The notes beneath the pieces were generated by a model, which ran no database searches, was not told the DNA's origin, and worked only from the letters and a program-made list of their open reading frames with translations. Shown here piece by piece: positions 1-64,000 of a stretch of DNA of 64,000 nucleotides. The translations under genes were made by a program, and so were the position numbers. Positions within the stretch are counted from its first letter, which is position 1; each line of letters starts with the position of its first letter. The DNA lies in the NCBI RefSeq assembly GCF_029392675.1, contig NZ_CP113941.1, forward strand, positions 1,655,001 to 1,719,000, written 5' to 3'. Origin of the DNA: Lactobacillus sp. ESL0684. Its GTDB lineage: Bacteria > Bacillota > Bacilli > Lactobacillales > Lactobacillaceae.

Positions 1-247
1 TTAATGTTGTTTTGTCAAGGATTAAACGCTTTCTTAAAAACTGTACCAATAACAGTTTTATTATATAAATGGTAATTTAAAGTTCAAAATTACCACTAAT
101 AACCCGCAATTTTACCTCTATCAAAAGTCATTTTCTGATAAGTCCAACAATATTAAACTAAAACCCAACTGTTTCATCATTTACCTATTAGTTTGCAGTC
201 TACAAGCAGTCATTTTACCTAAATATTAATTTAATAGCGGCTGTTTT
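1..247. other. Intergenic left edge with a possible leftward promoter and cre-like site
   Basis: No gene is visible. Read on the minus strand, positions 18-13 give TTGACA, a perfect -35 box; its -10 would fall outside the window. Just upstream, 21-36 carries AAACGCTTTCT, resembling a CcpA cre site. Together they suggest a catabolite-controlled promoter for a gene to the left. The rest, up to the stop of the ABC ATPase gene, is AT-rich with no clear signal. Confidence 0.35.
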
Positions 248-922
248 TTATTTTTTCTGTGTTAACTCACCATCAATCATTTCATAAATTTGATCAGCAT
301 ATTTTTCTAATCGTGAATCATGCGTTACCAGCAAAATTGCTTTTTGATAGTCTTTAGCTAAATGCTTAAACAACTTTCCCACTTCTGTAACATTTTGACT
401 ATCAAGTGAGGCTGTTGGTTCATCTGCTAGTAAAATTTCTGGATTAGCATACAGGGCACGTGCAATTGCCGCACGTTGCTGCTGACCACCTGATAATTCT
501 TGCGGATACTTATTGATCAAATCAGCAATGCTCAATTGCTGTAATAATTTTTGCAGCTGCTCAGATGTGATATTGTCCTGTTTTTTAACCTTGTTGACCA
601 ATTCAAATTGCTCTTTAACTGTCAAAAATGGCACTAAATTATAGGCTTGCAAGATAAAACCAATCTGATTTAGACGCAGTTTTTCACTTGCTTTAGCTGA
701 AATTTGAGCAATATCTTGACCATTAATCAAAACTTGACCACTAGTTGGTTTTTGCAATGAGCCTGCAATTGTTAAAAAAGTACTCTTACCAGCACCTGAC
801 GGTCCCATGACTAGCACTACTTCACCCTGATTAGCCGTAAAACTAATATTTTTAAGCGCCTCGACTTTGGCAAGACCTTGACCATAAACCTTTTGGACGT
901 TTTTTAATTCAATAACTGTCAT
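248..922 (-). CDS. ABC transporter ATP-binding protein, MacB/LolD type
   Basis: Cytoplasmic ATPase of an FtsX/MacB-class ABC system. The 224 residues are one complete nucleotide-binding domain: Walker A GPSGAGKST at about 40-48, signature LSGGQQQR at 143-150, and Walker B LLADEPT at 164-170, followed by the D-loop and a switch histidine in VTHD. The permease gene lies six bases upstream in the same direction, so the two form an operon. MacB-class systems use mechanotransmission to export peptides or lipids or to resist antimicrobials rather than importing solutes. The substrate cannot be told from sequence. Confidence 0.9.
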   Translation of the reverse strand: MTVIELKNVQKVYGQGLAKVEALKNISFTANQGEVVLVMGPSGAGKSTFLTIAGSLQKPTSGQVLINGQDIAQISAKASEKLRLNQIGFILQAYNLVPFLTVKEQFELVNKVKKQDNITSEQLQKLLQQLSIADLINKYPQELSGGQQQRAAIARALYANPEILLADEPTASLDSQNVTEVGKLFKHLAKDYQKAILLVTHDSRLEKYADQIYEMIDGELTQKK

Positions 923-928
923 ATTCTT

Positions 929-1987
929 TTACCCTATCGCCTTAATTGGATCTACTTTCAAAATTGACCTTACTGGAATTAGACTACCAATTAGACCCAT
1001 CAATAATAATCCTAACGAGCCACTAAGAATAATTTCTGGAGTAAAACTCATTGGTACTGCTGCTGGCAATACTTGCGCCGTCAGCGTCATAGCTAGTAAT
1101 CCGAAAACTACTCCAGCAACCACCAAAACAAACGCCTGACCAATAGTTGCCTTTACCAAGACACTGCTAGGAATACCTTGTGCACGCATTACAGCAAAAT
1201 TCTGCATTTTTTGCATGGTCAAAATATATAGAAAAACAGCGATAATAATTAATGAAATAACAAATAAAAAGCCAATCATCAACTCAAAAGTCATATTCTG
1301 AGCAGTGTACCCCGGTAACTTGTTAATAAATTGTTTAACTGGGTAAGTCTTAGTATTGTCATGATTATAATGATAATCAGCATTACGGGAAATAATGGCT
1401 GAAGCTTGGGTATCAGGCATTGTTTGACGCAAAGACTTCCAAGTACTAAGCTCGCCATAAATAATTGGTGCAATATTAATCTTGGCATTAGTTACAAAAC
1501 CGACAATTTTATATTGTTTTTTGGAACCATTTAACTTTAATTTATCACCTAATCGATACCCTTTATTTTTAAAAGCGTCATCTACTGTAATTTCATTCTT
1601 ATTGTGGGCTTTTCTACCTGAAACCAGTTCTTGTTCATGATAAATAAATTGCTGCTTTTTTAAGCCAATAAATTGAGCGGAAACCTGCTTTCTATTCTTA
1701 CTTTTAACAACAACAGCAGTTTGACCTACTAAAGCTTCATCTTTACCTATATGAGCTTGCTCAAGGTCTGCCTTGCTTAATAGTGACTGATTCATACTAA
1801 CATTCGCATTTTTATTCAAAACTACTTGCTGAGCATTCCAAGATTCCAATGCTTGTGTATTTTCGCTAGCAAGTCCCGTTGCCAGCGATGATAAGATAAA
1901 AATCAAATAACTAATGAGAAAAATCATCAAGACGATTAAGCCATACCGCAATTTTTCACGTTTGATTTCTTTAATTGCTAAAAACAT
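929..1987 (-). CDS. ABC transporter permease, FtsX/MacB-like
   Basis: Membrane partner of the ATPase at 248-922. The 352 residues show the usual single-FtsX layout: one N-terminal membrane segment (about 15-40), a large extracytoplasmic region (about 45-235), then three membrane segments near 236-258, 280-303 and 318-340. This is a half-size permease, so the working complex is probably a homodimer with two ATPases. The start ATG follows an AGGGGAG-like site on the minus strand. Export of a peptide or lipid is inferred from the family only. Confidence 0.85.
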   Translation of the reverse strand: MFLAIKEIKREKLRYGLIVLMIFLISYLIFILSSLATGLASENTQALESWNAQQVVLNKNANVSMNQSLLSKADLEQAHIGKDEALVGQTAVVVKSKNRKQVSAQFIGLKKQQFIYHEQELVSGRKAHNKNEITVDDAFKNKGYRLGDKLKLNGSKKQYKIVGFVTNAKINIAPIIYGELSTWKSLRQTMPDTQASAIISRNADYHYNHDNTKTYPVKQFINKLPGYTAQNMTFELMIGFLFVISLIIIAVFLYILTMQKMQNFAVMRAQGIPSSVLVKATIGQAFVLVVAGVVFGLLAMTLTAQVLPAAVPMSFTPEIILSGSLGLLLMGLIGSLIPVRSILKVDPIKAIG

Positions 1988-2023
1988 TCTTACTCCCCTA
2001 AAGTGTCGTTTCTAAATTTAAAA

Positions 2024-2626
2024 TTAAACTACTAAACGACGATTATAGTAATTTAACCGCCAAACTCCAGCACGATACGAAATCTTAGCCAGAGCACAAT
2101 TATCTATTGTATCAAAACAATTCATATCGCCACTAGCAAAACAATGCGCAAACATCATTCTAATCAGCGTTCCATGACAAACTACCAATAACTTTTGATT
2201 CTTATGCTTTGTTACCATTTCAGTCAAAAATTGCTCACAACGCGATTCCAAAGCAGCAAAAGTTTCTCCACTAGGAGCATACTTTACATAATTTTTCGCT
2301 GCCTTTCCCCAAGGATCAACTGCATCCGGATATTTTTGACCTAGAACAGTTAGCAACTGCCCATCCCACTCACCAAAATTAAATTCGATTAATCGCTTAT
2401 CCAAATTAAGTTTTTTGGTATTTTTAGTAAAAAGCTCTGCTGTTTCTACCGCCCGTTTCATTGGACTAGCAAAAACTAACTCAAATGAACTTGGATCAAA
2501 ATTGGCTGCTACTTTTTCTGCAAACTTTCGACCAGACATTGACAAACTTTGATCGAACAAAGAACCCTGCATCCGCCCCGTTTTATTTAAATCAGTTTGT
2601 CCATGCCGTACAAAAACTATTTCCAT
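2024..2626 (-). CDS. Histidine phosphatase (phosphoglycerate mutase-like) family protein
   Basis: Cytoplasmic phosphatase of the histidine phosphatase superfamily. The signature VRHGQTDLN lies at the N-terminus and the second catalytic histidine in VVCHGTLIR near the C-terminus. The glutamate general acid is likely in the LIEFNFGEW stretch. The start chosen is the ATG at 2626, preceded by a GGGG-type ribosome site; an in-frame upstream extension lacks homologous character. The family contains many small-phosphoester phosphatases, so the substrate is open. It lies between the ABC exporter and yaaA in the same direction. Confidence 0.85.
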   Translation of the reverse strand: MEIVFVRHGQTDLNKTGRMQGSLFDQSLSMSGRKFAEKVAANFDPSSFELVFASPMKRAVETAELFTKNTKKLNLDKRLIEFNFGEWDGQLLTVLGQKYPDAVDPWGKAAKNYVKYAPSGETFAALESRCEQFLTEMVTKHKNQKLLVVCHGTLIRMMFAHCFASGDMNCFDTIDNCALAKISYRAGVWRLNYYNRRLVV

Positions 2627-2688
2627 AGATTTACCCCACTTATAATAACTCACATTTTACTATTTAATAGGTAATCTTGCTAGTTCAT

Positions 2689-3450
2689 TTAACGCCTTTT
2701 GAAGTCAAAATTAGTTCTAAAGACATAGGTATCAGCTGAACTCTCTTGCTCAGCAAACTGAAAGCCAAAATCATGAAAGTTCTGTAGCTGCTCTGGTCTA
2801 GTTAACTGATTTTCGGCAATAAACCTGGTCATTTCGCCGCGTGCCATTTTCGCATGTACGCCAACTGTCTTCCAATTGCCATTTTTCTTTTCTTGAAATT
2901 CAATTGAAATCATTTGTCTTTTTGACCTTACATATGGAGCAATATTTTTAGAATATTCTTTAGAGGCAAGGTTAATAACTACGTTATCTTCACTAAATAA
3001 GTTATCCGCCAGCATACTCCTCCAAAATTGGTATAAGTTTGGCTGGCTAAATCCGTAGACCTTATTCTTCATTTCCAACCGATATGGACACACCCCATCT
3101 AAAGGGCGCAATATACCGTAAAGTCCTGACAAAATCCGCACGTTAGCTTGCAGATAATTCAACGCCGGTTCAGTCAACAAATCTGGTGCCATATATTGGT
3201 ATTGGATACCGGAATATGACACAATTGCTGGCGTTTTTGCCTGCGTTAAACTAAAAGCAGCAATTTGGCTTTGACCAACTTTGGTCATTCGGTCACTAGA
3301 GCCCCAGATTGCTTTTAGTTGTTCAAAACTGCAACTCTGCAAATACTCAATTAGCTCCTGCGTCTGCGACAAAAACTGTGGCTGGGATTTTACCAAAAAA
3401 ACCTCTAGATTTTGTTCCATCTTCATTGCTGGAGAAATAATAATTTTCAT
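2689..3450 (-). CDS. yaaA: YaaA family peroxide stress protein (UPF0246)
   Basis: The N-terminus KIIISPAMKM and the internal SGLYGILRPLDG block are hallmarks of the YaaA/UPF0246 family, and the 253-residue length is typical. In Escherichia coli YaaA limits intracellular iron during peroxide stress and binds DNA; the biochemical role in lactobacilli is untested. It is monocistronic or loosely linked to the phosphatase gene downstream. The divergent neighbour begins at 3512, so a shared control region of about 60 bases lies between them. Confidence 0.9.
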   Translation of the reverse strand: MKIIISPAMKMEQNLEVFLVKSQPQFLSQTQELIEYLQSCSFEQLKAIWGSSDRMTKVGQSQIAAFSLTQAKTPAIVSYSGIQYQYMAPDLLTEPALNYLQANVRILSGLYGILRPLDGVCPYRLEMKNKVYGFSQPNLYQFWRSMLADNLFSEDNVVINLASKEYSKNIAPYVRSKRQMISIEFQEKKNGNWKTVGVHAKMARGEMTRFIAENQLTRPEQLQNFHDFGFQFAEQESSADTYVFRTNFDFKRR

Positions 3451-3511
3451 CTTTCGTCTTTTCCACCTTTTGGGTTAAACTTATTAATAATATATCTTAA
3501 GGAGAGAATTA

Positions 3512-4168
3512 ATGAATTCTGATTTTGCAATTATCTTAAATTTTAAACTAAAAAATGCTAAAAAGGTTGATACCGACTTCTTAGTTAAAACCGCACGAAA
3601 TGTTGGCGCTCGAGCCATCAGTAGTGATAACCAAGCAGTTGACTTTCAACCAGCTTGTGATAAATACACTATTGCCTTGGTAAAAAATCAAAATGGTAGT
3701 GACCTAACCGCCAATGATGTCATCGACACCGTAGTCAAAAGTCGCTTCAATGCCAGGCCAACTATTATTAATCTTACCACTACTGAAGATGGCGATTTAA
3801 CTAGCGCAGACAAGCAAATGTTAGCCGTGCTTAACGACTGGATGCATGTTTTTGGTCATGCGTTGAATGAAGGACAACCTAGCAGTATTAGCGCCAGCAA
3901 TGATAGCTGCGTTTTACAAAATCGCCATTCAGCTTATCAAAAATATGTCTTTGTTAGTGAGCCACTGCCTGAGCAAATTATCGTTTCAGGTATCGACCAG
4001 GAACCCAATCGCGTTGAATGGATAGAGCAAAGAATTGATCTTAACTTCACCTACCAAGACAAGCAATTAACCATCAATTTGACTAAACCTGCCACTAGTT
4101 TTCCTTGGCAAGTTTTGCGCATTCAAGAACATCGTCCAGAAGATGATATTCTGGAAACTAAATTTTAA
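3512..4168 (+). CDS. Hypothetical protein, 218 aa
   Basis: Not recognised. The ATG follows AAGGAGAG with good spacing, and a terminator follows the stop, so it is a real single-gene unit. The protein has no signal peptide or membrane segment and is mildly acidic. The first half looks like an alpha/beta fold with alternating hydrophobic strands (FAIILNFKL, YTIALVKN); the C-terminal half is rich in strand-like stretches. It is transcribed away from yaaA. No function is proposed. Confidence 0.7.
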   Translation: MNSDFAIILNFKLKNAKKVDTDFLVKTARNVGARAISSDNQAVDFQPACDKYTIALVKNQNGSDLTANDVIDTVVKSRFNARPTIINLTTTEDGDLTSADKQMLAVLNDWMHVFGHALNEGQPSSISASNDSCVLQNRHSAYQKYVFVSEPLPEQIIVSGIDQEPNRVEWIEQRIDLNFTYQDKQLTINLTKPATSFPWQVLRIQEHRPEDDILETKF

Positions 4169-4176
4169 TTGAACAG

Positions 4177-4206
4177 AAAAACGACCCATCACGGATCGTT
4201 TTTTTA
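4177..4206 (+). terminator. Rho-independent terminator after the 3512-4168 gene
   Basis: Hairpin AAACGACC/GGATCGTTT with one mismatch, closed by a short loop and followed by a run of T. It lies 9 bases past the stop and separates the gene from the convergent beta-glucosidase. Confidence 0.75.
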
Positions 4207-4219
4207 AAATCAAAATTAT

Positions 4220-5623
4220 TTAGTCAGCAATTCCATTATTCTTGATTACTTGTTGATACCAATAAAAGCTATCTTTGGGAATTCGGCGCAATTCTTTCAG
4301 ATCAAAGTCAGTTCGATCAACATAAATAAAGCCATAACGTTTCTTAAAGCCTTGATGTGAACTCAAGATATCCATCACCGACCACGGACAATAACCGAAC
4401 AATTCAACACCATCTTGAATTGCATCATAGCAGGCTTCGATGTGAGCTTTAAGATAATCAATTCGATATTGGTCATGAATTTGACCATCACTGGTTAACT
4501 CATCAGCAGTCCCTAAGCCATTTTCGGTAATAATCATTGGCAACCGATATTTTTCATAATAGTCATTTAAAACTAAACGAAAGCCAGTCGGATCAATCTG
4601 AGCGCCATATTCAGTTGCTTGCAAATGCTCATTGGGCTGAATTTTAAAATAACCATTTAAATTAAAGTCAACATCACCTTGACGCTGTCCCCAAACGTGC
4701 TGCTCATCTACCGGCAAATACTCAGCAGCCAGCGTGCGATAATAATTAACCGCGATAAAGTCAGGCTTTGCAGCACGCAAAGCTGCTTCATCACTGGACT
4801 GAGTTTCAGGATAAATCTGCATCTTTTGCAAGTAATCGACATAATAGCCCGGATATTTGCCAAAGCAATACATTTCCAGCGCATAATTCGTCTTAAAATT
4901 ATCATTCATCCGCGCAGCCCAAACATCTTGTGGACGGTCACTAACTGGATAGGTCATTGTTGACGAAACCGCTGGGCCAACTTTGCCATGATCAACCATT
5001 TCATGACAATCTGCCATTGCATATGCACAAGCTAAAAACATGTGATAATCCATTTGTGCTCGCACTTTTTCGGCTTCAGCAGCCGGAACATCATCCATAT
5101 TCATCCGTTCGTTAACACGAATCATCAGATTCTGTTCGTTAATGACTTGCCAATACTTAACTCGGTCACCAAAAGCACGATAACAAACTTGCGCATAACG
5201 ACGAAAAGCCGCCACACAGTCACGACTAGCCCAGCCATTGTATTTCTTAGCTAAAGCTAGCGGCAAATCAAAATGATAGAGGGTTACAAAAGGTTGGATA
5301 TCGTTAGCGAGCAGCTCATTAATGACATTATTATAAAAGTCAATGCCGGCTTGGTTAATCTCGCCATCGCCATCGGGAATAATCCTAGTCCAAGCAATCG
5401 AAAAGCGATAAACTTTCATTCCCATTTGCTTCATCAACTTAATATCATCACGATAATGATGATAAAAATCGCTAGCCACCTTAGTATCGGCCTGCTGCCC
5501 AGAATGCTTAAAGGAATTGTAGTCAGCAACAGATTCACCTTTACCAGCTTCATCCCAAGCACCCTCAATTTGAAAGGCTGATGAGGATGCTCCCCACCAA
5601 AAGTCCTTGTTAAATTTCTTCAT
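4220..5623 (-). CDS. 6-phospho-beta-glucosidase, GH1
   Basis: Cytoplasmic glycoside hydrolase that splits phosphorylated beta-glucosides brought in by the PTS. The 467 residues match GH1: N-terminal FWWGASSSAFQIEGA, substrate-binding TLYHFDLP near 114-121, acid/base glutamate E163 in VINEQN, and nucleophile E367 in IITENG. The acid/base motif reads NEQN rather than the common NEP, a variant seen among phospho-glucosidases. The gene overlaps the upstream PTS gene by 14 bases, so the two are translationally coupled. The sugar (cellobiose, arbutin, salicin or another) is not determined. Confidence 0.92.
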   Translation of the reverse strand: MKKFNKDFWWGASSSAFQIEGAWDEAGKGESVADYNSFKHSGQQADTKVASDFYHHYRDDIKLMKQMGMKVYRFSIAWTRIIPDGDGEINQAGIDFYNNVINELLANDIQPFVTLYHFDLPLALAKKYNGWASRDCVAAFRRYAQVCYRAFGDRVKYWQVINEQNLMIRVNERMNMDDVPAAEAEKVRAQMDYHMFLACAYAMADCHEMVDHGKVGPAVSSTMTYPVSDRPQDVWAARMNDNFKTNYALEMYCFGKYPGYYVDYLQKMQIYPETQSSDEAALRAAKPDFIAVNYYRTLAAEYLPVDEQHVWGQRQGDVDFNLNGYFKIQPNEHLQATEYGAQIDPTGFRLVLNDYYEKYRLPMIITENGLGTADELTSDGQIHDQYRIDYLKAHIEACYDAIQDGVELFGYCPWSVMDILSSHQGFKKRYGFIYVDRTDFDLKELRRIPKDSFYWYQQVIKNNGIAD

Positions 5624-7523
5624 TAGTTATCTTACCTTTAAAGTTCATTAAATTATCAGTTGCTGCCACAGTACCTGAAGCCGTAACTTCAATTTGGGCA
5701 GCTGGATCTGCGTTAGTAATTACTACTGGAGTAGTCAAATCATAGCCAGCTTTTTTAATCTCGGCACTATTAAAAGTGACAATTGGCTCACCCTTATGCA
5801 AATGTGCGCCAACTTCAGTATGGCTAGTGAAATATTTTCCCTTAAGTTCAACTGTATCTTTACCAATGTGAATTAGTAATTCAAGTCCATTAGTAAGTTC
5901 CAAGCCAATTGCATGCAGAGTTGGATATAATACTTTTACTTCACAATCACTTGGAGCAACAATTTCATCGCTGCTTGGCAAAATTGCCACACCTTTGCCC
6001 ATTGCCTCTGAGGCAAAAACCGCATCAGCAACTTGACTTAAAGCAACCACCTCTCCACTAAGTGGAGCAGCAACTGGAGTTGCTAGCGTTATCGGACTTG
6101 CCACTTTAACTGAACTATCTGTAACAGCCGCTGCTTCGCCATTAGCCGCAACAGTTTTTTCTGGTAAATCTTCAAAGCCAAAAATCACAGTTAACAAGCA
6201 AGCCCCGAAAAAGGCAATCAGACAACCAATTACGTAACAGGCGAAGCCTTTAGCACCTGCACTAGCATATACTGGAACGGTCAAAACCCCTTGGTTAGAA
6301 AAGGCATTACCTGAAGCACCGCCCCAACCCATCAAGGCACCACCAAGAGCACCACTAATTACTGCATAAATCATCGGCTTCTTCAATCGTAAGTTAGCAC
6401 CATAAATAGCTGGTTCAGTAATCCCGAACAGCGCAGTTATGGTTGCCGAAGCAGAAACTGTCTTTAGATTTTTGTTTTTAGTTTTTAAAAATACGCCTAA
6501 AGCTGCACCAGCTTGCGAAAAATTGGCTGCACCAGCAAAAGCTAATAGATTCTGATGACCAGTCTTAGCAACATCGTTTATGCCAATTGGCACAATTGCC
6601 CGATGCGCACCAAAAATAACCAGTACACACCAAATTCCCCCAATAAAGGCACCTAATAAAATTGGACTGAAGTCCATAATCAAGTAGTATAGCCAATTAA
6701 TAAAGTTACCAATATAGATGCCAATCGGACCAAAAATCATTAAAGTTGCCGGAACCATAATTAATAAACATAAGGTTGGAACCATAATTATTTTTAGTAC
6801 TTCTGGCATAATCTTGTCAATAAAACGTTCTAAGTACGCCAAGATAAAGACCGCAATAATAATTGGAATTACTGATGAAGTATAACTAGCCTTGGTTAAT
6901 TGTAAGCCAAAAAGCGTAACTGCACCTTTACCCGTCATTAACTCAACAATTGAAGGGTAACAAAGCGTACCCGCAATTACCATTGCAATATATTCGTTAG
7001 TTTTGAACACCTTAGCAGACGTACGCGCCAAAATTATTGGCATGAAATAAAAGAGCGCATCAGATGCAGCATTAAAGATGATATAGGTATCAAACTTAGT
7101 AATATCGGTATGGTAGACATTGGTTGCAATTATTACCGCGATTGCCAAAACACCCTTGATCATTCCAGACGCTGCTAGAGCCGGAATCGTTGGCGTAAAA
7201 ATAGCCGCAATCGCATTAATTATTTTATTACCAATACCTGTTTTATCATCTGAATGTTGCGTAGAACCAGAGTCACTCTGATCTAACATTGGTGCTAATA
7301 CATCATATGTTTTACCAACATTATTACCAAGCACCACTTGGAATTGGCCATTGGCCCGCATGACTTGAATTACACCCTCTAATTGTGCAATTTCATCACC
7401 ATTAGCCTTGGAATCATCTTTTAAAACGAAACGCAATCTAGTAAAACAATGATCTAGACTTACCACATTATCCTTGCCACCAACATTCGTTAAAATGTTG
7501 TTAGCTAAAGCTTGAAAATCCAT
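5610..7523 (-). CDS. PTS beta-glucoside transporter subunit IIBCA
   Basis: Membrane sugar transporter that phosphorylates its substrate during uptake. Domains in order: IIB (1-80) with phospho-cysteine C26 in LDHCFTRLRF; IIC (about 105-450) with many membrane segments; IIA (about 480-620) with the phospho-histidine in LLIHIGKDTVELKG. The length of 637 is typical of BglP. It pairs with the overlapping GH1 gene downstream. The 150 bases upstream carry no RAT site, unlike the second PTS operon, but do hold an inverted repeat at 7545-7565 that could be an operator. Confidence 0.93.
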   Translation of the reverse strand: MDFQALANNILTNVGGKDNVVSLDHCFTRLRFVLKDDSKANGDEIAQLEGVIQVMRANGQFQVVLGNNVGKTYDVLAPMLDQSDSGSTQHSDDKTGIGNKIINAIAAIFTPTIPALAASGMIKGVLAIAVIIATNVYHTDITKFDTYIIFNAASDALFYFMPIILARTSAKVFKTNEYIAMVIAGTLCYPSIVELMTGKGAVTLFGLQLTKASYTSSVIPIIIAVFILAYLERFIDKIMPEVLKIIMVPTLCLLIMVPATLMIFGPIGIYIGNFINWLYYLIMDFSPILLGAFIGGIWCVLVIFGAHRAIVPIGINDVAKTGHQNLLAFAGAANFSQAGAALGVFLKTKNKNLKTVSASATITALFGITEPAIYGANLRLKKPMIYAVISGALGGALMGWGGASGNAFSNQGVLTVPVYASAGAKGFACYVIGCLIAFFGACLLTVIFGFEDLPEKTVAANGEAAAVTDSSVKVASPITLATPVAAPLSGEVVALSQVADAVFASEAMGKGVAILPSSDEIVAPSDCEVKVLYPTLHAIGLELTNGLELLIHIGKDTVELKGKYFTSHTEVGAHLHKGEPIVTFNSAEIKKAGYDLTTPVVITNADPAAQIEVTASGTVAATDNLMNFKGKITNEEI

Positions 7524-7544
7524 GATTTATTTCCTTCATTAAAC

Positions 7545-7565
7545 TTTACTATATATAACAGTAAA
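7545..7565. promoter_or_regulatory. Inverted repeat upstream of the PTS IIBCA gene
   Basis: TTTACT, nine bases, AGTAAA lies about 20 bases before the start of the PTS gene. It could be a repressor operator or a weak RNA hairpin. No regulator gene sits next to it, so the assignment is tentative. Confidence 0.35.
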
Positions 7566-7676
7566 CCTCTATTTTAAACAAATAAATTTTACCGTAGATT
7601 GCTTATTTTTGCCTAAAATATGCACTCAGAATGAATCTTTAATAACAAAATACTTGGCTAATAAATTTGACTACTA

Positions 7677-8654
7677 CTAATTCATATATTTTGTAACATC
7701 ATTGACCATATTTTTAGCTTTGTCATCTCTTAATAATGAAATTATATCTGCTGAAGCCTCTTTAGCAATTGCGATCCTTGCTTCTAGAGTACCTGTCCCT
7801 GCATGCGGTGACAAGACGACATTATCTAGTAAACGCAATTCTTCTGGAACTTCTGGTTCGGTTTCAAAGACATCAAGTCCCGCACCAGCAATCTTGTGCT
7901 CTTTTAAAGCCTCAATTAAATCAGTTTGCTTAATTAAAGAACCACGAGCCACATTAATTATGTATGCGGTATCTTTCATTCGTTCAAAAACGGCTTTATC
8001 AAATTTACCATTAGTAGCTGGCGTCGCTGGTGCATGCAGAGTAATAACATCTGACGTTTTAACCAAGGTATCAAAATCAACATACTCAACTTTTAGCTTT
8101 CGTTCTAGTTCAGGTGCTAACCGATGGACATTGTGGTAAATTACCTGCATTCCCAAATCTTGGGCAAATTTACTTACGGTTTTGCCAATTCGACCCATAC
8201 CATAAATTCCCAAAGTTTTTGAAGCTAAACCCATCCCCATATATTGCAGCTGACTAACATCAATCCAATTACCCGAACGAATAGTCTTGTCATATTCGTG
8301 TAAATGCCGTACTGTCGCCAATAATAAAGTTAACGTCATCTCCGCAGTCGGGACTCTAACAGCCTGGGGAGTATTAGCAACTACAATTCCTTTTTGCTTT
8401 GCATATTCAATGTCAACGTGATCAAAGCCAACACCGTTGGTGGCAATAATTTTCAGATTAGATCCAGCAGCTATCAACTCTTGGTCACCTTTTAGCCCCA
8501 TTAGCAATAAGCCATCATACTCGTGTAAATGTGCTAAAACATATTCACGAGAAAATGGTTTAGCAGGTGAATATGTGACCTCTAATACATCTTGCAGCTC
8601 TTTAATTCCTTGTTCCGGTATAATTCCGGTCACTAAAACTTTTGATTTTGCCAT
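7677..8654 (-). CDS. D-isomer-specific 2-hydroxyacid dehydrogenase
   Basis: Cytoplasmic NAD(P)-dependent oxidoreductase acting on 2-keto/2-hydroxy acids. Visible marks are the Rossmann motif GIYGMGRIGK, the catalytic arginine in NVARGSL, the glutamate in GLDVFETEP and the histidine in LSPHAG. The start used is the ATG at 8654, which follows GGAAAGGATATT; a longer in-frame extension has no family character. It lies 35 bases after the amidohydrolase gene, suggesting the two act in one pathway, perhaps handling a keto- or hydroxy-acid from a sugar or aromatic glycoside. The substrate is unknown. Confidence 0.9.
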   Translation of the reverse strand: MAKSKVLVTGIIPEQGIKELQDVLEVTYSPAKPFSREYVLAHLHEYDGLLLMGLKGDQELIAAGSNLKIIATNGVGFDHVDIEYAKQKGIVVANTPQAVRVPTAEMTLTLLLATVRHLHEYDKTIRSGNWIDVSQLQYMGMGLASKTLGIYGMGRIGKTVSKFAQDLGMQVIYHNVHRLAPELERKLKVEYVDFDTLVKTSDVITLHAPATPATNGKFDKAVFERMKDTAYIINVARGSLIKQTDLIEALKEHKIAGAGLDVFETEPEVPEELRLLDNVVLSPHAGTGTLEARIAIAKEASADIISLLRDDKAKNMVNDVTKYMN

Positions 8655-8689
8655 AATATCCTTTCCACAATAACAATCTTTTTGTTGCA

Positions 8690-9667
8690 CTAATTTTTCA
8701 AAGCAGAATCATTAGTATTCTTTACAGCGGCAATCGCCGCATCTTTAAAGTAAACTTTTTCGGCATTATTATACAAGACATCAACTAATTCAGTAGGAGT
8801 AAAAATATTAGTCTGTTCTAGCCAAGTAGCCAACTCTTCATAGCTATTAAAAGTAGCTGACCAAGGCGAGTCTGTTCCCCAAATAATCCGCTTAGCTCCT
8901 AAAATTTCTTTGGCTAATGCAATATCTTTTTGACAACGTGGAAATGGAAAGTTAGTTTCACCCTCAATATCTTGAATTGCCGAAATATCTGTATAGATAT
9001 TACTGTATGGTTGCCATTGCTCAAGTGCATTTTGCAAACGATCAAGATGATCAGCATTCGGAAACGATAGATGACAAACTACAAAATCAAGTTTAGGATA
9101 CATTTTAGCTAAATTAGCAATTGCTTCAGGCTGGTAACTATATTGACTCGCATCACCATAATCTACAGTAATTACAAATCCTGGATAATCACTAACAAAA
9201 TGAAAAATCCGGCCAACGCGAGGATCAGTATCCAGGCGAAATGGTGTAGTCATATGATAACCATGCATTCCGCCACCCTGACTTACTTCAAATTTCATTG
9301 CACGAAATCCCAGATCTTCAACATATCTTTGAACAATTTTCATATAATGTTCACTAAACGGATCAACTGAAAATGCTCCAATAAAGCGATCAGGATGCGC
9401 CTTAACTGCTTGGTAAGCATAGTAATTTTGATAACCATAAAGGCTACCTTGTAGTAAAACCGCCTTAGCAACATCATGGTCATCCATTACCCTTAAAGCT
9501 GACTCAATGGTAAAATCATCTTCACCCCAACCATCTGGAAGCAACTTAATAACTGAGCCATCATAATCCCAAACAACTTGCCCGTTGCCTAACGGATTCA
9601 TCGCACCTTTACCATTGAATCCAGCCAGTGAACGCACCAAATGGAAATGTCCGTCAATCTTCTTCAT
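8690..9667 (-). CDS. Amidohydrolase-family (amidohydrolase 2) TIM-barrel protein
   Basis: Metal-dependent hydrolase or decarboxylase of the amidohydrolase superfamily. The N-terminal IDGHFHL metal motif, an internal VVCHLSFPN histidine and the C-terminal WGTDSPW aspartate motif are all present over 325 residues. Relatives include lactonases and aromatic-acid decarboxylases. It starts an apparent operon with the hydroxyacid dehydrogenase, after AGGAGG spaced 8 bases from the ATG. Its position between two PTS operons suggests it opens or modifies an intermediate of an imported glycoside. Confidence 0.82.
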   Translation of the reverse strand: MKKIDGHFHLVRSLAGFNGKGAMNPLGNGQVVWDYDGSVIKLLPDGWGEDDFTIESALRVMDDHDVAKAVLLQGSLYGYQNYYAYQAVKAHPDRFIGAFSVDPFSEHYMKIVQRYVEDLGFRAMKFEVSQGGGMHGYHMTTPFRLDTDPRVGRIFHFVSDYPGFVITVDYGDASQYSYQPEAIANLAKMYPKLDFVVCHLSFPNADHLDRLQNALEQWQPYSNIYTDISAIQDIEGETNFPFPRCQKDIALAKEILGAKRIIWGTDSPWSATFNSYEELATWLEQTNIFTPTELVDVLYNNAEKVYFKDAAIAAVKNTNDSALKN

Positions 9668-9782
9668 AATTAAAAGTCCTCCTGACCTAGTTTACTTTAC
9701 CTGCTCACCATAACCTATACAACATATCACCTGCAAGAAACTAGCGTTTTTTTATTCGATACCTACCCAAACACTTCAAATT

Positions 9783-9823
9783 AAAATGAGCTAATCCACT
9801 TTTAAAGCAGATTAGCTCATTTT
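9783..9823 (-). terminator. Terminator of the PTS/ChbG operon
   Basis: A 14-bp stem, AAAATGAGCTAATC with its complement, ends in a T/A run on both sides, so it can work in both directions. It lies just past the stop of the ChbG-like gene and closes the 13378-9841 operon. Confidence 0.85.
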
Positions 9824-9840
9824 TATATATTTACAAACAA

Positions 9841-10602
9841 TTATAGTGTTGAATACCGTACCAAATTAAGCTGCTTATTCGATACCATTTCTCTAACCTT
9901 TGGATTACACAAAAAATCCACTTCCTGAGTTCTCGGAATAGTCAAACTAGACTGACTAATAATGCTTTGATCTAAAAATCCAGGATGACAAACCATCATA
10001 GGAATATTGTCTTTTTCACTTTTAGCCGCAAACTCGATCACCTTATTAAAAGTTTGGTATGGATCATAGCCATCTTGCATACTATCCATAAAAGTAGTAA
10101 TTGTATATTTTTCTTTAAACAATACTGGATCCAAATTTAAATCAAACGGTAACAGCGGTAAGTCATGATTATTAGCCACTATTTCTAAGCCCTTTAATAA
10201 ATTAGCGCTATATACAGCATGTGCCTCAAAATAATCAGGTTTTTTGCCAACTATTTTTAAAAAGTACTGATATTGTGCCTCAATTTCAAGTACGACCTCA
10301 TTTAAATCAACTAAATCTGTTTTAGCTTGGCGATATACCTTGGAGCTTTTAAAGAAGCCATCACTTGTGACTAAACTAGGGATTTTATCCGGTGCAGTTA
10401 GCGGCTTACCTGCACAAATCACTGTGTGCATACCAATATCAAGGTCTAGTCCCTTTAACAAGTCTAAGCCGTGCTGCGTATCTGGCATATTGACCATTAC
10501 GCCAACATTATTGATTATGCCATGCCTGATCGACTCATAAATGCCATAATTAACCCCTTTAGAATATCCTAAGTCATCTGCCCTAATAATTAAATTACGC
10601 AT
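9841..10602 (-). CDS. ChbG/YdjC-family carbohydrate deacetylase
   Basis: Cytoplasmic metal-dependent deacetylase of the YdjC/ChbG family, which in E. coli removes an acetyl group from imported chitobiose-phosphate. The family starts with the metal-binding IIRADDLGYSKG. Further ligands are likely H of DIGMHTV, H of EAHAVYS and H of MMVCHPGF. The 253-residue length is normal. It begins one base after the PTS IIBC gene, so its substrate is probably the sugar-phosphate delivered by that PTS, either an acetylated sugar or another deoxy/acetyl glycoside. Confidence 0.88.
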   Translation of the reverse strand: MRNLIIRADDLGYSKGVNYGIYESIRHGIINNVGVMVNMPDTQHGLDLLKGLDLDIGMHTVICAGKPLTAPDKIPSLVTSDGFFKSSKVYRQAKTDLVDLNEVVLEIEAQYQYFLKIVGKKPDYFEAHAVYSANLLKGLEIVANNHDLPLLPFDLNLDPVLFKEKYTITTFMDSMQDGYDPYQTFNKVIEFAAKSEKDNIPMMVCHPGFLDQSIISQSSLTIPRTQEVDFLCNPKVREMVSNKQLNLVRYSTL

Positions 10603-12015
10603 TTATTTTACCTCACTACCTTTTGGCACAACGCCGATTAGATAAGTTGCAAGTGCTGCTACTAGAAAAGCAATTACCCCACTAATAACTCCATTAATGA
10701 AATTAGCGGTTGAACCACCAACATAACAACTTAAGCTCATAAAATTAGCTACTGGCACTACAACATATGCACTAACATGGGTAATCGCAGCATAAATTCC
10801 GCCGATAAAGCCACCAATCATCATACCTAAGAATGGTCTGCGATACTTAATTGCCAATCCATATAAAGCTGGTTCGGTTACTCCACCAATTATATTGGCC
10901 ACAAAATAGCTAAAGGCTAAGGACTTTTCTTTTTTATCTTTTAACCGTAAGCTTGCACCCAGACTCATTCCCGCAACAGCAAAACTAGCAGCGATTGAAC
11001 CAAGTAAAATGAAATTATCGTGACCAGTTTGAGCAACAATCGTAATCATGGCACTAATCATCACTAAGTGCATACCTGTCATGACTAAAATTTCCCAGAA
11101 GGCACCAATCAGCCCAACACCAATAATCGCTGCTAAGCCACCCATTTGACCAAATGAAATAATTCCTTTAGAAACATATTCTCCTAAAAAACCGCCTAAA
11201 GGCCCTAAAACACATAAAGAAAGCGGCAGCATAATTGCAATAGTTAAAGTTGGGGCAAAGATTGTTCGCAAGGATGCCGTTATATGCTTATTAAAGAAGC
11301 GTTCAACATACGACATTATCCAAACTGACAATAGAATTGGTACTACACTGCTAGCATAATTCGTTAAATGCATTGGTATACCATAAACTGTAAATGGTTT
11401 TCCAGCACTAACAATCTTAACTAACTCGGGATCCAGCATAATTGCCCCTAAGAATATCCCCAAAATCGGTGAAGTACCGAATTGTTTGGCAGAAGTATAG
11501 CCAATTGCAATTGGCAGAAAGTAAAATCCAGCATCACCAACAAAACTAAATAAACGATATAGATCACTGTGAACGGAAAGCACATTGAGCATCGTCGGTC
11601 CCAAAACCGCAACCAACATTTTAAACATTGAAGCCGCAATCAGCATTGGAATTAATGGGGTTAAACTACCTGCAATTTTGTTTAGAACAGTATTTCCAAT
11701 ATCTTTCCAAGTTTTTTTGATTTTAACTTGATCAATCTGTTTTTCTATCGGTGCTGATTGGCTCAAGTTTCCTACACTTACCACTGCATCGTAAACTTCA
11801 TTAACAGTTTGACCAATAATAATTTGATATTGGCCGCCAGAACGAGCTACTCCCAATACTTCAGTTAGCTTCTTTAATTCGTCATCTTTAGGAATGCTCA
11901 TATCCTTCAAATTAAAACGTAAACGGGTCATACAATGTGTAACATTTACGACATTACTTGAGCCCCCAATTAGTTCAATAATTTGTTGTGCAAGATTATT
12001 ATAATTTTTACTCAT
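10603..12015 (-). CDS. PTS transporter subunit IIBC, glucose/beta-glucoside superfamily
   Basis: Membrane permease with an N-terminal IIB domain (phospho-cysteine C28 in VTHCMTRLRF) and a IIC domain with about ten membrane segments from residue 105 to 465. It has no IIA domain; the separate IIA protein at 12887-13378 fits as the phosphate donor. The genes are nearly contiguous with the antiterminator and the deacetylase. The sugar may carry an N-acetyl group, judging by the deacetylase, but this is inference. Confidence 0.9.
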   Translation of the reverse strand: MSKNYNNLAQQIIELIGGSSNVVNVTHCMTRLRFNLKDMSIPKDDELKKLTEVLGVARSGGQYQIIIGQTVNEVYDAVVSVGNLSQSAPIEKQIDQVKIKKTWKDIGNTVLNKIAGSLTPLIPMLIAASMFKMLVAVLGPTMLNVLSVHSDLYRLFSFVGDAGFYFLPIAIGYTSAKQFGTSPILGIFLGAIMLDPELVKIVSAGKPFTVYGIPMHLTNYASSVVPILLSVWIMSYVERFFNKHITASLRTIFAPTLTIAIMLPLSLCVLGPLGGFLGEYVSKGIISFGQMGGLAAIIGVGLIGAFWEILVMTGMHLVMISAMITIVAQTGHDNFILLGSIAASFAVAGMSLGASLRLKDKKEKSLAFSYFVANIIGGVTEPALYGLAIKYRRPFLGMMIGGFIGGIYAAITHVSAYVVVPVANFMSLSCYVGGSTANFINGVISGVIAFLVAALATYLIGVVPKGSEVK

Positions 12016-12861
12016 CTATTTCCCCTCATTATTAATGGTCTGTGTAACTATTCTTTGAACATATATCATCAAGTAAAATAACTCATCATTCGTACTAGTT
12101 GTTCCCAACTTTTGATCGATCTGATTAACAATATTAACCGTACATTGGTAAACCTTAGGATAATTTTGTTTAATACTTTTCCTAACAAATTTACTAGAGC
12201 CGTCACTAATTTGCTCATCATGCTCGACCCGTTTTAAGTAATACCTTAAGTGAGTTGCAAAACGATTGAAAATAAACGCATTCCGATCTATTTTTAGATT
12301 AAATTCTTTTTCAATTTCTTTAATTGTTAACTCGACAATATAATCAAAATTGTTTTCACTAGATTGCTGGCTTGTAAGCAATTGAGAATTAATAAAATGC
12401 ATTGCAATTGCAATAACCTCTTCTTGAGGCAGCTGGATATTTAGCTGCTGCTTAATTTCCTGGACTGCTATTTCACCTACCCGATATTCATCAGGATAAA
12501 AAGTCTTGACCTCATAAGTGAACGGATAGTCTATCTCGAGCCCTTTTTGCATCCGTTCTATCGCAAAATTAAGATGATCAGCTAAACTAAACATAATATT
12601 TTGGTTAAGATCATGTTGAAGAATCACTTGGGCTTGCTTCACAATTTTTGCACTGACTTGCAGAATATCATCCGGAATTTCTTTAATTAACTTAAAGTTA
12701 CTCGTATCAACTCGATAAAAAGTCATTTCTATTTTAGTCAAGTCAGTTAATTCATACGGTACTTTAGGAAAACCAATCCCTTTACCAAAAGCAATCAATT
12801 CATCCTGATTATCATCTAGACAAATTGCTACATTATTATTAATCTTTTTGATAACTTGCAT
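12016..12861 (-). CDS. BglG/LicT-family transcription antiterminator
   Basis: RNA-binding regulator with an N-terminal CAT domain (1-55, [11 protein letters not shown]) and two PRD domains (about 70-165 and 175-281) whose histidines are phosphorylated by the PTS. The active dimer binds a RAT hairpin and stops the overlapping terminator from forming. Such a RAT/terminator pair is visible upstream of this operon at 13396-13469, so it very likely controls its own operon. Placed between IIA and IIBC, it is part of one transcript. Confidence 0.93.
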
Positions 12862-12886
12862 TAAACAAGCCTCTCTTTTAAATAAA

Positions 12887-13378
12887 TTACTGTGTCACTA
12901 ATAAATCATTACTTTTTACCTTACTGCCGTACTCTTCAGCCAGTTGCCATTGCTGATGGTCCGAACTAAGTTTCGTAAAAATAACCATAGTAGTTAAGTT
13001 CGCTTGCTTTGACTCCAAAACCTCTCGATCAAGCTCGATGACTGCTTGACCTTGAGTAACAGAATCACCCTCATTAACCAAAGCTGTAAAGCCCTGACCT
13101 TTTAAATTAACTGTATCAATTCCAATATGCAGTAAAACTTCATCTTGATCATCAGTAACCAAGCCTACAGCATGTTTAGATTCGGGTAAAGAAACTATTT
13201 TAGCAGACACAGGCGCATAAATTTTAGTGGTTTTGCTGTCAGGAATAATCGCGAAGCCGTCTCCCATTAATTTTTGTGAAAATACCGGATCAGGAACTTC
13301 TGTCAGGTTAATTAATTTACCCGTAAGTGGTGCAGTTACTGTAAATTCATGAGTTTTCTTTTTAAATAAATTAAACAA
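12887..13378 (-). CDS. PTS IIA component, glucose (Crr) family
   Basis: Soluble phosphocarrier of 163 residues. The active histidine is H84 in [14 protein letters not shown], with the helper histidine H69 in SKHAVG. It is the first gene of the operon and supplies phosphate to the IIBC protein encoded two genes downstream, which lacks a IIA domain. It may also phosphorylate PRD histidines of the antiterminator. The start follows an AGGAGGAT site in the leader. Confidence 0.92.
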
Positions 13379-13395
13379 AATATCCTCCGTAAAAC

Positions 13396-13469
13396 AAAAA
13401 AACTCTTCGAAACATTACTATTAGTCAAAAAAGATTAACTAATGGTAATGCCTCAAAGAGTAACAATCC
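13396..13469 (-). promoter_or_regulatory. RAT antiterminator site with overlapping terminator
   Basis: Reading the minus strand from 13469, GGATTGTTACT followed by a GGCATTACC arm matches the known LicT/BglG ribonucleic antiterminator shape. It shares bases with a long terminator hairpin: ACTCTTTGAGGCATTAC pairs with GTAATGTTTCGAAGAGT, then a T-run at about 13401-13395. Binding of the antiterminator encoded by the second gene would block the terminator and allow expression when sugar is present. Confidence 0.88.
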
Positions 13470-13485
13470 ATTTTTTAATAAAATT

Positions 13486-13523
13486 AGTTTATCATTGTTC
13501 TATTTTTTATGCAACCGGTTTAA
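13486..13523 (-). promoter_or_regulatory. Sigma-A promoter with overlapping cre-like site for the IIA operon
   Basis: On the minus strand, -35 TTGCAT (13514-13509) and -10 TAAACT (13491-13486) are separated by exactly 17 bases. The sequence TTAAACCGGTTGCA (13523-13510) matches the CcpA cre consensus at most positions and overlaps the -35, so glucose repression by roadblock is likely. Confidence 0.7.
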
Positions 13524-13536
13524 AAAAGCAAATCTA

Positions 13537-14100
13537 CTATTCTAAATTTGCATGCCGCGCAAACATCGTCTCATCAGTTTCACCTGTTAAGTCCATTAAC
13601 TCCATAACTAATGCATCATAAGTTAACCAGCTAAGCTGCTCAAACAGGGTCCCCATTGGCTGCTCTGAATTAGCAGTATCAGTATCTGCTGACTCGTTCT
13701 TAGGAGTACCACCGGGGATTTCAATCATGCAATCTGCGATCTGTCCAATTTCTGAGTCTGGATAAATCGTTAATAATGCCACTTGGGCACCAATCTGCTT
13801 AGCTTTTTTGGCATTAATCACTAAACTGCTGGTACTTCCTGAACCAGAACCAATTAGTAACAAATCACCCGACTGAATTGCTGGCGTAGTAGTTTCACCT
13901 ACAAAATAAACGATCAGTCCCAATTGCATTAACCGATTAGCAAAACCTCGCGCCGCAAAACCAGAGCGACCTGCACCTGCAATAAAAATTCTTTGAGCTT
14001 GATAGATCAACTTAGCGGTTGCCTCTATCTGAGCTGCATCAATTTGCTTACCATATTTACTAATTTCTGCCACAATAATTGGTAATTTTGCTGTTTTCAT
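13537..14100 (-). CDS. hxlB: 6-phospho-3-hexuloisomerase
   Basis: SIS-domain isomerase converting D-arabino-3-hexulose 6-phosphate to fructose 6-phosphate, the second enzyme of the ribulose monophosphate pathway. The SIS core FIAGAGRSGF and GSGSGSTSSL are present, and the C-terminal FEQLSWLTYDALV helix is typical. The true start is the ATG at 14100 (MKTAKLP), one base after the hxlA stop and preceded by AAAGGA inside hxlA; a longer reading frame that runs into hxlA is not credible. Coupled translation with hxlA is likely. Confidence 0.92.
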   Translation of the reverse strand: MKTAKLPIIVAEISKYGKQIDAAQIEATAKLIYQAQRIFIAGAGRSGFAARGFANRLMQLGLIVYFVGETTTPAIQSGDLLLIGSGSGSTSSLVINAKKAKQIGAQVALLTIYPDSEIGQIADCMIEIPGGTPKNESADTDTANSEQPMGTLFEQLSWLTYDALVMELMDLTGETDETMFARHANLE

Positions 14101-14101
14101 A

Positions 14102-14731
14102 TTATTGATGAATCCTTTGTGATATTTCTTTGGCTGCTGCCACTGGATCAGCTGCATGGTTAATGCCACCACCCACAATGATAATGTCAGCACCAGCTGC
14201 AACATACTGATCAACAGTCGCTGGCTTAATGCCACCAGCTACCGAAATTAACATGTCACCACTGACAGCTTTAACTTCTTTAAGCGCGTTTAGCGGAGTT
14301 CCGCCAGCTGCTTGTTCATCAACGCCAACATGCACACTGATGCTGTCAACACCAAGACGCTTTAATTCTGCTACTCGCCTAGTTAAATCATGGGCATTAA
14401 TCGTATCAACGAAGACCTTTTTATTATTTTTGGCAGCAGTTTGAGCACACGCCTTAATCGTCAAATCATCGGTAATTGAGACAACCGTACAATAATCTGC
14501 TCCCGCGTCAAAGGTTAATTGAGCTTCATAATCACCTGCATCTGCAATCTTAGTATCAGCTAAAATTTCCTTTTCTGGGAATCTTTTCCTAAATTCACGT
14601 ACGGCATGCATCCCTTCGTCAATAATAAATGGAGAACCAATTTCAAAGATATCTACATAATCCCTGACCTTTTCACCCAAAGCCAATGCATCAGCTAAGC
14701 TAATGTCATCAAGTGCCAATTGTAATTTCAT
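14102..14731 (-). CDS. hxlA: 3-hexulose-6-phosphate synthase
   Basis: TIM-barrel aldolase of the orotidine decarboxylase/KGPDC superfamily that condenses formaldehyde with ribulose 5-phosphate, or runs in reverse. Key motifs are the N-terminal LQLALD, the DTKIADAG metal/substrate motif near 60-67, and the phosphate-binding ISVAGGI and IIIVGGGI loops. The 209-residue length is typical. It leads the hxlAB operon and faces a DeoR regulator. In lactobacilli lacking formaldehyde metabolism, the reverse reaction to make ribulose 5-phosphate from fructose 6-phosphate is a reasonable alternative role. Confidence 0.92.
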   Translation of the reverse strand: MKLQLALDDISLADALALGEKVRDYVDIFEIGSPFIIDEGMHAVREFRKRFPEKEILADTKIADAGDYEAQLTFDAGADYCTVVSITDDLTIKACAQTAAKNNKKVFVDTINAHDLTRRVAELKRLGVDSISVHVGVDEQAAGGTPLNALKEVKAVSGDMLISVAGGIKPATVDQYVAAGADIIIVGGGINHAADPVAAAKEISQRIHQ

Positions 14732-14785
14732 CTGTTATCCTCCTTGGTTTTCTAAATCGCTTACAACAAAATAATACCATTTTTA

Positions 14786-14818
14786 TGTATATTTGCAACT
14801 TTTATTTGTAAAAATACA
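14786..14818. promoter_or_regulatory. Candidate DeoR operator between hxlA and the regulator
   Basis: An inverted repeat TGTATATTT (14786-14794) and AAAAATACA (14810-14818) sits midway in the 164-base divergent control region. It is the only clear dyad there, placed to cover the hxlA promoter. Binding by the adjacent DeoR protein is inferred. Confidence 0.5.
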
Positions 14819-14895
14819 CATTTTAGGACAAAAATTGCATATTATCCTCCAATTAGTTAAGATAATTCTTAGTAGCGTAGGGCTTGAGGAGAATC

Positions 14896-15663
14896 ATGAT
14901 GGCAAACAAATCACTAGACCGGCAGAATAAGTTGGTACAATACATTTCGGAAAATGGCACAGTTAAAATTAGTACCTTAGCTAAAATATTCTCAGTTTCT
15001 AGAGAAACTATTAGAAGAGATATTCTGCAACTTGAAAAAGACGGAAAAATCACTAAATGGTTTGGCACCGTAATGCCAGTTAATGACTTTAATATTCCAG
15101 CTGTTGAACAGCGCATGACTGTCAACCAAAGTCAAAAAGTGGCTATTTGCAACAAAGCACTAGAATATATGCCAAAATCAGCAGTTATTTTCATTGATGC
15201 GGGCAGTACGCTACTGTGGCTTGCAAAAGCCTTAAAGAACAAAAGTGGTTATACTATTCTTACTTCATCAATCCCCGTCATCAATGAACTTGCTGCTAGC
15301 AAAAATCGGATTATTATTCTAGGCGGAGTTATTGATCCTGCTACGATGTCGGTCATGGGCACACAAACATTAGAGTTTCTCAATACCATTAAAATCGACA
15401 CTGCCTTTTTAGGGACTTCCGGCTTTGCCAAACATCAGGGTCCAACCGGTAACAGCTTTAACGATGGCGAAATCAAGCAAAAGATAATGCAAAATAGTCA
15501 AACGAAGATTGTTTTAGCAGATAGTTCTAAAGCTGTTTATACCTCGTTAAGTCAATACTCATCTTGGGATAAAATCGACTTGCTAATTACCGATAATAAT
15601 CTCCCTGCAAAAACATTAGAAGACTTGCAACAAAAAGTAACGGTTATTCGTAGTAAAGCTTAA
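14896..15663 (+). CDS. DeoR-family transcriptional regulator
   Basis: Sugar-phosphate-responsive repressor. The N-terminal winged helix contains VKISTLAKIFSVSRETIRRD; the sensor domain contains the phosphosugar-binding DAGSTLLWLA and the conserved ADSSKAVYTS near the C-terminus. AGGAG precedes two adjacent ATG codons at 14896 and 14899; spacing slightly favours the second. It is transcribed away from hxlAB and is the obvious candidate for their local repressor, with fructose 6-phosphate or a similar sugar phosphate as inducer. Confidence 0.9.
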   Translation: MMANKSLDRQNKLVQYISENGTVKISTLAKIFSVSRETIRRDILQLEKDGKITKWFGTVMPVNDFNIPAVEQRMTVNQSQKVAICNKALEYMPKSAVIFIDAGSTLLWLAKALKNKSGYTILTSSIPVINELAASKNRIIILGGVIDPATMSVMGTQTLEFLNTIKIDTAFLGTSGFAKHQGPTGNSFNDGEIKQKIMQNSQTKIVLADSSKAVYTSLSQYSSWDKIDLLITDNNLPAKTLEDLQQKVTVIRSKA

Positions 15664-15679
15664 AATTGTTTTTTCGCAC

Positions 15680-15717
15680 AAAAAAGGCAAAATTCTCAAA
15701 TTGAATTTTGCCTTTTT
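15680..15717. terminator. Bidirectional terminator between deoR and the mannose-class PTS operon
   Basis: A long perfect stem AAAAGGCAAAATTC with its complement, seven-base loop, and A/T runs on both sides. It serves the converging deoR gene and the PTS operon. Confidence 0.9.
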
Positions 15718-15719
15718 AT

Positions 15720-16013
15720 CTATTTTTCTAAAGTTGCCATTTGCTTTTGGTAATCTGCAATAATTAACTTGACATTTTGCTTACCGCGATGTCGTCCATA
15801 GGCAATTATCAGTGCTCCAATAGCACCAATACCTGTCATAATCGTCCCGATAACGAATAGCCACGTGGTTTTTTGATAAAAATAGTAACCAAGAACAAAG
15901 CCAATAGCACCAATCGTCAAGAAAAACTGTAACCAATATTGCAAATTCTGCAACATCTTTTTTTGAAAACTTACTTCATCTTGATAACCTTTTGTCAGTT
16001 CTGCAGCAGTCAT
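15720..16013 (-). CDS. Small membrane protein at the end of the mannose-class PTS operon
   Basis: Not recognised as a named family. The 97 residues start at ATG 16013 and show an N-terminal amphipathic stretch, two adjacent membrane helices (about 28-47 and 52-70), then a basic cytoplasmic tail ending in a coiled-coil-like helix. It follows the IID gene by about 25 bases in the same direction and precedes a terminator, so it is the last gene of the PTS operon. A structural or regulatory role in the PTS complex is possible but unproven. Confidence 0.65.
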   Translation of the reverse strand: MTAAELTKGYQDEVSFQKKMLQNLQYWLQFFLTIGAIGFVLGYYFYQKTTWLFVIGTIMTGIGAIGALIIAYGRHRGKQNVKLIIADYQKQMATLEK

Positions 16014-16038
16014 CAACTTAACTTCTTTCTTAATAAAA

Positions 16039-16884
16039 TTAGTACTTCAAACCTGGGTTAAATACACCTAAGACTACCCCAACAAAGGCAACCCCGATTA
16101 AGATAATCATCGTCCAAATTGCTGAAACATGCTTCTTAGCCATTAACCACCAACAAAACAGTGTCACAATGACTGTCAATAGTCCTGGAAAGATCCCATC
16201 AAGCTGCTTCTGTAAATCCAAGAAAACTTTGCCAGTGCTATCCTTTAATTGTAAAGAAGTAGTAACGTTAACCCAAGTAGCTAACACACCACCAACAACC
16301 ATGCCACCGACAATGGCAATGGCGCGGCGAACAGCTTTACCTTGTTTACCAACTAAGAAGTTAACTGCTTGGTCACCCAGTTTATACCCACGGAAATACA
16401 AGAAGCGTTGACCAAAATAAGCAATTAAATCCCAAACGACAATGTAGAAGATTGCACCGACTGGTGAGCCGTTGCGTGACATCCCTAACGCAATTCCTAA
16501 CAAAATTGGAATCAAGGTACCATCAATTAATGAGTCACCAATACCAGCGATTGGACCCATTAGACCAGCACGCATGTCATTAATCGTTTGACCATCAATT
16601 CCAGTACCGTTGGCACGAGCTTCTTCCAGACTGGCAGTGGTCCCAACGATTACTGAACCAAGCATTGGGTTAGTATTAAAGAAAGCCGTATATGCTTGAA
16701 TATTATCTTTTTGTGCTTTGGCATCATTAGGATATAACTCTTTAATAACCGGCAACATTGAACACAGGTAGCCAAAAGTTTGCATATGCTCCTGTGAAAA
16801 ACAAGTTAAGGCACCCCAGAACCACAAGTTAAAAGATTTGCTTAAAGTCTTATGACTTAGCTTTTTTGTATCAGTATTTTCCAT
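16039..16884 (-). CDS. PTS mannose-class subunit IID
   Basis: Membrane component of a mannose/fructose/sorbose-class PTS. The 281 residues carry the IID family start FNLWFWGALTCFSQEHMQTFGY and the conserved loop GLMGPIAGIGDSLIDGTLIPI. C-terminal membrane segments lie near 185-205 and 233-275. Two bases separate it from the IIC gene upstream. It works with IIC to form the channel. Substrates of this class include mannose, glucosamine, fructose and amino sugars. Confidence 0.93.
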   Translation of the reverse strand: MENTDTKKLSHKTLSKSFNLWFWGALTCFSQEHMQTFGYLCSMLPVIKELYPNDAKAQKDNIQAYTAFFNTNPMLGSVIVGTTASLEEARANGTGIDGQTINDMRAGLMGPIAGIGDSLIDGTLIPILLGIALGMSRNGSPVGAIFYIVVWDLIAYFGQRFLYFRGYKLGDQAVNFLVGKQGKAVRRAIAIVGGMVVGGVLATWVNVTTSLQLKDSTGKVFLDLQKQLDGIFPGLLTVIVTLFCWWLMAKKHVSAIWTMIILIGVAFVGVVLGVFNPGLKY

Positions 16885-16886
16885 TA

Positions 16887-17759
16887 TTAAATGTCCTCCT
16901 CTTCTTCATCGTCATCTACTGGAACATCATTGGCCGCGGCAGTTTGCGCACCGGAGCCCGAATTGTCTGAACCTTTAGCCATTTCAATTTCGTACATAAT
17001 TACTGCAAACAGTAATGATATAACAGTAACTGCAACCAAGTTTAAGTGAAGTGAGGCTGCTAGCGTAAAACCAACTAAAAATGGAATAAAGTCTAAAGCC
17101 TTATTGATAATTTGCCGTAATAAAATCGCGATTCCGACACATGGTAACATAGCTCCAACCGTGAACAAGGTCTTCATTGGAATCCCGTCCATTGGCAGTG
17201 CCGTTCTCAAAGCAGTAACTGCTTGAGCACCGAAGTGAGTCATTAACATCGTTGGTAAGAATGAAAATACCAAGTGTGATAACCATGGCCAACCAAAGTT
17301 GACCCCGTAAAGATTATTTAACTTACCTTTTTCAATATCTTTCCAGCCAAAGGCTTGCCAAACCAAGTTTAGAAATGCTACTGCATAAAACAGCACTGAA
17401 CCTAACGTCCCTACTAATGTAGCCAACGATTTAGCCATATTAGCAGCGTTAGCTCCCATCGGATTTAAGCCACGTGATGAAATTGCCACCATTGCTAAAG
17501 GAATCCCAATATAAGAAATCGCCCGGACATCAGCTGCAACCGTACCACCTGGAGTAACTAGAGCAATATAAACTAATTGCGTGGCAACCCCACAAGCAAT
17601 TCCTAAAGGAATGTTTCCTAAGACGATCCCACAAACTAGTCCACCCACTAGTGGTCGACCAATTGTATAATTACCTACTGCTTGACCAGCCATACAGGAA
17701 TTTGAACACAAACATGCAAAAAAACCTAAAATGGCTGCTTGAAACCAACTAATTGTCAT
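16887..17759 (-). CDS. PTS mannose-class subunit IIC
   Basis: Polytopic membrane channel, 290 residues with about seven helices; glycine-rich loops such as GRPLVGGLVCGIVLGN are typical of IIC-man. The C-terminus ends in an acidic tail of aspartate and glutamate residues after a serine/alanine-rich linker, which is longer than the usual end. It sits third in the IIA-IIB-IIC-IID operon. The start ATG follows an AAGGAGAA site. Confidence 0.93.
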   Translation of the reverse strand: MTISWFQAAILGFFACLCSNSCMAGQAVGNYTIGRPLVGGLVCGIVLGNIPLGIACGVATQLVYIALVTPGGTVAADVRAISYIGIPLAMVAISSRGLNPMGANAANMAKSLATLVGTLGSVLFYAVAFLNLVWQAFGWKDIEKGKLNNLYGVNFGWPWLSHLVFSFLPTMLMTHFGAQAVTALRTALPMDGIPMKTLFTVGAMLPCVGIAILLRQIINKALDFIPFLVGFTLAASLHLNLVAVTVISLLFAVIMYEIEMAKGSDNSGSGAQTAAANDVPVDDDEEEEDI

Positions 17760-17787
17760 TTTCTTCTCCTTCTTTATAGAATTTTAT

Positions 17788-18291
17788 TTAATAACCAAAT
17801 TTTCCTTTAAACTTATCCCAATACCCCAATTGCTTGTCTGGCAACAAGGCAAAGTGGACTTTATAACCTTTTTGACTGATTGCTTCAAAGGCATCACCTT
17901 CTTCTTGCGTAAAGGACTGATTACTGCCTAGCTTAATTGCGCCATCGCGGTCATTTCCTGGTCCAACGATCAATTCTTTTTGATCACTAGGAACAAAATT
18001 AAGATCGACCAGAATATGTTTCATATCCAATGGATTCTTAGTAATCACAAAGTAGCGGGTTGCAGAATTTAAAACCTTATCCTGCACTTTTTCAAAATGA
18101 TCCATTGTCCAGACAAAGGTCTTTTTACCCTGATCTTCACCAGCCGATTTATAGGCTGATTTTAAAATTTGATTAGTCGCTGCCTTATCATTCACAGCAA
18201 TAATCCCGTCACATGGACGTTCCTTAGCCCAACGAGTCGTGATCAACCCGTGAATAATCCGATCATCAACTCTAATTAATGAAACTACCAT
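17788..18291 (-). CDS. PTS mannose-class subunit IIB
   Basis: Soluble phosphocarrier with the active histidine H14 in RVDDRIIHGLITTRW. The 167-residue length and C-terminal region match the IIB-Man/Sor family. It accepts phosphate from the separate IIA protein and passes it to the sugar as it moves through IIC/IID. IIA and IIB are separate polypeptides here, as in sorbose- or N-acetylgalactosamine-type systems, not fused as in ManX. Confidence 0.93.
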   Translation of the reverse strand: MVVSLIRVDDRIIHGLITTRWAKERPCDGIIAVNDKAATNQILKSAYKSAGEDQGKKTFVWTMDHFEKVQDKVLNSATRYFVITKNPLDMKHILVDLNFVPSDQKELIVGPGNDRDGAIKLGSNQSFTQEEGDAFEAISQKGYKVHFALLPDKQLGYWDKFKGKFGY

Positions 18292-18309
18292 TTTTCTTCC
18301 TCCTAAAAG

Positions 18310-18747
18310 TTAAATATCATCTTCATCAGCTGCTTGCGCCTCAGGTTCGTACTGCTTCATAGCAGCTTGACCCTCACTTAAGGCAGTCTGAACAATCTTT
18401 TCCTTAGTCATAATATCTAATGAAACTGCTGCTGTAAGTGCCATTGAGAAGTTCATCCCACCCAAAACAACTGCGTTTTCCAGATAGTTATGATTGGCAA
18501 AAGCCGCTAAAAAAGTTGTCAGCGGACTGCCGCCAATAATATCTGCTAAGACGATAAATTCATCATCAGCTGCAAACTGTTGCTCCTGCAAAAAGGCCTC
18601 TACTTGTTGGTTAAAGTCTGCTTGAGAATCCCCATTATGCAGGCACAAAGCAAAAGTCTTCTTCACAGCATCGCCAGCAAACATTTCCAGTGAGGTTCTG
18701 ACACCTTCTGCAAATTGACCATGCGAAACTAAAATTAAATATTTCAC
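18310..18747 (-). CDS. PTS mannose-class subunit IIA
   Basis: Soluble IIA-Man protein with phospho-histidine H9 in KYLILVSHGQFAEG. The start is taken as GTG at 18747, preceded by AGAGG; the longer frame begins at a TTG that would consume that ribosome site. It is the first gene of the PTS operon, divergent from the sensor cluster at 18.9 kb. The last residues are acidic (QAADEDDI). Confidence 0.88.
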   Translation of the reverse strand: MKYLILVSHGQFAEGVRTSLEMFAGDAVKKTFALCLHNGDSQADFNQQVEAFLQEQQFAADDEFIVLADIIGGSPLTTFLAAFANHNYLENAVVLGGMNFSMALTAAVSLDIMTKEKIVQTALSEGQAAMKQYEPEAQAADEDDI

Positions 18748-18819
18748 TGCCTTTATTCCTCTCTTCAATTAAGATAAATTAAAATTATCATAATTTTTGG
18801 ATACGCTACCAGTGCTAAA

Positions 18820-18850
18820 TGTCACTAAACTATGAGTGACAAATGTCATT
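18820..18850. promoter_or_regulatory. Candidate response-regulator operator between PTS operon and sensor cluster
   Basis: TGTCACT (18820-18826), eight bases, AGTGACA (18835-18841) is a perfect inverted repeat, followed by a third half-site TGTCA at 18844-18848 in direct orientation with the first. It lies in the divergent control region between the IIA gene and the sensor genes, about 75-100 bases from each start. Binding by the NarL-type regulator at 21283-21972 is inferred. Confidence 0.6.
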
Positions 18851-18948
18851 ATCTGTAAGTGCTTTCTAAAATGTCGTTGAATGTCGTCTTAGTTTCGGCG
18901 ATAATTAGGAAAAGACTAGTGAGTATTTTAGTTGGTAGGGTATGGACA

Positions 18949-19962
18949 ATGAAATTCACGCATGCAAAAAAACAGCCTAAAAATAATTCCCATAGACGAG
19001 TACCTCTACTCGTTGGCGGCGAACTTTTTGCAGCTGTCTTTTTTATTTTATTAGTTTGGCTATTATTTATCGTTAATCCCAGTCAAAAATCCCAAGTTAA
19101 GATTGGTTCAACCTATATGACGATGAACAACAACTTTTTCCCGGTTTTAAATGAACAGATTGCTAATTACGTTGAAGATCATCACGGTAAATTATATAAT
19201 CGCGATCCGGCGCTCATTGTTGATAAACAAGTTGAAGAAATCGATTCTTTTATTGCCAAAGGTGTTAATGCCATTATTATTAATCCTGTTGATGGTAATA
19301 GTGATAAAATTCTGGCCGCTTTACATCGCGCTAAAAATAAAGGAATTAAAATCGTAATGGTTGATTCGCAAATGAAATCAGACCGGGATGCCGATTGCGT
19401 TATTTTATCCGACAATTATAAAGCCGGACAATTGTGCGCTAGGCATCTCCTAACTCATAAAAAGCATGCTAAAATTTTACTACTTGAGCATTATTCCGCT
19501 TATTCTGCTAATAATCGGATTCAGGGCTTCACAGATACAATTAAGCAAGCACCTAATCGTAAGAATTTCCAAATCGTCAAAAAAATAAACACTTATGGTC
19601 AATCAGAAATCACTTTGCCATTAGTTGAAAAAGCTCTTAAGCAAAAGCCAAAATTCGATACAATTATGGCACTAAACGACCAAGCAGCAGTGGGCGCACT
19701 TGCCGCAATTGACGAAGCTAAAATTAAACGAAAAATCAATGTTTACAGCGTTGATGGCTCAGAAAATATGAAAAAACTGCTTGGCGTCAATCCGAATGCC
19801 ATTGCTACTTCGGCCCAATCGCCAATCAATTTAGGTAAAGCCTCGGTAAAGACTGCTTACAAATTAATTGCCGGTAAACAGGTTAAACATAAAATTATTT
19901 TGCCTGTTTATCTAATCACTAACAACAATATCAATAATTACAATGTTCTGGGGTGGCAATGA
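18949..19962 (+). CDS. Membrane-anchored sugar-binding sensor protein (periplasmic binding protein 4 family)
   Basis: After a basic N-terminus and one membrane helix (LLVGGELFAAVFFILLVW), the rest is a ribose-binding-type type I periplasmic-binding fold: INPVDGNSDKILAALHRAKN, VMVDSQMK, DNYKAGQLCARHLL and DTIMALNDQAAVGALAAIDEA are classic. It lacks a lipobox, so it is held in the membrane by the helix. Start is ATG 18949; an in-frame GTG at 18919 after AGGAAAAG is an alternative. No ABC permease is linked, so it probably senses ligand and signals to the overlapping kinase, like XylFII with LytS. Confidence 0.82.
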   Translation: MKFTHAKKQPKNNSHRRVPLLVGGELFAAVFFILLVWLLFIVNPSQKSQVKIGSTYMTMNNNFFPVLNEQIANYVEDHHGKLYNRDPALIVDKQVEEIDSFIAKGVNAIIINPVDGNSDKILAALHRAKNKGIKIVMVDSQMKSDRDADCVILSDNYKAGQLCARHLLTHKKHAKILLLEHYSAYSANNRIQGFTDTIKQAPNRKNFQIVKKINTYGQSEITLPLVEKALKQKPKFDTIMALNDQAAVGALAAIDEAKIKRKINVYSVDGSENMKKLLGVNPNAIATSAQSPINLGKASVKTAYKLIAGKQVKHKIILPVYLITNNNINNYNVLGWQ

Positions 19963-21290
19963 TGCCCAAGTTTAAGCACTTAATCATTCTGCGCCGAATG
20001 ATGTTATGGCTAAATTTTTTCGCTATTTTATTCAATGCCACTTTATTTACCTATACAACAGATTATGTTATCAAGACTGGTCAATCATACCAACTATTAA
20101 CTTCCTTAAAGCATATTCCGGATTCGCCACAAGCCATTTTTTGGCAAAGTAGTATCAGCTTTCTCATTTTAGCAAGCCTGATGTTTATTCATCATCATAA
20201 TCATCACTTTAATCATAATTCTGAACTGAACAATTTGATTTTGTTAGCAGAACTTTTATTTGCAATTGTGGTCTTTATCTCACTGAGAATGACTTATAAT
20301 GGTGTCTTTTTATTAATTTTTGTCGACTTCATTATTAGTAACCGCAATCAGTATAACTTTCACGACTATCTGATCTGGATCCTGGTTGCAATTAGCCTAT
20401 TGCTGATCTTATTGGTCACTGACTATTCAATTATTAGCCATCTGTTAACTTTGCCGGATCTAACAACTTATTTAAGTTTTTTACCTGCTCAAATTGGCTC
20501 TACCCTCATCTTTTGGAAAAATTTTATTTCAACTTTCAACTTAACTTTTTTCATCTTAATTTTGATTTATTTTGCTATTTTCCAATTAAATCAAGAAAAT
20601 GACATCCAAAATAAATTGAAGTTAGCTTCCAAAGCCAATGATGAATTAAAAAATTATGCCGCACTCTCCGAACACATTGCCCAAGATCGGGAACGTAAAC
20701 GTATTGCACGTGATTTACATGATTCAGTCGGTCACGTACTAACCGGGATTGATGCTGGAATTGACGCTAGTTTAGTATTAATCGACATTGACCATGCCGC
20801 AACCAAAAAGCAACTTGGTAAAATCCAAGTTGCAGTTAAGCAAGGGATTAAAGATGTCCGCAAGGCGCTCAATCGCATTCGCCCAGGAGCACTTAAGAAT
20901 TATACGTTAGCCGAATCCTTACGCAAGATGTTACAAGAATACGCCGAACTGTCACAGATTAAAATTAATTTTAACTATCACTGGGGAACAACCGATTTTG
21001 AAAAAACTACTGAAAACGTGATTTTCCGGATTATTGAGGAGTCAATTACTAATTCCTTAAGACATGGCCACGCTGATGAAATCACCATTAACTGTACTAT
21101 TTTAGAACAACATCGCTATCAGCTATTAATCAAAGATAATGGTTCTGGTACCCCTAAAATCAAGCCTGGTTATGGCATTACCCAAATGAAAGAGCGAGTC
21201 GCAATTATCAACGGTAAAATTAGTTTTGATGGTAGTAACGGATTCGTGACTAAAGTTGAAATTCCAATGGAAGGAGAAATAAATGATTAA
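19959..21290 (+). CDS. Sensor histidine kinase, DesK/NarX (HisKA_3) type
   Basis: The N-terminal 210 residues hold several membrane helices and a loop; a short coiled coil then leads to the HisKA_3 domain with phospho-histidine near residue 254 in RIARDLHDSVGH. The ATPase domain shows ITNSLRHGHADE (N box), DNGSG (G1) and GYGITQMKER (G2). The start ATG overlaps the stop of the binding protein (ATGA), so the two are translated together. It lacks its own obvious ligand-binding domain, consistent with sensing through the binding protein. Confidence 0.92.
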   Translation: MMPKFKHLIILRRMMLWLNFFAILFNATLFTYTTDYVIKTGQSYQLLTSLKHIPDSPQAIFWQSSISFLILASLMFIHHHNHHFNHNSELNNLILLAELLFAIVVFISLRMTYNGVFLLIFVDFIISNRNQYNFHDYLIWILVAISLLLILLVTDYSIISHLLTLPDLTTYLSFLPAQIGSTLIFWKNFISTFNLTFFILILIYFAIFQLNQENDIQNKLKLASKANDELKNYAALSEHIAQDRERKRIARDLHDSVGHVLTGIDAGIDASLVLIDIDHAATKKQLGKIQVAVKQGIKDVRKALNRIRPGALKNYTLAESLRKMLQEYAELSQIKINFNYHWGTTDFEKTTENVIFRIIEESITNSLRHGHADEITINCTILEQHRYQLLIKDNGSGTPKIKPGYGITQMKERVAIINGKISFDGSNGFVTKVEIPMEGEIND

Positions 21291-21972
21291 AATTATGATC
21301 GCAGATGACCAACAACTGATCAAGGATTCACTTAAGATTATTCTCAATGCTAATCCCGATTTTACGGTAATTGATACTGTTAATAATGGTCAAGAAGTTT
21401 TAACCAGCTTAAAAAAGCGGCAACCAGATATTATTCTCATGGACGTCCGTATGCCGAAGATGGATGGCACAGTTTGCACTAAATACGTGAAAGAACAATA
21501 TCCTCAAATCAAGGTCATTATTCTGACTACTTTTGATGATGATGATTTTATCTTTAGTGCCTTAAAGTATGGTGCGTCAGGTTATCTGCTCAAGGGGGCA
21601 TCAACTGACGAATTATACGAGGCAATCAAGACGGTCTATCATGGTGGAGCAATGATCAATCCCAATATTGCAGAAAAAGTTTTCAAGTTATTTTCCAAGA
21701 TGGCCCAAGCTAATTATGCAATTCGCGTTAATGATAAAGACACTAAAAATTTTTCTAAACAAGAATGGACTGTTATCCAGCAGGTAGGCTTCGGCTTATC
21801 TAACAAAGAAATTGCTGCTAAATTATTTTTGTCTGAAGGTACAGTACGTAACTACATTTCCCGAATTTTAGATAAATTACAACTGCGCGATCGTACCCAA
21901 CTTGCGATTTGGGCTGTCCAAACTGGTGTTACAAGTGAGCCAATTGGTGATGACGATGACTCGAAAAAATAA
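21283..21972 (+). CDS. Response regulator, NarL/FixJ family
   Basis: Receiver domain (1-120) with phospho-aspartate D54 in ILMDVRMPKMDG, acidic DD at 8-9 and the conserved lysine in LLKGAS. The C-terminal LuxR-type helix-turn-helix (about 150-215) contains GLSNKEIAAKLFLSEGTVRNYISRIL. It overlaps the kinase gene by 8 bases with GGAAGGAG inside the kinase 3' end. The likely targets are its own cluster and the divergent mannose-class PTS, through the dyad at 18820-18850. Confidence 0.93.
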   Translation: MIKIMIADDQQLIKDSLKIILNANPDFTVIDTVNNGQEVLTSLKKRQPDIILMDVRMPKMDGTVCTKYVKEQYPQIKVIILTTFDDDDFIFSALKYGASGYLLKGASTDELYEAIKTVYHGGAMINPNIAEKVFKLFSKMAQANYAIRVNDKDTKNFSKQEWTVIQQVGFGLSNKEIAAKLFLSEGTVRNYISRILDKLQLRDRTQLAIWAVQTGVTSEPIGDDDDSKK

Positions 21973-23251
21973 ACTGATTTCCCTAACTGTCATTATTTGC
22001 TTAATCACTGGTGCAACTTTTTGGTATCACCATACACGTGCCCAGCAAAAAACACTAACTATCGGTCTTTACACTAGTAGCAGTTGGAACGTGCCCAATG
22101 GCCACCAATACCACGTGATTGATTACGCAATTAAAAAGTTTAAGCAACAACATCCCGATATTAAAATTAAATATGAAAGTGGTATTCAACAAGATGAATA
22201 TCGTAATTGGCTTAGTGAAAAAATCATCGAACATCAAACCCCTGATTTATTAATCGTACCTAATCAAGACTTTAATTCCTTAGCCAGTGAAGGCGCCTTT
22301 AAAGACTTGACACCGATGATGAAACAGGAAAACTTTAATAGTCAAATTTTTTATCCTAGTACGCTAAAAGCCGGTCAATATCATGGTCAACAGCTAGCTT
22401 TGCCATACGAAGCCAATCCTACACTAATGGTTATGAATAAAACGTTGCTAAAAAAACTACAGGTATCCTCTCCGCAAGAGAACTGGACGCCACAGCAATT
22501 CTATCAACTTTGTCATCAAATAGTGCAATCTAATCAAAAGAAGCAATATTATGGTGTCACCAGCAGTTATAATTGGCAGGATGCACAACTGGCATACGGT
22601 AACGAATTATTTAGTAAAACCGATGGTAGTGTACAACTGGCAACTGATAAAGCACGTAAGGCCTTCTCTTTGGTCGAAAACCTAACCAACGATGTTTCTT
22701 CTTATAATGTTACTTCCCAGCTCTTTGATAAAGGGCGTGTCGCCTTTATGCCCCTAGGCTTAGCACAATATCGTACTTATACTTCCTATCCATTTCATAT
22801 CACACGCAACAACAATTTTTTATGGGAATGTACCAAAATGCCTAGTAAACTAGCGGCACATTCAACTCCGATGGAAACTTCGATGTTTGCCATTTCTAGC
22901 AAAGCCAAGAATCCTGCGGCAGCTTGGGATTTCATGAAATTATTATGCACCAATCAGGATGTCCAATATGAGGTAATGAAGACTAACATGGGGGCATCAG
23001 TATTGCCTAGTGTCGTTAAGAGTCGAGCTGCTCAAAAAATTTTAGACGAAAAAGTCATTGATTACCATAACTTAACTGTTAAAAAATTAGACTCTATTAT
23101 GCGTGATGGTGCGGTCTATCCCAAATTTAAGGATTATAACCATAAATGCGAAGAACTCGATTACAAAATCCAAAATGCGCTAAAAGCAGGAAATCTAGAA
23201 ACTCAATTATTTAATATTCAATCACAAATTAATCAAAGTGAGGAAAAATAG
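21950..23251 (+). CDS. Extracellular solute-binding protein, family 1
   Basis: Sugar-type substrate-binding protein of about 434 residues. The start is taken as ATG 21950, inside the regulator gene, giving a basic N-terminus and a hydrophobic signal or anchor (LISLTVIICLITGATFWY) without a lipobox cysteine. The body matches SBP family 1: IDYAIKKFKQQHPDIKIKYE, TPDLLIVPNQDFNSLA, MGLAQ-like and AWDFMKLL. No permease or ATPase genes are adjacent, so it may be a second sensory input or may dock to transport proteins encoded elsewhere. It ends the four-gene transcript. Confidence 0.82.
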   Translation: MTMTRKNKLISLTVIICLITGATFWYHHTRAQQKTLTIGLYTSSSWNVPNGHQYHVIDYAIKKFKQQHPDIKIKYESGIQQDEYRNWLSEKIIEHQTPDLLIVPNQDFNSLASEGAFKDLTPMMKQENFNSQIFYPSTLKAGQYHGQQLALPYEANPTLMVMNKTLLKKLQVSSPQENWTPQQFYQLCHQIVQSNQKKQYYGVTSSYNWQDAQLAYGNELFSKTDGSVQLATDKARKAFSLVENLTNDVSSYNVTSQLFDKGRVAFMPLGLAQYRTYTSYPFHITRNNNFLWECTKMPSKLAAHSTPMETSMFAISSKAKNPAAAWDFMKLLCTNQDVQYEVMKTNMGASVLPSVVKSRAAQKILDEKVIDYHNLTVKKLDSIMRDGAVYPKFKDYNHKCEELDYKIQNALKAGNLETQLFNIQSQINQSEEK

Positions 23252-23258
23252 TAAATAA

Positions 23259-23288
23259 AAGGTCTTTGACCCTAGCGTCAAAGACCTT
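23259..23288 (+). terminator. Terminator of the sensor cluster
   Basis: A 12-bp perfect stem AAGGTCTTTGAC/GTCAAAGACCTT with a six-base loop follows the stop by 8 bases. The T-run is weak, which may allow partial readthrough. Confidence 0.75.
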
Positions 23289-23352
23289 AATAAGAAGTTT
23301 TTGCAAGCTGATTAATACCTGCAAGTAATTCTCATATTCATATTATAAATTA

Positions 23353-25728
23353 TTATTTAAAGTTAACCCGTTTAACATATTGCTCTTTGCCAACTATATA
23401 ATATCTTTTACCATGAAGCTTGACACTACTGCCATAAGTTCTAACCTGCTTGTTGCGCTTTAGATGTTTACCTTTAATCCGTTTGCCATGTTGATTATAG
23501 ACATATGCATTATGCTTTAATTTGCGCTTGGTGCCAGAAATATTTCCCGCAGCTAAATACCGATCGTTAGCTAAAACATAGTATTTTTTACCGTTAATCG
23601 ATTTAATACCGTATGTTTTTACAGTTTTACCTGCCTTGACTTTCTGTACTGTTTTCTTACCAGCTTGATCATAGACATAGGCGTTATGCATCACTATCTT
23701 TTTTGTTGCTTTGGACTTAGGTTCAGTACTAGTAGACGTTACTTTATCATCAGGCTTAGGTTCTTCTTTAATTGGCTGTTTAGAACTAGTCTCCGGCTGA
23801 GTTATAGTAGGCCTAGTTGGTTGATCAATTGGTGGCAAAACTGGTTCAGGTACTGAAGTCGGTTTATTATTAGTTGGTTTATCAGGATTATTGGGATGCT
23901 CATCTGGCACTGTTGAAGTTGGCTTAGACTGTCCCTCATAGCCAATTAACTTGGGACCTACTTCTTGATAACTGACATCAAACTGATTAGTTTGCTGATC
24001 ATCTTGAGCTGAAATCTTCACGTCTTGAACATTATTAACACAAAACCGGCCCATTGTGGCTGCTTGTCCGTTAGAGAAAAACAACTCAATGGAAGTTTTA
24101 TCAGTATAAAGCGTTAAGGTAAAGTCCTTAGTATCTTTTAACCCAGAATCATTCAGATAGCCACGACCATCAGCTAAACCATCACGATAATATTTAGCTG
24201 CTTCACCTGATAACTCACTACTTTCGCCATCAATCCGATATTTACCTGTTGCTGGATCAAAAATGATGACATTATGATCTTTACCTTGAGTAAATTCGAG
24301 TTTGATACTGCCTTGGTAGTTTGCACCATTATTAGTCGAAAAGTGCAACTTATATTTACTATTAGCTGGCTGCTTAGTCAAATTTAACAAATCGTAATAC
24401 TTATTGGGAAGAGCTGCTTGTTGGCCAACCTTGCCACTTTTCTTTGTAATATTACCTGTTTCAAGACCTTCCGTAATTGGCGTGTTAGCAATTGTTAAGT
24501 CATTATTAAGAGTAAGCTTACGCGCTAGAGTATACGCGCCAAGCCGCGTCGAATCAGGATTATTACCGTTTTGATTAGCTTTAATGCCTGAATTGGTATA
24601 GCTCCAATTACCAACCCATCCCATCGTAATAAGTTCAGAATCGGCATGAGCCAAATCATCACTTCCGTTAAAGTTAGCACCATAATAATCAGTTCCTTGA
24701 TCTAATCGTTTGGCATCAGTTTCTGGAACAAAAATACCGTCTTTATCCAAATGACCCACTGTGTAATAAGTACCAGTTGTTTGCCCAGCATTGGGAGCCT
24801 TAGCACCAACAAAGAGCACTTGTTTTACTTGTCCATCAGCAGTTTTCATGCTTCTAACGACTGGACATTCAATCGGTGCTTCAAATGGTAACCCCTTGAG
24901 AAAGTCGCTGCTAGGAATTTTACTATCTTTTTGATTAGCCTTTGCCATCTTCCACTTAAGGCCATCAGTTGATTGATAAACTCCAATGTTATTGCCTTCA
25001 GCAGTATACATAATTAATTTATCTTGCCAATAAAAGACGGCCGGATCACGTTCATCAAACGGATCAATTGAACCCCCAGGCCAACTATGATCCAAAATAG
25101 GTTTCTTATCATTTAGCGGATGACTAAAGGTCTTACCATCATCATCGGACCAAGCTGCCCAAATATTCTGTTGATAATCCTTATTGCGCAATCCTGAAAA
25201 ATAGGCTACTTTAGCTCCCTTAGGCACGTCAGTAATCTGACCATTGTTGGTAATAATTGTGCCTGTCCACGCACTACCCCAAGTATCATCGATATCACCA
25301 TGCAAATCCTTAATTGCCACTGTTGGCTGACTAAAATGAACAAAATCTTTGGTGGTTACTCGTAGCCAATTTTGCCGAAATCCAGTATTACCTAAGATAA
25401 CCTTACCGGTATAAAGATAGTAAATATCATACTCTTGATTTTTCTGATCATAAATAATCGTCTGTAAGTCGTTTGACCAATTATCAGCAGTATTTAAATG
25501 ATAAGAGTTTTCACGCTCTGACGACGTTGCTGATGGATTTAGATAAGTAAAGCCATCATCGGTATAACCATTAGAAACTGCCGATTTATTTGCATTAGCA
25601 ATTGACCTACTTTGCTGGACACTAGCTAATACATTGGCATTAACCGCTTTAGGATGGCTAACTATGCCCAAACTTAAAAGTGTTGCTACTGCAATTGAAG
25701 TACCTAAACAATATTTATTATAATTCAC
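23353..25728 (-). CDS. Secreted SLAP-anchored fructan hydrolase, GH32 (copy 1)
   Basis: Signal peptide (1-32), GH32 five-blade catalytic domain (about 65-410), C-terminal beta-sandwich (about 430-600; DKTSIELFFSNGQ is the GH32C signature), a proline/threonine-rich spacer (about 605-675) and two SLAP repeats (676-791). Catalytic candidates are D87 in NDLQTI, D228 in ERDPAVF and E287 in IECPV. The RDP and EC motifs place it in GH32 rather than GH68 fructansucrases. It should cleave levan or inulin outside the cell while bound to the S-layer or wall. A cre-like site precedes it. Confidence 0.88.
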   Translation of the reverse strand: MNYNKYCLGTSIAVATLLSLGIVSHPKAVNANVLASVQQSRSIANANKSAVSNGYTDDGFTYLNPSATSSERENSYHLNTADNWSNDLQTIIYDQKNQEYDIYYLYTGKVILGNTGFRQNWLRVTTKDFVHFSQPTVAIKDLHGDIDDTWGSAWTGTIITNNGQITDVPKGAKVAYFSGLRNKDYQQNIWAAWSDDDGKTFSHPLNDKKPILDHSWPGGSIDPFDERDPAVFYWQDKLIMYTAEGNNIGVYQSTDGLKWKMAKANQKDSKIPSSDFLKGLPFEAPIECPVVRSMKTADGQVKQVLFVGAKAPNAGQTTGTYYTVGHLDKDGIFVPETDAKRLDQGTDYYGANFNGSDDLAHADSELITMGWVGNWSYTNSGIKANQNGNNPDSTRLGAYTLARKLTLNNDLTIANTPITEGLETGNITKKSGKVGQQAALPNKYYDLLNLTKQPANSKYKLHFSTNNGANYQGSIKLEFTQGKDHNVIIFDPATGKYRIDGESSELSGEAAKYYRDGLADGRGYLNDSGLKDTKDFTLTLYTDKTSIELFFSNGQAATMGRFCVNNVQDVKISAQDDQQTNQFDVSYQEVGPKLIGYEGQSKPTSTVPDEHPNNPDKPTNNKPTSVPEPVLPPIDQPTRPTITQPETSSKQPIKEEPKPDDKVTSTSTEPKSKATKKIVMHNAYVYDQAGKKTVQKVKAGKTVKTYGIKSINGKKYYVLANDRYLAAGNISGTKRKLKHNAYVYNQHGKRIKGKHLKRNKQVRTYGSSVKLHGKRYYIVGKEQYVKRVNFK

Positions 25729-25739
25729 TATTTTCCTCC

Positions 25740-25760
25740 CATAAAAAGCGTTTACTTTTT
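25740..25760 (-). promoter_or_regulatory. cre-like site upstream of GH32 copy 1
   Basis: Minus-strand AGTAAACGCTTTTT centres on the CG of a CcpA cre motif about 20 bases before the start. It fits the consensus at about 11 of 14 positions by eye. Carbon catabolite repression of a fructanase gene would be expected. Confidence 0.45.
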
Positions 25761-25869
25761 AATTTAATTATAAGCATTAAATAACAAAAATTACAGATGA
25801 TAAATGTAAATATTTCGTTAAAAATAGCTTTTTTGCAGTTTTAAATAACAAATATTTCCAGCAATGCTA

Positions 25870-25904
25870 AAAAATCACTTACAACACATCGTAAGTGGTT
25901 TTTT
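25870..25904 (-). terminator. Terminator of GH32 copy 2
   Basis: A stem AAATCACTTAC/GTAAGTGGTTT with an eight-base loop and T-runs in both directions lies 20 bases past the stop of the second GH32 gene. It separates the two paralogues into distinct transcripts. Confidence 0.8.
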
Positions 25905-25922
25905 AATTAGTTAAATTTAGAC

Positions 25923-28196
25923 TTAAAAGTTAGCTTGCTTAACATATTGCTCTTTGCCAACTATATAATATCTTTTACCATGAAGCTTGACACTACTGCC
26001 ATAAGTCCTAACCTGTTTGTTGCGCTTTAGATGTTTACCTTTAATCCGTTTGCCATGTTGATTATAGACATACGCATTATGCTTTAATTTGCGCTTGGTG
26101 CCATCAATATTACCTGCAGCTAAAAATTGATCATCAGCTAAAACATAGTATTTTTTACCGTTAATCGATTTAGTGCCATAAGTTTTTACCGTTTTGCCTG
26201 CTGGAATTTTCTGGGCTGTTTTCTTACCAGCTTGATTATAGACATAGGCATTATGCATCACCGTCTTTTCAGTTTCTTGCTGTGCAATCGTTGTAGGGGA
26301 CTCCGGTTCAGAAACAGCATTCTCTTTAGCGGGTTGCTTAGGTACATTAGTTGTACTGCTTGATTCAATATTAGGTTCTACCTTAGCTTCATAACCTACT
26401 AATTTAGGCCCAACTTCCTGATAACTAATCTCAAACTGATTATTTTTTTGCTCATCTTGGGCTGAAATTTTTACATCTTGAATATTATTAACACAGAAGC
26501 GACTCATTGTGGCAGCTTGTCCATTAGAAAAGAACAGTTCAATAGAAGTCTTATCAGTATAGACAGTTAAACCAAAGTCTTTAGTATTCTTTAGGCCAGA
26601 GTCATTAATATAACCTAAGCCGCTTTCCAAACCATTCTGGTAATAGTTGGCTGCATCACCTGATAATTCGCTGCTCTTACCATCAATTCGATACTTTCCA
26701 GTAGTCGGATCAAAAATGATAACATTGTGATCCTTACCTTGAGTAAATTCAATGCGAACTGCACCTTGATAATCTTGATCATCTTTTGTGGCAAAATGAA
26801 GCGTATATTTACTATTAGCGGGTTGCCTAGTCAAATTTAATAGCTCGTAATAATCATTTTCACCCTTTACTTGCTCACTTACTTTGCCATCTTTACTTTC
26901 AGCCTTACCGGCTTCAAGCCCGGTCGTAATCGGTACACTTTTCAGTGTTAAGTCATTATTAAGGGTAATCTTGCGCGCCAAAGTGTAGGCACCTAGCCGC
27001 TTAGAGTTAGGAGCATAACCATTTTGATTGGCCTTAATCCCAGAGTTAATGTAATTCCAATTACCAACCCAACCCATTGTAATCAGATCAGAATCGGCAT
27101 GAGCTAAATATTCACTACCGCTAAAGTTAGCACCATAATAATCAGTTCCCTGATCTAGCCGCTTAGCATCAGTTTCTGGAACGAACATTCCATCATCATC
27201 TACGTGACCAACAGTATAATAAGTTCCAGTCGTTTGATTAGCTCCAGGAGCCTTGGATCCGACAAAGAGAACTTGTTTTACTTTCCCATCAGTAGTCTTC
27301 ATACTCCTAATTACAGGACATTCAACTGGCGCTTCAAATGGTAAGCCCTTAAGAAAATCCTTGCTAGGAATCTTACTGTCTTTTTGACTTCCCTTAGCAT
27401 TCGCCCAATTAATTCCATCCTCTGATTGATAGACCCCAATATTGTCACCTTCTGCTAGGTACATCATGAGCTTACCTTGCCAATAAAAGACTGCTGGATC
27501 ACGTTCATCAGAGCGATTAATGGACGTCCAATCCCAATAATGGTCTAGAATAATCTTTTTATCGTTCAATGGATGACTAAATGTTTTACCATTGTCATCG
27601 GACCAGGCTGCCCAGACATTTTGTTGATTATCTTTATTGCTTAAACCGGAGAAATAGGCAACTTTAGCTCCTTTGGGCACACCAATAATCTGACCTTGAT
27701 TGGTAATAATTGATCCTGTCCATGCACTACTCCAGGCATCACCAATATCACCGCTTAAATCCCTTAGAGCCGTAGTCGGTTTAGAAAAGTGAATAAAATC
27801 TTTAGTAGTTACACGGTCCCAATTTTGTTGTTTACCCGTATCACTATTAGTTACATTTGCAGTATGCAAATAATAAATGACATATTCCTGATTTTCCTCA
27901 TCGTAAATAATCGTCTGTAAGTCGTTAGACCAATCTCGATCAACATTCAAATGATAAGAATCTTCTCGCTCAGGCGAAGTTGCCGTCGGCTTTAAAAAAG
28001 TAAACCCATCATCACTATAGCCATTTGACACATACTTACCATCAAGCAGTGGATCAGACTTGCCTGGTTGATTGTCTTGTAAAAGTACACTCGGAATGTC
28101 ACTTGCTTGAACATCATTGGACATACTCGTCAATCCTAAAGTTAATAGTACTGCCGCTGCAATTGACGTGCCTAAATAATATTTATTACTAGTCAT
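25923..28196 (-). CDS. Secreted SLAP-anchored fructan hydrolase, GH32 (copy 2)
   Basis: A close paralogue of the gene at 23353-25728, with the same order: signal peptide, GH32 catalytic domain (WSNDLQTI, ERDPAVF, VECPVI), GH32C sandwich, short linker and two SLAP repeats. The start is ATG 28196 after AGGAGGG; an upstream in-frame extension is rejected. The linker is about 30 residues shorter and lacks the proline-rich repeat of copy 1. The SLAP ends are nearly identical in DNA while the catalytic halves have diverged, suggesting duplication with later exchange at the 3' end. Confidence 0.88.
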   Translation of the reverse strand: MTSNKYYLGTSIAAAVLLTLGLTSMSNDVQASDIPSVLLQDNQPGKSDPLLDGKYVSNGYSDDGFTFLKPTATSPEREDSYHLNVDRDWSNDLQTIIYDEENQEYVIYYLHTANVTNSDTGKQQNWDRVTTKDFIHFSKPTTALRDLSGDIGDAWSSAWTGSIITNQGQIIGVPKGAKVAYFSGLSNKDNQQNVWAAWSDDNGKTFSHPLNDKKIILDHYWDWTSINRSDERDPAVFYWQGKLMMYLAEGDNIGVYQSEDGINWANAKGSQKDSKIPSKDFLKGLPFEAPVECPVIRSMKTTDGKVKQVLFVGSKAPGANQTTGTYYTVGHVDDDGMFVPETDAKRLDQGTDYYGANFSGSEYLAHADSDLITMGWVGNWNYINSGIKANQNGYAPNSKRLGAYTLARKITLNNDLTLKSVPITTGLEAGKAESKDGKVSEQVKGENDYYELLNLTRQPANSKYTLHFATKDDQDYQGAVRIEFTQGKDHNVIIFDPTTGKYRIDGKSSELSGDAANYYQNGLESGLGYINDSGLKNTKDFGLTVYTDKTSIELFFSNGQAATMSRFCVNNIQDVKISAQDEQKNNQFEISYQEVGPKLVGYEAKVEPNIESSSTTNVPKQPAKENAVSEPESPTTIAQQETEKTVMHNAYVYNQAGKKTAQKIPAGKTVKTYGTKSINGKKYYVLADDQFLAAGNIDGTKRKLKHNAYVYNQHGKRIKGKHLKRNKQVRTYGSSVKLHGKRYYIVGKEQYVKQANF

Positions 28197-28210
28197 TATT
28201 TCCCTCCTAT

Positions 28211-28227
28211 TTTTAAAACGCTTTCTT
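28211..28227 (-). promoter_or_regulatory. cre-like site upstream of GH32 copy 2
   Basis: TTAAAACGCTTTCT centred at 28219-28220 fits the CcpA cre consensus at about 12 of 14 positions by eye and lies about 20 bases before the start, at the same distance as the site before copy 1. Confidence 0.5.
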
Positions 28228-28374
28228 ATTAATTTGATTATAAACATTAAGTAACAAAACTAACAGATGATAAATGTCACCAATTTGGTTAAAATAGTAT
28301 ATTCTACTTAAAGTTCAATCTTTTTTAATAACAAATATAACCTGATACAATTAAGCAACAAAGGAGGAGTAACA

Positions 28375-28635
28375 ATGAAAGAAAATAAATTTTTTACTAT
28401 TTTAGGTTGGGTAGCTTCAGTAACGGGAATTCTGATGTACGTTTCCTATATTCCCCAGATCATTGATAATTTGCACGGGGCTAAAGGTAATCCAATTCAA
28501 CCGCTGGCCACCGCAATCAATACTTTCTTATGGGTGATTTATGCCCTTTTTAAAAAGGAACGCGATATTCCACTAGCCGTGGCCAATATGGCTGGTGTAG
28601 TCTTTGGACTGATTGCCTTTTTCACGGCAATTTAA
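28375..28635 (+). CDS. SemiSWEET (MtN3/PQ-loop) sugar carrier
   Basis: An 86-residue protein with three membrane helices and the PQ-loop motif SYIPQI in helix 1; the NTFLWVIYALFKKERDIPLAVAN stretch carries the conserved W/N positions. This is the bacterial half-SWEET family, which works as a dimer to move sugars by facilitated diffusion. AGGAGG lies 6 bases before the ATG. It is divergent from the fructanase genes, so it may handle their sugar products, though the sugar specificity is unknown. Confidence 0.88.
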   Translation: MKENKFFTILGWVASVTGILMYVSYIPQIIDNLHGAKGNPIQPLATAINTFLWVIYALFKKERDIPLAVANMAGVVFGLIAFFTAI

Positions 28636-28690
28636 TTCTGATATTGAAAATAATAAATAAAAAATATAGCAAAATAACTTAATTACGTAG

Positions 28691-28696
28691 TATAAT
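28691..28696 (+). promoter_or_regulatory. -10 box of the frameshifted secreted-protein gene
   Basis: A consensus TATAAT lies 36 bases before the signal-peptide ATG at 28732. No strong -35 is visible at 17 bases upstream. Confidence 0.45.
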
Positions 28697-28731
28697 GATT
28701 TTATTATATTATTACAGAAAGCGCATAGAAG

Positions 28732-29699
28732 ATGAAAAGGAAAAAGTTATTAGTAGTACTAGCCTCAGTAGTTTTAGCTACAAGTAGTATAGAAACCATA
28801 GCAATAGCACCACAGAATATTCAAGCAGCACAGAATATTATTTGCTAGATCATGATTCTTCACAATATGATGCTAATGGGAATATTCAACCTAACGCTAT
28901 CGTTAAAGCTGGGTTCAAATTTTATCCTACTTCATCACCTATCAAGACCATAAATGGGCAACAATTTGTCGGTTTTAACAAAGTTTATGTGCCACTTAGC
29001 GAAGTTAAACCGGTTTACTCATCAGCTACAACTAGTAATAAGCCAGCACCAGCAGCAAATATCAACCCAACTGTTAATACTTCTGATGCTGAGAACGTAG
29101 CAACACCCGTTAAGGTTCCTATCTCAAAAACCAAAACTAAGAAGAAAAAAGCTAAAAAGCATGCATTAATCGGTGACAAGCATGGAATTGTTAAGCATTT
29201 CACCCTTCCTAAAAGTTGGCAAAGAACAAATTATAAGAAACCTTGGTATGCTAGCAAAGGTTATTGGGGACCTAAGCTATTAGTATATCCAAGTGCACTT
29301 GAATATCCAGCAAGTAACCTTGGAATACCTTTATGTGTTACTGGAAAGGTTAAGGGAACTAATAAATATCCGTGGCAAATGTCCAAGACCTGGAAAACTA
29401 AGCAAAGAGACATTGATGGCAGATCTATTTTTGCACATTATGCAAGATGCAAATGGCGTAAACTACATGGTCATAAGTGGGTAACACTATGCAGTATTTA
29501 CGAAGCTAAACCAACCTCAGATGTTAGTCAAGCAATAACATGTCACTACGAAAAAATTGGCGGAAAGAAACACAAAGTTCTATTTTGGGGAACTTATGGT
29601 GGAAAAGTACGGTATCAATATTTCACTTCAAAACGTTTAGCAAAGAAATATGGTCATCATAAGTTTGCTGACATGCATTACTCATCAAAATTTAAATAG
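28732..29699 (+). pseudogene. Secreted SLAP-like protein interrupted by a frameshift
   Basis: A signal peptide begins at ATG 28732 (MKRKKLLVVLASVVLA, then NIQAAQNII) and stops at a TAG at 28846-28848. The mature part continues in another frame from about 28842 to 29699: a SLAP-like repeat (SSQYDANGN, INGQQFVGFNKVYVPLSE), a lysine-rich linker, then a domain with many aromatic and basic residues that I do not recognise. One extra T in the ATTATTTG stretch (about 28836-28843) would join both parts. Either a real frameshift, a phase switch or a sequencing error; the mature protein alone could not be secreted. Confidence 0.75.
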
Positions 29700-29704
29700 T
29701 ATGA

Positions 29705-29733
29705 AAAAGCTCGGCTAAAATAGTCGAGCTTTA
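29705..29733 (+). terminator. Terminator after the frameshifted secreted-protein gene
   Basis: AAAGCTCG and CGAGCTTT pair around a loop and are followed by TACTTT. It lies a few bases past the stop at 29699. Confidence 0.7.
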
Positions 29734-29760
29734 CTTTCTCTATTACACTATAATAGTCAA

Positions 29761-29802
29761 GAAAAGAGGCTAGATATGATCAAACAAGCAGGGCTTGAAT
29801 AA
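29761..29802 (+). pseudogene. Vestige of hicA (last codons only)
   Basis: In the frame ending at TAA 29800-29802, the last residues read RLDMIKQAGLE. HicA toxins commonly end in a ...KQAGL motif just before hicB. No upstream HicA sequence (the double-stranded-RNA-binding-like fold with the catalytic GSHH) is found. The gene has apparently been deleted except for its 3' end. Confidence 0.45.
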
Positions 29803-29827
29803 CCTTAACCTTGACATATCTAAAAAT

Positions 29828-30217
29828 ATGAAAAAATTAATTTATCCAGTTATTATTACTGAAGAAAATGATGAAGATGGTCACTACTTTGGCGTTAGTT
29901 CTCCCAATATTGAGGGTATGGTAACCCAGGGAAAAACACTAGAAGATGCTGTATATTGGGCTGAAGATGCAATTGCAACCATGCTTGAAGGAGAAGAATA
30001 TCCCAAGCCACAAGATCCACGTACTTGGAAGTTAGAGCCTAATGAATCTGTGGTTTATGTTACAGTTGATATGGAAAAATGGTTGCGTAGCAAATCTCCT
30101 AAAATTCGAAAGAACGTTTCAGTTCCAGAATATCTGGTTGATCTTGGGAAAAAAGAAAAAATCAACTTTTCACAACTACTAACAGAAGCGCTAGAAAACA
30201 AATTATTGAATGATTAA
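29828..30217 (+). CDS. HicB-family antitoxin, orphan
   Basis: Type II antitoxin fold: the N-terminal HicB domain MKKLIYPVIITEENDEDGHYFGVSSPNIEGM followed by TQGKTLEDAVYWAEDAIA, with a C-terminal ribbon-helix-helix-like segment (VSVPEYLVDLGKKEKINFSQLLTEAL). Start at ATG 29828 is preferred; a TTG at 29795 would extend it by 11 residues. No intact HicA lies on either side; only a short vestige precedes it. As an orphan it may act as a free regulator or a decoy antitoxin. Confidence 0.85.
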   Translation: MKKLIYPVIITEENDEDGHYFGVSSPNIEGMVTQGKTLEDAVYWAEDAIATMLEGEEYPKPQDPRTWKLEPNESVVYVTVDMEKWLRSKSPKIRKNVSVPEYLVDLGKKEKINFSQLLTEALENKLLND

Positions 30218-30308
30218 TGCGAGTTTGCGTTGATATGGATACCTACCTTTGTTTTTAGAAAAAGTTAGGACTAACATTGGAGCCAACTGCAGCATTTGGG
30301 TATTAAGA

Positions 30309-30572
30309 ATGAACAAAGATAAACAAAAAAGTTTAATAAACTTTTTAGACAGTATTACTCAAAACCCGTTAGATTATAAATATGAAACTGTTTTAGATAA
30401 CATTATTGTTTACGTATATTCTTTACAAGATTTCCATACTGTTTTAGGCTGGTGTGGAAGTTGGGGAGCATATTTTACATTTAGCACAGTAGAACAGCCA
30501 GACGATACTCATAAAGTTGAATATCAAATTGAGATAACTGATTATGATAAGGATCTGTCTAAATATGTATAG
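30309..30572 (+). CDS. Hypothetical protein, about 87 aa
   Basis: Not recognised. The reading frame can start at ATG 30309 or further upstream at a TTG (30249). No strong ribosome site precedes either, so the start is uncertain. The product is a small soluble acidic protein with aromatic residues (LGWCGSWGAYFTF) and strand-like stretches, no membrane helix. It lies between the orphan hicB and the small RNA cluster; a role as an immunity or antitoxin-like protein cannot be shown. Confidence 0.5.
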   Translation: MNKDKQKSLINFLDSITQNPLDYKYETVLDNIIVYVYSLQDFHTVLGWCGSWGAYFTFSTVEQPDDTHKVEYQIEITDYDKDLSKYV

Positions 30573-30645
30573 CCTATACCAGTAGTAACTTACTAGCCTT
30601 GATTTAACTTAAACCTTTAAGATTTCACTCTTAACAAAAAGGTGA

Positions 30646-30752
30646 TACACTATTCTTAGAAAATAGAAGTGCGTCCTCAGACACACAAAAAGCGTGCACT
30701 GCAAGTCGATTTCTTGCATGTTGGCTGAGCGATCCCTAATGGATCGCTTTTT
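30646..30752 (+). ncRNA. Putative orphan antitoxin-like small RNA (locus A)
   Basis: A -10 box TACACT at 30646-30651 preceded by TGA matches the spacing of the two related RNAs at 31.2 and 32.1 kb. The transcript from about 30658 would contain GCGTGCAC, a hairpin GCAAG/CTTGC (30701-30717) and a terminator AGCGATCC/GGATCGCT with T-tail (30728-30752). It resembles loci B and C in order of parts but has no toxin gene facing it. Confidence 0.5.
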
Positions 30753-30769
30753 GTTTCTTTTAAAAAAAT

Positions 30770-30825
30770 AAAATCGTGTCCTCAAGGACACGATCAGACA
30801 AAAAATTTTATCAAAATTGAATTAA
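30770..30825. repeat. Direct repeat unit, copy 1 (partner near 31306-31410)
   Basis: Contains the hairpin CGTGTCC-tcaa-GGACACG followed by GATCAGA and, further on, TTTTATCAAAATTGAATTAAG. Both blocks recur near 31312-31333 and 31383-31406. On the minus strand the hairpin is followed by a T-rich run and could act as a terminator. Confidence 0.7.
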
Positions 30826-30884
30826 GCAAAAATCATGTTAGTTTTTCTACTTCGCTTCCTGCGCAAAGAATCCTTTTAGTCATA

Positions 30885-30914
30885 ATAAAAAGACAGGTAC
30901 AAAACCACCTGTCT
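30885..30914 (-). terminator. Terminator of type I toxin gene B
   Basis: AGACAGGT/ACCTGTCT stem followed by a T-run on the minus strand, 10 bases beyond the toxin stop. Confidence 0.8.
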
Positions 30915-30924
30915 CCCAATAATA

Positions 30925-31035
30925 TTACTTAAGTAGTTTAATCAACTTATCTAATATACTATTTATAGCATTTAGCAGATTAGTTGCTTGTTTAAGTAAA
31001 AAAATTGTTAGGAAAAGTTTTACAACGTCATTCAT
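30925..31035 (-). CDS. Putative type I toxin peptide B, 36 aa
   Basis: A 36-residue peptide with a hydrophobic N-terminal half (VVKLFLTIFLL) and an amphipathic lysine-rich C-terminal half ending SILDKLIKLLK. The ATG follows a near-perfect ribosome site, AAAGGAGGTGAGCG. The mRNA leader forms AAGAAAGTT/AACTTTCTT (31053-31075) directly before that site, so translation can be held back. It faces a small RNA with a matching loop (locus B, plus strand). It shares the ILDKLIKLL motif with the peptide at 31922-32023. Membrane-acting toxicity is inferred from this architecture. Confidence 0.75.
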   Translation of the reverse strand: MNDVVKLFLTIFLLKQATNLLNAINSILDKLIKLLK

Positions 31036-31052
31036 CGCGCTCACCTCCTTTC

Positions 31053-31075
31053 AAGAAAGTTGACTAAACTTTCTT
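31053..31075 (-). promoter_or_regulatory. Leader hairpin next to the ribosome site of toxin B
   Basis: Perfect 9-bp stem with a five-base loop in the toxin mRNA, placed just upstream of the AAAGGAGG ribosome site. The AAGT..GTCAA..CTT core is complementary to the hairpin of the adjacent small RNA. Confidence 0.65.
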
Positions 31076-31121
31076 AGAGTTGTGCACTTTAAAAGCGTGC
31101 GTATCTATTCTACCAAACAAA

Positions 31122-31127
31122 ATTATA
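31122..31127 (-). promoter_or_regulatory. -10 box of toxin B mRNA
   Basis: TATAAT on the minus strand, about 90 bases before the toxin start. The -35 region is poor. Confidence 0.5.
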
Positions 31128-31170
31128 CCTTTTCAATAAGCTACGCTATGAAAAGAAAAACATAATATGA

Positions 31171-31274
31171 TATAATTAAGTCAGGAAAAGTTTACACGTT
31201 ATTCAGTGTAAAAGCGTGCACGCAAGTTTGACCACTTGTAGGTACCTGGAGCAGCCTTAATTGACTGCTTTTTT
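31171..31274 (+). ncRNA. Putative antitoxin small RNA of locus B
   Basis: A -10 TATAAT (31171-31176) points away from the toxin. The RNA, from about 31183, holds GCGTGCACGC, a hairpin CAAGT-TTGACC-ACTTG (31223-31238), the block GTACCTGGAGCAG also found in locus C, and a terminator AGCAG/CTGCT with a long T-run ending near 31274. Its hairpin loop is complementary to the leader hairpin of toxin B, and GCACGCTTTTA is complementary between the two RNAs near their 5' ends. Confidence 0.68.
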
Positions 31275-31305
31275 TATGTAAAAATTCAGTTTCTTTTTAA
31301 AAAGA

Positions 31306-31410
31306 AAATCTTGTCCTCAAGGACACGATCAGAGAAAAAATAAGCAAAAGTCGTGTTGACTAATGCTTATTTTTTTACCATGAAATTTTATCAAAATTGA
31401 ATTAAGGTTC
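31306..31410. repeat. Direct repeat unit, copy 2
   Basis: Second copy of the block at 30770-30825: TGTCCTCAAGGACACGATCAGA at the left end and TTTTATCAAAATTGAATTAAGG at the right, with about 50 extra bases between. It follows the small RNA of locus B just as copy 1 follows the RNA of locus A, so the duplicated unit probably included the RNA gene. Confidence 0.65.
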
Positions 31411-31502
31411 TAAATCATAATAACCTTTACTGCATAAGCTACAAGATGAGCTTCCCATCAGTTTAACAATATCTTAGAAAGGATTTACACAGCTGCTCAA
31501 AA

Positions 31503-31763
31503 ATGGATATCAACAAAAATTCAGAATTAGAAGATATTTTTGCAATATTAAAAACAGTTGCTCCAACTACTACTATTAAAAAAACTACAGGTTCTAATTC
31601 TATTGAAATACGCGTACACACAGAAGACGATCTTATAATTTTAATGAACTTAATGGGGGCTATCAGGGGGAGTTTTAATATCCAAGGAAACTCTTTTAAA
31701 AATTATGTAGTTAATCTAGCAGATTTTGATGAGGATTGGAAAAATCATCCACAAACTTATTAA
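31503..31763 (+). CDS. Hypothetical protein, 86 aa
   Basis: Not recognised. A small soluble protein with an alpha/beta look: acidic N-terminus, then IEIRVHTEDDLIILMNLMGAIRG, and a polar end. An AGAAAGGA element lies about 20 bases before the ATG, farther than usual, so the start is uncertain. A hairpin with T-run at 31829-31872 could end its transcript. It sits between the type I modules B and C. Confidence 0.5.
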   Translation: MDINKNSELEDIFAILKTVAPTTTIKKTTGSNSIEIRVHTEDDLIILMNLMGAIRGSFNIQGNSFKNYVVNLADFDEDWKNHPQTY

Positions 31764-31765
31764 TA

Positions 31766-31880
31766 TACCAGTTGAACTGCTCTAATCTAGTTAATGTACC
31801 ATCTAGCCGCTCAATGTTATTAAGTTAGTTGCTCTAGCTTCGGGGAGCCAGAGCACTTAGCGGACTTTTTCTTTGCTATT
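31766..31880. repeat. Duplicated hairpin-bearing block, copy 1
   Basis: Holds TACCAGTTGA, TCTAATCTAGTT, ATTAAGTTAGTTGCT and a hairpin GCTCTaGCT/AGCcAGAGC followed by ACTTAGCG and a T-rich run. The same order recurs at 32250-32360. The two copies flank toxin module C, pointing to duplication of a module-sized segment. Confidence 0.7.
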
Positions 31881-31884
31881 TTAC

Positions 31885-31911
31885 AAAAATAGCTCGGATT
31901 TTCCGAGCTGT
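31885..31911 (-). terminator. Terminator of type I toxin gene C
   Basis: AGCTCGG-aaaat-CCGAGCT stem with T-run on the minus strand, beginning 11 bases past the toxin stop. Confidence 0.85.
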
Positions 31912-31921
31912 TTCTGCTGTT

Positions 31922-32023
31922 TTACTTGAGCAACTTATCTAAAAGCTTAATAAGCTTATCAAGAATTCGCTCAGTCTTAGTTAAGACCAAATAAAACAAT
32001 ACTAAGGTAAATATGTTTGACAC
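31922..32023 (-). CDS. Putative type I toxin peptide C, 33 aa
   Basis: A 33-residue peptide starting at GTG 32023 after AAAGGAGGTGAAAAAGC. Hydrophobic N-terminus (IFTLVLFYLVL) and amphipathic end ILDKLIKLLDKLLK, very like toxin B in its C-terminal half. The leader hairpin GGAAAG-TTGACTGG-CTTTCC (32043-32062) lies just upstream of the ribosome site. The facing RNA at 32115-32220 carries a complementary loop. Toxicity is inferred, not shown. Confidence 0.72.
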   Translation of the reverse strand: MSNIFTLVLFYLVLTKTERILDKLIKLLDKLLK

Positions 32024-32042
32024 GCTTTTTCACCTCCTTTAC

Positions 32043-32062
32043 GGAAAGCCAGTCAACTTTCC
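32043..32062 (-). promoter_or_regulatory. Leader hairpin next to the ribosome site of toxin C
   Basis: Six-bp stem GGAAAG/CTTTCC with loop TTGACTGG in the toxin mRNA. The loop bases TGACTG are the exact complement of CAGTCA in the hairpin loop of the locus C small RNA. Confidence 0.65.
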
Positions 32063-32114
32063 AAGATGGTGCACATAACGTGCATATTTATTTTACCAGA
32101 TTTGATAATCATGA

Positions 32115-32220
32115 TATACTTACTTTACTAAGGTAATGTGTTTAATACGCAACACATGATGTGCTAAGCAAGTTCAGTCACTTGTAAGGTACCTGGAGCA
32201 GTCATAAGACTGCTTTTTTT
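32115..32220 (+). ncRNA. Putative antitoxin small RNA of locus C
   Basis: A -10 TATACT (32115-32120) preceded by TGA, then an RNA from about 32127 with a hairpin CAAGT-TCAGTC-ACTTG (32169-32184), the conserved GTACCTGGAGCAG block, and a perfect terminator GCAGTC-ataa-GACTGC with T-tail. The order and sequences match locus B, but the hairpin loop has changed together with the toxin leader loop. Confidence 0.68.
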
Positions 32221-32249
32221 ATTTCAAAATTTTGCTTGCCCTTATTGCC

Positions 32250-32360
32250 TACCTTTATACCAGTTGACTTGTTCTAATCTAGTTGATGTCATTAAGTTAG
32301 TTGCTTTAGCTTCGGGGACCAGAGCACTTAGCGTACCTTTTCTTTGCTAGTTTTTTCAGG
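32250..32360. repeat. Duplicated hairpin-bearing block, copy 2
   Basis: Second copy of 31766-31880, shorter by about a dozen bases and with a weaker hairpin. It follows the small RNA of locus C and precedes the decayed third toxin. Confidence 0.65.
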
Positions 32361-32389
32361 TTTAACAATTAGCCCAATTAAGTTTTTTA

Positions 32390-32490
32390 CAAAATAGGCC
32401 AAGAAAATCTTGGACTAAATTTGCACCTACTTGAATAACTTAATCGCTTCAACCAATTCATGTAAAATGCCTTTAGTTAGCGTAAAGTAT
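32390..32490 (-). pseudogene. Decayed type I toxin (locus D)
   Basis: On the minus strand a frame ending in TAG (32427-32429) reads TLTKGILHELVEAIKLFK, similar in pattern to the C-terminal half of toxin C (LTKTERILDKLIKLL). It has no ribosome site or start codon. A terminator TAGTCCAAG/CTTGGCCTA with T-run (about 32391-32416) follows, as in loci B and C. Confidence 0.45.
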
Positions 32491-32574
32491 TTGTGGGGAA
32501 AATAAAAAATAGAAGATTGCCTTCTGTTAAAATGTAGTTTGAACAAGATTACATTCAGAGAGGTTTTCTTCTAT

Positions 32575-32661
32575 ATGATTAGTTTACTACAAGACTTACA
32601 ACTTTTGCTAGATAATTTAACTACTGTTAGTGTCAACTTTTTGTGGGTAATCTTTTTTTAG
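32575..32661 (+). CDS. Small hydrophobic peptide, possibly frameshifted
   Basis: ATG 32575 after AGAGAGG opens a 28-residue peptide (MISLLQDLQLLLDN, then VNFLWVIFF) that stops within a run of seven T. One more T would extend it in frame through LALVVFKIPQLDRLK, giving a typical single-helix protein with a basic tail. It may be a broken holin-like or type I toxin gene; the evidence is the sequence pattern alone. Confidence 0.35.
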   Translation: MISLLQDLQLLLDNLTTVSVNFLWVIFF

Positions 32662-32748
32662 CCTTAGTAGTTTTTAAAATTCCTCAATTAGACCGATTAA
32701 AAAGGACAGATAGGTTCAAGAATTCTCCACAATAATTACTTAATGCAT

Positions 32749-33090
32749 TTAGGCATACTTAGTAATAAACTTGGCTAGTCCTTCCAAGTCATCATCCGTA
32801 ATGGTACCACGCTTAATCATATATCGCTGTTCAGATATATATAATTTTTGTATAGCCATAATATCCACATAAGATGGCTTACTTAAGCCTTCAATTTGCC
32901 AATCTTTTAACGGATAACGATGTGCCTTTACCGACTTTGATTTGCCTTCATATTTAGAAGTGATTTTAAGCACATCGACTGTGTCATTATCCCTTCCAAC
33001 TACTAAGGCAGGTCTTCTCTTCCCACCCTCACCTTCAAAATAAGTGACATACGCGTCCACAATATCATTAACATTGAAATTAGTCGTCAT
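32749..33090 (-). CDS. PemK/MazF-like type II toxin
   Basis: Putative endoribonuclease toxin of about 113 residues: FNVNDIVDAYVTY then KRRPALVVGRDNDTVDVLKITS, the beta-barrel start of PemK-like proteins, with SYVDIMAIQKLYISEQ later. The start used is ATG 33090, which overlaps the 3' end of the RelB-type antitoxin gene by 11 bases. The pairing of a PemK-like toxin with a RelB/DinJ-type antitoxin is a hybrid arrangement seen in lactobacilli. It cuts mRNA when the antitoxin is degraded (family knowledge). Confidence 0.78.
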   Translation of the reverse strand: MTTNFNVNDIVDAYVTYFEGEGGKRRPALVVGRDNDTVDVLKITSKYEGKSKSVKAHRYPLKDWQIEGLSKPSYVDIMAIQKLYISEQRYMIKRGTITDDDLEGLAKFITKYA

Positions 33091-33361
33091 CTTCAACCCA
33101 CTTGTTATATTCATCTACTGTCTTCACTTCTTGTACAGGAAGCAATTTAACAGCATTAGCTAATGATAGAGAGGCTTTCTCATGCCGACTTAGTCTTGCA
33201 TTAAAAGGTAAACCTCCTTCAGCAGCTACACGTTTATAAAACATAGTAACTGCTGTTGTTGGAGATAAGCCTAATTCGTCAAAAATTTGTCCTACTTCGT
33301 TAACTAGATTACTATCCATTTGGATCTGCAATCTTTTTTTACCTGTTGCTCTTTCGACCAT
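33080..33361 (-). CDS. RelB/DinJ-family antitoxin
   Basis: A 93-residue protein with an N-terminal ribbon-helix-helix (KKRLQIQMDSNLVNEVGQIFDELGLSPTTAVTMFYKRV), the LPF(N/E) motif typical of DinJ, and an acidic toxin-binding tail (VDEYNKWVEDDD). AGGAG precedes the ATG. It is the first gene of the pair and should bind its own promoter. Confidence 0.88.
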   Translation of the reverse strand: MVERATGKKRLQIQMDSNLVNEVGQIFDELGLSPTTAVTMFYKRVAAEGGLPFNARLSRHEKASLSLANAVKLLPVQEVKTVDEYNKWVEDDD

Positions 33362-33623
33362 TTTCTCAAATCTCCTATTCCAAGCATATTAACTATTATA
33401 TCATGTTTGAGTGCATAATAATCATTAACTACCACAAATTACTCAAATTTGTTCAATATTAGCTATTTTTATTCCTAAATCTTACACTTCAAGAAAGAAA
33501 TCTAACTTTCGTAGAATTATCTATGAATTTAAAATTATTTCGATAACTTTAAGATTAAACTGAATTTGGTCTTGTGATAAAATTAACCCATCAACATTCA
33601 ATTAGTTTATTCGGAGGGTAAAA
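33362..33623. other. Divergent intergenic region between relB and the zeta-type pair
   Basis: AT-rich, 262 bases. It must hold both promoters, and a GGAGGG ribosome site precedes the plus-strand gene at 33624. No strong operator or RNA element was recognised. Confidence 0.4.
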
Positions 33624-33824
33624 ATGGATACGAAGGGTAAAATAAATTTTAAAGCAACTGAAGATTTAGATAAACGGATTGCAAAGCTAAATGATGATGA
33701 ATTATCTGAGCGTATCTCAGAGGCAACCGATCCAGAAGATAAAAAGTTTTGGAATACAATTTATAATCGTGCACTTCAATTGCGTCAGGCTAAAATAATT
33801 AATGCGAAAGAATTTATAAGATGA
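33624..33824 (+). CDS. Putative antitoxin of the zeta-type kinase
   Basis: A charged helical protein of 66 residues (DLDKRIAKLNDDELSERISEATDPEDKKFWNTIYNRALQLRQ in pattern), starting after GGAGGG. It overlaps the zeta-like gene by four bases (ATGA), the usual mark of an antitoxin-toxin pair. It is not a recognisable epsilon protein; similar small partners accompany chromosomal zeta homologues. Confidence 0.7.
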   Translation: MDTKGKINFKATEDLDKRIAKLNDDELSERISEATDPEDKKFWNTIYNRALQLRQAKIINAKEFIR

Positions 33825-34423
33825 CTTTGGACTTGTATATCTTTGCCGGAATTAATGGAGCTGGCAAATCTTCGCTGTATAGCGCTTCTACAAGTAAAAT
33901 CAAAAAAAGTAAACGAGCTAATGCAGATGAAATAGCTAGAGATAATCATTGGGATTGGCATGATCAATCTAAAAACTTTAAAGCAATGAGATTAGAAGTA
34001 GATAGAATCTACTCATTTATTGAAAATCATCAAAGCTTTAATATGGAAACAACTTTTGCTTCCTCAAAAAATTCTTACTTAAAAATCCTTAACAAAGCGA
34101 AAGATCAGGGCTTTATTACCCATCTTCTCTATGTAGGACTTGGTAGTCCCCAATTGGCTAAGGAAAGAGTACAAGCTAGAGTTGTTAAAGGTGGTCATGG
34201 TATACCTGATAAAGTAATCGAAAGACGTTATCCAAAGTCCTTGAAAACTCTATCTGAAATCATATCGTACTTTGATACAGTTGAAATTTATGATAATACA
34301 TACAAATTTGAGCGTATTTATAAGAGAGATGGTAACAAAATAGACGTTATCGATGGTTATGAGTCTGTGCCATGGGCAAAACAAATAATTAATAAAGATA
34401 AGATGTTGTTAAATTTACAGTGA
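33821..34423 (+). CDS. Zeta-toxin-family kinase
   Basis: A P-loop kinase of 200 residues: YIFAGINGAGKSSLY (Walker A near 10-18), the NADEIARD motif, the FNMETTFAS catalytic segment and a C-terminal arginine-rich ERVQARV region. Zeta toxins phosphorylate UDP-N-acetylglucosamine and block wall synthesis; the chromosomal relatives may also act on other substrates. It is co-translated with the preceding antitoxin-like gene and followed by a terminator. Confidence 0.88.
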   Translation: MTLDLYIFAGINGAGKSSLYSASTSKIKKSKRANADEIARDNHWDWHDQSKNFKAMRLEVDRIYSFIENHQSFNMETTFASSKNSYLKILNKAKDQGFITHLLYVGLGSPQLAKERVQARVVKGGHGIPDKVIERRYPKSLKTLSEIISYFDTVEIYDNTYKFERIYKRDGNKIDVIDGYESVPWAKQIINKDKMLLNLQ

Positions 34424-34468
34424 TTTAGCTTGATAGAATCGTTAAATACCAAATTAATTAAGTAATTT

Positions 34469-34506
34469 AAAAAGCGTGTTGCACTTCAATGTGAAACACG
34501 CTTTTT
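34469..34506. terminator. Terminator after the zeta-type pair
   Basis: AAAAAGCGTGTT and AACACGCTTTTT form a strong stem around a CAC..GTG inner pairing. It is symmetrical and can also end transcripts from the convergent ABC operon. Confidence 0.88.
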
Positions 34507-34552
34507 ATGGGTAATAAACTTTTATGCCTGCTGCTTTTTGATAGTTAGCACT

Positions 34553-35320
34553 TTACACCACAAGCATATCCAGCAATTGTGCTTTAGTCAGTGTTCGCTT
34601 AGCCGAGCCACTGATGTTCTCTGCCACTTGACCATCGCGCAGTACTACTAACCGATTGCCATACTTTAGGGCATCTTCTAAGTGGTGCGTAATCATTAGA
34701 CAAGTCAAATGCTGCTGTGTAATTACCCGATTGGTTTCAGCCATTAACTTGACACTGGTCTTGGGATCAAGGGCGGCTGTATGTTCATCAAGCAATAATA
34801 AGTCTGGATGATTCAACGTTGCCATTAAGAAACTCAAAGTTTGCCTTTGCCCACCCGACAAATGTTCCGTTGGCGTATTTAAATGCTCCGTCAGCGAATT
34901 GCCAACTGTAGCAGTCAATTGCTCTAATTGTGACTGGTGAGCAGCTAACCCGCGAGCGTGCAAACCGCGATGCTGCCCACGTTTTAACGCTAATAAAATA
35001 TTTTCTGCCACCGTCATTCTCGGAGCTGTGCCCATCTTAGGATCTTGAAAGACGCGACTGATAAATTTAGTTCTTTTCACTACCGAATCATGATTAATCT
35101 CGCGACCAATATGACGAATTTGACCACTGCTAGGGATAATTGTCCCAGCAATCGTGTTGAATAGTGTTGACTTACCAGCACCATTAGCACCAACTACGGT
35201 AATGAAGTCACCTTGATTAATCTTCAAGTTAAAGTCATGCAGAATCTTGGCTTCAGCTGGCGTATGTTGATTAACTACGGTGGTTACATTTTCCAGTTCT
35301 AGAACAACCTTATTTTCCAT
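34553..35320 (-). CDS. ABC transporter ATP-binding protein, TrpZ type
   Basis: ATPase of an importer similar to the tryptophan/tyrosine TrpXYZ systems. Walker A VVGANGAGKSTLFN, signature HLSGGQRQTLSFL and Walker B LLLLDEHTAALDP are complete; note DEH in place of DEP, common in this subfamily. The gene overlaps the permease gene by 11 bases. The three genes form one operon (binding protein, permease, ATPase). Confidence 0.9.
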   Translation of the reverse strand: MENKVVLELENVTTVVNQHTPAEAKILHDFNLKINQGDFITVVGANGAGKSTLFNTIAGTIIPSSGQIRHIGREINHDSVVKRTKFISRVFQDPKMGTAPRMTVAENILLALKRGQHRGLHARGLAAHQSQLEQLTATVGNSLTEHLNTPTEHLSGGQRQTLSFLMATLNHPDLLLLDEHTAALDPKTSVKLMAETNRVITQQHLTCLMITHHLEDALKYGNRLVVLRDGQVAENISGSAKRTLTKAQLLDMLVV

Positions 35321-36212
35321 TTTGTTTTACCCCTCTGTGCAAAATACCATCTAGCTTCAAATAATGGCGTAAATTCGGTAACATTAAGCAAATTGCTAAA
35401 ATAATTGCTGAAATCAAGTTCAAGTCATTAGTTGAAAAACCTAGTTGTAAGACAATTAATAAGACAAAACGGTAAATAATACTGCCTAAAGTAACCGCAA
35501 TTAAGCGCTGATTAAGGGTCAAATAGCCAAAAGCCACTTCGCCAATAATAATTGAGGCCAAAGCAATCACGATAATCCCAATTCCCATGTTAGCATCAGC
35601 ATAACCATTACTCTGAGCAATTAACGCACCGCTTAAACCAACTAAGCCATTAGAAAGGGTCAATCCTAAAATAGTCATGTTATCCGTATTAATTCCCAGC
35701 GAGCGTGCCATTACCTCATTATCACCAGTGACGATGAAGGCCTGTCCCAAGTCAGTATGTAAAAATAAGGCAACCAAGATAGTGATAATAATAATTGTAA
35801 TGCCACCAATAACTACGGTATCAAAGTAACGCGGCAATTGTTGGAAGAACTTAGCTGAAAAGAGCGTTTTTTGTCCTAATAAAGAAACATTCGAACCACC
35901 CATTACATGTAAGTTAATTGATAAGCAACCGGTCATGACCAAAATTCCGGCAAGTAAAATCGGAATCTTACCTTTGGTATAAAGCAATCCAGTGACTAAA
36001 CCGCCACAAGCTCCACCTAAAAAACCTAGCAAGGTGGCAACTGCTGGACTACATCCCTTAGTAATCGCAGTAACTGTAATTGCTGCTCCTAACGGAAAGG
36101 TTCCTTCAACCGTCATATCAGGAAAATTCAAAATTCGAAAAGTTAGATATAAGGCTAGACCTAGAATTGCCCATAACAATCCCTGACCAATACTCGATGT
36201 AATTAAACTCAT
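35310..36212 (-). CDS. ABC transporter permease, TrpY type
   Basis: Inner-membrane component with about nine hydrophobic segments over 300 residues. The family resembles branched-chain permeases; the motif RILNFPDMTVEGTFPLGAA and ARSLGINTDNMTILGLTLSNGLVGLSGAL are typical. It overlaps both neighbours by a few bases, so production of all three parts is coupled. Confidence 0.9.
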   Translation of the reverse strand: MSLITSSIGQGLLWAILGLALYLTFRILNFPDMTVEGTFPLGAAITVTAITKGCSPAVATLLGFLGGACGGLVTGLLYTKGKIPILLAGILVMTGCLSINLHVMGGSNVSLLGQKTLFSAKFFQQLPRYFDTVVIGGITIIIITILVALFLHTDLGQAFIVTGDNEVMARSLGINTDNMTILGLTLSNGLVGLSGALIAQSNGYADANMGIGIIVIALASIIIGEVAFGYLTLNQRLIAVTLGSIIYRFVLLIVLQLGFSTNDLNLISAIILAICLMLPNLRHYLKLDGILHRGVKQNGK

Positions 36213-37213
36213 TTGATAATCCTCCCTTTCGCTTTAGCTTGGGCCATAATTTTATGTGGAACAGTTAATCCCAACTTGCGAACTTCTTTTTCATTAATGA
36301 TGTAGTGACCCCTTTTAATTTTGCTAACTGGATAAGTAGCAGGATTTTTACCTTGTAAAATTTTTGCAGCCATCTTGCCTGCTACGCGGCCCATCTCACG
36401 TTGACTAATAGCATATGAAGCCACTCCGCCATCTGCAATCATCGTTTCCGCACATGGAAATATCGGAATGTTAGCCTTATTAGCCACATCAGATAATGTC
36501 TTCATCGCCGAAGCCACATTGTTATCGTTAGCCGCATAAACCGCGTCAACCTGCGTTACCATTTGGCTGGCAACCTGTTGGAGATCATTGGTATTAGCAA
36601 TGGTATACATTTTAGGAGTCAATCCAGCCTTTTTAACTACCTTGTAAAATTGTCTAGCACTAGATTGTCCACCATGATCTGACGAAGTATAAATAATGCC
36701 AATCTTCTTAGCATGCGGCAAAATCTGCCGCATCAAAGCTAACTGTTCATTTACTGGATTATCACCAGATGAACCGGTGATGTTAGCACCTGGATGCTGT
36801 TCTGATTCAACCAGACCACTAGTAGCAGGATCCGAAATCCCAGCTAAAATAATGGGGGTATCTTTTTTGGCGCTATTGGCTAGTGACTGTGCTGCTGGAG
36901 TAGCGATGCCCACCAACATTTCGTTCTTATTAGCCAGTTGTTGCGACATCGTTTTCAGATTGCTTTGGTCGCCCTGTGCATTCAGGAATTCAACCTTGAG
37001 ATTCTTTCCTTGGGTATAGCCACCTTCCTTAAGACCATCGATGACTCCTTGATGAATTAAATTTAGCGCTGGGTGGGTAATCATTTGCAAGATTCCTACT
37101 CGTACTACTTTGGGCTTAGCTGCTTCTTGCTGATTATTTTGAGCTGGCGCAATGGCTAAGTCAAAACCTAAAAAAGCCACAATTGCAGCAATCAATGCCA
37201 TCATTCGTTTCAT
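36209..37213 (-). CDS. ABC substrate-binding protein, TrpX type
   Basis: Exported binding protein with a hydrophobic N-terminal signal (MMALIAAIVAFLGFDLA) and no lipobox cysteine, followed by an ABC_sub_bind domain: VRVGILQMITHPALNLIHQGVIDGL, PIILAGISDPATSGLV, VDAVYAANDNNVASAM. The start is ATG 37213 after AAGGAGA; the longer frame lacks a ribosome site. The operon sits behind a leader-peptide attenuator, which suggests amino acid control; tryptophan or another aromatic compound is the family guess. Confidence 0.9.
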   Translation of the reverse strand: MKRMMALIAAIVAFLGFDLAIAPAQNNQQEAAKPKVVRVGILQMITHPALNLIHQGVIDGLKEGGYTQGKNLKVEFLNAQGDQSNLKTMSQQLANKNEMLVGIATPAAQSLANSAKKDTPIILAGISDPATSGLVESEQHPGANITGSSGDNPVNEQLALMRQILPHAKKIGIIYTSSDHGGQSSARQFYKVVKKAGLTPKMYTIANTNDLQQVASQMVTQVDAVYAANDNNVASAMKTLSDVANKANIPIFPCAETMIADGGVASYAISQREMGRVAGKMAAKILQGKNPATYPVSKIKRGHYIINEKEVRKLGLTVPHKIMAQAKAKGRIIK

Positions 37214-37244
37214 TTGTTTCTCCTTGTTTATCTTGAGCAAAATT

Positions 37245-37460
37245 TTCAACAAAAAAGGCAAACCAGCAATTACTCTGGTCTGCCCAAGGGAGAATCAAAG
37301 CCTGCTGCATGTTGTTACCATGCAAGCAAACTTCGTCAATTCAAAAAGTAGTCAGCACGGATACAAACTGTTTGCCAGATCGTATCCGCCACTAACGCGA
37401 TTACGATCAATCATGCTGGCCTTGCCAAGATGCATTTAATAAGTTAAATGAGTTGATCAT
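37245..37460 (-). promoter_or_regulatory. Attenuator leader of the TrpXYZ-type operon
   Basis: On the minus strand a leader peptide is followed by three ordered hairpins: GGATAC-gat-CTG...CAG-ttt-GTATCC, then TTGCATG...CATGCAG, and a terminator GGCAgACCAG/CTGGTtTGCC with a long T-run at about 37248-37290, just before the binding-protein ribosome site. No T-box consensus (GGGTGGNACCGCG) is present, so ribosome stalling on the leader is the likely control. Confidence 0.7.
37407..37460 (-). CDS. Leader peptide of the TrpXYZ-type operon, 17 aa
   Basis: A short frame beginning ATG 37460 after AGAAAGGA and encoding MINSFNLLNASWQGQHD. It has one tryptophan and two adjacent leucines. It stops within the first part of the structured leader, as attenuator peptides do. 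The control amino acid is uncertain. Confidence 0.6.
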   Translation of the reverse strand: MINSFNLLNASWQGQHD

Positions 37461-37479
37461 AATATTTTTCCTTTCTGTA

Positions 37480-37530
37480 ATTAAGTTATTCTTAGTCTAT
37501 CTCATTTTTGCTTAATGTCAAGCGCTATTA
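37480..37530 (-). promoter_or_regulatory. Promoter of the TrpXYZ-type operon
   Basis: On the minus strand, perfect -35 TTGACA is followed 16 bases later by TAGACT as a -10. The start of the leader peptide is about 25 bases further. Confidence 0.65.
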
Positions 37531-37571
37531 TATAATTTATAAATACCATTCGCTAGGAGGTAACTACTGAT

Positions 37572-37811
37572 ATGAAGCAGAATAATCATAAAGATCATAA
37601 TAATTGGGCACACTTCATCAACCGTGAACGTAAACTCAATCGCTTAATGTCTATTATTTTTTTTATTTACGTCAGTTTTTTAATTATGACACTTATTACT
37701 GATTTAGCATTGTTCATGAAGACCATTTTCGTGACGTTTATCATTTTAGTAATCTACTTTATCATTTGCCTAATATTGAATATTTATGACAAGTTCAAGC
37801 AAAAAAACTAA
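37572..37811 (+). CDS. Small two-helix membrane protein, 79 aa
   Basis: Starts at ATG 37572 after AGGAGGT. The product has a polar, histidine-rich N-terminus followed by two adjacent membrane helices (about 27-47 and 50-70) and a short basic tail. No family is recognised. A terminator follows directly. It is transcribed away from the ABC operon. Confidence 0.7.
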   Translation: MKQNNHKDHNNWAHFINRERKLNRLMSIIFFIYVSFLIMTLITDLALFMKTIFVTFIILVIYFIICLILNIYDKFKQKN

Positions 37812-37843
37812 CTTACCACCTTAATCAGTGAAAGTTAGTTTTT
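37803..37843. terminator. Terminator between the membrane protein and mazF
   Basis: AAAACTAACTT/AAGTTAGTTTT stem around an 18-base loop with T-runs in both directions. A nearly identical element ends the amidase gene at 38519-38562. Confidence 0.8.
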
Positions 37844-38185
37844 TTATTCATCGACAGTAAATAGTAACTTGTACAGCTCGATGATTTCAATTAATTCTGC
37901 TTTTGAAACCCGATCGACTATCGAATTTTGCGTAATGCTACGCGCTTGCAAATCAAGTGCAATAGTCTGATCTAACAATACTTTACCATACACATTCTGC
38001 GAACTAGTTAGAGTATGATACATTGGAAAATTACGTTGCGTACTACTAATTGGCGCAACGATTGTCATATTACTAGTGGCTTGCACCAAGTCATGACTGA
38101 GAGCAATTGCTGGACGCCGATTTATCTGCTCGTGACCCTTGCTAGGCTTAAAGTCAACATAAAAAATATCACCTTGTTTTACCAT
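37844..38185 (-). CDS. mazF: MazF/PemK-family type II toxin
   Basis: A 113-residue endoribonuclease toxin: the N-terminus KQGDIFYVDFKPSKGHEQINRRPAIALS has the MazF beta-barrel pattern and the conserved GHEQ..RRPA. The later segment VYGKVLLDQTIALDLQARSI matches the core. It overlaps the antitoxin gene by 7 bases. It cleaves mRNA at short motifs; the specificity is unknown. Confidence 0.9.
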   Translation of the reverse strand: MVKQGDIFYVDFKPSKGHEQINRRPAIALSHDLVQATSNMTIVAPISSTQRNFPMYHTLTSSQNVYGKVLLDQTIALDLQARSITQNSIVDRVSKAELIEIIELYKLLFTVDE

Positions 38186-38442
38186 TCTAGTTCATGCCCT
38201 GATGATGTGCCCCAATCTAATTCTTCTGCTCGTTGCCCATCATCTTGCCAATTAGCAAACAGTTCATGAATATTTTTGGGTTGTTTTTCTTCTGGAGTCA
38301 ACACAATCGAATTATCTTTAAGGGTAATTGTTAGTGATTGATTTTCTTTAAGATGTAATTGTTTAACTATGTTATTAGGTATTCTAGTAGCCTTGGAATT
38401 GCCCCATTGGGCAATCCGGGTTTTTCCAATTATTGCAGTCAT
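38179..38442 (-). CDS. mazE: MazE-type (AbrB/SpoVT fold) antitoxin
   Basis: An 87-residue protein with the N-terminal swapped-hairpin AbrB domain (TRIAQWGNSKATRIPNNIVKQLHL, then LTITLKDNSIVLTP) and a C-terminal acidic toxin-binding tail (LDWGTSSGHELEW). It precedes and overlaps mazF, forming a standard pair. Confidence 0.9.
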   Translation of the reverse strand: MTAIIGKTRIAQWGNSKATRIPNNIVKQLHLKENQSLTITLKDNSIVLTPEEKQPKNIHELFANWQDDGQRAEELDWGTSSGHELEW

Positions 38443-38518
38443 TTTCGTCTCCTACCTTTTACATGAAGTATATCCTATGTAGATACATTAAGCAATCTTT
38501 ATTTACTGCAATTCAAGC

Positions 38519-38562
38519 AAAAAACTAACTTTCTACCTTAACCCGGTGAAAGTTAGTTTTTT
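38519..38562 (-). terminator. Terminator of the amidase gene
   Basis: AAAACTAACTTT/AAAGTTAGTTTT stem directly downstream of the amidase stop; nearly the same sequence as 37803-37843, on the other side of mazEF. The repeated terminators bracket the mazEF pair. Confidence 0.8.
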
Positions 38563-38565
38563 ATA

Positions 38566-39705
38566 TTAGTTAAAATTATCTGCTTTAACAAAATGCGTTG
38601 TACTAATTGGATAGTAATCAGTACCAGCAATGTTAACTTTACCACCGTAAGTCCGTACTTGCTCACCATTCTTTAATACAGAATTATCAGCACGCACACC
38701 TACAGTATCATAAACATAAGCATTATGAGTTAAAGTTCGCACTTTTCCAACAATATTACTTGCGACCACATATTCGTTGTCACCAATTTGAAGGTATTTC
38801 TTACCATTAATCGTCTTGGAATCCCCAACTGTCACCTCAGTCCCAGCTGGTTTTAGTTCCGCGGTAATCCGTTGGCCATTAGCATCATAAGTATAAGCAT
38901 CATGCATCAAGGTTTGCTTACCAGTCGGAGCTTGTGACACTGCAGTAGTCGCAGAATCAGTATCTACAGGCTTAGCATCGTCTGCAGTTGTATCCGGGGC
39001 ATCTTTGCTGGTATCAGTGGCTTGTAAGTTGTAGTAATACTTAATCAATGAGTAGAACTTACTCATTGAATAGCCCCATTTGTCAAAGTAGCCGTCTGGA
39101 TCTGTGTGATCTGTTCCGCCTAAAAAGCGCGAAACAGCATGGTGCGACCAGATAGTTCCCTTACCATCACTAGAAGCATTGTTAGGCTTCAAGTTGTAAC
39201 GATGTAAGATTTTAGCAGCATAAATGGCATCGTTATTGACACTTTTAGCAAATTTATTACGCGTTGATTCCTGACACAGCTCTATCTGGAAGAAACGGTT
39301 GTTGGCATTAGCACCAGCACCCCAAACACCATACTTAGGAGTCATCATTTGGATAACTTGCTTGTGATCAACAAAAGCGTGCACATAAGCATACATGTTC
39401 TTCCACTCACGATTAAAATAAATCGCCTCGTTATAGGCTGAAGCTCCAGGAGTCGCAGTTTCATGAATAACGATTCCTTCTGGCTTACCCTTACGATACT
39501 TAATCTTGTTGCCGCCAGCATAAAATTTATTGTATTTAATGTTCTCAGTTTTCAGTATCTTATATAAGTAGTCAACCCCAACATAGCTATTCTGCTTGGC
39601 AATCGAATTGATGGATGCAGCTTGCACGTTTTGACTTACATTAAAAATAGGCGCAACTAAACCTACTCCGATAGCAATAGTAGTTATTAGTTTCTTTATC
39701 TTCAT
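38566..39705 (-). CDS. Secreted N-acetylmuramoyl-L-alanine amidase with SLAP repeats
   Basis: Signal peptide (1-30), an Amidase_2/PGRP zinc domain (about 42-225) and two SLAP repeats (about 260-379) joined by an aspartate/threonine-rich linker. Zinc ligands are likely H81 in IVIHETATPG and histidines in IWSHHAVSRFLGGTDHTDPDGYF, and FQIELCQ supplies a further active-site residue. It should cut the peptidoglycan amide bond at the cell surface while held by the SLAP end. It neighbours the glucosaminidase gene, also SLAP-anchored. Confidence 0.9.
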   Translation of the reverse strand: MKIKKLITTIAIGVGLVAPIFNVSQNVQAASINSIAKQNSYVGVDYLYKILKTENIKYNKFYAGGNKIKYRKGKPEGIVIHETATPGASAYNEAIYFNREWKNMYAYVHAFVDHKQVIQMMTPKYGVWGAGANANNRFFQIELCQESTRNKFAKSVNNDAIYAAKILHRYNLKPNNASSDGKGTIWSHHAVSRFLGGTDHTDPDGYFDKWGYSMSKFYSLIKYYYNLQATDTSKDAPDTTADDAKPVDTDSATTAVSQAPTGKQTLMHDAYTYDANGQRITAELKPAGTEVTVGDSKTINGKKYLQIGDNEYVVASNIVGKVRTLTHNAYVYDTVGVRADNSVLKNGEQVRTYGGKVNIAGTDYYPISTTHFVKADNFN

Positions 39706-39740
39706 CTAAATTTTCGTTCCTTATCTAAATTACCAGCTCG

Positions 39741-40955
39741 TTAAAAATTACCTTTTTTAATGTATTGATGAATCCCAACTCGGTAGTATTTTTTGCCATA
39801 GATGTTAACTGCTGAACCATAAGTGGCAATTGACTTACCCTTCTTTTCTTTTCGGGCATTATCCTGATTACCGTAATCGTTATAAATATAAGCATTGTGC
39901 TTCAAAATACGCATCGTGCCATCGATATTACCACTGGCAATGTATTGGTCATCGCCGATGCAGTAATACTTCTTGCCATTAATCATCTTAGTACCATAAG
40001 TACCAACGGTTTTACCTTCCGTACCAGATTTTAGTGCCTTCATCCCCTTAACACGTTCGCCCTGTTCATTATAGACATAGGCATTATGCATCAAAGTCTT
40101 GTTAACCTTCTTCTCACCTTTTGGCGCTTGCGAAGCTGGTGGCAAGGCACTACCAGTATTTAGGATCGAATCATTTACCCAACCTTTACCAGAAATGTAC
40201 ATCCGCTTTTTGCCGTTATAAAAGGTAATGGTCTTAGTAACGTTAACACTATCACCTTTATTAACGGAATCAGTTTTTGCAGAAACCGAATGATCAGTTG
40301 GCCAAGCATAAGTAGCTCCCGATTTTTTAACCGTATAAGACTTCTTGGCATTAGAAATCTGTGGATCATACTGCGTTAAGTTAGAAGTAGTGATCCGATT
40401 ATTTAAAATCGTATTGTAATTATTAGCCGTGGCATAAGTTCCAGTCAGAGCCTTAGTAGCTGCTTTATAAGATGAGGCATTCTCTAACCACGCACCCTTA
40501 TAACGCGTTGGTTGCCAAGAAACACCTTTACGCAGCTTTTTACCATTATCGTCAAAAGAAGCCTGATAATTAGGATATTTTCTAAAATTGGCAGTAACGT
40601 AATAGCTCTTGCCATTCTTATCCTCTTCACGAGTCTTGCTGGCATAAACGCCACCAGTCCAACTGTCATCAGCCTTCATCCCAAATAAGTTGTTAGCCTT
40701 AACAGCCAGACCTGATTGACCCCAATCAGATTCAACAATTGCTTGCGCAATCATTACTGATGGATACAAGCCGTACTTTTTTGATACCTTTTGTGCCTGC
40801 TTAGCAGCAGTCTTTAAAAAACTATTCTGTTCGCTAGCACTAGCTGCTGCTACCTTTTCGGTAACAGAAACTCCAGCGATTAAGTTGTTGGTAACCGGTA
40901 CAACAGTGCCTACCAATGCAGCTGCTGCTAACCCAGTGATAAGTTTTCGTTTCAT
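39741..40955 (-). CDS. Secreted glucosaminidase (GH73) with SLAP repeats
   Basis: Signal peptide (1-38), a GH73 domain (about 44-195) with catalytic glutamate E75 in AQAIVESDWGQSGLAVKANNLFGMK, an SH3-like linker domain (about 205-272; KGWVNDSIL end), and two SLAP repeats (about 285-404). It hydrolyses N-acetylglucosaminyl bonds in peptidoglycan during growth or separation. The start follows an AGGAGGAAAT site. It lies 35 bases upstream of the amidase gene in the same direction. Confidence 0.92.
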   Translation of the reverse strand: MKRKLITGLAAAALVGTVVPVTNNLIAGVSVTEKVAAASASEQNSFLKTAAKQAQKVSKKYGLYPSVMIAQAIVESDWGQSGLAVKANNLFGMKADDSWTGGVYASKTREEDKNGKSYYVTANFRKYPNYQASFDDNGKKLRKGVSWQPTRYKGAWLENASSYKAATKALTGTYATANNYNTILNNRITTSNLTQYDPQISNAKKSYTVKKSGATYAWPTDHSVSAKTDSVNKGDSVNVTKTITFYNGKKRMYISGKGWVNDSILNTGSALPPASQAPKGEKKVNKTLMHNAYVYNEQGERVKGMKALKSGTEGKTVGTYGTKMINGKKYYCIGDDQYIASGNIDGTMRILKHNAYIYNDYGNQDNARKEKKGKSIATYGSAVNIYGKKYYRVGIHQYIKKGNF

Positions 40956-41077
40956 GAATTATATTTCCTCCTTATGTGACAACTTTATTGTATCGAGCAT
41001 TGCGCCTCTAGACAATAGCTACCAATTAATTGTAGTCAAAAAGTAATATTGCTCTGATTTTTATTACAAAAAGTAAT

Positions 41078-41563
41078 TTATTTGGTAAGCACTTGACGCA
41101 ATCGATTCAATAATTTTCGTTTAACACGGCTTACCTGCACGCGTGTTCTACCAGTCTGCTTAGCTAAGCTAGTAACCGTTTGTGTTCCTAATAAGTTATC
41201 AAAAAATATTAGTTGTTCTAATTGCGACATACACACTACTTCTCCAGCTAATATCAATTGATTATCCCAATTTGTTAGCTGCACATTTTCCTGACTCACC
41301 AATTCTTCCTGATGTTCACTAATGCGTTGGTCTTTACGTAATAAGTCCAATGTGTGCCACATGATTTTGCGGAAACTGAGTCGGTCAATTTCTTGACGCG
41401 ATTTTGAACTTGTACTTAACATCTGGGCATAAACTAAAATTCCTTCTTGCAATAGGTCATCATAGTTAGTATAGTCCAATCTGACATTGACTGCTTTTAA
41501 TGCGCCCCTAACTAATTTTTGGTTTTCCCATGCAGTGATAAATGCTGCTTTACTAATCTTCAT
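41078..41563 (-). CDS. comX: ComX/SigH-like alternative sigma factor
   Basis: A short sigma-70-like protein of about 161 residues starting at ATG 41563 (MKISKAAF) after AGGAAATG. The region-2-like stretch includes YDDLLQEGILVYAQML and RKIMWHTLDLLRKDQ; the C-terminal region-4-like helix-turn-helix is TVTSLAKQTGRTRVQVSRVKRKLL. This is the layout of the competence sigma factor of lactic acid bacteria. A ComK-like gene, broken, lies just upstream. Function in competence is inferred. Confidence 0.75.
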   Translation of the reverse strand: MKISKAAFITAWENQKLVRGALKAVNVRLDYTNYDDLLQEGILVYAQMLSTSSKSRQEIDRLSFRKIMWHTLDLLRKDQRISEHQEELVSQENVQLTNWDNQLILAGEVVCMSQLEQLIFFDNLLGTQTVTSLAKQTGRTRVQVSRVKRKLLNRLRQVLTK

Positions 41564-41761
41564 TGTGTGACATTTCCTCATTTTCAAGTTTTGTCACAAG
41601 CGCTTGTGCAAATATAGATTAGCAAGGTATATTAAATATCCAAAACCAGCTTTTAGTAAGCGGTATCATATGAAATAAGAGGAATCATGCTGACTATTTA
41701 AACTAACAAAATTTAGTGCCACCTAGCTTAATAGGGCCTACTTACTGGATGAAAAAAGTGC

Positions 41762-41796
41762 AAAAAAAGACTTCGCAAAATTAATTCACGAAGTTT
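41762..41796 (-). terminator. Terminator after the ComK-like pseudogene
   Basis: ACTTCG/CGAAGT stem followed on the minus strand by seven T. It begins about 15 bases beyond the last stop of the ComK-like gene. Confidence 0.75.
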
Positions 41797-41809
41797 ATTC
41801 CACAAAATC

Positions 41810-42652
41810 TCAAAAAAAGGTATCACGTCTTTTACTCAAACCATAAATTGTTTGATGATCTTTAATCACAAAGGTTAATTCGTAATATGCCGCTAATTGC
41901 TGGCCATAACGCAAATGTTGCTTATTGAGCAAATCCGAAGAGAGCTGTTGCAATGACAAATGTTCAAAAGTAGGATGTGGCATAAAGAATGCCTGCTGAT
42001 CAATCATTGAGTCACTTGCGGCAGTTTTAACCTGCCACCCAGATAATTCTTCCAAATATCGTTTACCCAGCTCAAAAATAACGTGGTTATAGTACAAACC
42101 ATCACACACTTTGGTGCCAATATAGCGACTACAGTTGCTAAAGCTAAATGTATAAGCAATTTGATTATATTTCAAAGATTTGAAAATAATTCTCAGTCGA
42201 CCATCTAAGTCAAAGTCACGCATCTGCTGCAAGGCAATCTAATCATTATTGCCAGCAGTATAGGTGTGCATTGAGAAAAAGGCTACTTTTCCTGTCGCAA
42301 TCACGCATTGCGATTGCAACTGCAATTTGCTAGCCAATTCTCTTTGGAATTCAATTCCGCCAAGTAAACATTGCCGACCATATGCAGTAAATAACGCACA
42401 AGTACTGCGTTTGCTAAGGACAATCCCCTGTTTGGCGTCCAAGATTACACTTTTATACTTACCAAGTAATGGTTCTTTTTGAAACTCATATATAGCAATA
42501 GTATCCAAGTTAATTAAATAATCAGCGTTACATACCAGATAAGGATCTAATTGCGGATCTTGCCCGATCTGCGCCTGCAATAGCGCCTTCGACCAATCAT
42601 GATATTTAGGATCTTGTGGTAAATTCCAACTGGTCTGTTTAGTTTGGGGCAA
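41810..42652 (-). pseudogene. ComK-like competence regulator split by an in-frame amber codon
   Basis: Two frames, 42652-42239 and 42232-41810, are in the same phase and are separated only by TAG at 42241-42239. The first half shows INLDTIAIYEFQ and STCALFTAYGRQCLLGG, then KVAFFSMHTYT; the second half begins IALQQMRDFDLDGR. By eye these line up with B. subtilis ComK across FLFPT..CGWISHVHVKEF, with the TAG falling on the tryptophan of GWI, so TGG to TAG is the simplest explanation. The protein would be about 280 residues, longer than B. subtilis ComK (192). Confidence 0.6.
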
Positions 42653-42850
42653 CTGTGTGTCCTCCTTTAATAAGTTTTATAAATCCCATTATACTTTATA
42701 TGTTATCGCTTGCATAGACTTTAGCGTATAATTATTTTATTATTTGATAAATAAAATTTTAGCAACTACTCATAAAGCTAATAATTTTGCTCAAGGCTTA
42801 ATAATGCTCCATGTCAGCTGTTCTCAATTAGATTCTAAAAACCAGTAATC

Positions 42851-42879
42851 AAAAGACACCCCCTCAAGGATGTCTTTTA
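42851..42879 (-). terminator. Terminator after the DinJ/YafQ pair
   Basis: AAAGACA and TGTCTTT pair around an eleven-base loop, with T/A runs. It follows the YafQ-type pseudogene stop. Confidence 0.6.
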
Positions 42880-42885
42880 GTACTT

Positions 42886-43151
42886 TTAAAATAAATCTGC
42901 ATGGCTACCTGTTCTAATTAGTATCAAAGTGTCTTGTTCAACTCTATAAATTAATAACCAATCAGACTTTATATGACATTCAAGAAAATTATCATAGTTT
43001 CCCGATAAACCATGGTTTTTATATTGACGGTCAAGTTCATGTCCTAATTCAAGTTCATGGACAACTTTTTAAGCAAATACATTTCTAACCCTTGCTTATT
43101 ACATCTTTTGACATCTCGCTTGAACTTACCAGTTGCTTTAATCTGAAACAT
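42886..43151 (-). pseudogene. YafQ-type toxin broken by a frameshift
   Basis: From ATG 43151 the frame reads FQIKATGKFKRDVKRC, the usual YafQ start, then stops after a run of five A (T at 43066-43070). Shifting frame after that run gives VVHELELGHELDRQYKNHGLSG, then CHIKSDWLLIYR and RTGSHADLF, the conserved rest of a YafQ endoribonuclease including the C-terminal histidine. One missing A would restore the gene. The toxin appears inactivated while its antitoxin is intact. Confidence 0.82.
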
Positions 43152-43154
43152 GAA

Positions 43155-43412
43155 TTAAATTCCTAATTCATCCCATAACTCTTTGGAATCGTTATAGGCT
43201 TTAGTCTTAGATAAATCCTCATGCATTGCTTGTAAGGTTGCATTATTAGGCTTGTCTGGTTTTTTAACTTCAAATGGAAGTCCATCATTCAATACAATTT
43301 GCTGATAAAACATCTTTAAGGCTGTAGATCGATTAAGACCCAAGTCCTTTAAAATTCCTTCTGCTTTATCCATTAATTGGCTATCCATACGTGCTTGCAA
43401 AGTTTTATTCAT
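43155..43412 (-). CDS. RelB/DinJ-family antitoxin
   Basis: An 85-residue antitoxin with the DinJ ribbon-helix-helix (KTLQARMDSQLMDKAEGILKDLGLNRSTALKMFYQQI) and the LPFEVKKPDKPN motif. GAGGTG precedes two adjacent ATG codons; the one at 43412 has the better spacing. It is three bases upstream of the frameshifted YafQ toxin gene. Confidence 0.87.
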   Translation of the reverse strand: MNKTLQARMDSQLMDKAEGILKDLGLNRSTALKMFYQQIVLNDGLPFEVKKPDKPNNATLQAMHEDLSKTKAYNDSKELWDELGI

Positions 43413-43539
43413 CATTTTCACCTCACACAAATTTTAGCAATATTTCACGCTTTTAGCAACACGTTGTAACTACATAGTAGTGAAAAAGGCAGCACCATAA
43501 ACAAAGTTAGAAAACCGAAGAATTGTATAATTACAACAA

Positions 43540-43572
43540 AAAAACAACGTTCGAAATTGAACGTTGTTTTTA
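43540..43572 (-). terminator. Terminator of the 793-residue SLAP protein gene
   Basis: AAAACAACGTTC/GAACGTTGTTTT stem with T-run, 14 bases past the stop. Nearly the same hairpin ends the next surface-protein gene at 46275-46311. Confidence 0.88.
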
Positions 43573-43585
43573 ATTAGGAAACTAA

Positions 43586-45967
43586 TTACTTCAAGTTAGC
43601 TACTTTGACATAATGACCCTTGCCAATTGAAGCAAACTTCTTACCCTTAATCGTCTTAGTACTAAAGGTCTTAATCTTCTTACCTTTCTTCAAGACTTTC
43701 TTGTTAGCACGTTTGCCATTCTTGTTGTAAACATAAGCATTATGCTTTAACTTAGTTTCAGTACCCGTAAAGTTAGCAGCCTTGACGTATTGACCATCGG
43801 CAATTACATAGTATTTCTTGCCTTTGATAGTCTTAGTGCCAGTAACTTTGACATCAGTGCTCTTCTTCAATACCTTCTTGTTAGCACGCTTACCATTCTT
43901 GTCATAAACATAGGCATTATGCTTCAAAGTCTTGGTAGTTTCAGCTGGAGCGGCTTCGCCAGAGTTGTTATCTGTTGGCTTTTCAGTATTAGCTGGTGCT
44001 TGGGTTGGTGCAGATGAAGTGTCTGAACCGGTATTGTTGTCACTTGGATTGGCTTTCTTAACTACATAAACAACCGTACCATTTGCATCTTCTTTGTCAG
44101 GGTACTGCGCATCAATTAAGCCTTGCTTTTGACCCTCTTTAAGTTCATCAGTTTTAGCTAAACGATATTGACCCTTAGTTTGTGCAGCAACAAAAGTTTC
44201 AACATCAGCTGTTGTAATCTTATCTCCTGCAACATGATCCTTACCAGTAAACACACCCTTGACATCTTTACCGTCAATAGTTAGTTGCTTACCGTCCGTT
44301 GTCTTGAAGGTAACGTTAATATCAGCAGCTGGTTTGGCTTCTTGCTTAGGTGTAACATTAATCTTTACTTCAACTGTTGCAATTACTTTATTACCAATTT
44401 TTACTTCAACATGAGCTGTTTGTTCACCGACTTTACTAGTATCGATTTTATCCTTATCTGTCCAAGTTACTTGTGCATCTTCCGGCAACTCTGGATCTGA
44501 TTTAATCGCAGCTTTAGCATCTGTATCAAATGTTGCACCCTGCTCCAACTTAATTGTGTCTGCTGATGTAATAGTATATTTAGTTTCCTCAGTTGGGACT
44601 GCTGGCTTTTCTAGCGCATCATAAATATCTTTTAATTCAGAAATCTCAGTCTCACCAATACTTTGATTCATCTTATCTAAACCAGACATCACGGTTCCCA
44701 AATCAGTCTTGACACCTGTACCTGCTAATTCAGTTGTTACTGCTAAAGTATCGTTGTAAATCTTTTTAATTTTTTCTGAATCCGTGCTAATAAAAGACCA
44801 ATCGTCTACTCCTCCAGGCAAGTCTTGGATATCAGCTAAAATTACTTTGATTTGATTCTTAAGAGTCTGATACTTATCAGCTGGTAAATCTTTTCTTAAT
44901 TGTGCTAAGCCACGATAGACATCGGTCATACCAGGACGTAACTTCTTAGCAAGATCTCCAATTTTCTGCTTAGTAACATCAGAATCACCACTTAACGCTT
45001 CCAATGCCGCATAAACATTCTTTAGCTGGGCAACTTCAGTCTCACCAATCTGACTATTAATATCTTCAGCGCCATGTAAGATAGCTACTAAATCAGTCTT
45101 AACTCCGGTGCCCGCTAATTCATCGGCAATCTTGACTGCATCATTATAAATACCACGTACATTTTCATTACCCAATGCAAAAGGATTATTACCTATATTT
45201 TCTAAATCCTTTAAATTAGCTAAAATATCCTTAATATCATCTTTAACAGTTTGATACTTATCACTTGGTAAATCTTGCTTTAAATTATTCAGCCCATGGT
45301 ACATTTTAGAGATTCCTGGATGGAACTTTTGAGCAAGATCTCCTGCATCACTTGCTGCTGGATCATCCGAACCTTTTAAGCCTTCAATTGCCGCATAAAT
45401 ATCTTTTAGTTCTTTAATTTGATCGGAACCTAAACTTTGATCGATCTTTTCGGCACCATGCAAAATGTTGACTAAATCAGTTTTAATACCTTTACCCTTG
45501 AGAGTATTAGTAATAGCAATTGCATCATTATAAATGCTGGTAATATCTTTTGAATTATCAAATATATAATTTAGTCCACTGCCATCAACAGGTGGCAGCC
45601 CTTGAACCTTAACAAGAATATCATCAATCTTAGGCTTTACTTGTTGATATTGATCAGAAGTCAGCTTCCCTTGCAAGCTACTTGCCCCTTGGTAGACCTG
45701 CTTAACTCCGTCATGCATTTGGTATAAAACATCGGCAAGTTCTTTTGAAAGTTTGCTAGATTCATCAGTTTTATCAGCTTTTGCTGCCTTTTGAGCAGAT
45801 TTAGTTGTTGCCGCTGCTACTATATTACTTGAGAATACCGTGCTGCTGCCTAACATACCGACTGCAACAGTACCAACTAACAAGTTCTTAGCTAACTTAT
45901 GCAGTCTGCCTCCCTTAAGACTCTTAGCAACATCTTTTTGCAACTTCCGTTTTCGATTAAAGTTCAT
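43586..45967 (-). CDS. Large secreted surface protein with helical repeats, Rib-like domain and SLAP anchor
   Basis: 793 residues. The long signal region starts FNRKRKLQKDVAKSL and has LLVGTVAVGMLGSS, a motif shared with the next two surface proteins. Residues about 65-465 are three diverged helical repeats of roughly 130 residues (each with ELADVLYQMH/LRPGMTDVYRGL, then IYNDA and GxGVKTDL). Then come a Rib-like domain (about 475-550, VTWTDKDKIDTSKVGEQTAHV), one FKTTDGKQLTIDGK domain (about 555-645) shared with the neighbouring protein, and two SLAP repeats. Likely an S-layer-associated adhesin. The repeat type was not recognised. Confidence 0.85.
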   Translation of the reverse strand: MNFNRKRKLQKDVAKSLKGGRLHKLAKNLLVGTVAVGMLGSSTVFSSNIVAAATTKSAQKAAKADKTDESSKLSKELADVLYQMHDGVKQVYQGASSLQGKLTSDQYQQVKPKIDDILVKVQGLPPVDGSGLNYIFDNSKDITSIYNDAIAITNTLKGKGIKTDLVNILHGAEKIDQSLGSDQIKELKDIYAAIEGLKGSDDPAASDAGDLAQKFHPGISKMYHGLNNLKQDLPSDKYQTVKDDIKDILANLKDLENIGNNPFALGNENVRGIYNDAVKIADELAGTGVKTDLVAILHGAEDINSQIGETEVAQLKNVYAALEALSGDSDVTKQKIGDLAKKLRPGMTDVYRGLAQLRKDLPADKYQTLKNQIKVILADIQDLPGGVDDWSFISTDSEKIKKIYNDTLAVTTELAGTGVKTDLGTVMSGLDKMNQSIGETEISELKDIYDALEKPAVPTEETKYTITSADTIKLEQGATFDTDAKAAIKSDPELPEDAQVTWTDKDKIDTSKVGEQTAHVEVKIGNKVIATVEVKINVTPKQEAKPAADINVTFKTTDGKQLTIDGKDVKGVFTGKDHVAGDKITTADVETFVAAQTKGQYRLAKTDELKEGQKQGLIDAQYPDKEDANGTVVYVVKKANPSDNNTGSDTSSAPTQAPANTEKPTDNNSGEAAPAETTKTLKHNAYVYDKNGKRANKKVLKKSTDVKVTGTKTIKGKKYYVIADGQYVKAANFTGTETKLKHNAYVYNKNGKRANKKVLKKGKKIKTFSTKTIKGKKFASIGKGHYVKVANLK

Positions 45968-46324
45968 TCTTTCTATACTTCCTTCATTAAAATCTTAAAT
46001 TACTAAAAACACACAAAATCAATTTATTTACTATCAAACTGATAAATCTTATAGTAAATTAATTAAGCGTAGTATAGCACAAGCTTTTAAAACATGATTT
46101 CATTACATAACGCTTATTCTAAAAATATATTCCTTTATAATGAATTTTTAGCACAAAGAATCATGTAATAGCTTGACTTTTATGAAAATGAAAACGGTAA
46201 AGCTTAAGTTTTATAACAAAATTAAAAAATAATAACAAATTTTATATTTGTACCTTTAACATGCTATTAAAGCATAAAAAAAACAACGTCCAAAACTGAA
46301 CGTTGTTTTTAAACTAGAGATTAA
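45968..46324. other. Intergenic control region between two surface-protein genes
   Basis: Holds the terminator of the upstream gene at 46275-46311 and, for the downstream gene, an extended -10 (TGC then TATACT) on the minus strand at 46076-46071, giving a 5' leader of about 100 bases. The rest is AT-rich without other clear signals. Confidence 0.5.
46275..46311 (-). terminator. Terminator of the 718-residue SLAP protein gene
   Basis: AAAACAACGT/ACGTTGTTTT stem with an inner CCAAAACTGA loop and T-run, 14 bases past the stop. Confidence 0.85.
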
Positions 46325-48481
46325 TTATTTTAAGTTAGCTACCTTTACGTAATGACCATTACCAATTGAAGCAAACTTCTTGCCCTTGATAGTCTTGTTA
46401 CCAAAAGTCTTAATCTTCTTACCCTTCTTCAGAACCTTCTTATTAGCACGCTTACCCTTCTTGTTGTAAACATAAGCATTGTGCTTTAATTTAGTTTCAG
46501 TACCCTTGAAGTTACTTGCCTTAACGTATTGACCATCAGCAGTTACGTAGTACTTCTTACCAGCAATTTGCTTAGTACCAGTAATTTGTACGTCAGTACC
46601 TCTCTTTAGAGTATCACTACCAATGCGGTTACCATTTTCATCATACAGTGCAGCATTATGTTTCAGAGTCTTAACTTCAGTATTTGCATCAGTATTATTT
46701 GCTGGTTGATCTGGCTTAGCTGGTGTGTTATTTGCTGGGGTTTGAGCAGGAGCAGCTGGAGCACTTGGTGCAGGAGTAGCTGGGGTTTGAGAACCATTGT
46801 TATCAGTTGGCTTATTGTTGTCACTAGGTTTATTAGTATCACCAGGCTTATTAGCTGATTCCTTCTTAACTACATAAACAGTAACGTTCTGCTCTTCATC
46901 AGTGTATTGAGCATTAGTCAAACCTTGTTTTTGATCCTTGCCTAATTCTTCAGCTGTTGCTAAACGATATTGTCCATTTGTTTGTGAGTTAACAAAAGCG
47001 GTTACTACAGAATCATTAATCTTGTCACCTGCAACATGGTCTTTACCACTGATGGCACCCTTGATATCTGTTCCATTAATAGTTAGTTGCTTGCCGTCTG
47101 TTGTCTTGAAAGTAACGTTAATGTTAGCAGCTGGTTTTGCTTCTACTGGCTTATCTGTTGATTCTTGTTCAACAACGTAGACAGTCACTGTTTGATCTTT
47201 ATCTGTATATTTAGTATCTGTTAAACCTTGTTTTTGTCCAGGTTTAAGCTCATCGTCTTTAGCTAAACGATACTTACCACCAGTTTGTGAACTAACCAAT
47301 GATTCAGCAAGTTGTGGAGAAACTGTTTCGCCAGCCTTGTGACCTTCACCTGAAACTTCACCGACAGCCTCTTCACCATCAACAGTAGCTGGTTTTCCAT
47401 CTACTGTTAAGTATTTAACCTTGATATTACCTGCATCTTTAGCTTTCTTAGCTAAAGTTACTGTTATTTCTTGATCTTTATCTGTAAATTGTAAATCCTT
47501 GATACTGTCAGTATCAGTAAGCTCATATTGACCTTGTGTATTTGCATTAACGACAGCTTCGATTAGACTTTGATTTATCTTATCGCCTGCTAGACGATCT
47601 GTTCCAGGAATCACAGCACCATCAATTGTCTGAACCTTGCCAGGCTTCTCAGGATCTTCGACTAAAACTTTTCCACCATCTGCAGTCACAAAATTAATTG
47701 TAACATTGCCTGCTGATGCCTTTTTAACCACATAAACATCTACTGATTGGTCAGTAGCATCAAATTGGGTGTTTGCTGTCAAGCCTTGTTCTTTACCAGC
47801 ATCCTCCAATTCCTTAGCAGTTGGTAAACGATATTCACTGCCTATTTGACTTTCAATAAACTTATTTACAAAGTCACTGTTAAGTTTATCACCTTCAAGT
47901 TGACCTGACCCAGAAATCGTACCTACAGCGTCTTCTAGATTACCGTTTTTATCAGGGAATTGTACAGCGGTACCATTAAGAGTCTTGTAGGTTACTTTAA
48001 TATCTTTAGCTGGAGCCTTTTTAACCACATAAGCATCTACTACGTGATCTATTTCAGTAAACTCAGCACCTAGTAAACTTTGCTCTTGACCTTGGTTAAG
48101 TTCATCAGTTGTAGCTAGACGATATCCGCTACCAACTTGATCATTAACAAGTTTTTCAGCAGTTTCTTCGTCAATCTTATCACCAACTTTATGGTCTTTA
48201 CCAGAAAGTGTAGCTACAACGTTTTTACCATCTTTAGAAACTGCTTTGCCATCTGTAGTTTTGAAATTAACCTTGATATCTCTAACTTTGTTTGTATCAG
48301 TTGCTGTACTTGTATCTGCTGCATTAACAACACTAGCTGCATTGCTTAAGCCCAAGCCACCTAATAAACTACCAACTGCAACAGTTCCAACTAATAAGCT
48401 GCGTACTGATTTACGTACTTTACCAGTCTTTAGACCCTTAGCAACGTCTTTTTCTAATTTTCTTTTACTATAAAAGTTCAT
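46325..48481 (-). CDS. Secreted surface protein with five tandem repeats and SLAP anchor
   Basis: 718 residues: long signal region (MNFYSKRKLEKDVAKGLKTG, then LLVGTVAVGSLLGG), five repeats of about 90 residues (roughly 65-530) each following the pattern KVTYKTLDG...GDKI...YRLA..EL..GQKQGL...TVYVVKK, a proline/asparagine-rich linker (about 535-595) and two SLAP repeats. The fifth repeat is nearly the same as the single copy in the 793-residue neighbour, suggesting exchange between the genes. The repeat resembles mucin-binding-type beta domains in pattern, but I could not assign it firmly. Likely adhesin. Confidence 0.82.
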   Translation of the reverse strand: MNFYSKRKLEKDVAKGLKTGKVRKSVRSLLVGTVAVGSLLGGLGLSNAASVVNAADTSTATDTNKVRDIKVNFKTTDGKAVSKDGKNVVATLSGKDHKVGDKIDEETAEKLVNDQVGSGYRLATTDELNQGQEQSLLGAEFTEIDHVVDAYVVKKAPAKDIKVTYKTLNGTAVQFPDKNGNLEDAVGTISGSGQLEGDKLNSDFVNKFIESQIGSEYRLPTAKELEDAGKEQGLTANTQFDATDQSVDVYVVKKASAGNVTINFVTADGGKVLVEDPEKPGKVQTIDGAVIPGTDRLAGDKINQSLIEAVVNANTQGQYELTDTDSIKDLQFTDKDQEITVTLAKKAKDAGNIKVKYLTVDGKPATVDGEEAVGEVSGEGHKAGETVSPQLAESLVSSQTGGKYRLAKDDELKPGQKQGLTDTKYTDKDQTVTVYVVEQESTDKPVEAKPAANINVTFKTTDGKQLTINGTDIKGAISGKDHVAGDKINDSVVTAFVNSQTNGQYRLATAEELGKDQKQGLTNAQYTDEEQNVTVYVVKKESANKPGDTNKPSDNNKPTDNNGSQTPATPAPSAPAAPAQTPANNTPAKPDQPANNTDANTEVKTLKHNAALYDENGNRIGSDTLKRGTDVQITGTKQIAGKKYYVTADGQYVKASNFKGTETKLKHNAYVYNKKGKRANKKVLKKGKKIKTFGNKTIKGKKFASIGNGHYVKVANLK

Positions 48482-48554
48482 TTATATCCTCCGACCTATA
48501 TTTTAGTAATTAAACTATAAATTAATAACACTAGTTATAGTATTCCTGCATATT

Positions 48555-48584
48555 AATATAACATACGTTGCTGATTAATGAAAG
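48555..48584 (-). promoter_or_regulatory. Conserved promoter element of the 718-residue surface protein
   Basis: On the minus strand, CTTTCATTAA then a spacer, then ACGTATGTTATATT, which holds an extended -10 (TG-T-TATATT). The same arrangement occurs at 50745-50774, with 24 of 30 bases identical by eye. Shared control of two adhesin genes is inferred. Confidence 0.55.
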
Positions 48585-48700
48585 CATTTAAATAAATTTT
48601 GTTATTTTTTAGCTATAACTTATTATAAACTTCAATAAAAATAATAATTAATGCACAAGATAATTTAATAACGTGTTATTTTACATGTGATAACTTTGCC

Positions 48701-50692
48701 TTATTTCAAATTAGCTACCTTAACGTATTGACCTTTGCCAAGCGAGGCGTAAAGCTTACCTTTGATTTTTTTATTACCAAAAGTCTTAACTTTCTTGCCC
48801 TTTTTAAGTGTCTTTTTACCAATACGTTTACCATGCTTATTGTAAATATAGGATTTGCGCTTTAGCTTGGTTTCAGTACCCTTGAAGTTGCTTGCTTTAA
48901 CATATTGACCATTATCAAGTTGGTAATATTTCTTGCCAGCAATTGTTTTTGTGCCGATAACCTTGACCGTTGTACCCCTCTTAATTGATTGAACACCGGT
49001 CGGATTACCATTTTCATCATAAACAGCAGCATTGTGTTTCAAAGTTTTGGTGGTTACATTTTGATTAGTATCCGTAGCTGATTTGTCAGGTTGACTCGGC
49101 ACTTCATTAGCTGGTGTTTGAACAGGAGCTGATGGCACATTATTAGTCGAATTGTCAGGAGGGGTAGTTGGTGCTGGAGTCGCTGGTTTATTGGCTGTTG
49201 GCGGTGTGGCTGGTTTATCCTGCTTAGCCTTAACTTCAACCGTAACTGGGACACTTGCAATCGAATCATCTAAGAAGATCACTTGGACATGTGCAGTTTG
49301 TTCACCAACAAAGTTAGTATCAATCTGATCATCCTCATCCCAAACTACTCTTGCAGAACTTGGCAACTTAGGAGATGCAGTAATTGCATCTCCAGCAGCT
49401 ACATTGAATTTAGCCCCTTGTTCAAGTACAATCGTTCCCTTAGCTTTAATTTGATATTGATCTTTTTGTGGTATTTTGACATCTTTAACAATAATCAAAA
49501 CTGGTACTACTGCTGTAGACTTATCTGCAAAAGTTACTTTGACCAAGCCTAATTGGGCACCTGGATCATCCGTCTTAATCTCATTAACCCATTCAGCACT
49601 TGCATCTTTTGGCATACCAACAACTGCATCTTCGGCCTTAACATCAAATGGTTGTCTTTGGTCAACCAAGACAACATCTTTGCCCTTAACAGTTGACTCT
49701 GTGGAATCATTGACTGCGTTAACTACAATTATGACTGGTACTTGCTGCTTCTTGCCATCCGCAAAAGTAACTTCGACATAACCTAATTGTGGACCTGCAT
49801 TGTCTGTCTTAATTTCATTGACCCAGTTAGCTGTTGCTCCTTCGGGAAGCTTGGTTACCGCATCTTCAGCCTTAACCGTAAATGGTTGCCCTTGCTTAAC
49901 TGTAATAACACCTTGAGGCTTAATTACTGTTGACACAGGATCTGCTGGATCAGGAGTTTCTGTAGGAGTAGTTGGCTCTGCAGGCGTTGTTGGTGCACTA
50001 GTGTTTGGAGTAGTTGCCTTTTCCTTTACATTGACTAAAACTGGTACTTGATCCGATGAACCATCTTTATAAGTAACTTCAACATTGGCTATCTGATAAC
50101 CGACCTTATCAGTCTTGACGTCATGCGTCCATTTTGCTGTTGCATCTGCCGGAAATTCTTCAATTGCGTCTTTAGCTGAAACAGTGATTTCTTTGCCTTG
50201 TTCAACTTCAATTGTAGACTTAGCTGTTGGATTATACTGCTCTGCCTCTGTTACTCCTGACGTCTCGGATTTTTTAACAACATTAACCAAAACAGTGACA
50301 ACAACAGATGACCCATCTTCAAAAGTTACTTTGACATAAGCTAATTGCGGTCCAATATCTGTAGTTTTCGGGGTATCAACCCATTTAGCTGATACTGCGT
50401 CAATTGGATATGTTACTGCATCTTTAGCACTGATATTAAACTCTTCGCCTTGAGTAACTTCAATTGTTTTACGTGCTCTAATATCAGCTTTTTGTGCCTG
50501 TGTTTGATTGGGCTCATTAGTTGGAGCCTCAGTCCCTGCTTGAACAGACTGAGTGTTTGAAGCAAAAGCAGTCCCTAAGCTTCCTACAACTAAGGTGCTA
50601 ATTAATAAACTCCTAGCTGCTCGGCGTAATTTGCCACTTTTAAATCCTTTTGTAAATTCTTTTTGTAATTTTTGTTTTTGATAAAAGTTCAA
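48701..50692 (-). CDS. Secreted surface protein with five Rib-like repeats and SLAP anchor
   Basis: 663 residues. The start is TTG 50692 after GGAGGATTTGCA; the resulting N-terminus MNFYQKQKLQKEF lines up with those of the two neighbouring proteins, which start at ATG, so the TTG is credible. After the signal region come five Rib/alpha-like repeats of about 75 residues (pattern VEQGKEFTVKAEDAV..P..A.AKWV..IKTD..GPQLAYVEVTF.DGS...VPVLVNV), a threonine/proline linker and two SLAP repeats. Rib domains act as rigid surface stalks. No terminator as clear as those of its neighbours follows it. Confidence 0.85.
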   Translation of the reverse strand: MNFYQKQKLQKEFTKGFKSGKLRRAARSLLISTLVVGSLGTAFASNTQSVQAGTEAPTNEPNQTQAQKADIRARKTIEVTQGEEFNISAKDAVTYPIDAVSAKWVDTPKTTDIGPQLAYVKVTFEDGSSVVVTVLVNVVKKSETSGVTEAEQYNPTAKSTIEVEQGKEITVSAKDAIEEFPADATAKWTHDVKTDKVGYQIANVEVTYKDGSSDQVPVLVNVKEKATTPNTSAPTTPAEPTTPTETPDPADPVSTVIKPQGVITVKQGQPFTVKAEDAVTKLPEGATANWVNEIKTDNAGPQLGYVEVTFADGKKQQVPVIIVVNAVNDSTESTVKGKDVVLVDQRQPFDVKAEDAVVGMPKDASAEWVNEIKTDDPGAQLGLVKVTFADKSTAVVPVLIIVKDVKIPQKDQYQIKAKGTIVLEQGAKFNVAAGDAITASPKLPSSARVVWDEDDQIDTNFVGEQTAHVQVIFLDDSIASVPVTVEVKAKQDKPATPPTANKPATPAPTTPPDNSTNNVPSAPVQTPANEVPSQPDKSATDTNQNVTTKTLKHNAAVYDENGNPTGVQSIKRGTTVKVIGTKTIAGKKYYQLDNGQYVKASNFKGTETKLKRKSYIYNKHGKRIGKKTLKKGKKVKTFGNKKIKGKLYASLGKGQYVKVANLK

Positions 50693-50744
50693 TGCAAATC
50701 CTCCATTTAGAATTTAATAACATATGTTTTATAATCTTATGAAC

Positions 50745-50774
50745 AATATAACATATGTTATCATTTAATGAAAG
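50745..50774 (-). promoter_or_regulatory. Conserved promoter element of the 663-residue surface protein
   Basis: CTTTCATTAAATGATA then ACATATGTTATATT on the minus strand, the counterpart of 48555-48584. It includes an extended -10 TGTTATATT and a palindrome AACATATGTT. Confidence 0.55.
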
Positions 50775-50801
50775 ATCCCAAAACGCGATTTAAAACATAA
50801 A

Positions 50802-50827
50802 AAGCAAAGGAAATTTTCCTTTGCTTA
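50802..50827. terminator. Hairpin between the Rib-repeat gene and the S-layer gene
   Basis: AAGCAAAGGAAAATTTTCCTTTGCTT is a perfect palindrome of 12-13 bp arms with little loop. It lies beyond the S-layer terminator and may be a second, backup terminator. Confidence 0.6.
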
Positions 50828-50865
50828 ATTAAGTCGATTGATCATAGGACAACAAAAATAAATAC

Positions 50866-50895
50866 AAAAAAGCGAAGGAAAATCCTTCGCTTTTT
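50866..50895 (-). terminator. Terminator of the S-layer gene
   Basis: AAAAAGCGAAGGA/TCCTTCGCTTTTT stem with a short loop and T-run, about 22 bases past the S-layer stop. Confidence 0.9.
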
Positions 50896-50917
50896 CGAAA
50901 TATATGCTAGAAGCTAA

Positions 50918-52777
50918 CTATTTAGCGTTCTTAGGATCATCAGCGTTTACAGCCTTGATGAACTTCTTGTTACCAATTCTGTAGAACTTCTGACCACTCT
51001 TAAGAGTTACAGGAGAACCGTAAACTAATACAGTTTCACCCTTCATCAGCTTGTTCTTGTTAGCACGTTTCTTGCTAGTCTTGTAAACATATGAATTGTG
51101 ATTCAAAGTTACATTGTGACCATCAACATTGTCAGCATCGATGTATTCGTTGCTGCCAGTCATGTAAGCTTCAGTACCATCGTTCAACTTAGTCTTTTCA
51201 CCGTAAACAGTTACATCCTTGTAAGTTGCAATTCTCTTATCGCCTACACGCTTGTGATCTTTGTCATAAACATATGATGCGTGCATAACAGTCTTAGTTG
51301 ATTGAGCTTGAGGCTTGTATGAACCATCAATGTATTGAGATTCAACGAATTCGTTGCCATCTTTCTTGTTGATACGAGTATAGTTCTTACCACCAACTGA
51401 GATAGTGTCAAAAACAGCTAATTGAGTACCATCAGCAACAGTAGTACCACTTTGAGTAGTTACTGCATTACCGTTAATAGTGTATACAGGAATGCTTAAG
51501 CCCTTTTCATATTGAACTGTAGCATACTTTTGGCCTTTAACACCAACAGTTAAATCAAAGGTAACCTTTGAAGTTAAACCAGCTGGGTTAGTAGCAGTTA
51601 AAGTAACTGGATATTTGCCAGCAACCTTAGTATTTACCTTGCTTGCATCAACAGTAATTGGAACTAAAGTCTTGTTAGCTTTAGAAATTGTTGCACCAAA
51701 GTATTCGCTAATAGCTTTAGTATTTACGACACCATTGATTGGAACGTAATTAAAGCTTTCATTGCCCTTTAGTTCATAAGTGTCAACACCAGCTTTAGCA
51801 TCTGAAACAACACCAGCATTCAAAACACCAATTTGTGGGTAAGCTGAGTAAGCACCATCAGCTGTTGCAGTAGTATGAACAGTAATTGGCAAAGTAGCAG
51901 TAGAACCATTTGAAGCAGTCACTGAAAGTTTAATTTCAAATGAGTTTGCTGGTGGGTTAAATTTACCATTCTTATCAACAGTAACGTTAGCGGCCTTCAA
52001 AGCATCTTGAACTGCAGCAACAACGGAATCTTTATCCCAATCAACAGTCGCAGCATTATCACCAACTGCATCAACCTTTGGCGTATCAGTGGCCATAATT
52101 ACATTAGCCAATGAATCTACCGAAGAAGTACCAGTTAACGTAACTGCATCAGCAGTTACTAAAGCATTACCATTGTTCTTTGAAACAAAATAAACATTAC
52201 CCTGAGCAGCACTATCTACAGCGTAGAATTTAGCACTTGCTACATCAAAGTTACCTACATTAAGGCCATATTTAGCTTCGCCGCCGTTAACCTTGTATTT
52301 GCTAGTTGCGTTTAAGCCACCCAATGAAACATTCTTAGCAACAGCAATGTATTGCTTGCCTTTTTCAAATTGACCAACAGCCTTAGCATTCTGAGCAATG
52401 GTTACAGTACCATTAGTAACAGTTACATCTTTTGCCTCGTAAACATATACTTTAGCAATAGTGCCTGTTGCTGGGTTAACTTCACCGTTAACAGTTGCAG
52501 TACCAACATCAGTAGTCAAGTTTACTTTAGCTGCTGAAGGTTTATCTCCAACTTTTAAGCTTGAAGCATTGGTTACAGTTAACTTAACGTTAACATCTTG
52601 ATCCTTAGCAGTTGCTGGTGTACTTGTACCATCAGAAACATCGAGGTTGTTAGTAGTATTATCCGCTGGAGCAGTTGTATCAGCAGCATAAACGCTAGAA
52701 ACAGTTGAAGCGACAACAGGAGCAACAGCTAATAAAGCAGCTGCAGTTGCGCTAACAATTCTTAAATTTTTCTTCAT
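50918..52777 (-). CDS. S-layer protein, SlpA type
   Basis: Main surface-lattice protein candidate. The signal peptide KKNLRIVSATAAALLAVAPVVAS is that of Lactobacillus SlpA proteins. About 619 residues follow from ATG 52777 (AAGGAGGAAGACC before it). The N-terminal two-thirds are serine/threonine/valine/asparagine-rich beta domains; residues about 495-610 are two SLAP repeats (VMHASYVYDKDHKR and LNHNSYVYKTSKKRANK) that bind the wall. It is longer than the common 440-470 residue SlpA proteins. A strong promoter and long leader lie upstream, as expected for an abundant protein. Confidence 0.9.
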   Translation of the reverse strand: MKKNLRIVSATAAALLAVAPVVASTVSSVYAADTTAPADNTTNNLDVSDGTSTPATAKDQDVNVKLTVTNASSLKVGDKPSAAKVNLTTDVGTATVNGEVNPATGTIAKVYVYEAKDVTVTNGTVTIAQNAKAVGQFEKGKQYIAVAKNVSLGGLNATSKYKVNGGEAKYGLNVGNFDVASAKFYAVDSAAQGNVYFVSKNNGNALVTADAVTLTGTSSVDSLANVIMATDTPKVDAVGDNAATVDWDKDSVVAAVQDALKAANVTVDKNGKFNPPANSFEIKLSVTASNGSTATLPITVHTTATADGAYSAYPQIGVLNAGVVSDAKAGVDTYELKGNESFNYVPINGVVNTKAISEYFGATISKANKTLVPITVDASKVNTKVAGKYPVTLTATNPAGLTSKVTFDLTVGVKGQKYATVQYEKGLSIPVYTINGNAVTTQSGTTVADGTQLAVFDTISVGGKNYTRINKKDGNEFVESQYIDGSYKPQAQSTKTVMHASYVYDKDHKRVGDKRIATYKDVTVYGEKTKLNDGTEAYMTGSNEYIDADNVDGHNVTLNHNSYVYKTSKKRANKNKLMKGETVLVYGSPVTLKSGQKFYRIGNKKFIKAVNADDPKNAK

Positions 52778-52964
52778 GTGGTCTTCCTCCTTGTGTATAT
52801 ACAAAATCGTAATAGACTATAGGTCCAGTCTCTTTGAGCCTACATTGTTACAACATCTTTCAAATCGAAATCATAAGTTTATAACTCTTATGAGGTAGCT
52901 TTCTCAACTGAAACATGCGCATGCGTACAGGTTAAGTGCCTGAAGCATAGCTATTACTTACCAC
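52778..52964 (-). other. Long 5' leader of the S-layer mRNA
   Basis: About 190 untranslated bases lie between the promoter at 52972-53000 and the start codon. S-layer genes of lactobacilli commonly have such leaders, which stabilise the mRNA. Local hairpins are possible but none is dominant by eye. Confidence 0.6.
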
Positions 52965-52971
52965 GCTTCAT

Positions 52972-53000
52972 ATTGTACTAAGGTTTGGGCAAAATTGCAA
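52972..53000 (-). promoter_or_regulatory. Promoter of the S-layer gene
   Basis: On the minus strand, -35 TTGCAA (53000-52995) and -10 TACAAT (52977-52972) with exactly 17 bases between. The next upstream stretch has TGTAAGCGTTTG near 53024-53037, which resembles a cre core. Confidence 0.75.
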
Positions 53001-53340
53001 GGTAGACCACTATTTTACACACTTTTGTAACAAACGCTTACACTTACTTATTACAAGAAAATTTTTATTAATAGTGCTTAATCCTTATATAATAAGAACC
53101 AATTGCCCTTTCATTAGCTTACAATAACGTCTATTATTCTATTTAGAAAATAAATTTTACAAAATAATAACAAAATTAACTAAATTGACAAGTAGCTTCT
53201 CGAACACTCAATAACTTTTCTTTCCTTACTAATATTCTATTCTGCATTAAAACTACTTTAGCAATCAATAAGCCATGTATATCATAAATCATGGATGGCT
53301 ATCTAGCAGTCCTGCTAAACTGCCATCAACTTTAAGTAAA
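53001..53340. other. Intergenic region between the S-layer promoter and the type I toxin cluster
   Basis: AT-rich and without a supportable gene. Apart from the cre-like core near 53030 nothing was recognised. Confidence 0.5.
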
Positions 53341-53421
53341 CTAGTATGCTATAATTATACTTGAATAAGCAACGGAGTTTTATAAGGGCGTGGCTGGTTT
53401 CTTGGAAAGGAGACGGTGCTT

Positions 53422-53685
53422 ATGGCACGAAGTCTAATGAAAGGAACAGCCCAGAAATTTATACAGTTTCTGCTAAATAAAAATGTCAAACAAAGATTTC
53501 GATCTTTTACTGACACTGCTAGAACTTCTCAACAATTGGCTAATAGTAATTGTACAAATGAATCTAAACGATTCATTTGTCTCTTTCTTAGTCATTGGCG
53601 ACATAGTCTTAACAGTTTGGTTGATAATAAAACGACCAAAAAAATAGCTGCCCCACATATAACTTTTGGCAGAGTTATGGGATAG
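53422..53685 (+). CDS. Basic ORF with strong ribosome site overlapping toxin locus 1
   Basis: ATG 53422 lies at good distance from AAAGGAG and opens an 88-residue basic, mostly polar frame (MARSLMKGTAQKF, ending TFGRVMG). The near-identical copy at 54331-54597 keeps this frame despite a 3-base insertion. It overlaps, in another phase, a clearly membrane-type frame (53483-53647). It could be a true product, a leader whose translation opens the toxin frame, or chance. I cannot decide. Confidence 0.35.
   Translation: MARSLMKGTAQKFIQFLLNKNVKQRFRSFTDTARTSQQLANSNCTNESKRFICLFLSHWRHSLNSLVDNKTTKKIAAPHITFGRVMG
53483..53647 (+). CDS. Putative membrane toxin peptide of locus 1, 54 aa
   Basis: ATG 53483 gives SNKDFDLLLTLLELLNNWLI, then a second hydrophobic stretch FLVIGDIVLTVWLIIKRPKK with a basic end, the usual shape of small holin-like or type I toxins. 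It has no ribosome site of its own and lies inside the basic frame that does. The copy at 54395-54559 differs by two residues (N to S, R to Q). Confidence 0.55.
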   Translation: MSNKDFDLLLTLLELLNNWLIVIVQMNLNDSFVSFLVIGDIVLTVWLIIKRPKK

Positions 53686-53779
53686 CTATTTCGTTAACCT
53701 ATAATTACAGCCACCGCTCTTAAAAGCGAGGTTGCTTATTCAAGAAGTCCTACTCGAATAGGACTTCTTTTTATTTATA
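53637..53779 (-). ncRNA. Antisense RNA of toxin locus 1
   Basis: A minus-strand promoter with -35 TTGCCC (53814-53809), 17 bases, -10 TATAAT (53791-53786) starts an RNA near 53779. It covers the 3' end of the toxin mRNA, including both pairing blocks, and would end at a terminator AATAGCT/AGCTATTTTTTT with inner CCCATAACT/AGTTAT..GGG (53637-53690). This matches RatA- and SR4-type antitoxins. Confidence 0.75.
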
Positions 53780-53865
53780 AACCTTATTATAGCACCTTGC
53801 TTAACTGCGGGCAAGGTTTACACCAACCAAACTAATAACGATTCCAAATAAGAATTATGGTACAA

Positions 53866-54196
53866 TTATTTAGAACTCTCAGTCAACAATAGTTTTGAGG
53901 GCGGTGGCTGTATCTTGGAAAGGAGACGGTGCCATATGCACGAAAAGTTTTCAGAAGGGTCTTACAGTCTTGAATGTCACCGATGCGCTAACTTTGATGT
54001 TAGCCTTTGGCATGTTTATTTTGGCTTTGCTCGATTATCTCGACAATCACCAAAAATAATTGCATTCAAAAAGCCGCCTATATCAACTTTGGCTAGTTAT
54101 GTAGCGGCTTTTTAGCAATTATATAATCCAGCCACCGCCTTTGAAGCGGGTACTGTTTGTTCAAAGGAAGTCCTATTACAAGTAGGACTTCTTTTT
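53866..54196 (+). ncRNA. Type I toxin mRNA, locus 2
   Basis: A TACAAT -10 preceded by TGG (53860-53865) starts an RNA near 53872. GGCGGTGGCTG near its 5' end is the exact complement of CAGCCACCGCC near 54129-54139, and the transcript ends at GAAGTCCTA/TAGGACTTC with T-tail (54167-54196). Same plan and shared blocks as loci 1 and 3, but a different coding part. Confidence 0.7.
53970..54059 (+). CDS. Holin-like type I toxin of locus 2, 29 aa
   Basis: From TTG 53970 the frame reads NVTDALTLMLAFGMFILALL, then DYLDNHQK. This matches the small holin-like toxin family (TxpA/BsrG relatives), which begin with a similar V..AL.LML.FG..ILAL pattern. AGAAGGG lies ten bases upstream. A GTG-started mini-frame after the main AAAGGAG site ends at TGA overlapping this TTG, which could couple translation. 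Other frames here (such as ATG 53936) are longer but lack family character. Confidence 0.65.
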   Translation: MNVTDALTLMLAFGMFILALLDYLDNHQK

Positions 54197-54203
54197 ATTT
54201 ATA
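54069..54203 (-). ncRNA. Antisense RNA of toxin locus 2
   Basis: Minus-strand -35 TTGCTA, 17 bases, -10 TATAAT (54215-54210) start an RNA near 54203 across the 3' end of the toxin mRNA; it would end at AAAAGCCGC/GGCGGCTTTTT (54069-54115). Layout equals that of locus 1. Confidence 0.72.
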
Positions 54204-54330
54204 AATTTTATTATAGCACCTTACTCAGCCAGTAGCAATTCTAGCAGGACAATATGCTATAATTATCACTTAGATAAGCAACGGAGTTTTATAAGGGCGT
54301 GGCTGGTTTCTTGGAAAGGAGACGGTGCTT

Positions 54331-54597
54331 ATGATGGCACGAAGTCTAATGAAAGGAACAGCCCAGAAACTTACTCAGTTTCTGCTAAATAAAAATGTCA
54401 AACAAAGATTTCGATCTTTTACTGACACTGCTAGAACTACTCAACAATTGGCTAATAGTAATTGTACAAATGAATCTAAGCGATTCATTTGTCTCTTTCT
54501 TAGTCATTGGCGACATAGTCTTAACAGTTTGGTTGATAATAAAACAACCAAAAAAATAGCTGCCCCACATATAACTTTTGGCAGAGTTATGGGATAA
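54331..54597 (+). CDS. Basic ORF with ribosome site overlapping toxin locus 3
   Basis: Copy of the frame at 53422-53685, starting with a doubled ATG after AAAGGAG. The 3-base insertion keeps it open. Substitutions between the copies change residues in both overlapping frames, so conservation does not settle which is translated. Confidence 0.35.
   Translation: MMARSLMKGTAQKLTQFLLNKNVKQRFRSFTDTARTTQQLANSNCTNESKRFICLFLSHWRHSLNSLVDNKTTKKIAAPHITFGRVMG
54395..54559 (+). CDS. Putative membrane toxin peptide of locus 3, 54 aa
   Basis: Copy of the peptide at 53483-53647 with the same two hydrophobic segments and basic end (IIKQPKK here). One of the three substitutions between copies is silent in this frame. 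Confidence 0.55.
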   Translation: MSNKDFDLLLTLLELLNNWLIVIVQMNLSDSFVSFLVIGDIVLTVWLIIKQPKK

Positions 54598-54691
54598 CTA
54601 TTTCGTTAACCTATAATTACAGCCACCGCTCTTAAAAGCGAGGTTGCTTATTCAAGAAGTCCTACTCGAATAGGACTTCTTTTTATTTATA
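54549..54691 (-). ncRNA. Antisense RNA of toxin locus 3
   Basis: Minus-strand -35 TTGCCC (54726-54721), 17 bases, -10 TATAAT (54703-54698), identical to the locus 1 promoter, with the same terminator at its end near 54549. Confidence 0.73.
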
Positions 54692-54744
54692 AACCTTATT
54701 ATAGCACCTTGCTTAACTGCGGGCAACGATCCAATACCCCAATC

Positions 54745-54786
54745 AAAAAGTCTGACAATTAACATAATTAATTGCCAGACTTTTTA
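54745..54786 (-). terminator. Terminator of the liv operon
   Basis: AAAAAGTCTGaCAATTA and TAATTGcCAGACTTTTT form a long stem with T-run just past the livF stop. Confidence 0.9.
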
Positions 54787-54788
54787 TT

Positions 54789-55499
54789 CTATCCACCAAA
54801 ATACACTTGTTGGACTTCAGGATTAGCTAACAGCTCTGTTCCCGTCCCAGTTAATTGAACTTGTCCAGTAGCCAAGACATAACCACGATCAGCGATAGAG
54901 AGTGCTTGTTTAGCATTTTGCTCAATTAGCAAAATGGTTGTCCCTCTTTGATTTAATTCCTTAATAATAGTGAAGATTTCTTGAATAAATAGAGGAGATA
55001 AACCCATTGACGGTTCATCAAGCAGCAGTAACTTAGGTTGCGCCATGAGTGCCCGTCCCATTGCTAACATTTGTTGCTCACCACCAGATAAGGTGGCAGC
55101 ATCTTGATGTTGCCGCTGCTTTAAAATCGGAAATCGTTCAAAGATTTCATTATAGCTCTGACTAACATCGTCATGACTGCTTCGCAAGAAAGCACCCATT
55201 TGCAAGTTTTCCAAGACAGTCATCCCAGCAAAAATGTGACGCCCTTCTGCGACCTGAGAGATACCTGCTGACACAATTTGTGGAGCAGTCTTTTTTTGCA
55301 TTGCCTGACCTTGATAGACAATTTGACCAGACTTAGGCTTTAGCAAACCCGAAATCGTCTTAACGATGGTCGATTTACCAGCACCATTGGCGCCAATTAA
55401 TGTAACGATTTCGCCTTCATTAATCTTAAAGCTAACACCTTTAACGGCTTGAATCACACCATAATTAACCGCAAGATCATTTACTTCTAACATCGCCAT
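54789..55499 (-). CDS. livF: Branched-chain amino acid ABC transporter ATPase LivF
   Basis: The second ATPase of the Liv importer: Walker A LIGANGAGKST, signature TLSGGEQQMLAMGRALM, Walker B LLLLDEPSMGLSP and the LivF-specific LLIEQN. 236 residues. It overlaps livG by one base and is the last gene of livJHMGF. Confidence 0.94.
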   Translation of the reverse strand: MAMLEVNDLAVNYGVIQAVKGVSFKINEGEIVTLIGANGAGKSTIVKTISGLLKPKSGQIVYQGQAMQKKTAPQIVSAGISQVAEGRHIFAGMTVLENLQMGAFLRSSHDDVSQSYNEIFERFPILKQRQHQDAATLSGGEQQMLAMGRALMAQPKLLLLDEPSMGLSPLFIQEIFTIIKELNQRGTTILLIEQNAKQALSIADRGYVLATGQVQLTGTGTELLANPEVQQVYFGG

Positions 55500-56278
55500 T
55501 AATCGTCACCTTCTCCCAAGTATGCCTTAATTACTGCAGGATCATTTTTGACTACATCAGGCGATCCACTTACCAAGATTTGCCCTTGATCTAGCACATA
55601 AATGCGCTGCGCCAAATTCATAACTAGCGACATATCATGTTCAATTAGCACAACAGTAATTTTGAATTGTTTCTGCACTTCTTTAATTAAATTAGTTAAA
55701 TCTGCTGTCTCCTCTGGATTCATCCCTGCCGCTGGCTCATCTAAGAACAAAATTTTCGGTTGCGTGGCTAAAGCACGGACAATTTCTAATCGCCGCTGCG
55801 TACCATAAGGCAAATTCTTTGCTAGCGTCTGTTCATCTTTAGTCAAATCAAATAACGCCAATAATTTTTGTGCAGCAACTTTCATCTCATGTTCTGTTTG
55901 ATAAAACTTAGGCAACCGCAAAATTGACGTCAAAAAGCCTTCGTGATACTTGTTGGTCATTGCCGTCAAGACATTGTCCATGACCGTCAAATCTTTGAAT
56001 AAGCGAATATTTTGAAAAGTTCGCGACAATCCTAAATCTGCAATCTGAGTCGCATTCTTTTTGGTTAAATCATACTTTTGATCACTAGATAACGTAATTT
56101 GACCGCTAGAAACAGGAATCATCCCAGTTAGTAAGTTAAACAGCGTAGTCTTACCAGCTCCATTGGGACCAATTAATGCAATCAATTCAGACTGGTCAAG
56201 GTGCATTGACACATCGTTAACGGCAATTAAACCACCGAATTTTCGCACGACATGGTCAACTTGTAGTAAGTGACTCAT
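55499..56278 (-). CDS. livG: Branched-chain amino acid ABC transporter ATPase LivG
   Basis: First ATPase of the importer: Walker A LIGPNGAGKTT, the LivG hallmark SRTFQNIRLF, signature LPYGTQRRLEIVRALA (a degenerate LSGGQ typical of LivG), Walker B ILFLDEPAAGMNP and LIEHDM. 259 residues, spaced three bases from livM. Confidence 0.94.
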   Translation of the reverse strand: MSHLLQVDHVVRKFGGLIAVNDVSMHLDQSELIALIGPNGAGKTTLFNLLTGMIPVSSGQITLSSDQKYDLTKKNATQIADLGLSRTFQNIRLFKDLTVMDNVLTAMTNKYHEGFLTSILRLPKFYQTEHEMKVAAQKLLALFDLTKDEQTLAKNLPYGTQRRLEIVRALATQPKILFLDEPAAGMNPEETADLTNLIKEVQKQFKITVVLIEHDMSLVMNLAQRIYVLDQGQILVSGSPDVVKNDPAVIKAYLGEGDD

Positions 56279-56281
56279 TCT

Positions 56282-57238
56282 TTAGCCCCTTTCTTTTCTA
56301 ACAAAACGTTGCCGCAAGTTCTTTAATGAAAGTTCCCAGTTTCCTAACAAGCCTGATGGCTTGAAAATCATAATCAAGATTAAGACAATTGCATAGATCA
56401 CCATTCTTAGTGCACCAAAGTTCTGCAAAACAGTATCTAAGACGCCCAGAACTGTGGCTGCTAAAAAGGTCCCGGTCATGCTGCCGACTCCACCTAAAAC
56501 TACAATTACTAAAATAGAAATTGATTCCATAATTCCAAAATCACCCGGTGCAATTGTCTGTAAATAAGAAGCATGCAAACTACCAGCAATCGCTGCAGTT
56601 GCTGCACCAATCATAAAGGCCGCTAACTTCCACTTAGTAGTGTTAATACCCATTGCTTCTGCTGCAATCTCATCTTCACGAACAGCCTTAATTGCGCGAC
56701 CACCACGTGAATTAATGAAATTCATAAGAATAATCGTAGTTACACAAACCAGCACGTAGACCGTTGGCCATGAACATAATTGTGGAATATTAAACATCCC
56801 ACTTGAACCACCTGTAATTTTCAGATTGTTAATCACATTACGAATAATTTCAGCAGCGCCTAGAGTGGCGATTGCTAAGTAGTCGCCTTTTAAGCGTAAA
56901 AAAGTAGCCGTTCCAATAATTGCCGCAACAATCATAGCAATAATAATTCCGATTAATACTGAAACAATGAAGCCCATTTCCGTACTAACATATTGAGTAA
57001 TAATTGCCGTAGCATAGGCACCAAGTGCCATAAAACCAGCATGTCCTAAAGAAAACTGTCCACTAAAGCCAATAATTAGGTTAAGTCCAGTTGCCAAAAT
57101 AATATTGATACCAATTGTAACCAGCATATTCTCAATAAACGCATCAATTACTCCAACCATAATTAATAAATCGATCAAGACAAAACCGACGGCCATAATT
57201 AGCAACCACGATAAGATATATTTCCAATTCTTTTTCAT
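56282..57238 (-). CDS. livM: Branched-chain amino acid ABC transporter permease LivM
   Basis: Membrane component of 318 residues with about nine helices. Family blocks include GLNLIIGFSGQFSLGHAGFMALGAY, the cytoplasmic EAA-like RAIKAVREDEIAAEAMGINTTKWKL and VVLGGVGSMTGTFLAA. It works with LivH as a heterodimer. Confidence 0.94.
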   Translation of the reverse strand: MKKNWKYILSWLLIMAVGFVLIDLLIMVGVIDAFIENMLVTIGINIILATGLNLIIGFSGQFSLGHAGFMALGAYATAIITQYVSTEMGFIVSVLIGIIIAMIVAAIIGTATFLRLKGDYLAIATLGAAEIIRNVINNLKITGGSSGMFNIPQLCSWPTVYVLVCVTTIILMNFINSRGGRAIKAVREDEIAAEAMGINTTKWKLAAFMIGAATAAIAGSLHASYLQTIAPGDFGIMESISILVIVVLGGVGSMTGTFLAATVLGVLDTVLQNFGALRMVIYAIVLILIMIFKPSGLLGNWELSLKNLRQRFVRKERG

Positions 57239-57246
57239 GTTGCCAC

Positions 57247-58125
57247 CTAAACCTTTTCCTTAGCATTCTTGCCAAAAATACCAGCTGGTAAAAAGAGCAA
57301 AATCACGATTAATACCAGATAAACCACTGCATCTTTATAAGCTGAAAGTCCGATAGATTGGAAGAACGTCTCCAAAATTCCGATTAGGAATCCACCAATT
57401 GAGGCTCCAGGCACAGACCCAATTCCGCCTAAAACCGCAGCGACAAATGCTTTAATCCCAGGCGTCATCCCCATTAATGGATCAATTGAATTATAATACA
57501 TGCCGATCAAAATTCCAGCGGCACCAGCTAAGGCCGAACCCAATGCAAAGGTAAAGGAAATCGTGTGATTAACGTTAACCCCAACTAATTCTGCAGCTTC
57601 TTGATCAACTGAGACAGCCCGCATCGCACGACCCATTTTAGTTTTTTGAATAATCAACTGTAATAAAACCATGAGGATTACGGCAGTTACCAAAATCAAA
57701 ATTTGAATATTGGAAATTAACACCCCAAAAACATTGTAATTAACTTGTTCAATCACCTGTGGAAAGCTACGGGCATTAGAGCCGACTATATAAGACATCC
57801 CATTTTCGAGTAAAAACGATACACCAATCGCGGTGATTAACACGGCAATCCGTGGAGATTTGCGCAGAGGCTTGTAAGCAAAATGCTCAATTAAAACTCC
57901 AGCGATAGCTCCAACAATCATTGCAGAAAGCAGTGCTGTAATAAAATTAAAATGCCATAAACTAATCACATAATATGCGCAAAAGGCGCCAAGCATATAA
58001 ACATCACCATGAGCAAAATTAATTAAGTTAATAATGCTATAGACCATACTATAGCCTAACGCTAACAAAGCATAAATTGATCCTAGTGATAATGCATTAA
58101 TGACTTGTTGAAAAACTGTTTGCAA
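57247..58125 (-). CDS. livH: Branched-chain amino acid ABC transporter permease LivH
   Basis: 292-residue partner permease with the N-terminal INALSLGSIYALLALGYSMVYSIINLINFAHGDVYMLGAF block, the coupling stretch GRAMRAVSVDQEAAELVGVN and VAAVLGGIGSVPGASIGG. The start follows GAAAGGGCG. It lies between livJ and livM. Confidence 0.94.
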   Translation of the reverse strand: MQTVFQQVINALSLGSIYALLALGYSMVYSIINLINFAHGDVYMLGAFCAYYVISLWHFNFITALLSAMIVGAIAGVLIEHFAYKPLRKSPRIAVLITAIGVSFLLENGMSYIVGSNARSFPQVIEQVNYNVFGVLISNIQILILVTAVILMVLLQLIIQKTKMGRAMRAVSVDQEAAELVGVNVNHTISFTFALGSALAGAAGILIGMYYNSIDPLMGMTPGIKAFVAAVLGGIGSVPGASIGGFLIGILETFFQSIGLSAYKDAVVYLVLIVILLFLPAGIFGKNAKEKV

Positions 58126-58163
58126 ATTAAATCGCCCTTTCCTCGATAAATTTGTTACTAAAA

Positions 58164-59357
58164 TTATTTAATATTATAGTATTTATTCACTTTACCATTG
58201 GTCATTTGTTCAATTGCAATCGGCTTTTCTGGGTCATGAGAGTTGTTAACTGTAATCTTACCAGTAACACCATCAAAGTCCTTAATGTGCTTTAATCCTG
58301 TGGCAACCTTAACTGAATCATCCGATTTTTGATCTTCGATTGCTTGTTTAATCATATAAACTGAATCATAAGCTAAGGCTGAAAAGGTTGGAGCTTGTTC
58401 GTTGTAACGCTTTTTATATGCATTCATAAACTTAACTGCGGTTGGATTCTTTTCTGCTACTTTAATTGAGAATGGTGTGGTGTAATAAATGCTGCTGGCA
58501 TTTTTAGCACCAGCTATTTCAGCTAATTTTGGATCAGCCATACCGTCACTACCAATAATTGGTGCTTTAATACCATTTTGACGAGCTTGCTTAATAATTA
58601 ACCCAACTTCCGTGTAATAGCCAGGTACATAAATTGCATCAACCTTTTTTGATTTAAATGAAGTTAGAACCGCGTTAAAGTCCTTGTCACCTTCAGAATA
58701 CGTTTGGCTATCAGCAATCTTACCCTTGAATTCTTTCTTAAAAGCTTTAGCTAATCCTGTACCGTAATCACTGGAATTATCTGCAAAAACTGCAACGTTT
58801 TTAGCCTTTAAAGTATCTTCAGCAAATTTCGCTGCTATTTGACCTTGGAAGTTATTCTGATAACATGCCCGAAAAACATAAGGCTGAACTTTGCCATTCT
58901 TCTGTTTAGTATAATCTGGATCCGTTGCTGATGGACTAACGCTTGGGACAGCGGCTTTAGTAATATTAGGAATTTCAGCAGTACCAGCATTAGTTGTAGC
59001 TGGCCCAACAATCGCTGCTACCTTATCCTTGTTTACTAGCTGTGCCGCAACAGAAGCAGAAGTTGAGATCGCGGTTTTATTGTCACGAACGATTAATTTA
59101 ATCTTTTTCTTCTTGCCATTAACGTTAATTCCACCTGATTTATTAATCTCAGAGGCAGCTAATTGAATTCCTTGCTTTTGCGCATTTCCATAACCAGCCG
59201 CGCCACCAGACAGCTCCATGTTGACTCCAATTTTAACGGTTTTATCATCCTGATGAGTACCTTTGCTGCTATTCTTATTAGTACTACATGCAGTCATCAT
59301 CAGAGCTGCAGCAGTAACAACTGCCGCACTCATCACTTTTTTAGTTAGCTTCTTCAC
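58164..59357 (-). CDS. livJ: Branched-chain amino acid-binding lipoprotein LivJ
   Basis: Lipoprotein receptor of the importer. The start is GTG 59357 (reading KKLTKKVM) after AAAGGGG; a longer frame is rejected. The lipobox LMMTACST gives the lipid-modified cysteine near residue 25. The type I binding fold shows VKIGVNMELSGGAAGYGNAQKQGIQLAA, AIVGPATTNA and APTFSALAYDSVYMI. It is the first structural gene after the leader and terminator at 59405-59610. Confidence 0.93.
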   Translation of the reverse strand: MKKLTKKVMSAAVVTAAALMMTACSTNKNSSKGTHQDDKTVKIGVNMELSGGAAGYGNAQKQGIQLAASEINKSGGINVNGKKKKIKLIVRDNKTAISTSASVAAQLVNKDKVAAIVGPATTNAGTAEIPNITKAAVPSVSPSATDPDYTKQKNGKVQPYVFRACYQNNFQGQIAAKFAEDTLKAKNVAVFADNSSDYGTGLAKAFKKEFKGKIADSQTYSEGDKDFNAVLTSFKSKKVDAIYVPGYYTEVGLIIKQARQNGIKAPIIGSDGMADPKLAEIAGAKNASSIYYTTPFSIKVAEKNPTAVKFMNAYKKRYNEQAPTFSALAYDSVYMIKQAIEDQKSDDSVKVATGLKHIKDFDGVTGKITVNNSHDPEKPIAIEQMTNGKVNKYYNIK

Positions 59358-59404
59358 AATTTTTACCCCTTTATTATTAAAATGATACTTACCAAAAACC
59401 AATC

Positions 59405-59437
59405 AAAAAACCTCATCCAACTTAATGAATGAGGTTT
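59405..59437 (-). terminator. Attenuator terminator ahead of livJ
   Basis: On the minus strand AAACCTCAT and ATGAGGTTTTTT form a terminator 50 bases before livJ. Its 5' arm overlaps TCATTAAG, which can instead pair with CTTAATGA at about 59466-59473, so two exclusive structures exist. Confidence 0.8.
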
Positions 59438-59439
59438 AA

Positions 59440-59520
59440 TTTGTCACTTAGTTAAGCCCCAATCATTAAGACGCAAACAAGGGCTTAACTAGTAAAATTA
59501 CTGAAGAGTAATTACTTAAG
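59440..59520 (-). promoter_or_regulatory. Structured attenuator region of the liv operon
   Basis: Between leader peptide and terminator, AGTTAAGCCC pairs with GGGCTTAACT (10 bp), with CTTAATGA exposed in its loop. A smaller hairpin AGTAATTAC/GTAATTTTACT lies nearer the peptide stop. This is the usual chain of alternative hairpins in leader-peptide attenuation. Confidence 0.65.
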
Positions 59521-59610
59521 TCAAGTCCTCCATTGCAACAACAAGGCTAGCAAGTTTTGAGTATTAGCTATCATAATGTTTACTGATTTATTAAAATAAT
59601 TAGTTTTCAT
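59521..59610 (-). CDS. Leucine-rich leader peptide of the liv operon, 29 aa
   Basis: ATG 59610 after a perfect GGAGG opens a peptide that contains SVNIMIANTQ and then NLLALLLQWRT just before the stop, with five leucines in six positions. Such a run placed before a terminator is the hallmark of attenuation by the cognate charged tRNA. When leucyl-tRNA is scarce the stalled ribosome would favour the antiterminator and liv expression. Confidence 0.8.
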   Translation of the reverse strand: MKTNYFNKSVNIMIANTQNLLALLLQWRT

Positions 59611-59645
59611 TAAAATATCCTCCTCAAAACTATTTAATATTTAAG

Positions 59646-59674
59646 ATTATAACTAGATAGTTTTAGTCTGTCAA
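59646..59674 (-). promoter_or_regulatory. Promoter of the liv operon
   Basis: Fully consensus on the minus strand: TTGACA (59674-59669), 17 bases, TATAAT (59651-59646). The leader peptide starts about 30 bases downstream of the expected transcript start. Confidence 0.9.
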
Positions 59675-59740
59675 CTAAATTATGGAAAATAAAGCACAAT
59701 TATTTGATTAGAATGATAGTATTTAAATTAAAAACTATCC

Positions 59741-59769
59741 TTGACTTTTTAGTGCATCTGAACTAGATT
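59741..59769 (+). promoter_or_regulatory. Promoter of the permease/epimerase operon
   Basis: TTGACT (59741-59746), 17 bases, TAGATT (59764-59769). The leader before the permease ATG is about 85 bases. Confidence 0.65.
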
Positions 59770-59860
59770 AACATAAAATTAATTAAAAATGAAACCAATA
59801 AATGGACTGATTTTTAATTGATTAATAGCCATAACTTATTTAATTTAGGAGGAAAACACT

Positions 59861-61294
59861 ATGAGACTTTGGTCAAAGATCACACGTAAAGAAGATCCCA
59901 AAATGTATCAAAGTAAAGATCAACATTTAAAACGAGTTTTAACTACTAAGGACTTCTTAGCATTAGGAATTGGGACCATTGTTTCAACTGCTATTTTTAC
60001 ATTGCCTGGCGTTGTAGCAGCAAAATATGCTGGTCCTTCAGTTGCACTATCATTCTTAGCTGCCGCAGTTGTAGCAGCCTTAGTCGCCTTCGCTTATGCT
60101 GAAATGTCCTCTACTATGCCATTTGCAGGCTCTGCATATTCATGGGTTAATGTTGTTTTAGGAGAGGGCTTTGGCTGGATTGCTGGTTGGGCACTACTTG
60201 CAGAATACTTTATTGCCCTGGCCTTTGTTGGTTCTGGTTTATCGGCTAATTTACGTGGCTTAATTTCACCGTTAGGAATTACTTTACCTAAGCAATTGGC
60301 TAACACTTTAGGTACAAATGGTGGCTGGTTTGATTTAATTGCTGTCGTCGCAATTTTAATTGTTGCTTTTCTGTTATCCAAAGGGGCTTCAACCGCAGCA
60401 AGAGTCGAAGATATTTTGGTCGTGCTGAAAGTTATTGCAGTCTTAACATTCATCATCGTTGGCGCTACTGCAATTCATCCTGAAAATTACGTACCATTCA
60501 TTCCCCAACATCATCTCAATCCTGATGGCACATCGTTTGGTGGCTGGCAAGGAATTTATGCAGGTGTTTCATCGATTTTTTTAGCATACATTGGGTTTGA
60601 TTCAATTGCTTCTAATGCAGCTGAAGCCAAGAATCCTTCTAAAACCATGCCACGAGGTATTTTAGGCTCACTAATCATTGGCGTAATCTTATTTGTTGCA
60701 GTTTCACTAGTTTTAGTCGGAATGTTTAAATATAGCAATTATGCAGGAAACGCAGAACCAGTCGGTTGGGCTTTAAGACATGCTGGCCACCCAATTATTG
60801 CTTCTGTTGTCCAAGCAGTAGCAGTTGTCGGAATGTTTACCGCGTTAATTGGAATGATGATGGCAGGATCACGTTTGCTTTATTCTTTTGGTCGTGATGG
60901 ATTACTTCCCAATTGGTTAGGTACATTAAGCAAAGATAACCTGCCTAACAATGCATTAGCTTTTTTAACATTAATTAGCGTTTTAATCGGAGCTGTCTTA
61001 CCATTCACGACTCTATCACAATTAATTTCAGCCGGAACACTGATTGCATTTATGTTTGTCTCATTAAGTATTTATAAATTACGGCCACGTGAAGGTAAAG
61101 ATTTGCCACAACCAGGATTTAAAATGCCTTGGTATCCAATCATGCCGGCCCTAGCATTTCTTGGTACCCTAGTCGTCTTCTTGGGCCTAGATAAAGAGGC
61201 AAAGATCTATTCAGTTGTTTGGTTCTTAATTGGAATCATTATTTACTTTGCTTACGGTATGAATCATTCAACTTTAGGAAAACAAAAAAAGTAG
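59861..61294 (+). CDS. Amino acid permease, APC family
   Basis: A 477-residue transporter with about twelve helices. The N-terminal LGIGTIVSTAIFTLPGVVAAKYAGP unwound-helix block, the later YIGFDSIASNAAEAKNP and SRLLYSFGRDGLLP place it near YfnA/cationic amino acid permeases. AGGAGG precedes the ATG. The epimerase gene follows by 16 bases, so the permease may bring in the branched-chain substrate or export the D-allo product; this is inference. Confidence 0.9.
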   Translation: MRLWSKITRKEDPKMYQSKDQHLKRVLTTKDFLALGIGTIVSTAIFTLPGVVAAKYAGPSVALSFLAAAVVAALVAFAYAEMSSTMPFAGSAYSWVNVVLGEGFGWIAGWALLAEYFIALAFVGSGLSANLRGLISPLGITLPKQLANTLGTNGGWFDLIAVVAILIVAFLLSKGASTAARVEDILVVLKVIAVLTFIIVGATAIHPENYVPFIPQHHLNPDGTSFGGWQGIYAGVSSIFLAYIGFDSIASNAAEAKNPSKTMPRGILGSLIIGVILFVAVSLVLVGMFKYSNYAGNAEPVGWALRHAGHPIIASVVQAVAVVGMFTALIGMMMAGSRLLYSFGRDGLLPNWLGTLSKDNLPNNALAFLTLISVLIGAVLPFTTLSQLISAGTLIAFMFVSLSIYKLRPREGKDLPQPGFKMPWYPIMPALAFLGTLVVFLGLDKEAKIYSVVWFLIGIIIYFAYGMNHSTLGKQKK

Positions 61295-61310
61295 AAAGGA
61301 AGCATTAATT

Positions 61311-62645
61311 ATGAGTGAAAATCAAAAATTACTAGCTAGTGAAAATCAGCATTTATCTAAACAGAGAATCCAATATTATAACATTGCTATTGAATCTGGC
61401 CATGGTGCAATCATTACGGATGCTGATGGCAATGATTATATTGACCTATTAGCAAGCGCTTCATCAACTAACACTGGTCATGCACATCCGCACATTGCTA
61501 AAGCAATTGCTGATCAAGCCAGTAAGTTAATCCAATACACTCCGGCTTATTTCGCAAATATTCCTTCAATTAAGCTAACCGAAAGACTCTGTAACTTAGC
61601 ACCTATGTCTGGTGCTGTTAAATTATCATGGGGTAATTCTGGCTCAGATGCTAACGATGCTATCATTAAATTTGCGCGTGGATATACGGGAAGACAGTAT
61701 GTTGTCAGTTATACTGGAGCCTATCATGGTTCAACATATGGCTCAATGAGTGTCTCAAGTTGCAGTCTTAATATGGCACGGAAAATGGGACCAATGTTAC
61801 CAGGTGTAGTAAAAGTGCCTTATCCCGATGCCTGGAGCAGACTAGCCGATGAGTCTGAAGATGATTTTGTAGATCGTATGTTTGCAGCTTTTAAATTACC
61901 ATTTGAAACTTATCTACCAGCTGAAGAAACCGCAGTAATCTTAATTGAACCTATTCAAGGCGATGGTGGTATTACTAAAGCACCACAAAAATACATGGAA
62001 AAAGTCTATAACTTTGCTCATGAACACGGGATTCTATTTGCCGTAGACGAGATTAATCAAGGAATGGGACGAACAGGTAAATGGTGGTCAATCCAGCACT
62101 TTGGAATTGAGCCTGATCTAATGAGTGTTGGTAAATCTATTGCTTCTGGCTTGCCACTAAGTGCCGTAATTGGTAAAGCAGAAATTATGGATAGCTTGGA
62201 TTCGCCAGCCAATGTTTACACAACTGCTGGAAATCCAGTTACAACTGCAGCTTCGTTAGCTACAATTGACGTAATCGAAGACGAACATTTAGTAGAGCGC
62301 TCAGCAAAGCTAGGGAAAGTTGCAGCTGATTTCTTCACTAAAGAACAAGCTAAATATCCATTTATTGGTGATTTTAGAATGTATGGTCTAAATGGTGGTA
62401 TTGACATCGTTGATCCAAATACTAAAGAACCCGATAAAGCCGCAACTACCAAATTAATTTACCGAATGTTTGAACTTGGAGTAATTATTATTAGCTTAAA
62501 AGGAAACGTACTACGTTTCCAACCACCACTAGTTATTACAGATAAACAGCTGCAACAAGCGTTCAAGATCATGGATCAAGCATTTAGCGAGCTCCAAGCT
62601 GGTAATTTAAAATTACCAGAAAACGCTGAAGAGATTGGTTGGTAG
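61311..62645 (+). CDS. PLP-dependent class III aminotransferase-fold enzyme, probable isoleucine 2-epimerase
   Basis: 444 residues of the class III aminotransferase fold. Lysine K275 in MSVGKSIASG should bind PLP, with D246 in VDEINQGMGR as its partner, and GNSGSDANDAIIKF forms the phosphate site. The sequence resembles, from memory, isoleucine 2-epimerase of Lentilactobacillus buchneri across its whole length, including the start region YYNIAIESGHGAIITDADGNDYIDLLASAS and the IGW end. It would interconvert L-isoleucine and D-allo-isoleucine and may also racemise leucine and valine. It may otherwise be a related aminotransferase. Confidence 0.82.
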   Translation: MSENQKLLASENQHLSKQRIQYYNIAIESGHGAIITDADGNDYIDLLASASSTNTGHAHPHIAKAIADQASKLIQYTPAYFANIPSIKLTERLCNLAPMSGAVKLSWGNSGSDANDAIIKFARGYTGRQYVVSYTGAYHGSTYGSMSVSSCSLNMARKMGPMLPGVVKVPYPDAWSRLADESEDDFVDRMFAAFKLPFETYLPAEETAVILIEPIQGDGGITKAPQKYMEKVYNFAHEHGILFAVDEINQGMGRTGKWWSIQHFGIEPDLMSVGKSIASGLPLSAVIGKAEIMDSLDSPANVYTTAGNPVTTAASLATIDVIEDEHLVERSAKLGKVAADFFTKEQAKYPFIGDFRMYGLNGGIDIVDPNTKEPDKAATTKLIYRMFELGVIIISLKGNVLRFQPPLVITDKQLQQAFKIMDQAFSELQAGNLKLPENAEEIGW

Positions 62646-62679
62646 TTAGTTAAGCTCACATTTCAGTTAAATAATAACA

Positions 62680-62722
62680 AAAAAGTGTCTGATAACTTAT
62701 TTATGTTATCAAACACTTTTTT
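62680..62722 (+). terminator. Terminator of the permease/epimerase operon
   Basis: AAAAAGTGTcTGATAAC and GTTATCAaACACTTTTTT form a strong stem with an eight-base loop about 35 bases past the stop. Confidence 0.9.
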
Positions 62723-62786
62723 GAATTAAACTATGCCACCTTCGTTTATATCATAGCTTCTCCTTTTAGACTTTTAAGCAAAACAA

Positions 62787-62820
62787 AGACGAGCTTCTAA
62801 CATTGAAGCTCGCCTTTTTT
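62787..62820 (-). terminator. Terminator of the glutamine-type ABC operon
   Basis: GAGCTTC/GAAGCTC stem with a seven-base loop. T-rich runs lie on both sides, so it probably serves the minus-strand ABC operon and backs up the plus-strand one. Confidence 0.7.
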
Positions 62821-62842
62821 AAATATTAACAATTATTTTTAA

Positions 62843-63580
62843 TTACACATTTAAGACCTTGTTCAAGAAGTCCTGCAACCGCGGACTTTGTGGGTGGTCA
62901 AAGATCTCTGAAGGTGTTCCCTGCTCCATAATTTTGCCATCTGCCACAAACACTACTCGATCAGCAACTTCTTTAGCAAAGCCCATCTCATGAGTAACGA
63001 CTACCATGGTCATTCCTTGTTTTGCCAGTTGTTTCATAACTTCTAAAACATCGCCAACCATCTCTGGATCAAGCGCAGAAGTTGGTTCATCAAACAACAT
63101 CACATCGGGATTCATCGCCAAGGCTCGTGCAATTGCTACACGCTGTTGCTGTCCACCAGATAACGATTGAACTTGGGCATCAATCTTATCGGACAGACCT
63201 ACTGTCGCCAATAATTTTTCGGCCTGCGTGCGAGCTGCTGCTTTATCTAACTTGTGTAGTTCAACTGGCGCCAACATAATATTTTCACCAACAGATAAGT
63301 TATTAAATAAATTAAAATGCTGAAAAACCATCCCAATATTTTCACGCACCTGATTAATATCAACTTTGGGATCAGCCACATTAACACCATCAATTACTAT
63401 TGAACCAGCAGTCGGTTCTTCTAGTTTGTTTAAAGCACGCAACAATGTACTCTTACCAGAACCAGATGGCCCAATGACTACTACAACTTCGTTGTCCTCA
63501 ACAGTTAAGTCAATCTTCTTTAGCACATGATTACTACCGAAGTTTTTGACTAAATTCTTTACCTCTATCTTAGCACTCAT
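62843..63580 (-). CDS. glnQ: Polar amino acid (glutamine-type) ABC transporter ATPase
   Basis: ATPase of 245 residues starting at ATG 63580 after AGAGGAC. Walker [14 protein letters not shown], the GlnQ hallmark [12 protein letters not shown], signature [15 protein letters not shown], Walker [15 protein letters not shown] and VVTHEMGFA are all present. Its ATG overlaps the TGA of the permease gene. Substrate could be glutamine, glutamate, cystine or another polar amino acid. Confidence 0.92.
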
Positions 63581-64000
63581 ATTTTTGTCCTCTTCTCTAC
63601 CCAATTTGATAACCAAGTTAGTAGCGTAATAACAACTAGATAAATTACCGCAACAATCGTCCAAACCTTGAAGCCTTCCAAATTGCGGGCAATAATAATT
63701 TTACCTGTTTGCGTTAGTTCCAAAATACCAATTACTGATAAGATTGAGGTATCCTTGAGCGTAATAATAAACTGGTTAATAAAGGATGGCACCATAATTT
63801 TAATTCCTTGCGGCAAAATCACTTTACGCATGGCCTTACCAAATGGCAAACCTAGTGAGCGCGCGGCCTCCATTTGCCCAGAGTCCACCGCCTCAATTCC
63901 ACCTTTAACAAAGGCAGCAATATACGCACCTTCGTTAAGCGTCAACGTGACGACACCTGCTACGAATGCCGGAATTTTTTGACCAGTTAAACTTGGAATT
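63577..64000 (-). CDS. Polar amino acid ABC transporter permease or permease/binding fusion (partial)
   Basis: The frame is open to the window edge, so the gene starts beyond 64000. The visible 140 residues contain [47 protein letters not shown], the HisM/GlnP EAA loop, and a last helix [20 protein letters not shown]. In lactobacilli these permeases are often fused to a binding domain; the missing N-terminus would show this. Confidence 0.9.

Follow-up and report, generated by a model that had tools for sequence, protein, structure and literature searches.

A conserved leucine-codon leader with alternating hairpins, probably a leucine-sensing attenuator, upstream of livJ and other amino-acid and peptide genes in Lactobacillaceae

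The DNA upstream of a putative BCAA importer operon in Lactobacillus sp. ESL0684 carries, with a probability of roughly 0.88, a ribosome-mediated transcription attenuator that senses the charging of tRNA-Leu ahead of livJHMGF. The element lies on the minus strand of the window, the 64,000-nucleotide stretch (positions 1,655,001 to 1,719,000 of contig NZ_CP113941.1) that was analysed and to which all coordinates below refer. A leucine-rich peptide and a series of competing hairpins very probably act there as a leucine gauge for amino-acid and peptide importers. The observations behind this reading are computed ones: the anatomy of the leader, its conservation, coupled changes in four helices, a BCAA codon run beside the first pairing segment (A), the genes that follow and a structural flip with ribosome position. 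The element is real and conserved, and is wider than a first, sequence-only reading of this DNA had claimed.

The leader is preceded by a sigma-70-type promoter, TTGACA-17-TATAAT (59646..59674), which matches the consensus at 12 of 12 positions; the sequence-only reading had recognized it, together with a 29-codon leucine-rich peptide with GGAGG, a 10-bp hairpin formed by AGTTAAGCCC and GGGCTTAACT, and a terminator (59437–59408, followed by T6), all of which are present. Promoters of this quality (12/12) are found upstream in 15 of the set of 83 leaders introduced below, against 0 of 415 shuffled sequences. Neither promoter-like sites (6; 6.6 expected) nor terminator-like sites (1; 1.6 expected) exceed chance numbers in the region, so the case rests on conservation. 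The leader open reading frame (ORF; 59521..59610, 29 codons) encodes MKTNYFNKSVNIMIANTQNLLALLLQWRT*, ending in …NLLALLLQWRT. It stands behind the Shine-Dalgarno sequence GAGGAGG (59619..59625), which was read directly from the DNA and is preserved as a GGAGG-like site across the genus alignment (judged by eye); the peptide is presumably translated in the cell. Its C-terminal end is conserved in the genus and its N-terminal half is variable, and across genera the end is conserved as a BCAA run. Codons 20–25, TTG CTA GCC TTG TTG TTG (Leu-Leu-Ala-Leu-Leu-Leu; 59536..59553), are the putative sensor. TTG accounts for 22% of the leucine codons in 46 mechanically called ORFs of the window, but for 65 of the 88 leucine codons that lie within the final 14 codons of 22 genus leaders. 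The choice of leucine codon in this run is lineage-specific, being mostly TTG in Lactobacillus, TTA in most rows from Lentilactobacillus and Secundilactobacillus, and CTA in those from Liquorilactobacillus.

Downstream, on the same strand, lies livJ (58164..59357, with a probable GTG start at 59357 behind AAGGGG), which encodes a BCAA-type substrate-binding protein with a Pfam Peripla_BP_6 match above the cut-off and, as its top NCBIfam match, a BCAA binding protein, below the cut-off for that family. The remaining genes (54789..58125, minus strand) have LivH, LivM, LivG and LivF as their top NCBIfam matches, all below cut-off. Judged from these matches, the operon looks like livJHMGF, in line with the earlier reading of a liv operon.

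The 236-nt leader RNA has a predicted folding energy of -59.5 kcal/mol (z -3.88) and beats 199 of 200 shuffles. Modelling suggests a switch of five alternating segments, A to E, in which A:B and C:D would form for read-through, and B:C and D:E for termination. Segment A, AGGACTTGACTT (59518..59529), overlaps the leader codons R-T-stop and has B, AGTTAAGCCCT (59480..59490), as its partner; B can pair with either A or C. A small hairpin, AATTACT-CTTC-AGTAATT (59496..59513), is predicted to nest within A:B, and most of the genus alignment retains it in altered form (by eye). The 3' part of segment C, CTTAATGATTGGGGCTTAACT (59450..59470), pairs with B, and its 5' part with D, as an antiterminator. 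D, AAACCTCATTCATTAAG (59421..59437), comprises the 5' arm and loop of the terminator and has C or E as partner, and E, TGGATGAGGTTT plus the T-run (59405..59419), provides the 3' arm and U-tract. A full attenuation switch had been claimed earlier, and its parts are indeed there, but segment A, with its pairing to B, had been overlooked. The upstream pairing then described (CTTAATGA with TCATTAAG) exists, but it is longer than stated, joining CTTAATGATTGGGG (59470–59457) to CCTCATTCATTAAG (59434–59421) with one mismatch, and it makes up only half of the A:B plus C:D state. B is followed by a conserved stretch, TTGTTTGCG (59472..59480), which is found in most relatives and is replaced in Lactiplantibacillus. 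This stretch has no obvious common pairing partner among the relatives when these are inspected by eye, and it resembles an RNA polymerase pause sequence; the A:B stem ends about 12 nt upstream of it, near a conserved A.C mismatch. A pause of RNA polymerase after TTGTTTGC, at C59473, is a possible candidate, put forward as a guess.

In the proposed mechanism, a ribosome would translate the 29-codon peptide while RNA polymerase makes the leader. When leucine is short, the ribosome would stall on leucine codons 20–25 and leave free segment A, which starts 6 nt past the last leucine codon, so that A could pair with B; C, freed by A:B, would capture D as D emerges, D:E would come too late and livJHMGF would be transcribed. 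When leucine is sufficient, the ribosome would reach the stop codon and cover A, B:C would form, D would pair with E and transcription would stop before livJ. We infer both the dependence on leucine and this direction of control. In the his, trp and leu attenuators of Escherichia coli and Salmonella, the position of the ribosome on a codon run likewise chooses between alternating hairpins, but a ribosome stalled there covers the first segment, and transcription terminates when translation is lost. The multi-segment his leader of these bacteria is the nearest to the liv element in layout. With five alternating segments, the logic of the liv element would be inverted with respect to these enterobacterial models: in the modelled switch, stalling frees the first segment, and the layout predicts that absence of translation gives read-through, which would separate the element from textbook attenuators.

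A second copy of the leader in the same genome (81% identical over 251 bases), encoding MKINNFNKQIKIRITTAQDLLALLLQRRT, precedes a protein with the oligopeptide-binding protein Opp4A as its top match. A DNA search of 75 Lactobacillus genomes gave a match in 34, several of these being short chance pieces. A covariance model, R1, trained on the 35 distinct sequences of the genus alignment, found 37 places in the genus at 69 bits or more, the training sequences themselves having come from these places. LivJ-like genes in the 75 genomes number 36 at E ≤ 1e-60; all 31 genes with at least 70% identity stand behind the element (these leaders also trained R1), and no element was found before the five distant ones (53–55% identity). 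The remaining six of the 37 R1 places precede oppA-type genes. Eight genomes of the genus have two livJ genes separated by about 4.9 kb, each preceded by a separate copy of the element; several of these genomes belong to bee-associated species. Four weak matches within the genus (L112–L115) were rejected as chance terminators, since none has a BCAA leader; a ribD-like gene follows three of them.

R1 starts at segment A and contains none of the BCAA codons. At each of its 28 best matches outside the genus, inspection by eye shows a leucine run in a short ORF that has a ribosome site (with endings such as …QDLALLLKMKDPT and …QNLVLLLKTKDAT), and the downstream gene, present in the locus for 27 of the 28, is LivJ-like by sequence in 27 of 27. 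A BCAA leader was also found at 13 of 16 weaker extra-genus matches, making 41 of 44 in total, and at 19 of 20 new matches of a second model, R2, which was built from 44 training rows from several genera (two rows reach into the leucine codons, and two pairs are the same record); the 16 weaker R1 matches and the 20 R2 matches were hand-picked from longer lists that contain chance matches. The interpretation survives the refutation test named in the sequence-only reading, that of leader codons lost where the terminator is kept.

With chance matches included, R1 has matches in 74 of 301 family genomes (E ≤ 0.01), and R2 in 109 of 397 genomes of the family and 45 of 295 of the order (E ≤ 5e-4). 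Members of the element were seen in 13 further genera of Lactobacillaceae (g3, g4, g5, g6, g9, g12, g14, g16, g21, g30, g31, g34 and g38). Four extra-genus matches without a BCAA leader (L124, L127, L130 and L238) were classed as non-members, and antisense matches of symmetric hairpins were dropped (two rows in the assembly of the 83-leader set, and the minus-strand rows of a scan of named genomes). Divergent from the liv operon, the window holds genes for an amino-acid permease resembling BcaP (with a score under the cut-off of that family) and for an aminotransferase, the matches of which include leucine/methionine racemase (59861–62645); R2 has no match at E ≤ 5e-4 before them. The scan of named genomes covered the best 80 of 104 livJ-like loci, with family assigned by genus name. 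Among these best 80, R1 matches at 38 bits or more at 43 of the 54 Lactobacillaceae loci (7 of the 43 being training loci), in Lactobacillus, Lentilactobacillus, Liquorilactobacillus, Secundilactobacillus, Lactiplantibacillus (including L. plantarum), Loigolactobacillus, Bombilactobacillus, Lacticaseibacillus and Pediococcus; none of the 26 Enterococcaceae loci among them matches R1, even at E ≤ 1. Of the 11 Lactobacillaceae loci missed, L155 has just 42 nt upstream, L187 and L188 give weak matches (30.1 and 23.2 bits), and L190, L193, L197, L199, L202 and L203 have no match at E ≤ 1. Other short upstream ORFs, with LVLLL, LIII or ALLL, are seen at L184, L186, L187 and L188 (Lacticaseibacillus zeae, L. 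chiayiensis and Ligilactobacillus ruminis), and these are possibly diverged versions of the switch.

The set of 83 leaders used here was assembled from loci that had already been inspected (L185 and L230 are the same locus), so the presence of a leader in 83 of 83 is not an unbiased rate; when the upstream DNA is shuffled, an automated codon test is passed by 0–8 of the 83 rows. Ribosome position was varied in silico on RNA transcribed as far as the start of E, with footprints of 13 and 16 nt. With a stall at Leu20 or Leu21, the window copy forms about 12 A:B and 12.6–12.8 C:D pairs, with B:C at 0.1 or below; with the ribosome at any position from codon 27 to the stop, it forms about 10 B:C pairs, with A:B at 0.2 or below and no C:D. 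Codons 22–26 are transitional and footprint-dependent, stalls at Leu23–25 giving mixed structures. Across the 83 leaders, stalling raises A:B in 62 and C:D in 53; with the ribosome at the stop codon, B:C outweighs A:B in 65. In these models, ribosome position flips the structure around the leucine run cleanly in the window copy and in only part of the relatives. Where the stop codon is over 20 nt beyond A, a ribosome terminating there may leave A uncovered. With no ribosome and before E is made, the window copy has 12.2 A:B and 12.9 C:D pairs; both helices also form in L164, and C:D is weak (3.3) in L125 and absent in L235. In the complete RNA, the terminator D:E wins at equilibrium in the four rows tested (4/4), whatever the ribosome does, so the switch must be kinetic, and C:D would have to be preferred kinetically over D:E.

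These calculations also bear on a control of opposite sign, in which a ribosome stalled on the leucine codons would mask A, so that B:C formed and transcription terminated in leucine shortage. Such a control draws on the transitional codons, since B:C is ahead of A:B for stalls at codons 22–25 with the 16-nt downstream footprint (and at codon 23 with that of 13 nt). We consider it very unlikely: A is entirely free when the ribosome stalls at Leu20 or Leu21, a ribosome at the stop codon masks A completely, and a system that switched off importers and leuA during starvation would make little physiological sense. The leuA leader L125, in which the stop codon precedes A, points the same way, as stalls on the first two leucine codons of its run keep A:B and a ribosome at the stop codon loses it.

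The longest BCAA run ends 4–7 nt before A (taken as the first NGGRY motif) in 79 of the 83 leaders, and 6–7 nt before it in 72, and the start of A ranges from -29 to +7 nt relative to the stop codon. This near-fixed distance, kept while the stop codon wanders, suggests that the selected feature is the position of the ribosome on the BCAA codons relative to A. The distance, held across genera, and the changes from leucine to isoleucine within the run also argue against a metabolite riboswitch or protein-binding leader in which the short ORF would be incidental, a reading that we regard as highly unlikely, although the conservation of TTGTTTGCG with no obvious pairing partner would fit it. Throughout the window, Rfam gives no match that attains its threshold, and known RNA families, the T-box included, were likewise all below threshold at 16 relative loci (L120 and L164 being the same record). 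A further point in favour of a riboswitch is the trpB motif (RF04312), which occurs in Lactobacillaceae and has a similar layout, with two hairpins, the second a terminator, and an antiterminator in the right shoulder of the first; its authors classed it as a strong candidate for a riboswitch and left classic attenuation possible (PMC11109978). The liv element differs from it in sequence and in the residue sensed, and was rejected as a member (25.2 bits, against a gathering score of 59). The trpB motif is itself accompanied by a tryptophan leader at the loci inspected. At all 12 of these Lactobacillaceae loci (L132–L143; five above the family cut-off and seven below), the ORF that precedes it is short, has a ribosome site and carries one or two tryptophan codons near its end (for instance …SWQSR and …NIWQSWRS), and at several of them the Ser-Arg codons AGCCGG can pair, by eye, with CCGGCT after the first hairpin. 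The presence of this leader at all 12 loci makes the trpB motif of Lactobacillaceae, to judge from its sequence, probably a tryptophan leader-peptide attenuator.

In the 35 aligned genus sequences, B:C and D:E together are 96.6% paired and have seven pairs with double changes, against a shuffled mean of 1.4 (0 of 500 shuffles reach seven), with the caveat that, in all such shuffle tests, related sequences can outdo shuffles without any structure. The terminator (59437–59408) with its U-tract covaries in these sequences. A:B and C:D together are 85.5% paired, a value equalled or exceeded by 11 of 500 shuffles; their covariation score and count of doubly changed cells lie above all 500 shuffles, but their doubly changed pairs are no more numerous than in shuffles (7, against a mean of 6.0; 158 of 500). 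C:D on its own is 90.9% paired and has compensatory changes at columns 113:159 (seven sequences, one lineage) and 114:158 (one sequence), loop positions that are paired in neither hairpin of the B:C plus D:E state. A:B is the weakest helix, with 79.2% of cells paired and an A.C mismatch in 31 of 35 rows. When the partners were permuted among the 83 leaders, 0 of 2000 re-pairings matched the duplex energies of the true partners for each of A:B, B:C, C:D and D:E, and a segment paired better with its own partner than with the mean of foreign ones in 47, 65, 74 and 82 of the 83 rows, respectively. The antiterminator C:D, which is mutually exclusive with the terminator, is thus backed both by compensatory changes and by the permutation test. 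That the leader is a plain terminator behind a small functional protein, with hairpins setting the ratio of leader RNA to livJ mRNA, is extremely unlikely: the ORF does have a strong ribosome site and conserved C-terminal residues, but its N-terminal half is variable, the codon run and segment A together account for its conserved end, and C:D, needless for a plain terminator, is conserved and fits its own partner.

Control of the liv operon, as originally claimed, describes only some of the targets, as livJ does stand behind the element, but oppA, leuA and ilvE genes are preceded by it too. The first downstream gene of the 83 leaders is LivJ-like in 65, LeuA in 10 and OppA in five, with one case each of IlvE, a PanS-like transporter and an SBP_bac_3 protein (assignments were checked on representatives, singletons being their own). 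Leaders before livJ, oppA and leuA mostly have leucine runs, with mixed runs (IIIALL, LVIILV, VLII) in some livJ and oppA leaders of the genus; those before leuA encode peptides that end directly in …ALLL-stop. In one other family of the order (f5), all four matches inspected have isoleucine-rich runs, such as MFSLSQNIIIIIKSRA before a LivJ-type gene and MQLLSQQNIIIIINNRT before ilvE, and in a third family (f8) the single match inspected has no leader. The architecture is thus constant, whereas the target and the putatively sensed codon vary. The module is possibly also present before a PanS/bile-acid-symporter-like gene (IIIVI run, L237) and a family 3 amino-acid binding protein gene (VILI run, L227). 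A broader reading, to which we give even odds, holds that the element is a reusable module of inverted logic shared by Lactobacillaceae and one or more other families of the order, moved between livJ, oppA, leuA and ilvE, recoded from leucine to isoleucine through the codon run 6–7 nt before A, and serving as a BCAA regulon in lactobacilli without CodY. These odds allow for the finding that, of the four leaders folded without a ribosome, L235 forms no C:D and L125 little.

Leader-peptide attenuation of BCAA genes has been described in other low-GC Gram-positive bacteria. The ilv-leu operon of Staphylococcus aureus has a leucine-rich attenuator with a short Leu/Ile leader peptide, and low leucine leads to read-through (PMC5794164). 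As far as the accessible part of that account goes, the two systems share a Firmicute BCAA leader peptide and a choice between terminator and antiterminator; that of S. aureus targets biosynthesis, is also subject to CodY and has an antiterminator that pairs with the U-tail of the terminator (PMC5794164), whereas the liv element precedes importers, in a genome with no CodY match, and has five alternating segments, the comparison being one of descriptions rather than of an alignment. BCAA leader-peptide attenuators are also reported for ilv in Listeria monocytogenes and predicted in Lactococcus lactis and Streptococcus (PMC5794164, PMC6123439); they resemble the liv element in kind of control, but differ from it, on description, in acting on biosynthetic genes, and the accessible sections of these papers mention no livJ or oppA target. 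A survey of T-boxes with an emphasis on transporters covers the BCAA symporters of lactobacilli, and the word livJ is absent from the portion available (PMC2494555). Naville and Gautheret described a histidine leader peptide in bacilli and, in the available part of their article, knew of no earlier regular leader peptide outside Proteobacteria and Actinobacteria (PMC2965389). The T-box also senses tRNA charging at amino-acid genes, but the sensor in the liv element would be a translating ribosome. Searches of the open-access literature brought up no description of the element, which agrees with the earlier statement that such control is rarely described in lactobacilli.

Lactobacilli are commonly amino-acid auxotrophs that live on imported amino acids and peptides. 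The host genome has no match to LeuA, and is therefore, on this sequence evidence, probably dependent on imported leucine; it also has no match to CodY. T-boxes (RF00230) give 20 matches in this genome, six of them above the cut-off, and none of the 20 lies at either copy of the element, so that the absence of T-box control here, as first supposed, is upheld by the scans of window and genome. With neither CodY nor LeuA matched and T-boxes located elsewhere, a leucine gauge on the importer side makes sense. The presence of the element in Lactiplantibacillus plantarum provides an easily testable model lactobacillus, and a codon run at a near-fixed distance from segment A offers a natural design for amino-acid sensors. 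If the attenuator reading is true, leucine charging would be linked directly to importers, including an oligopeptide-binding protein, and a single leucine signal could set the uptake of both amino acids and peptides.
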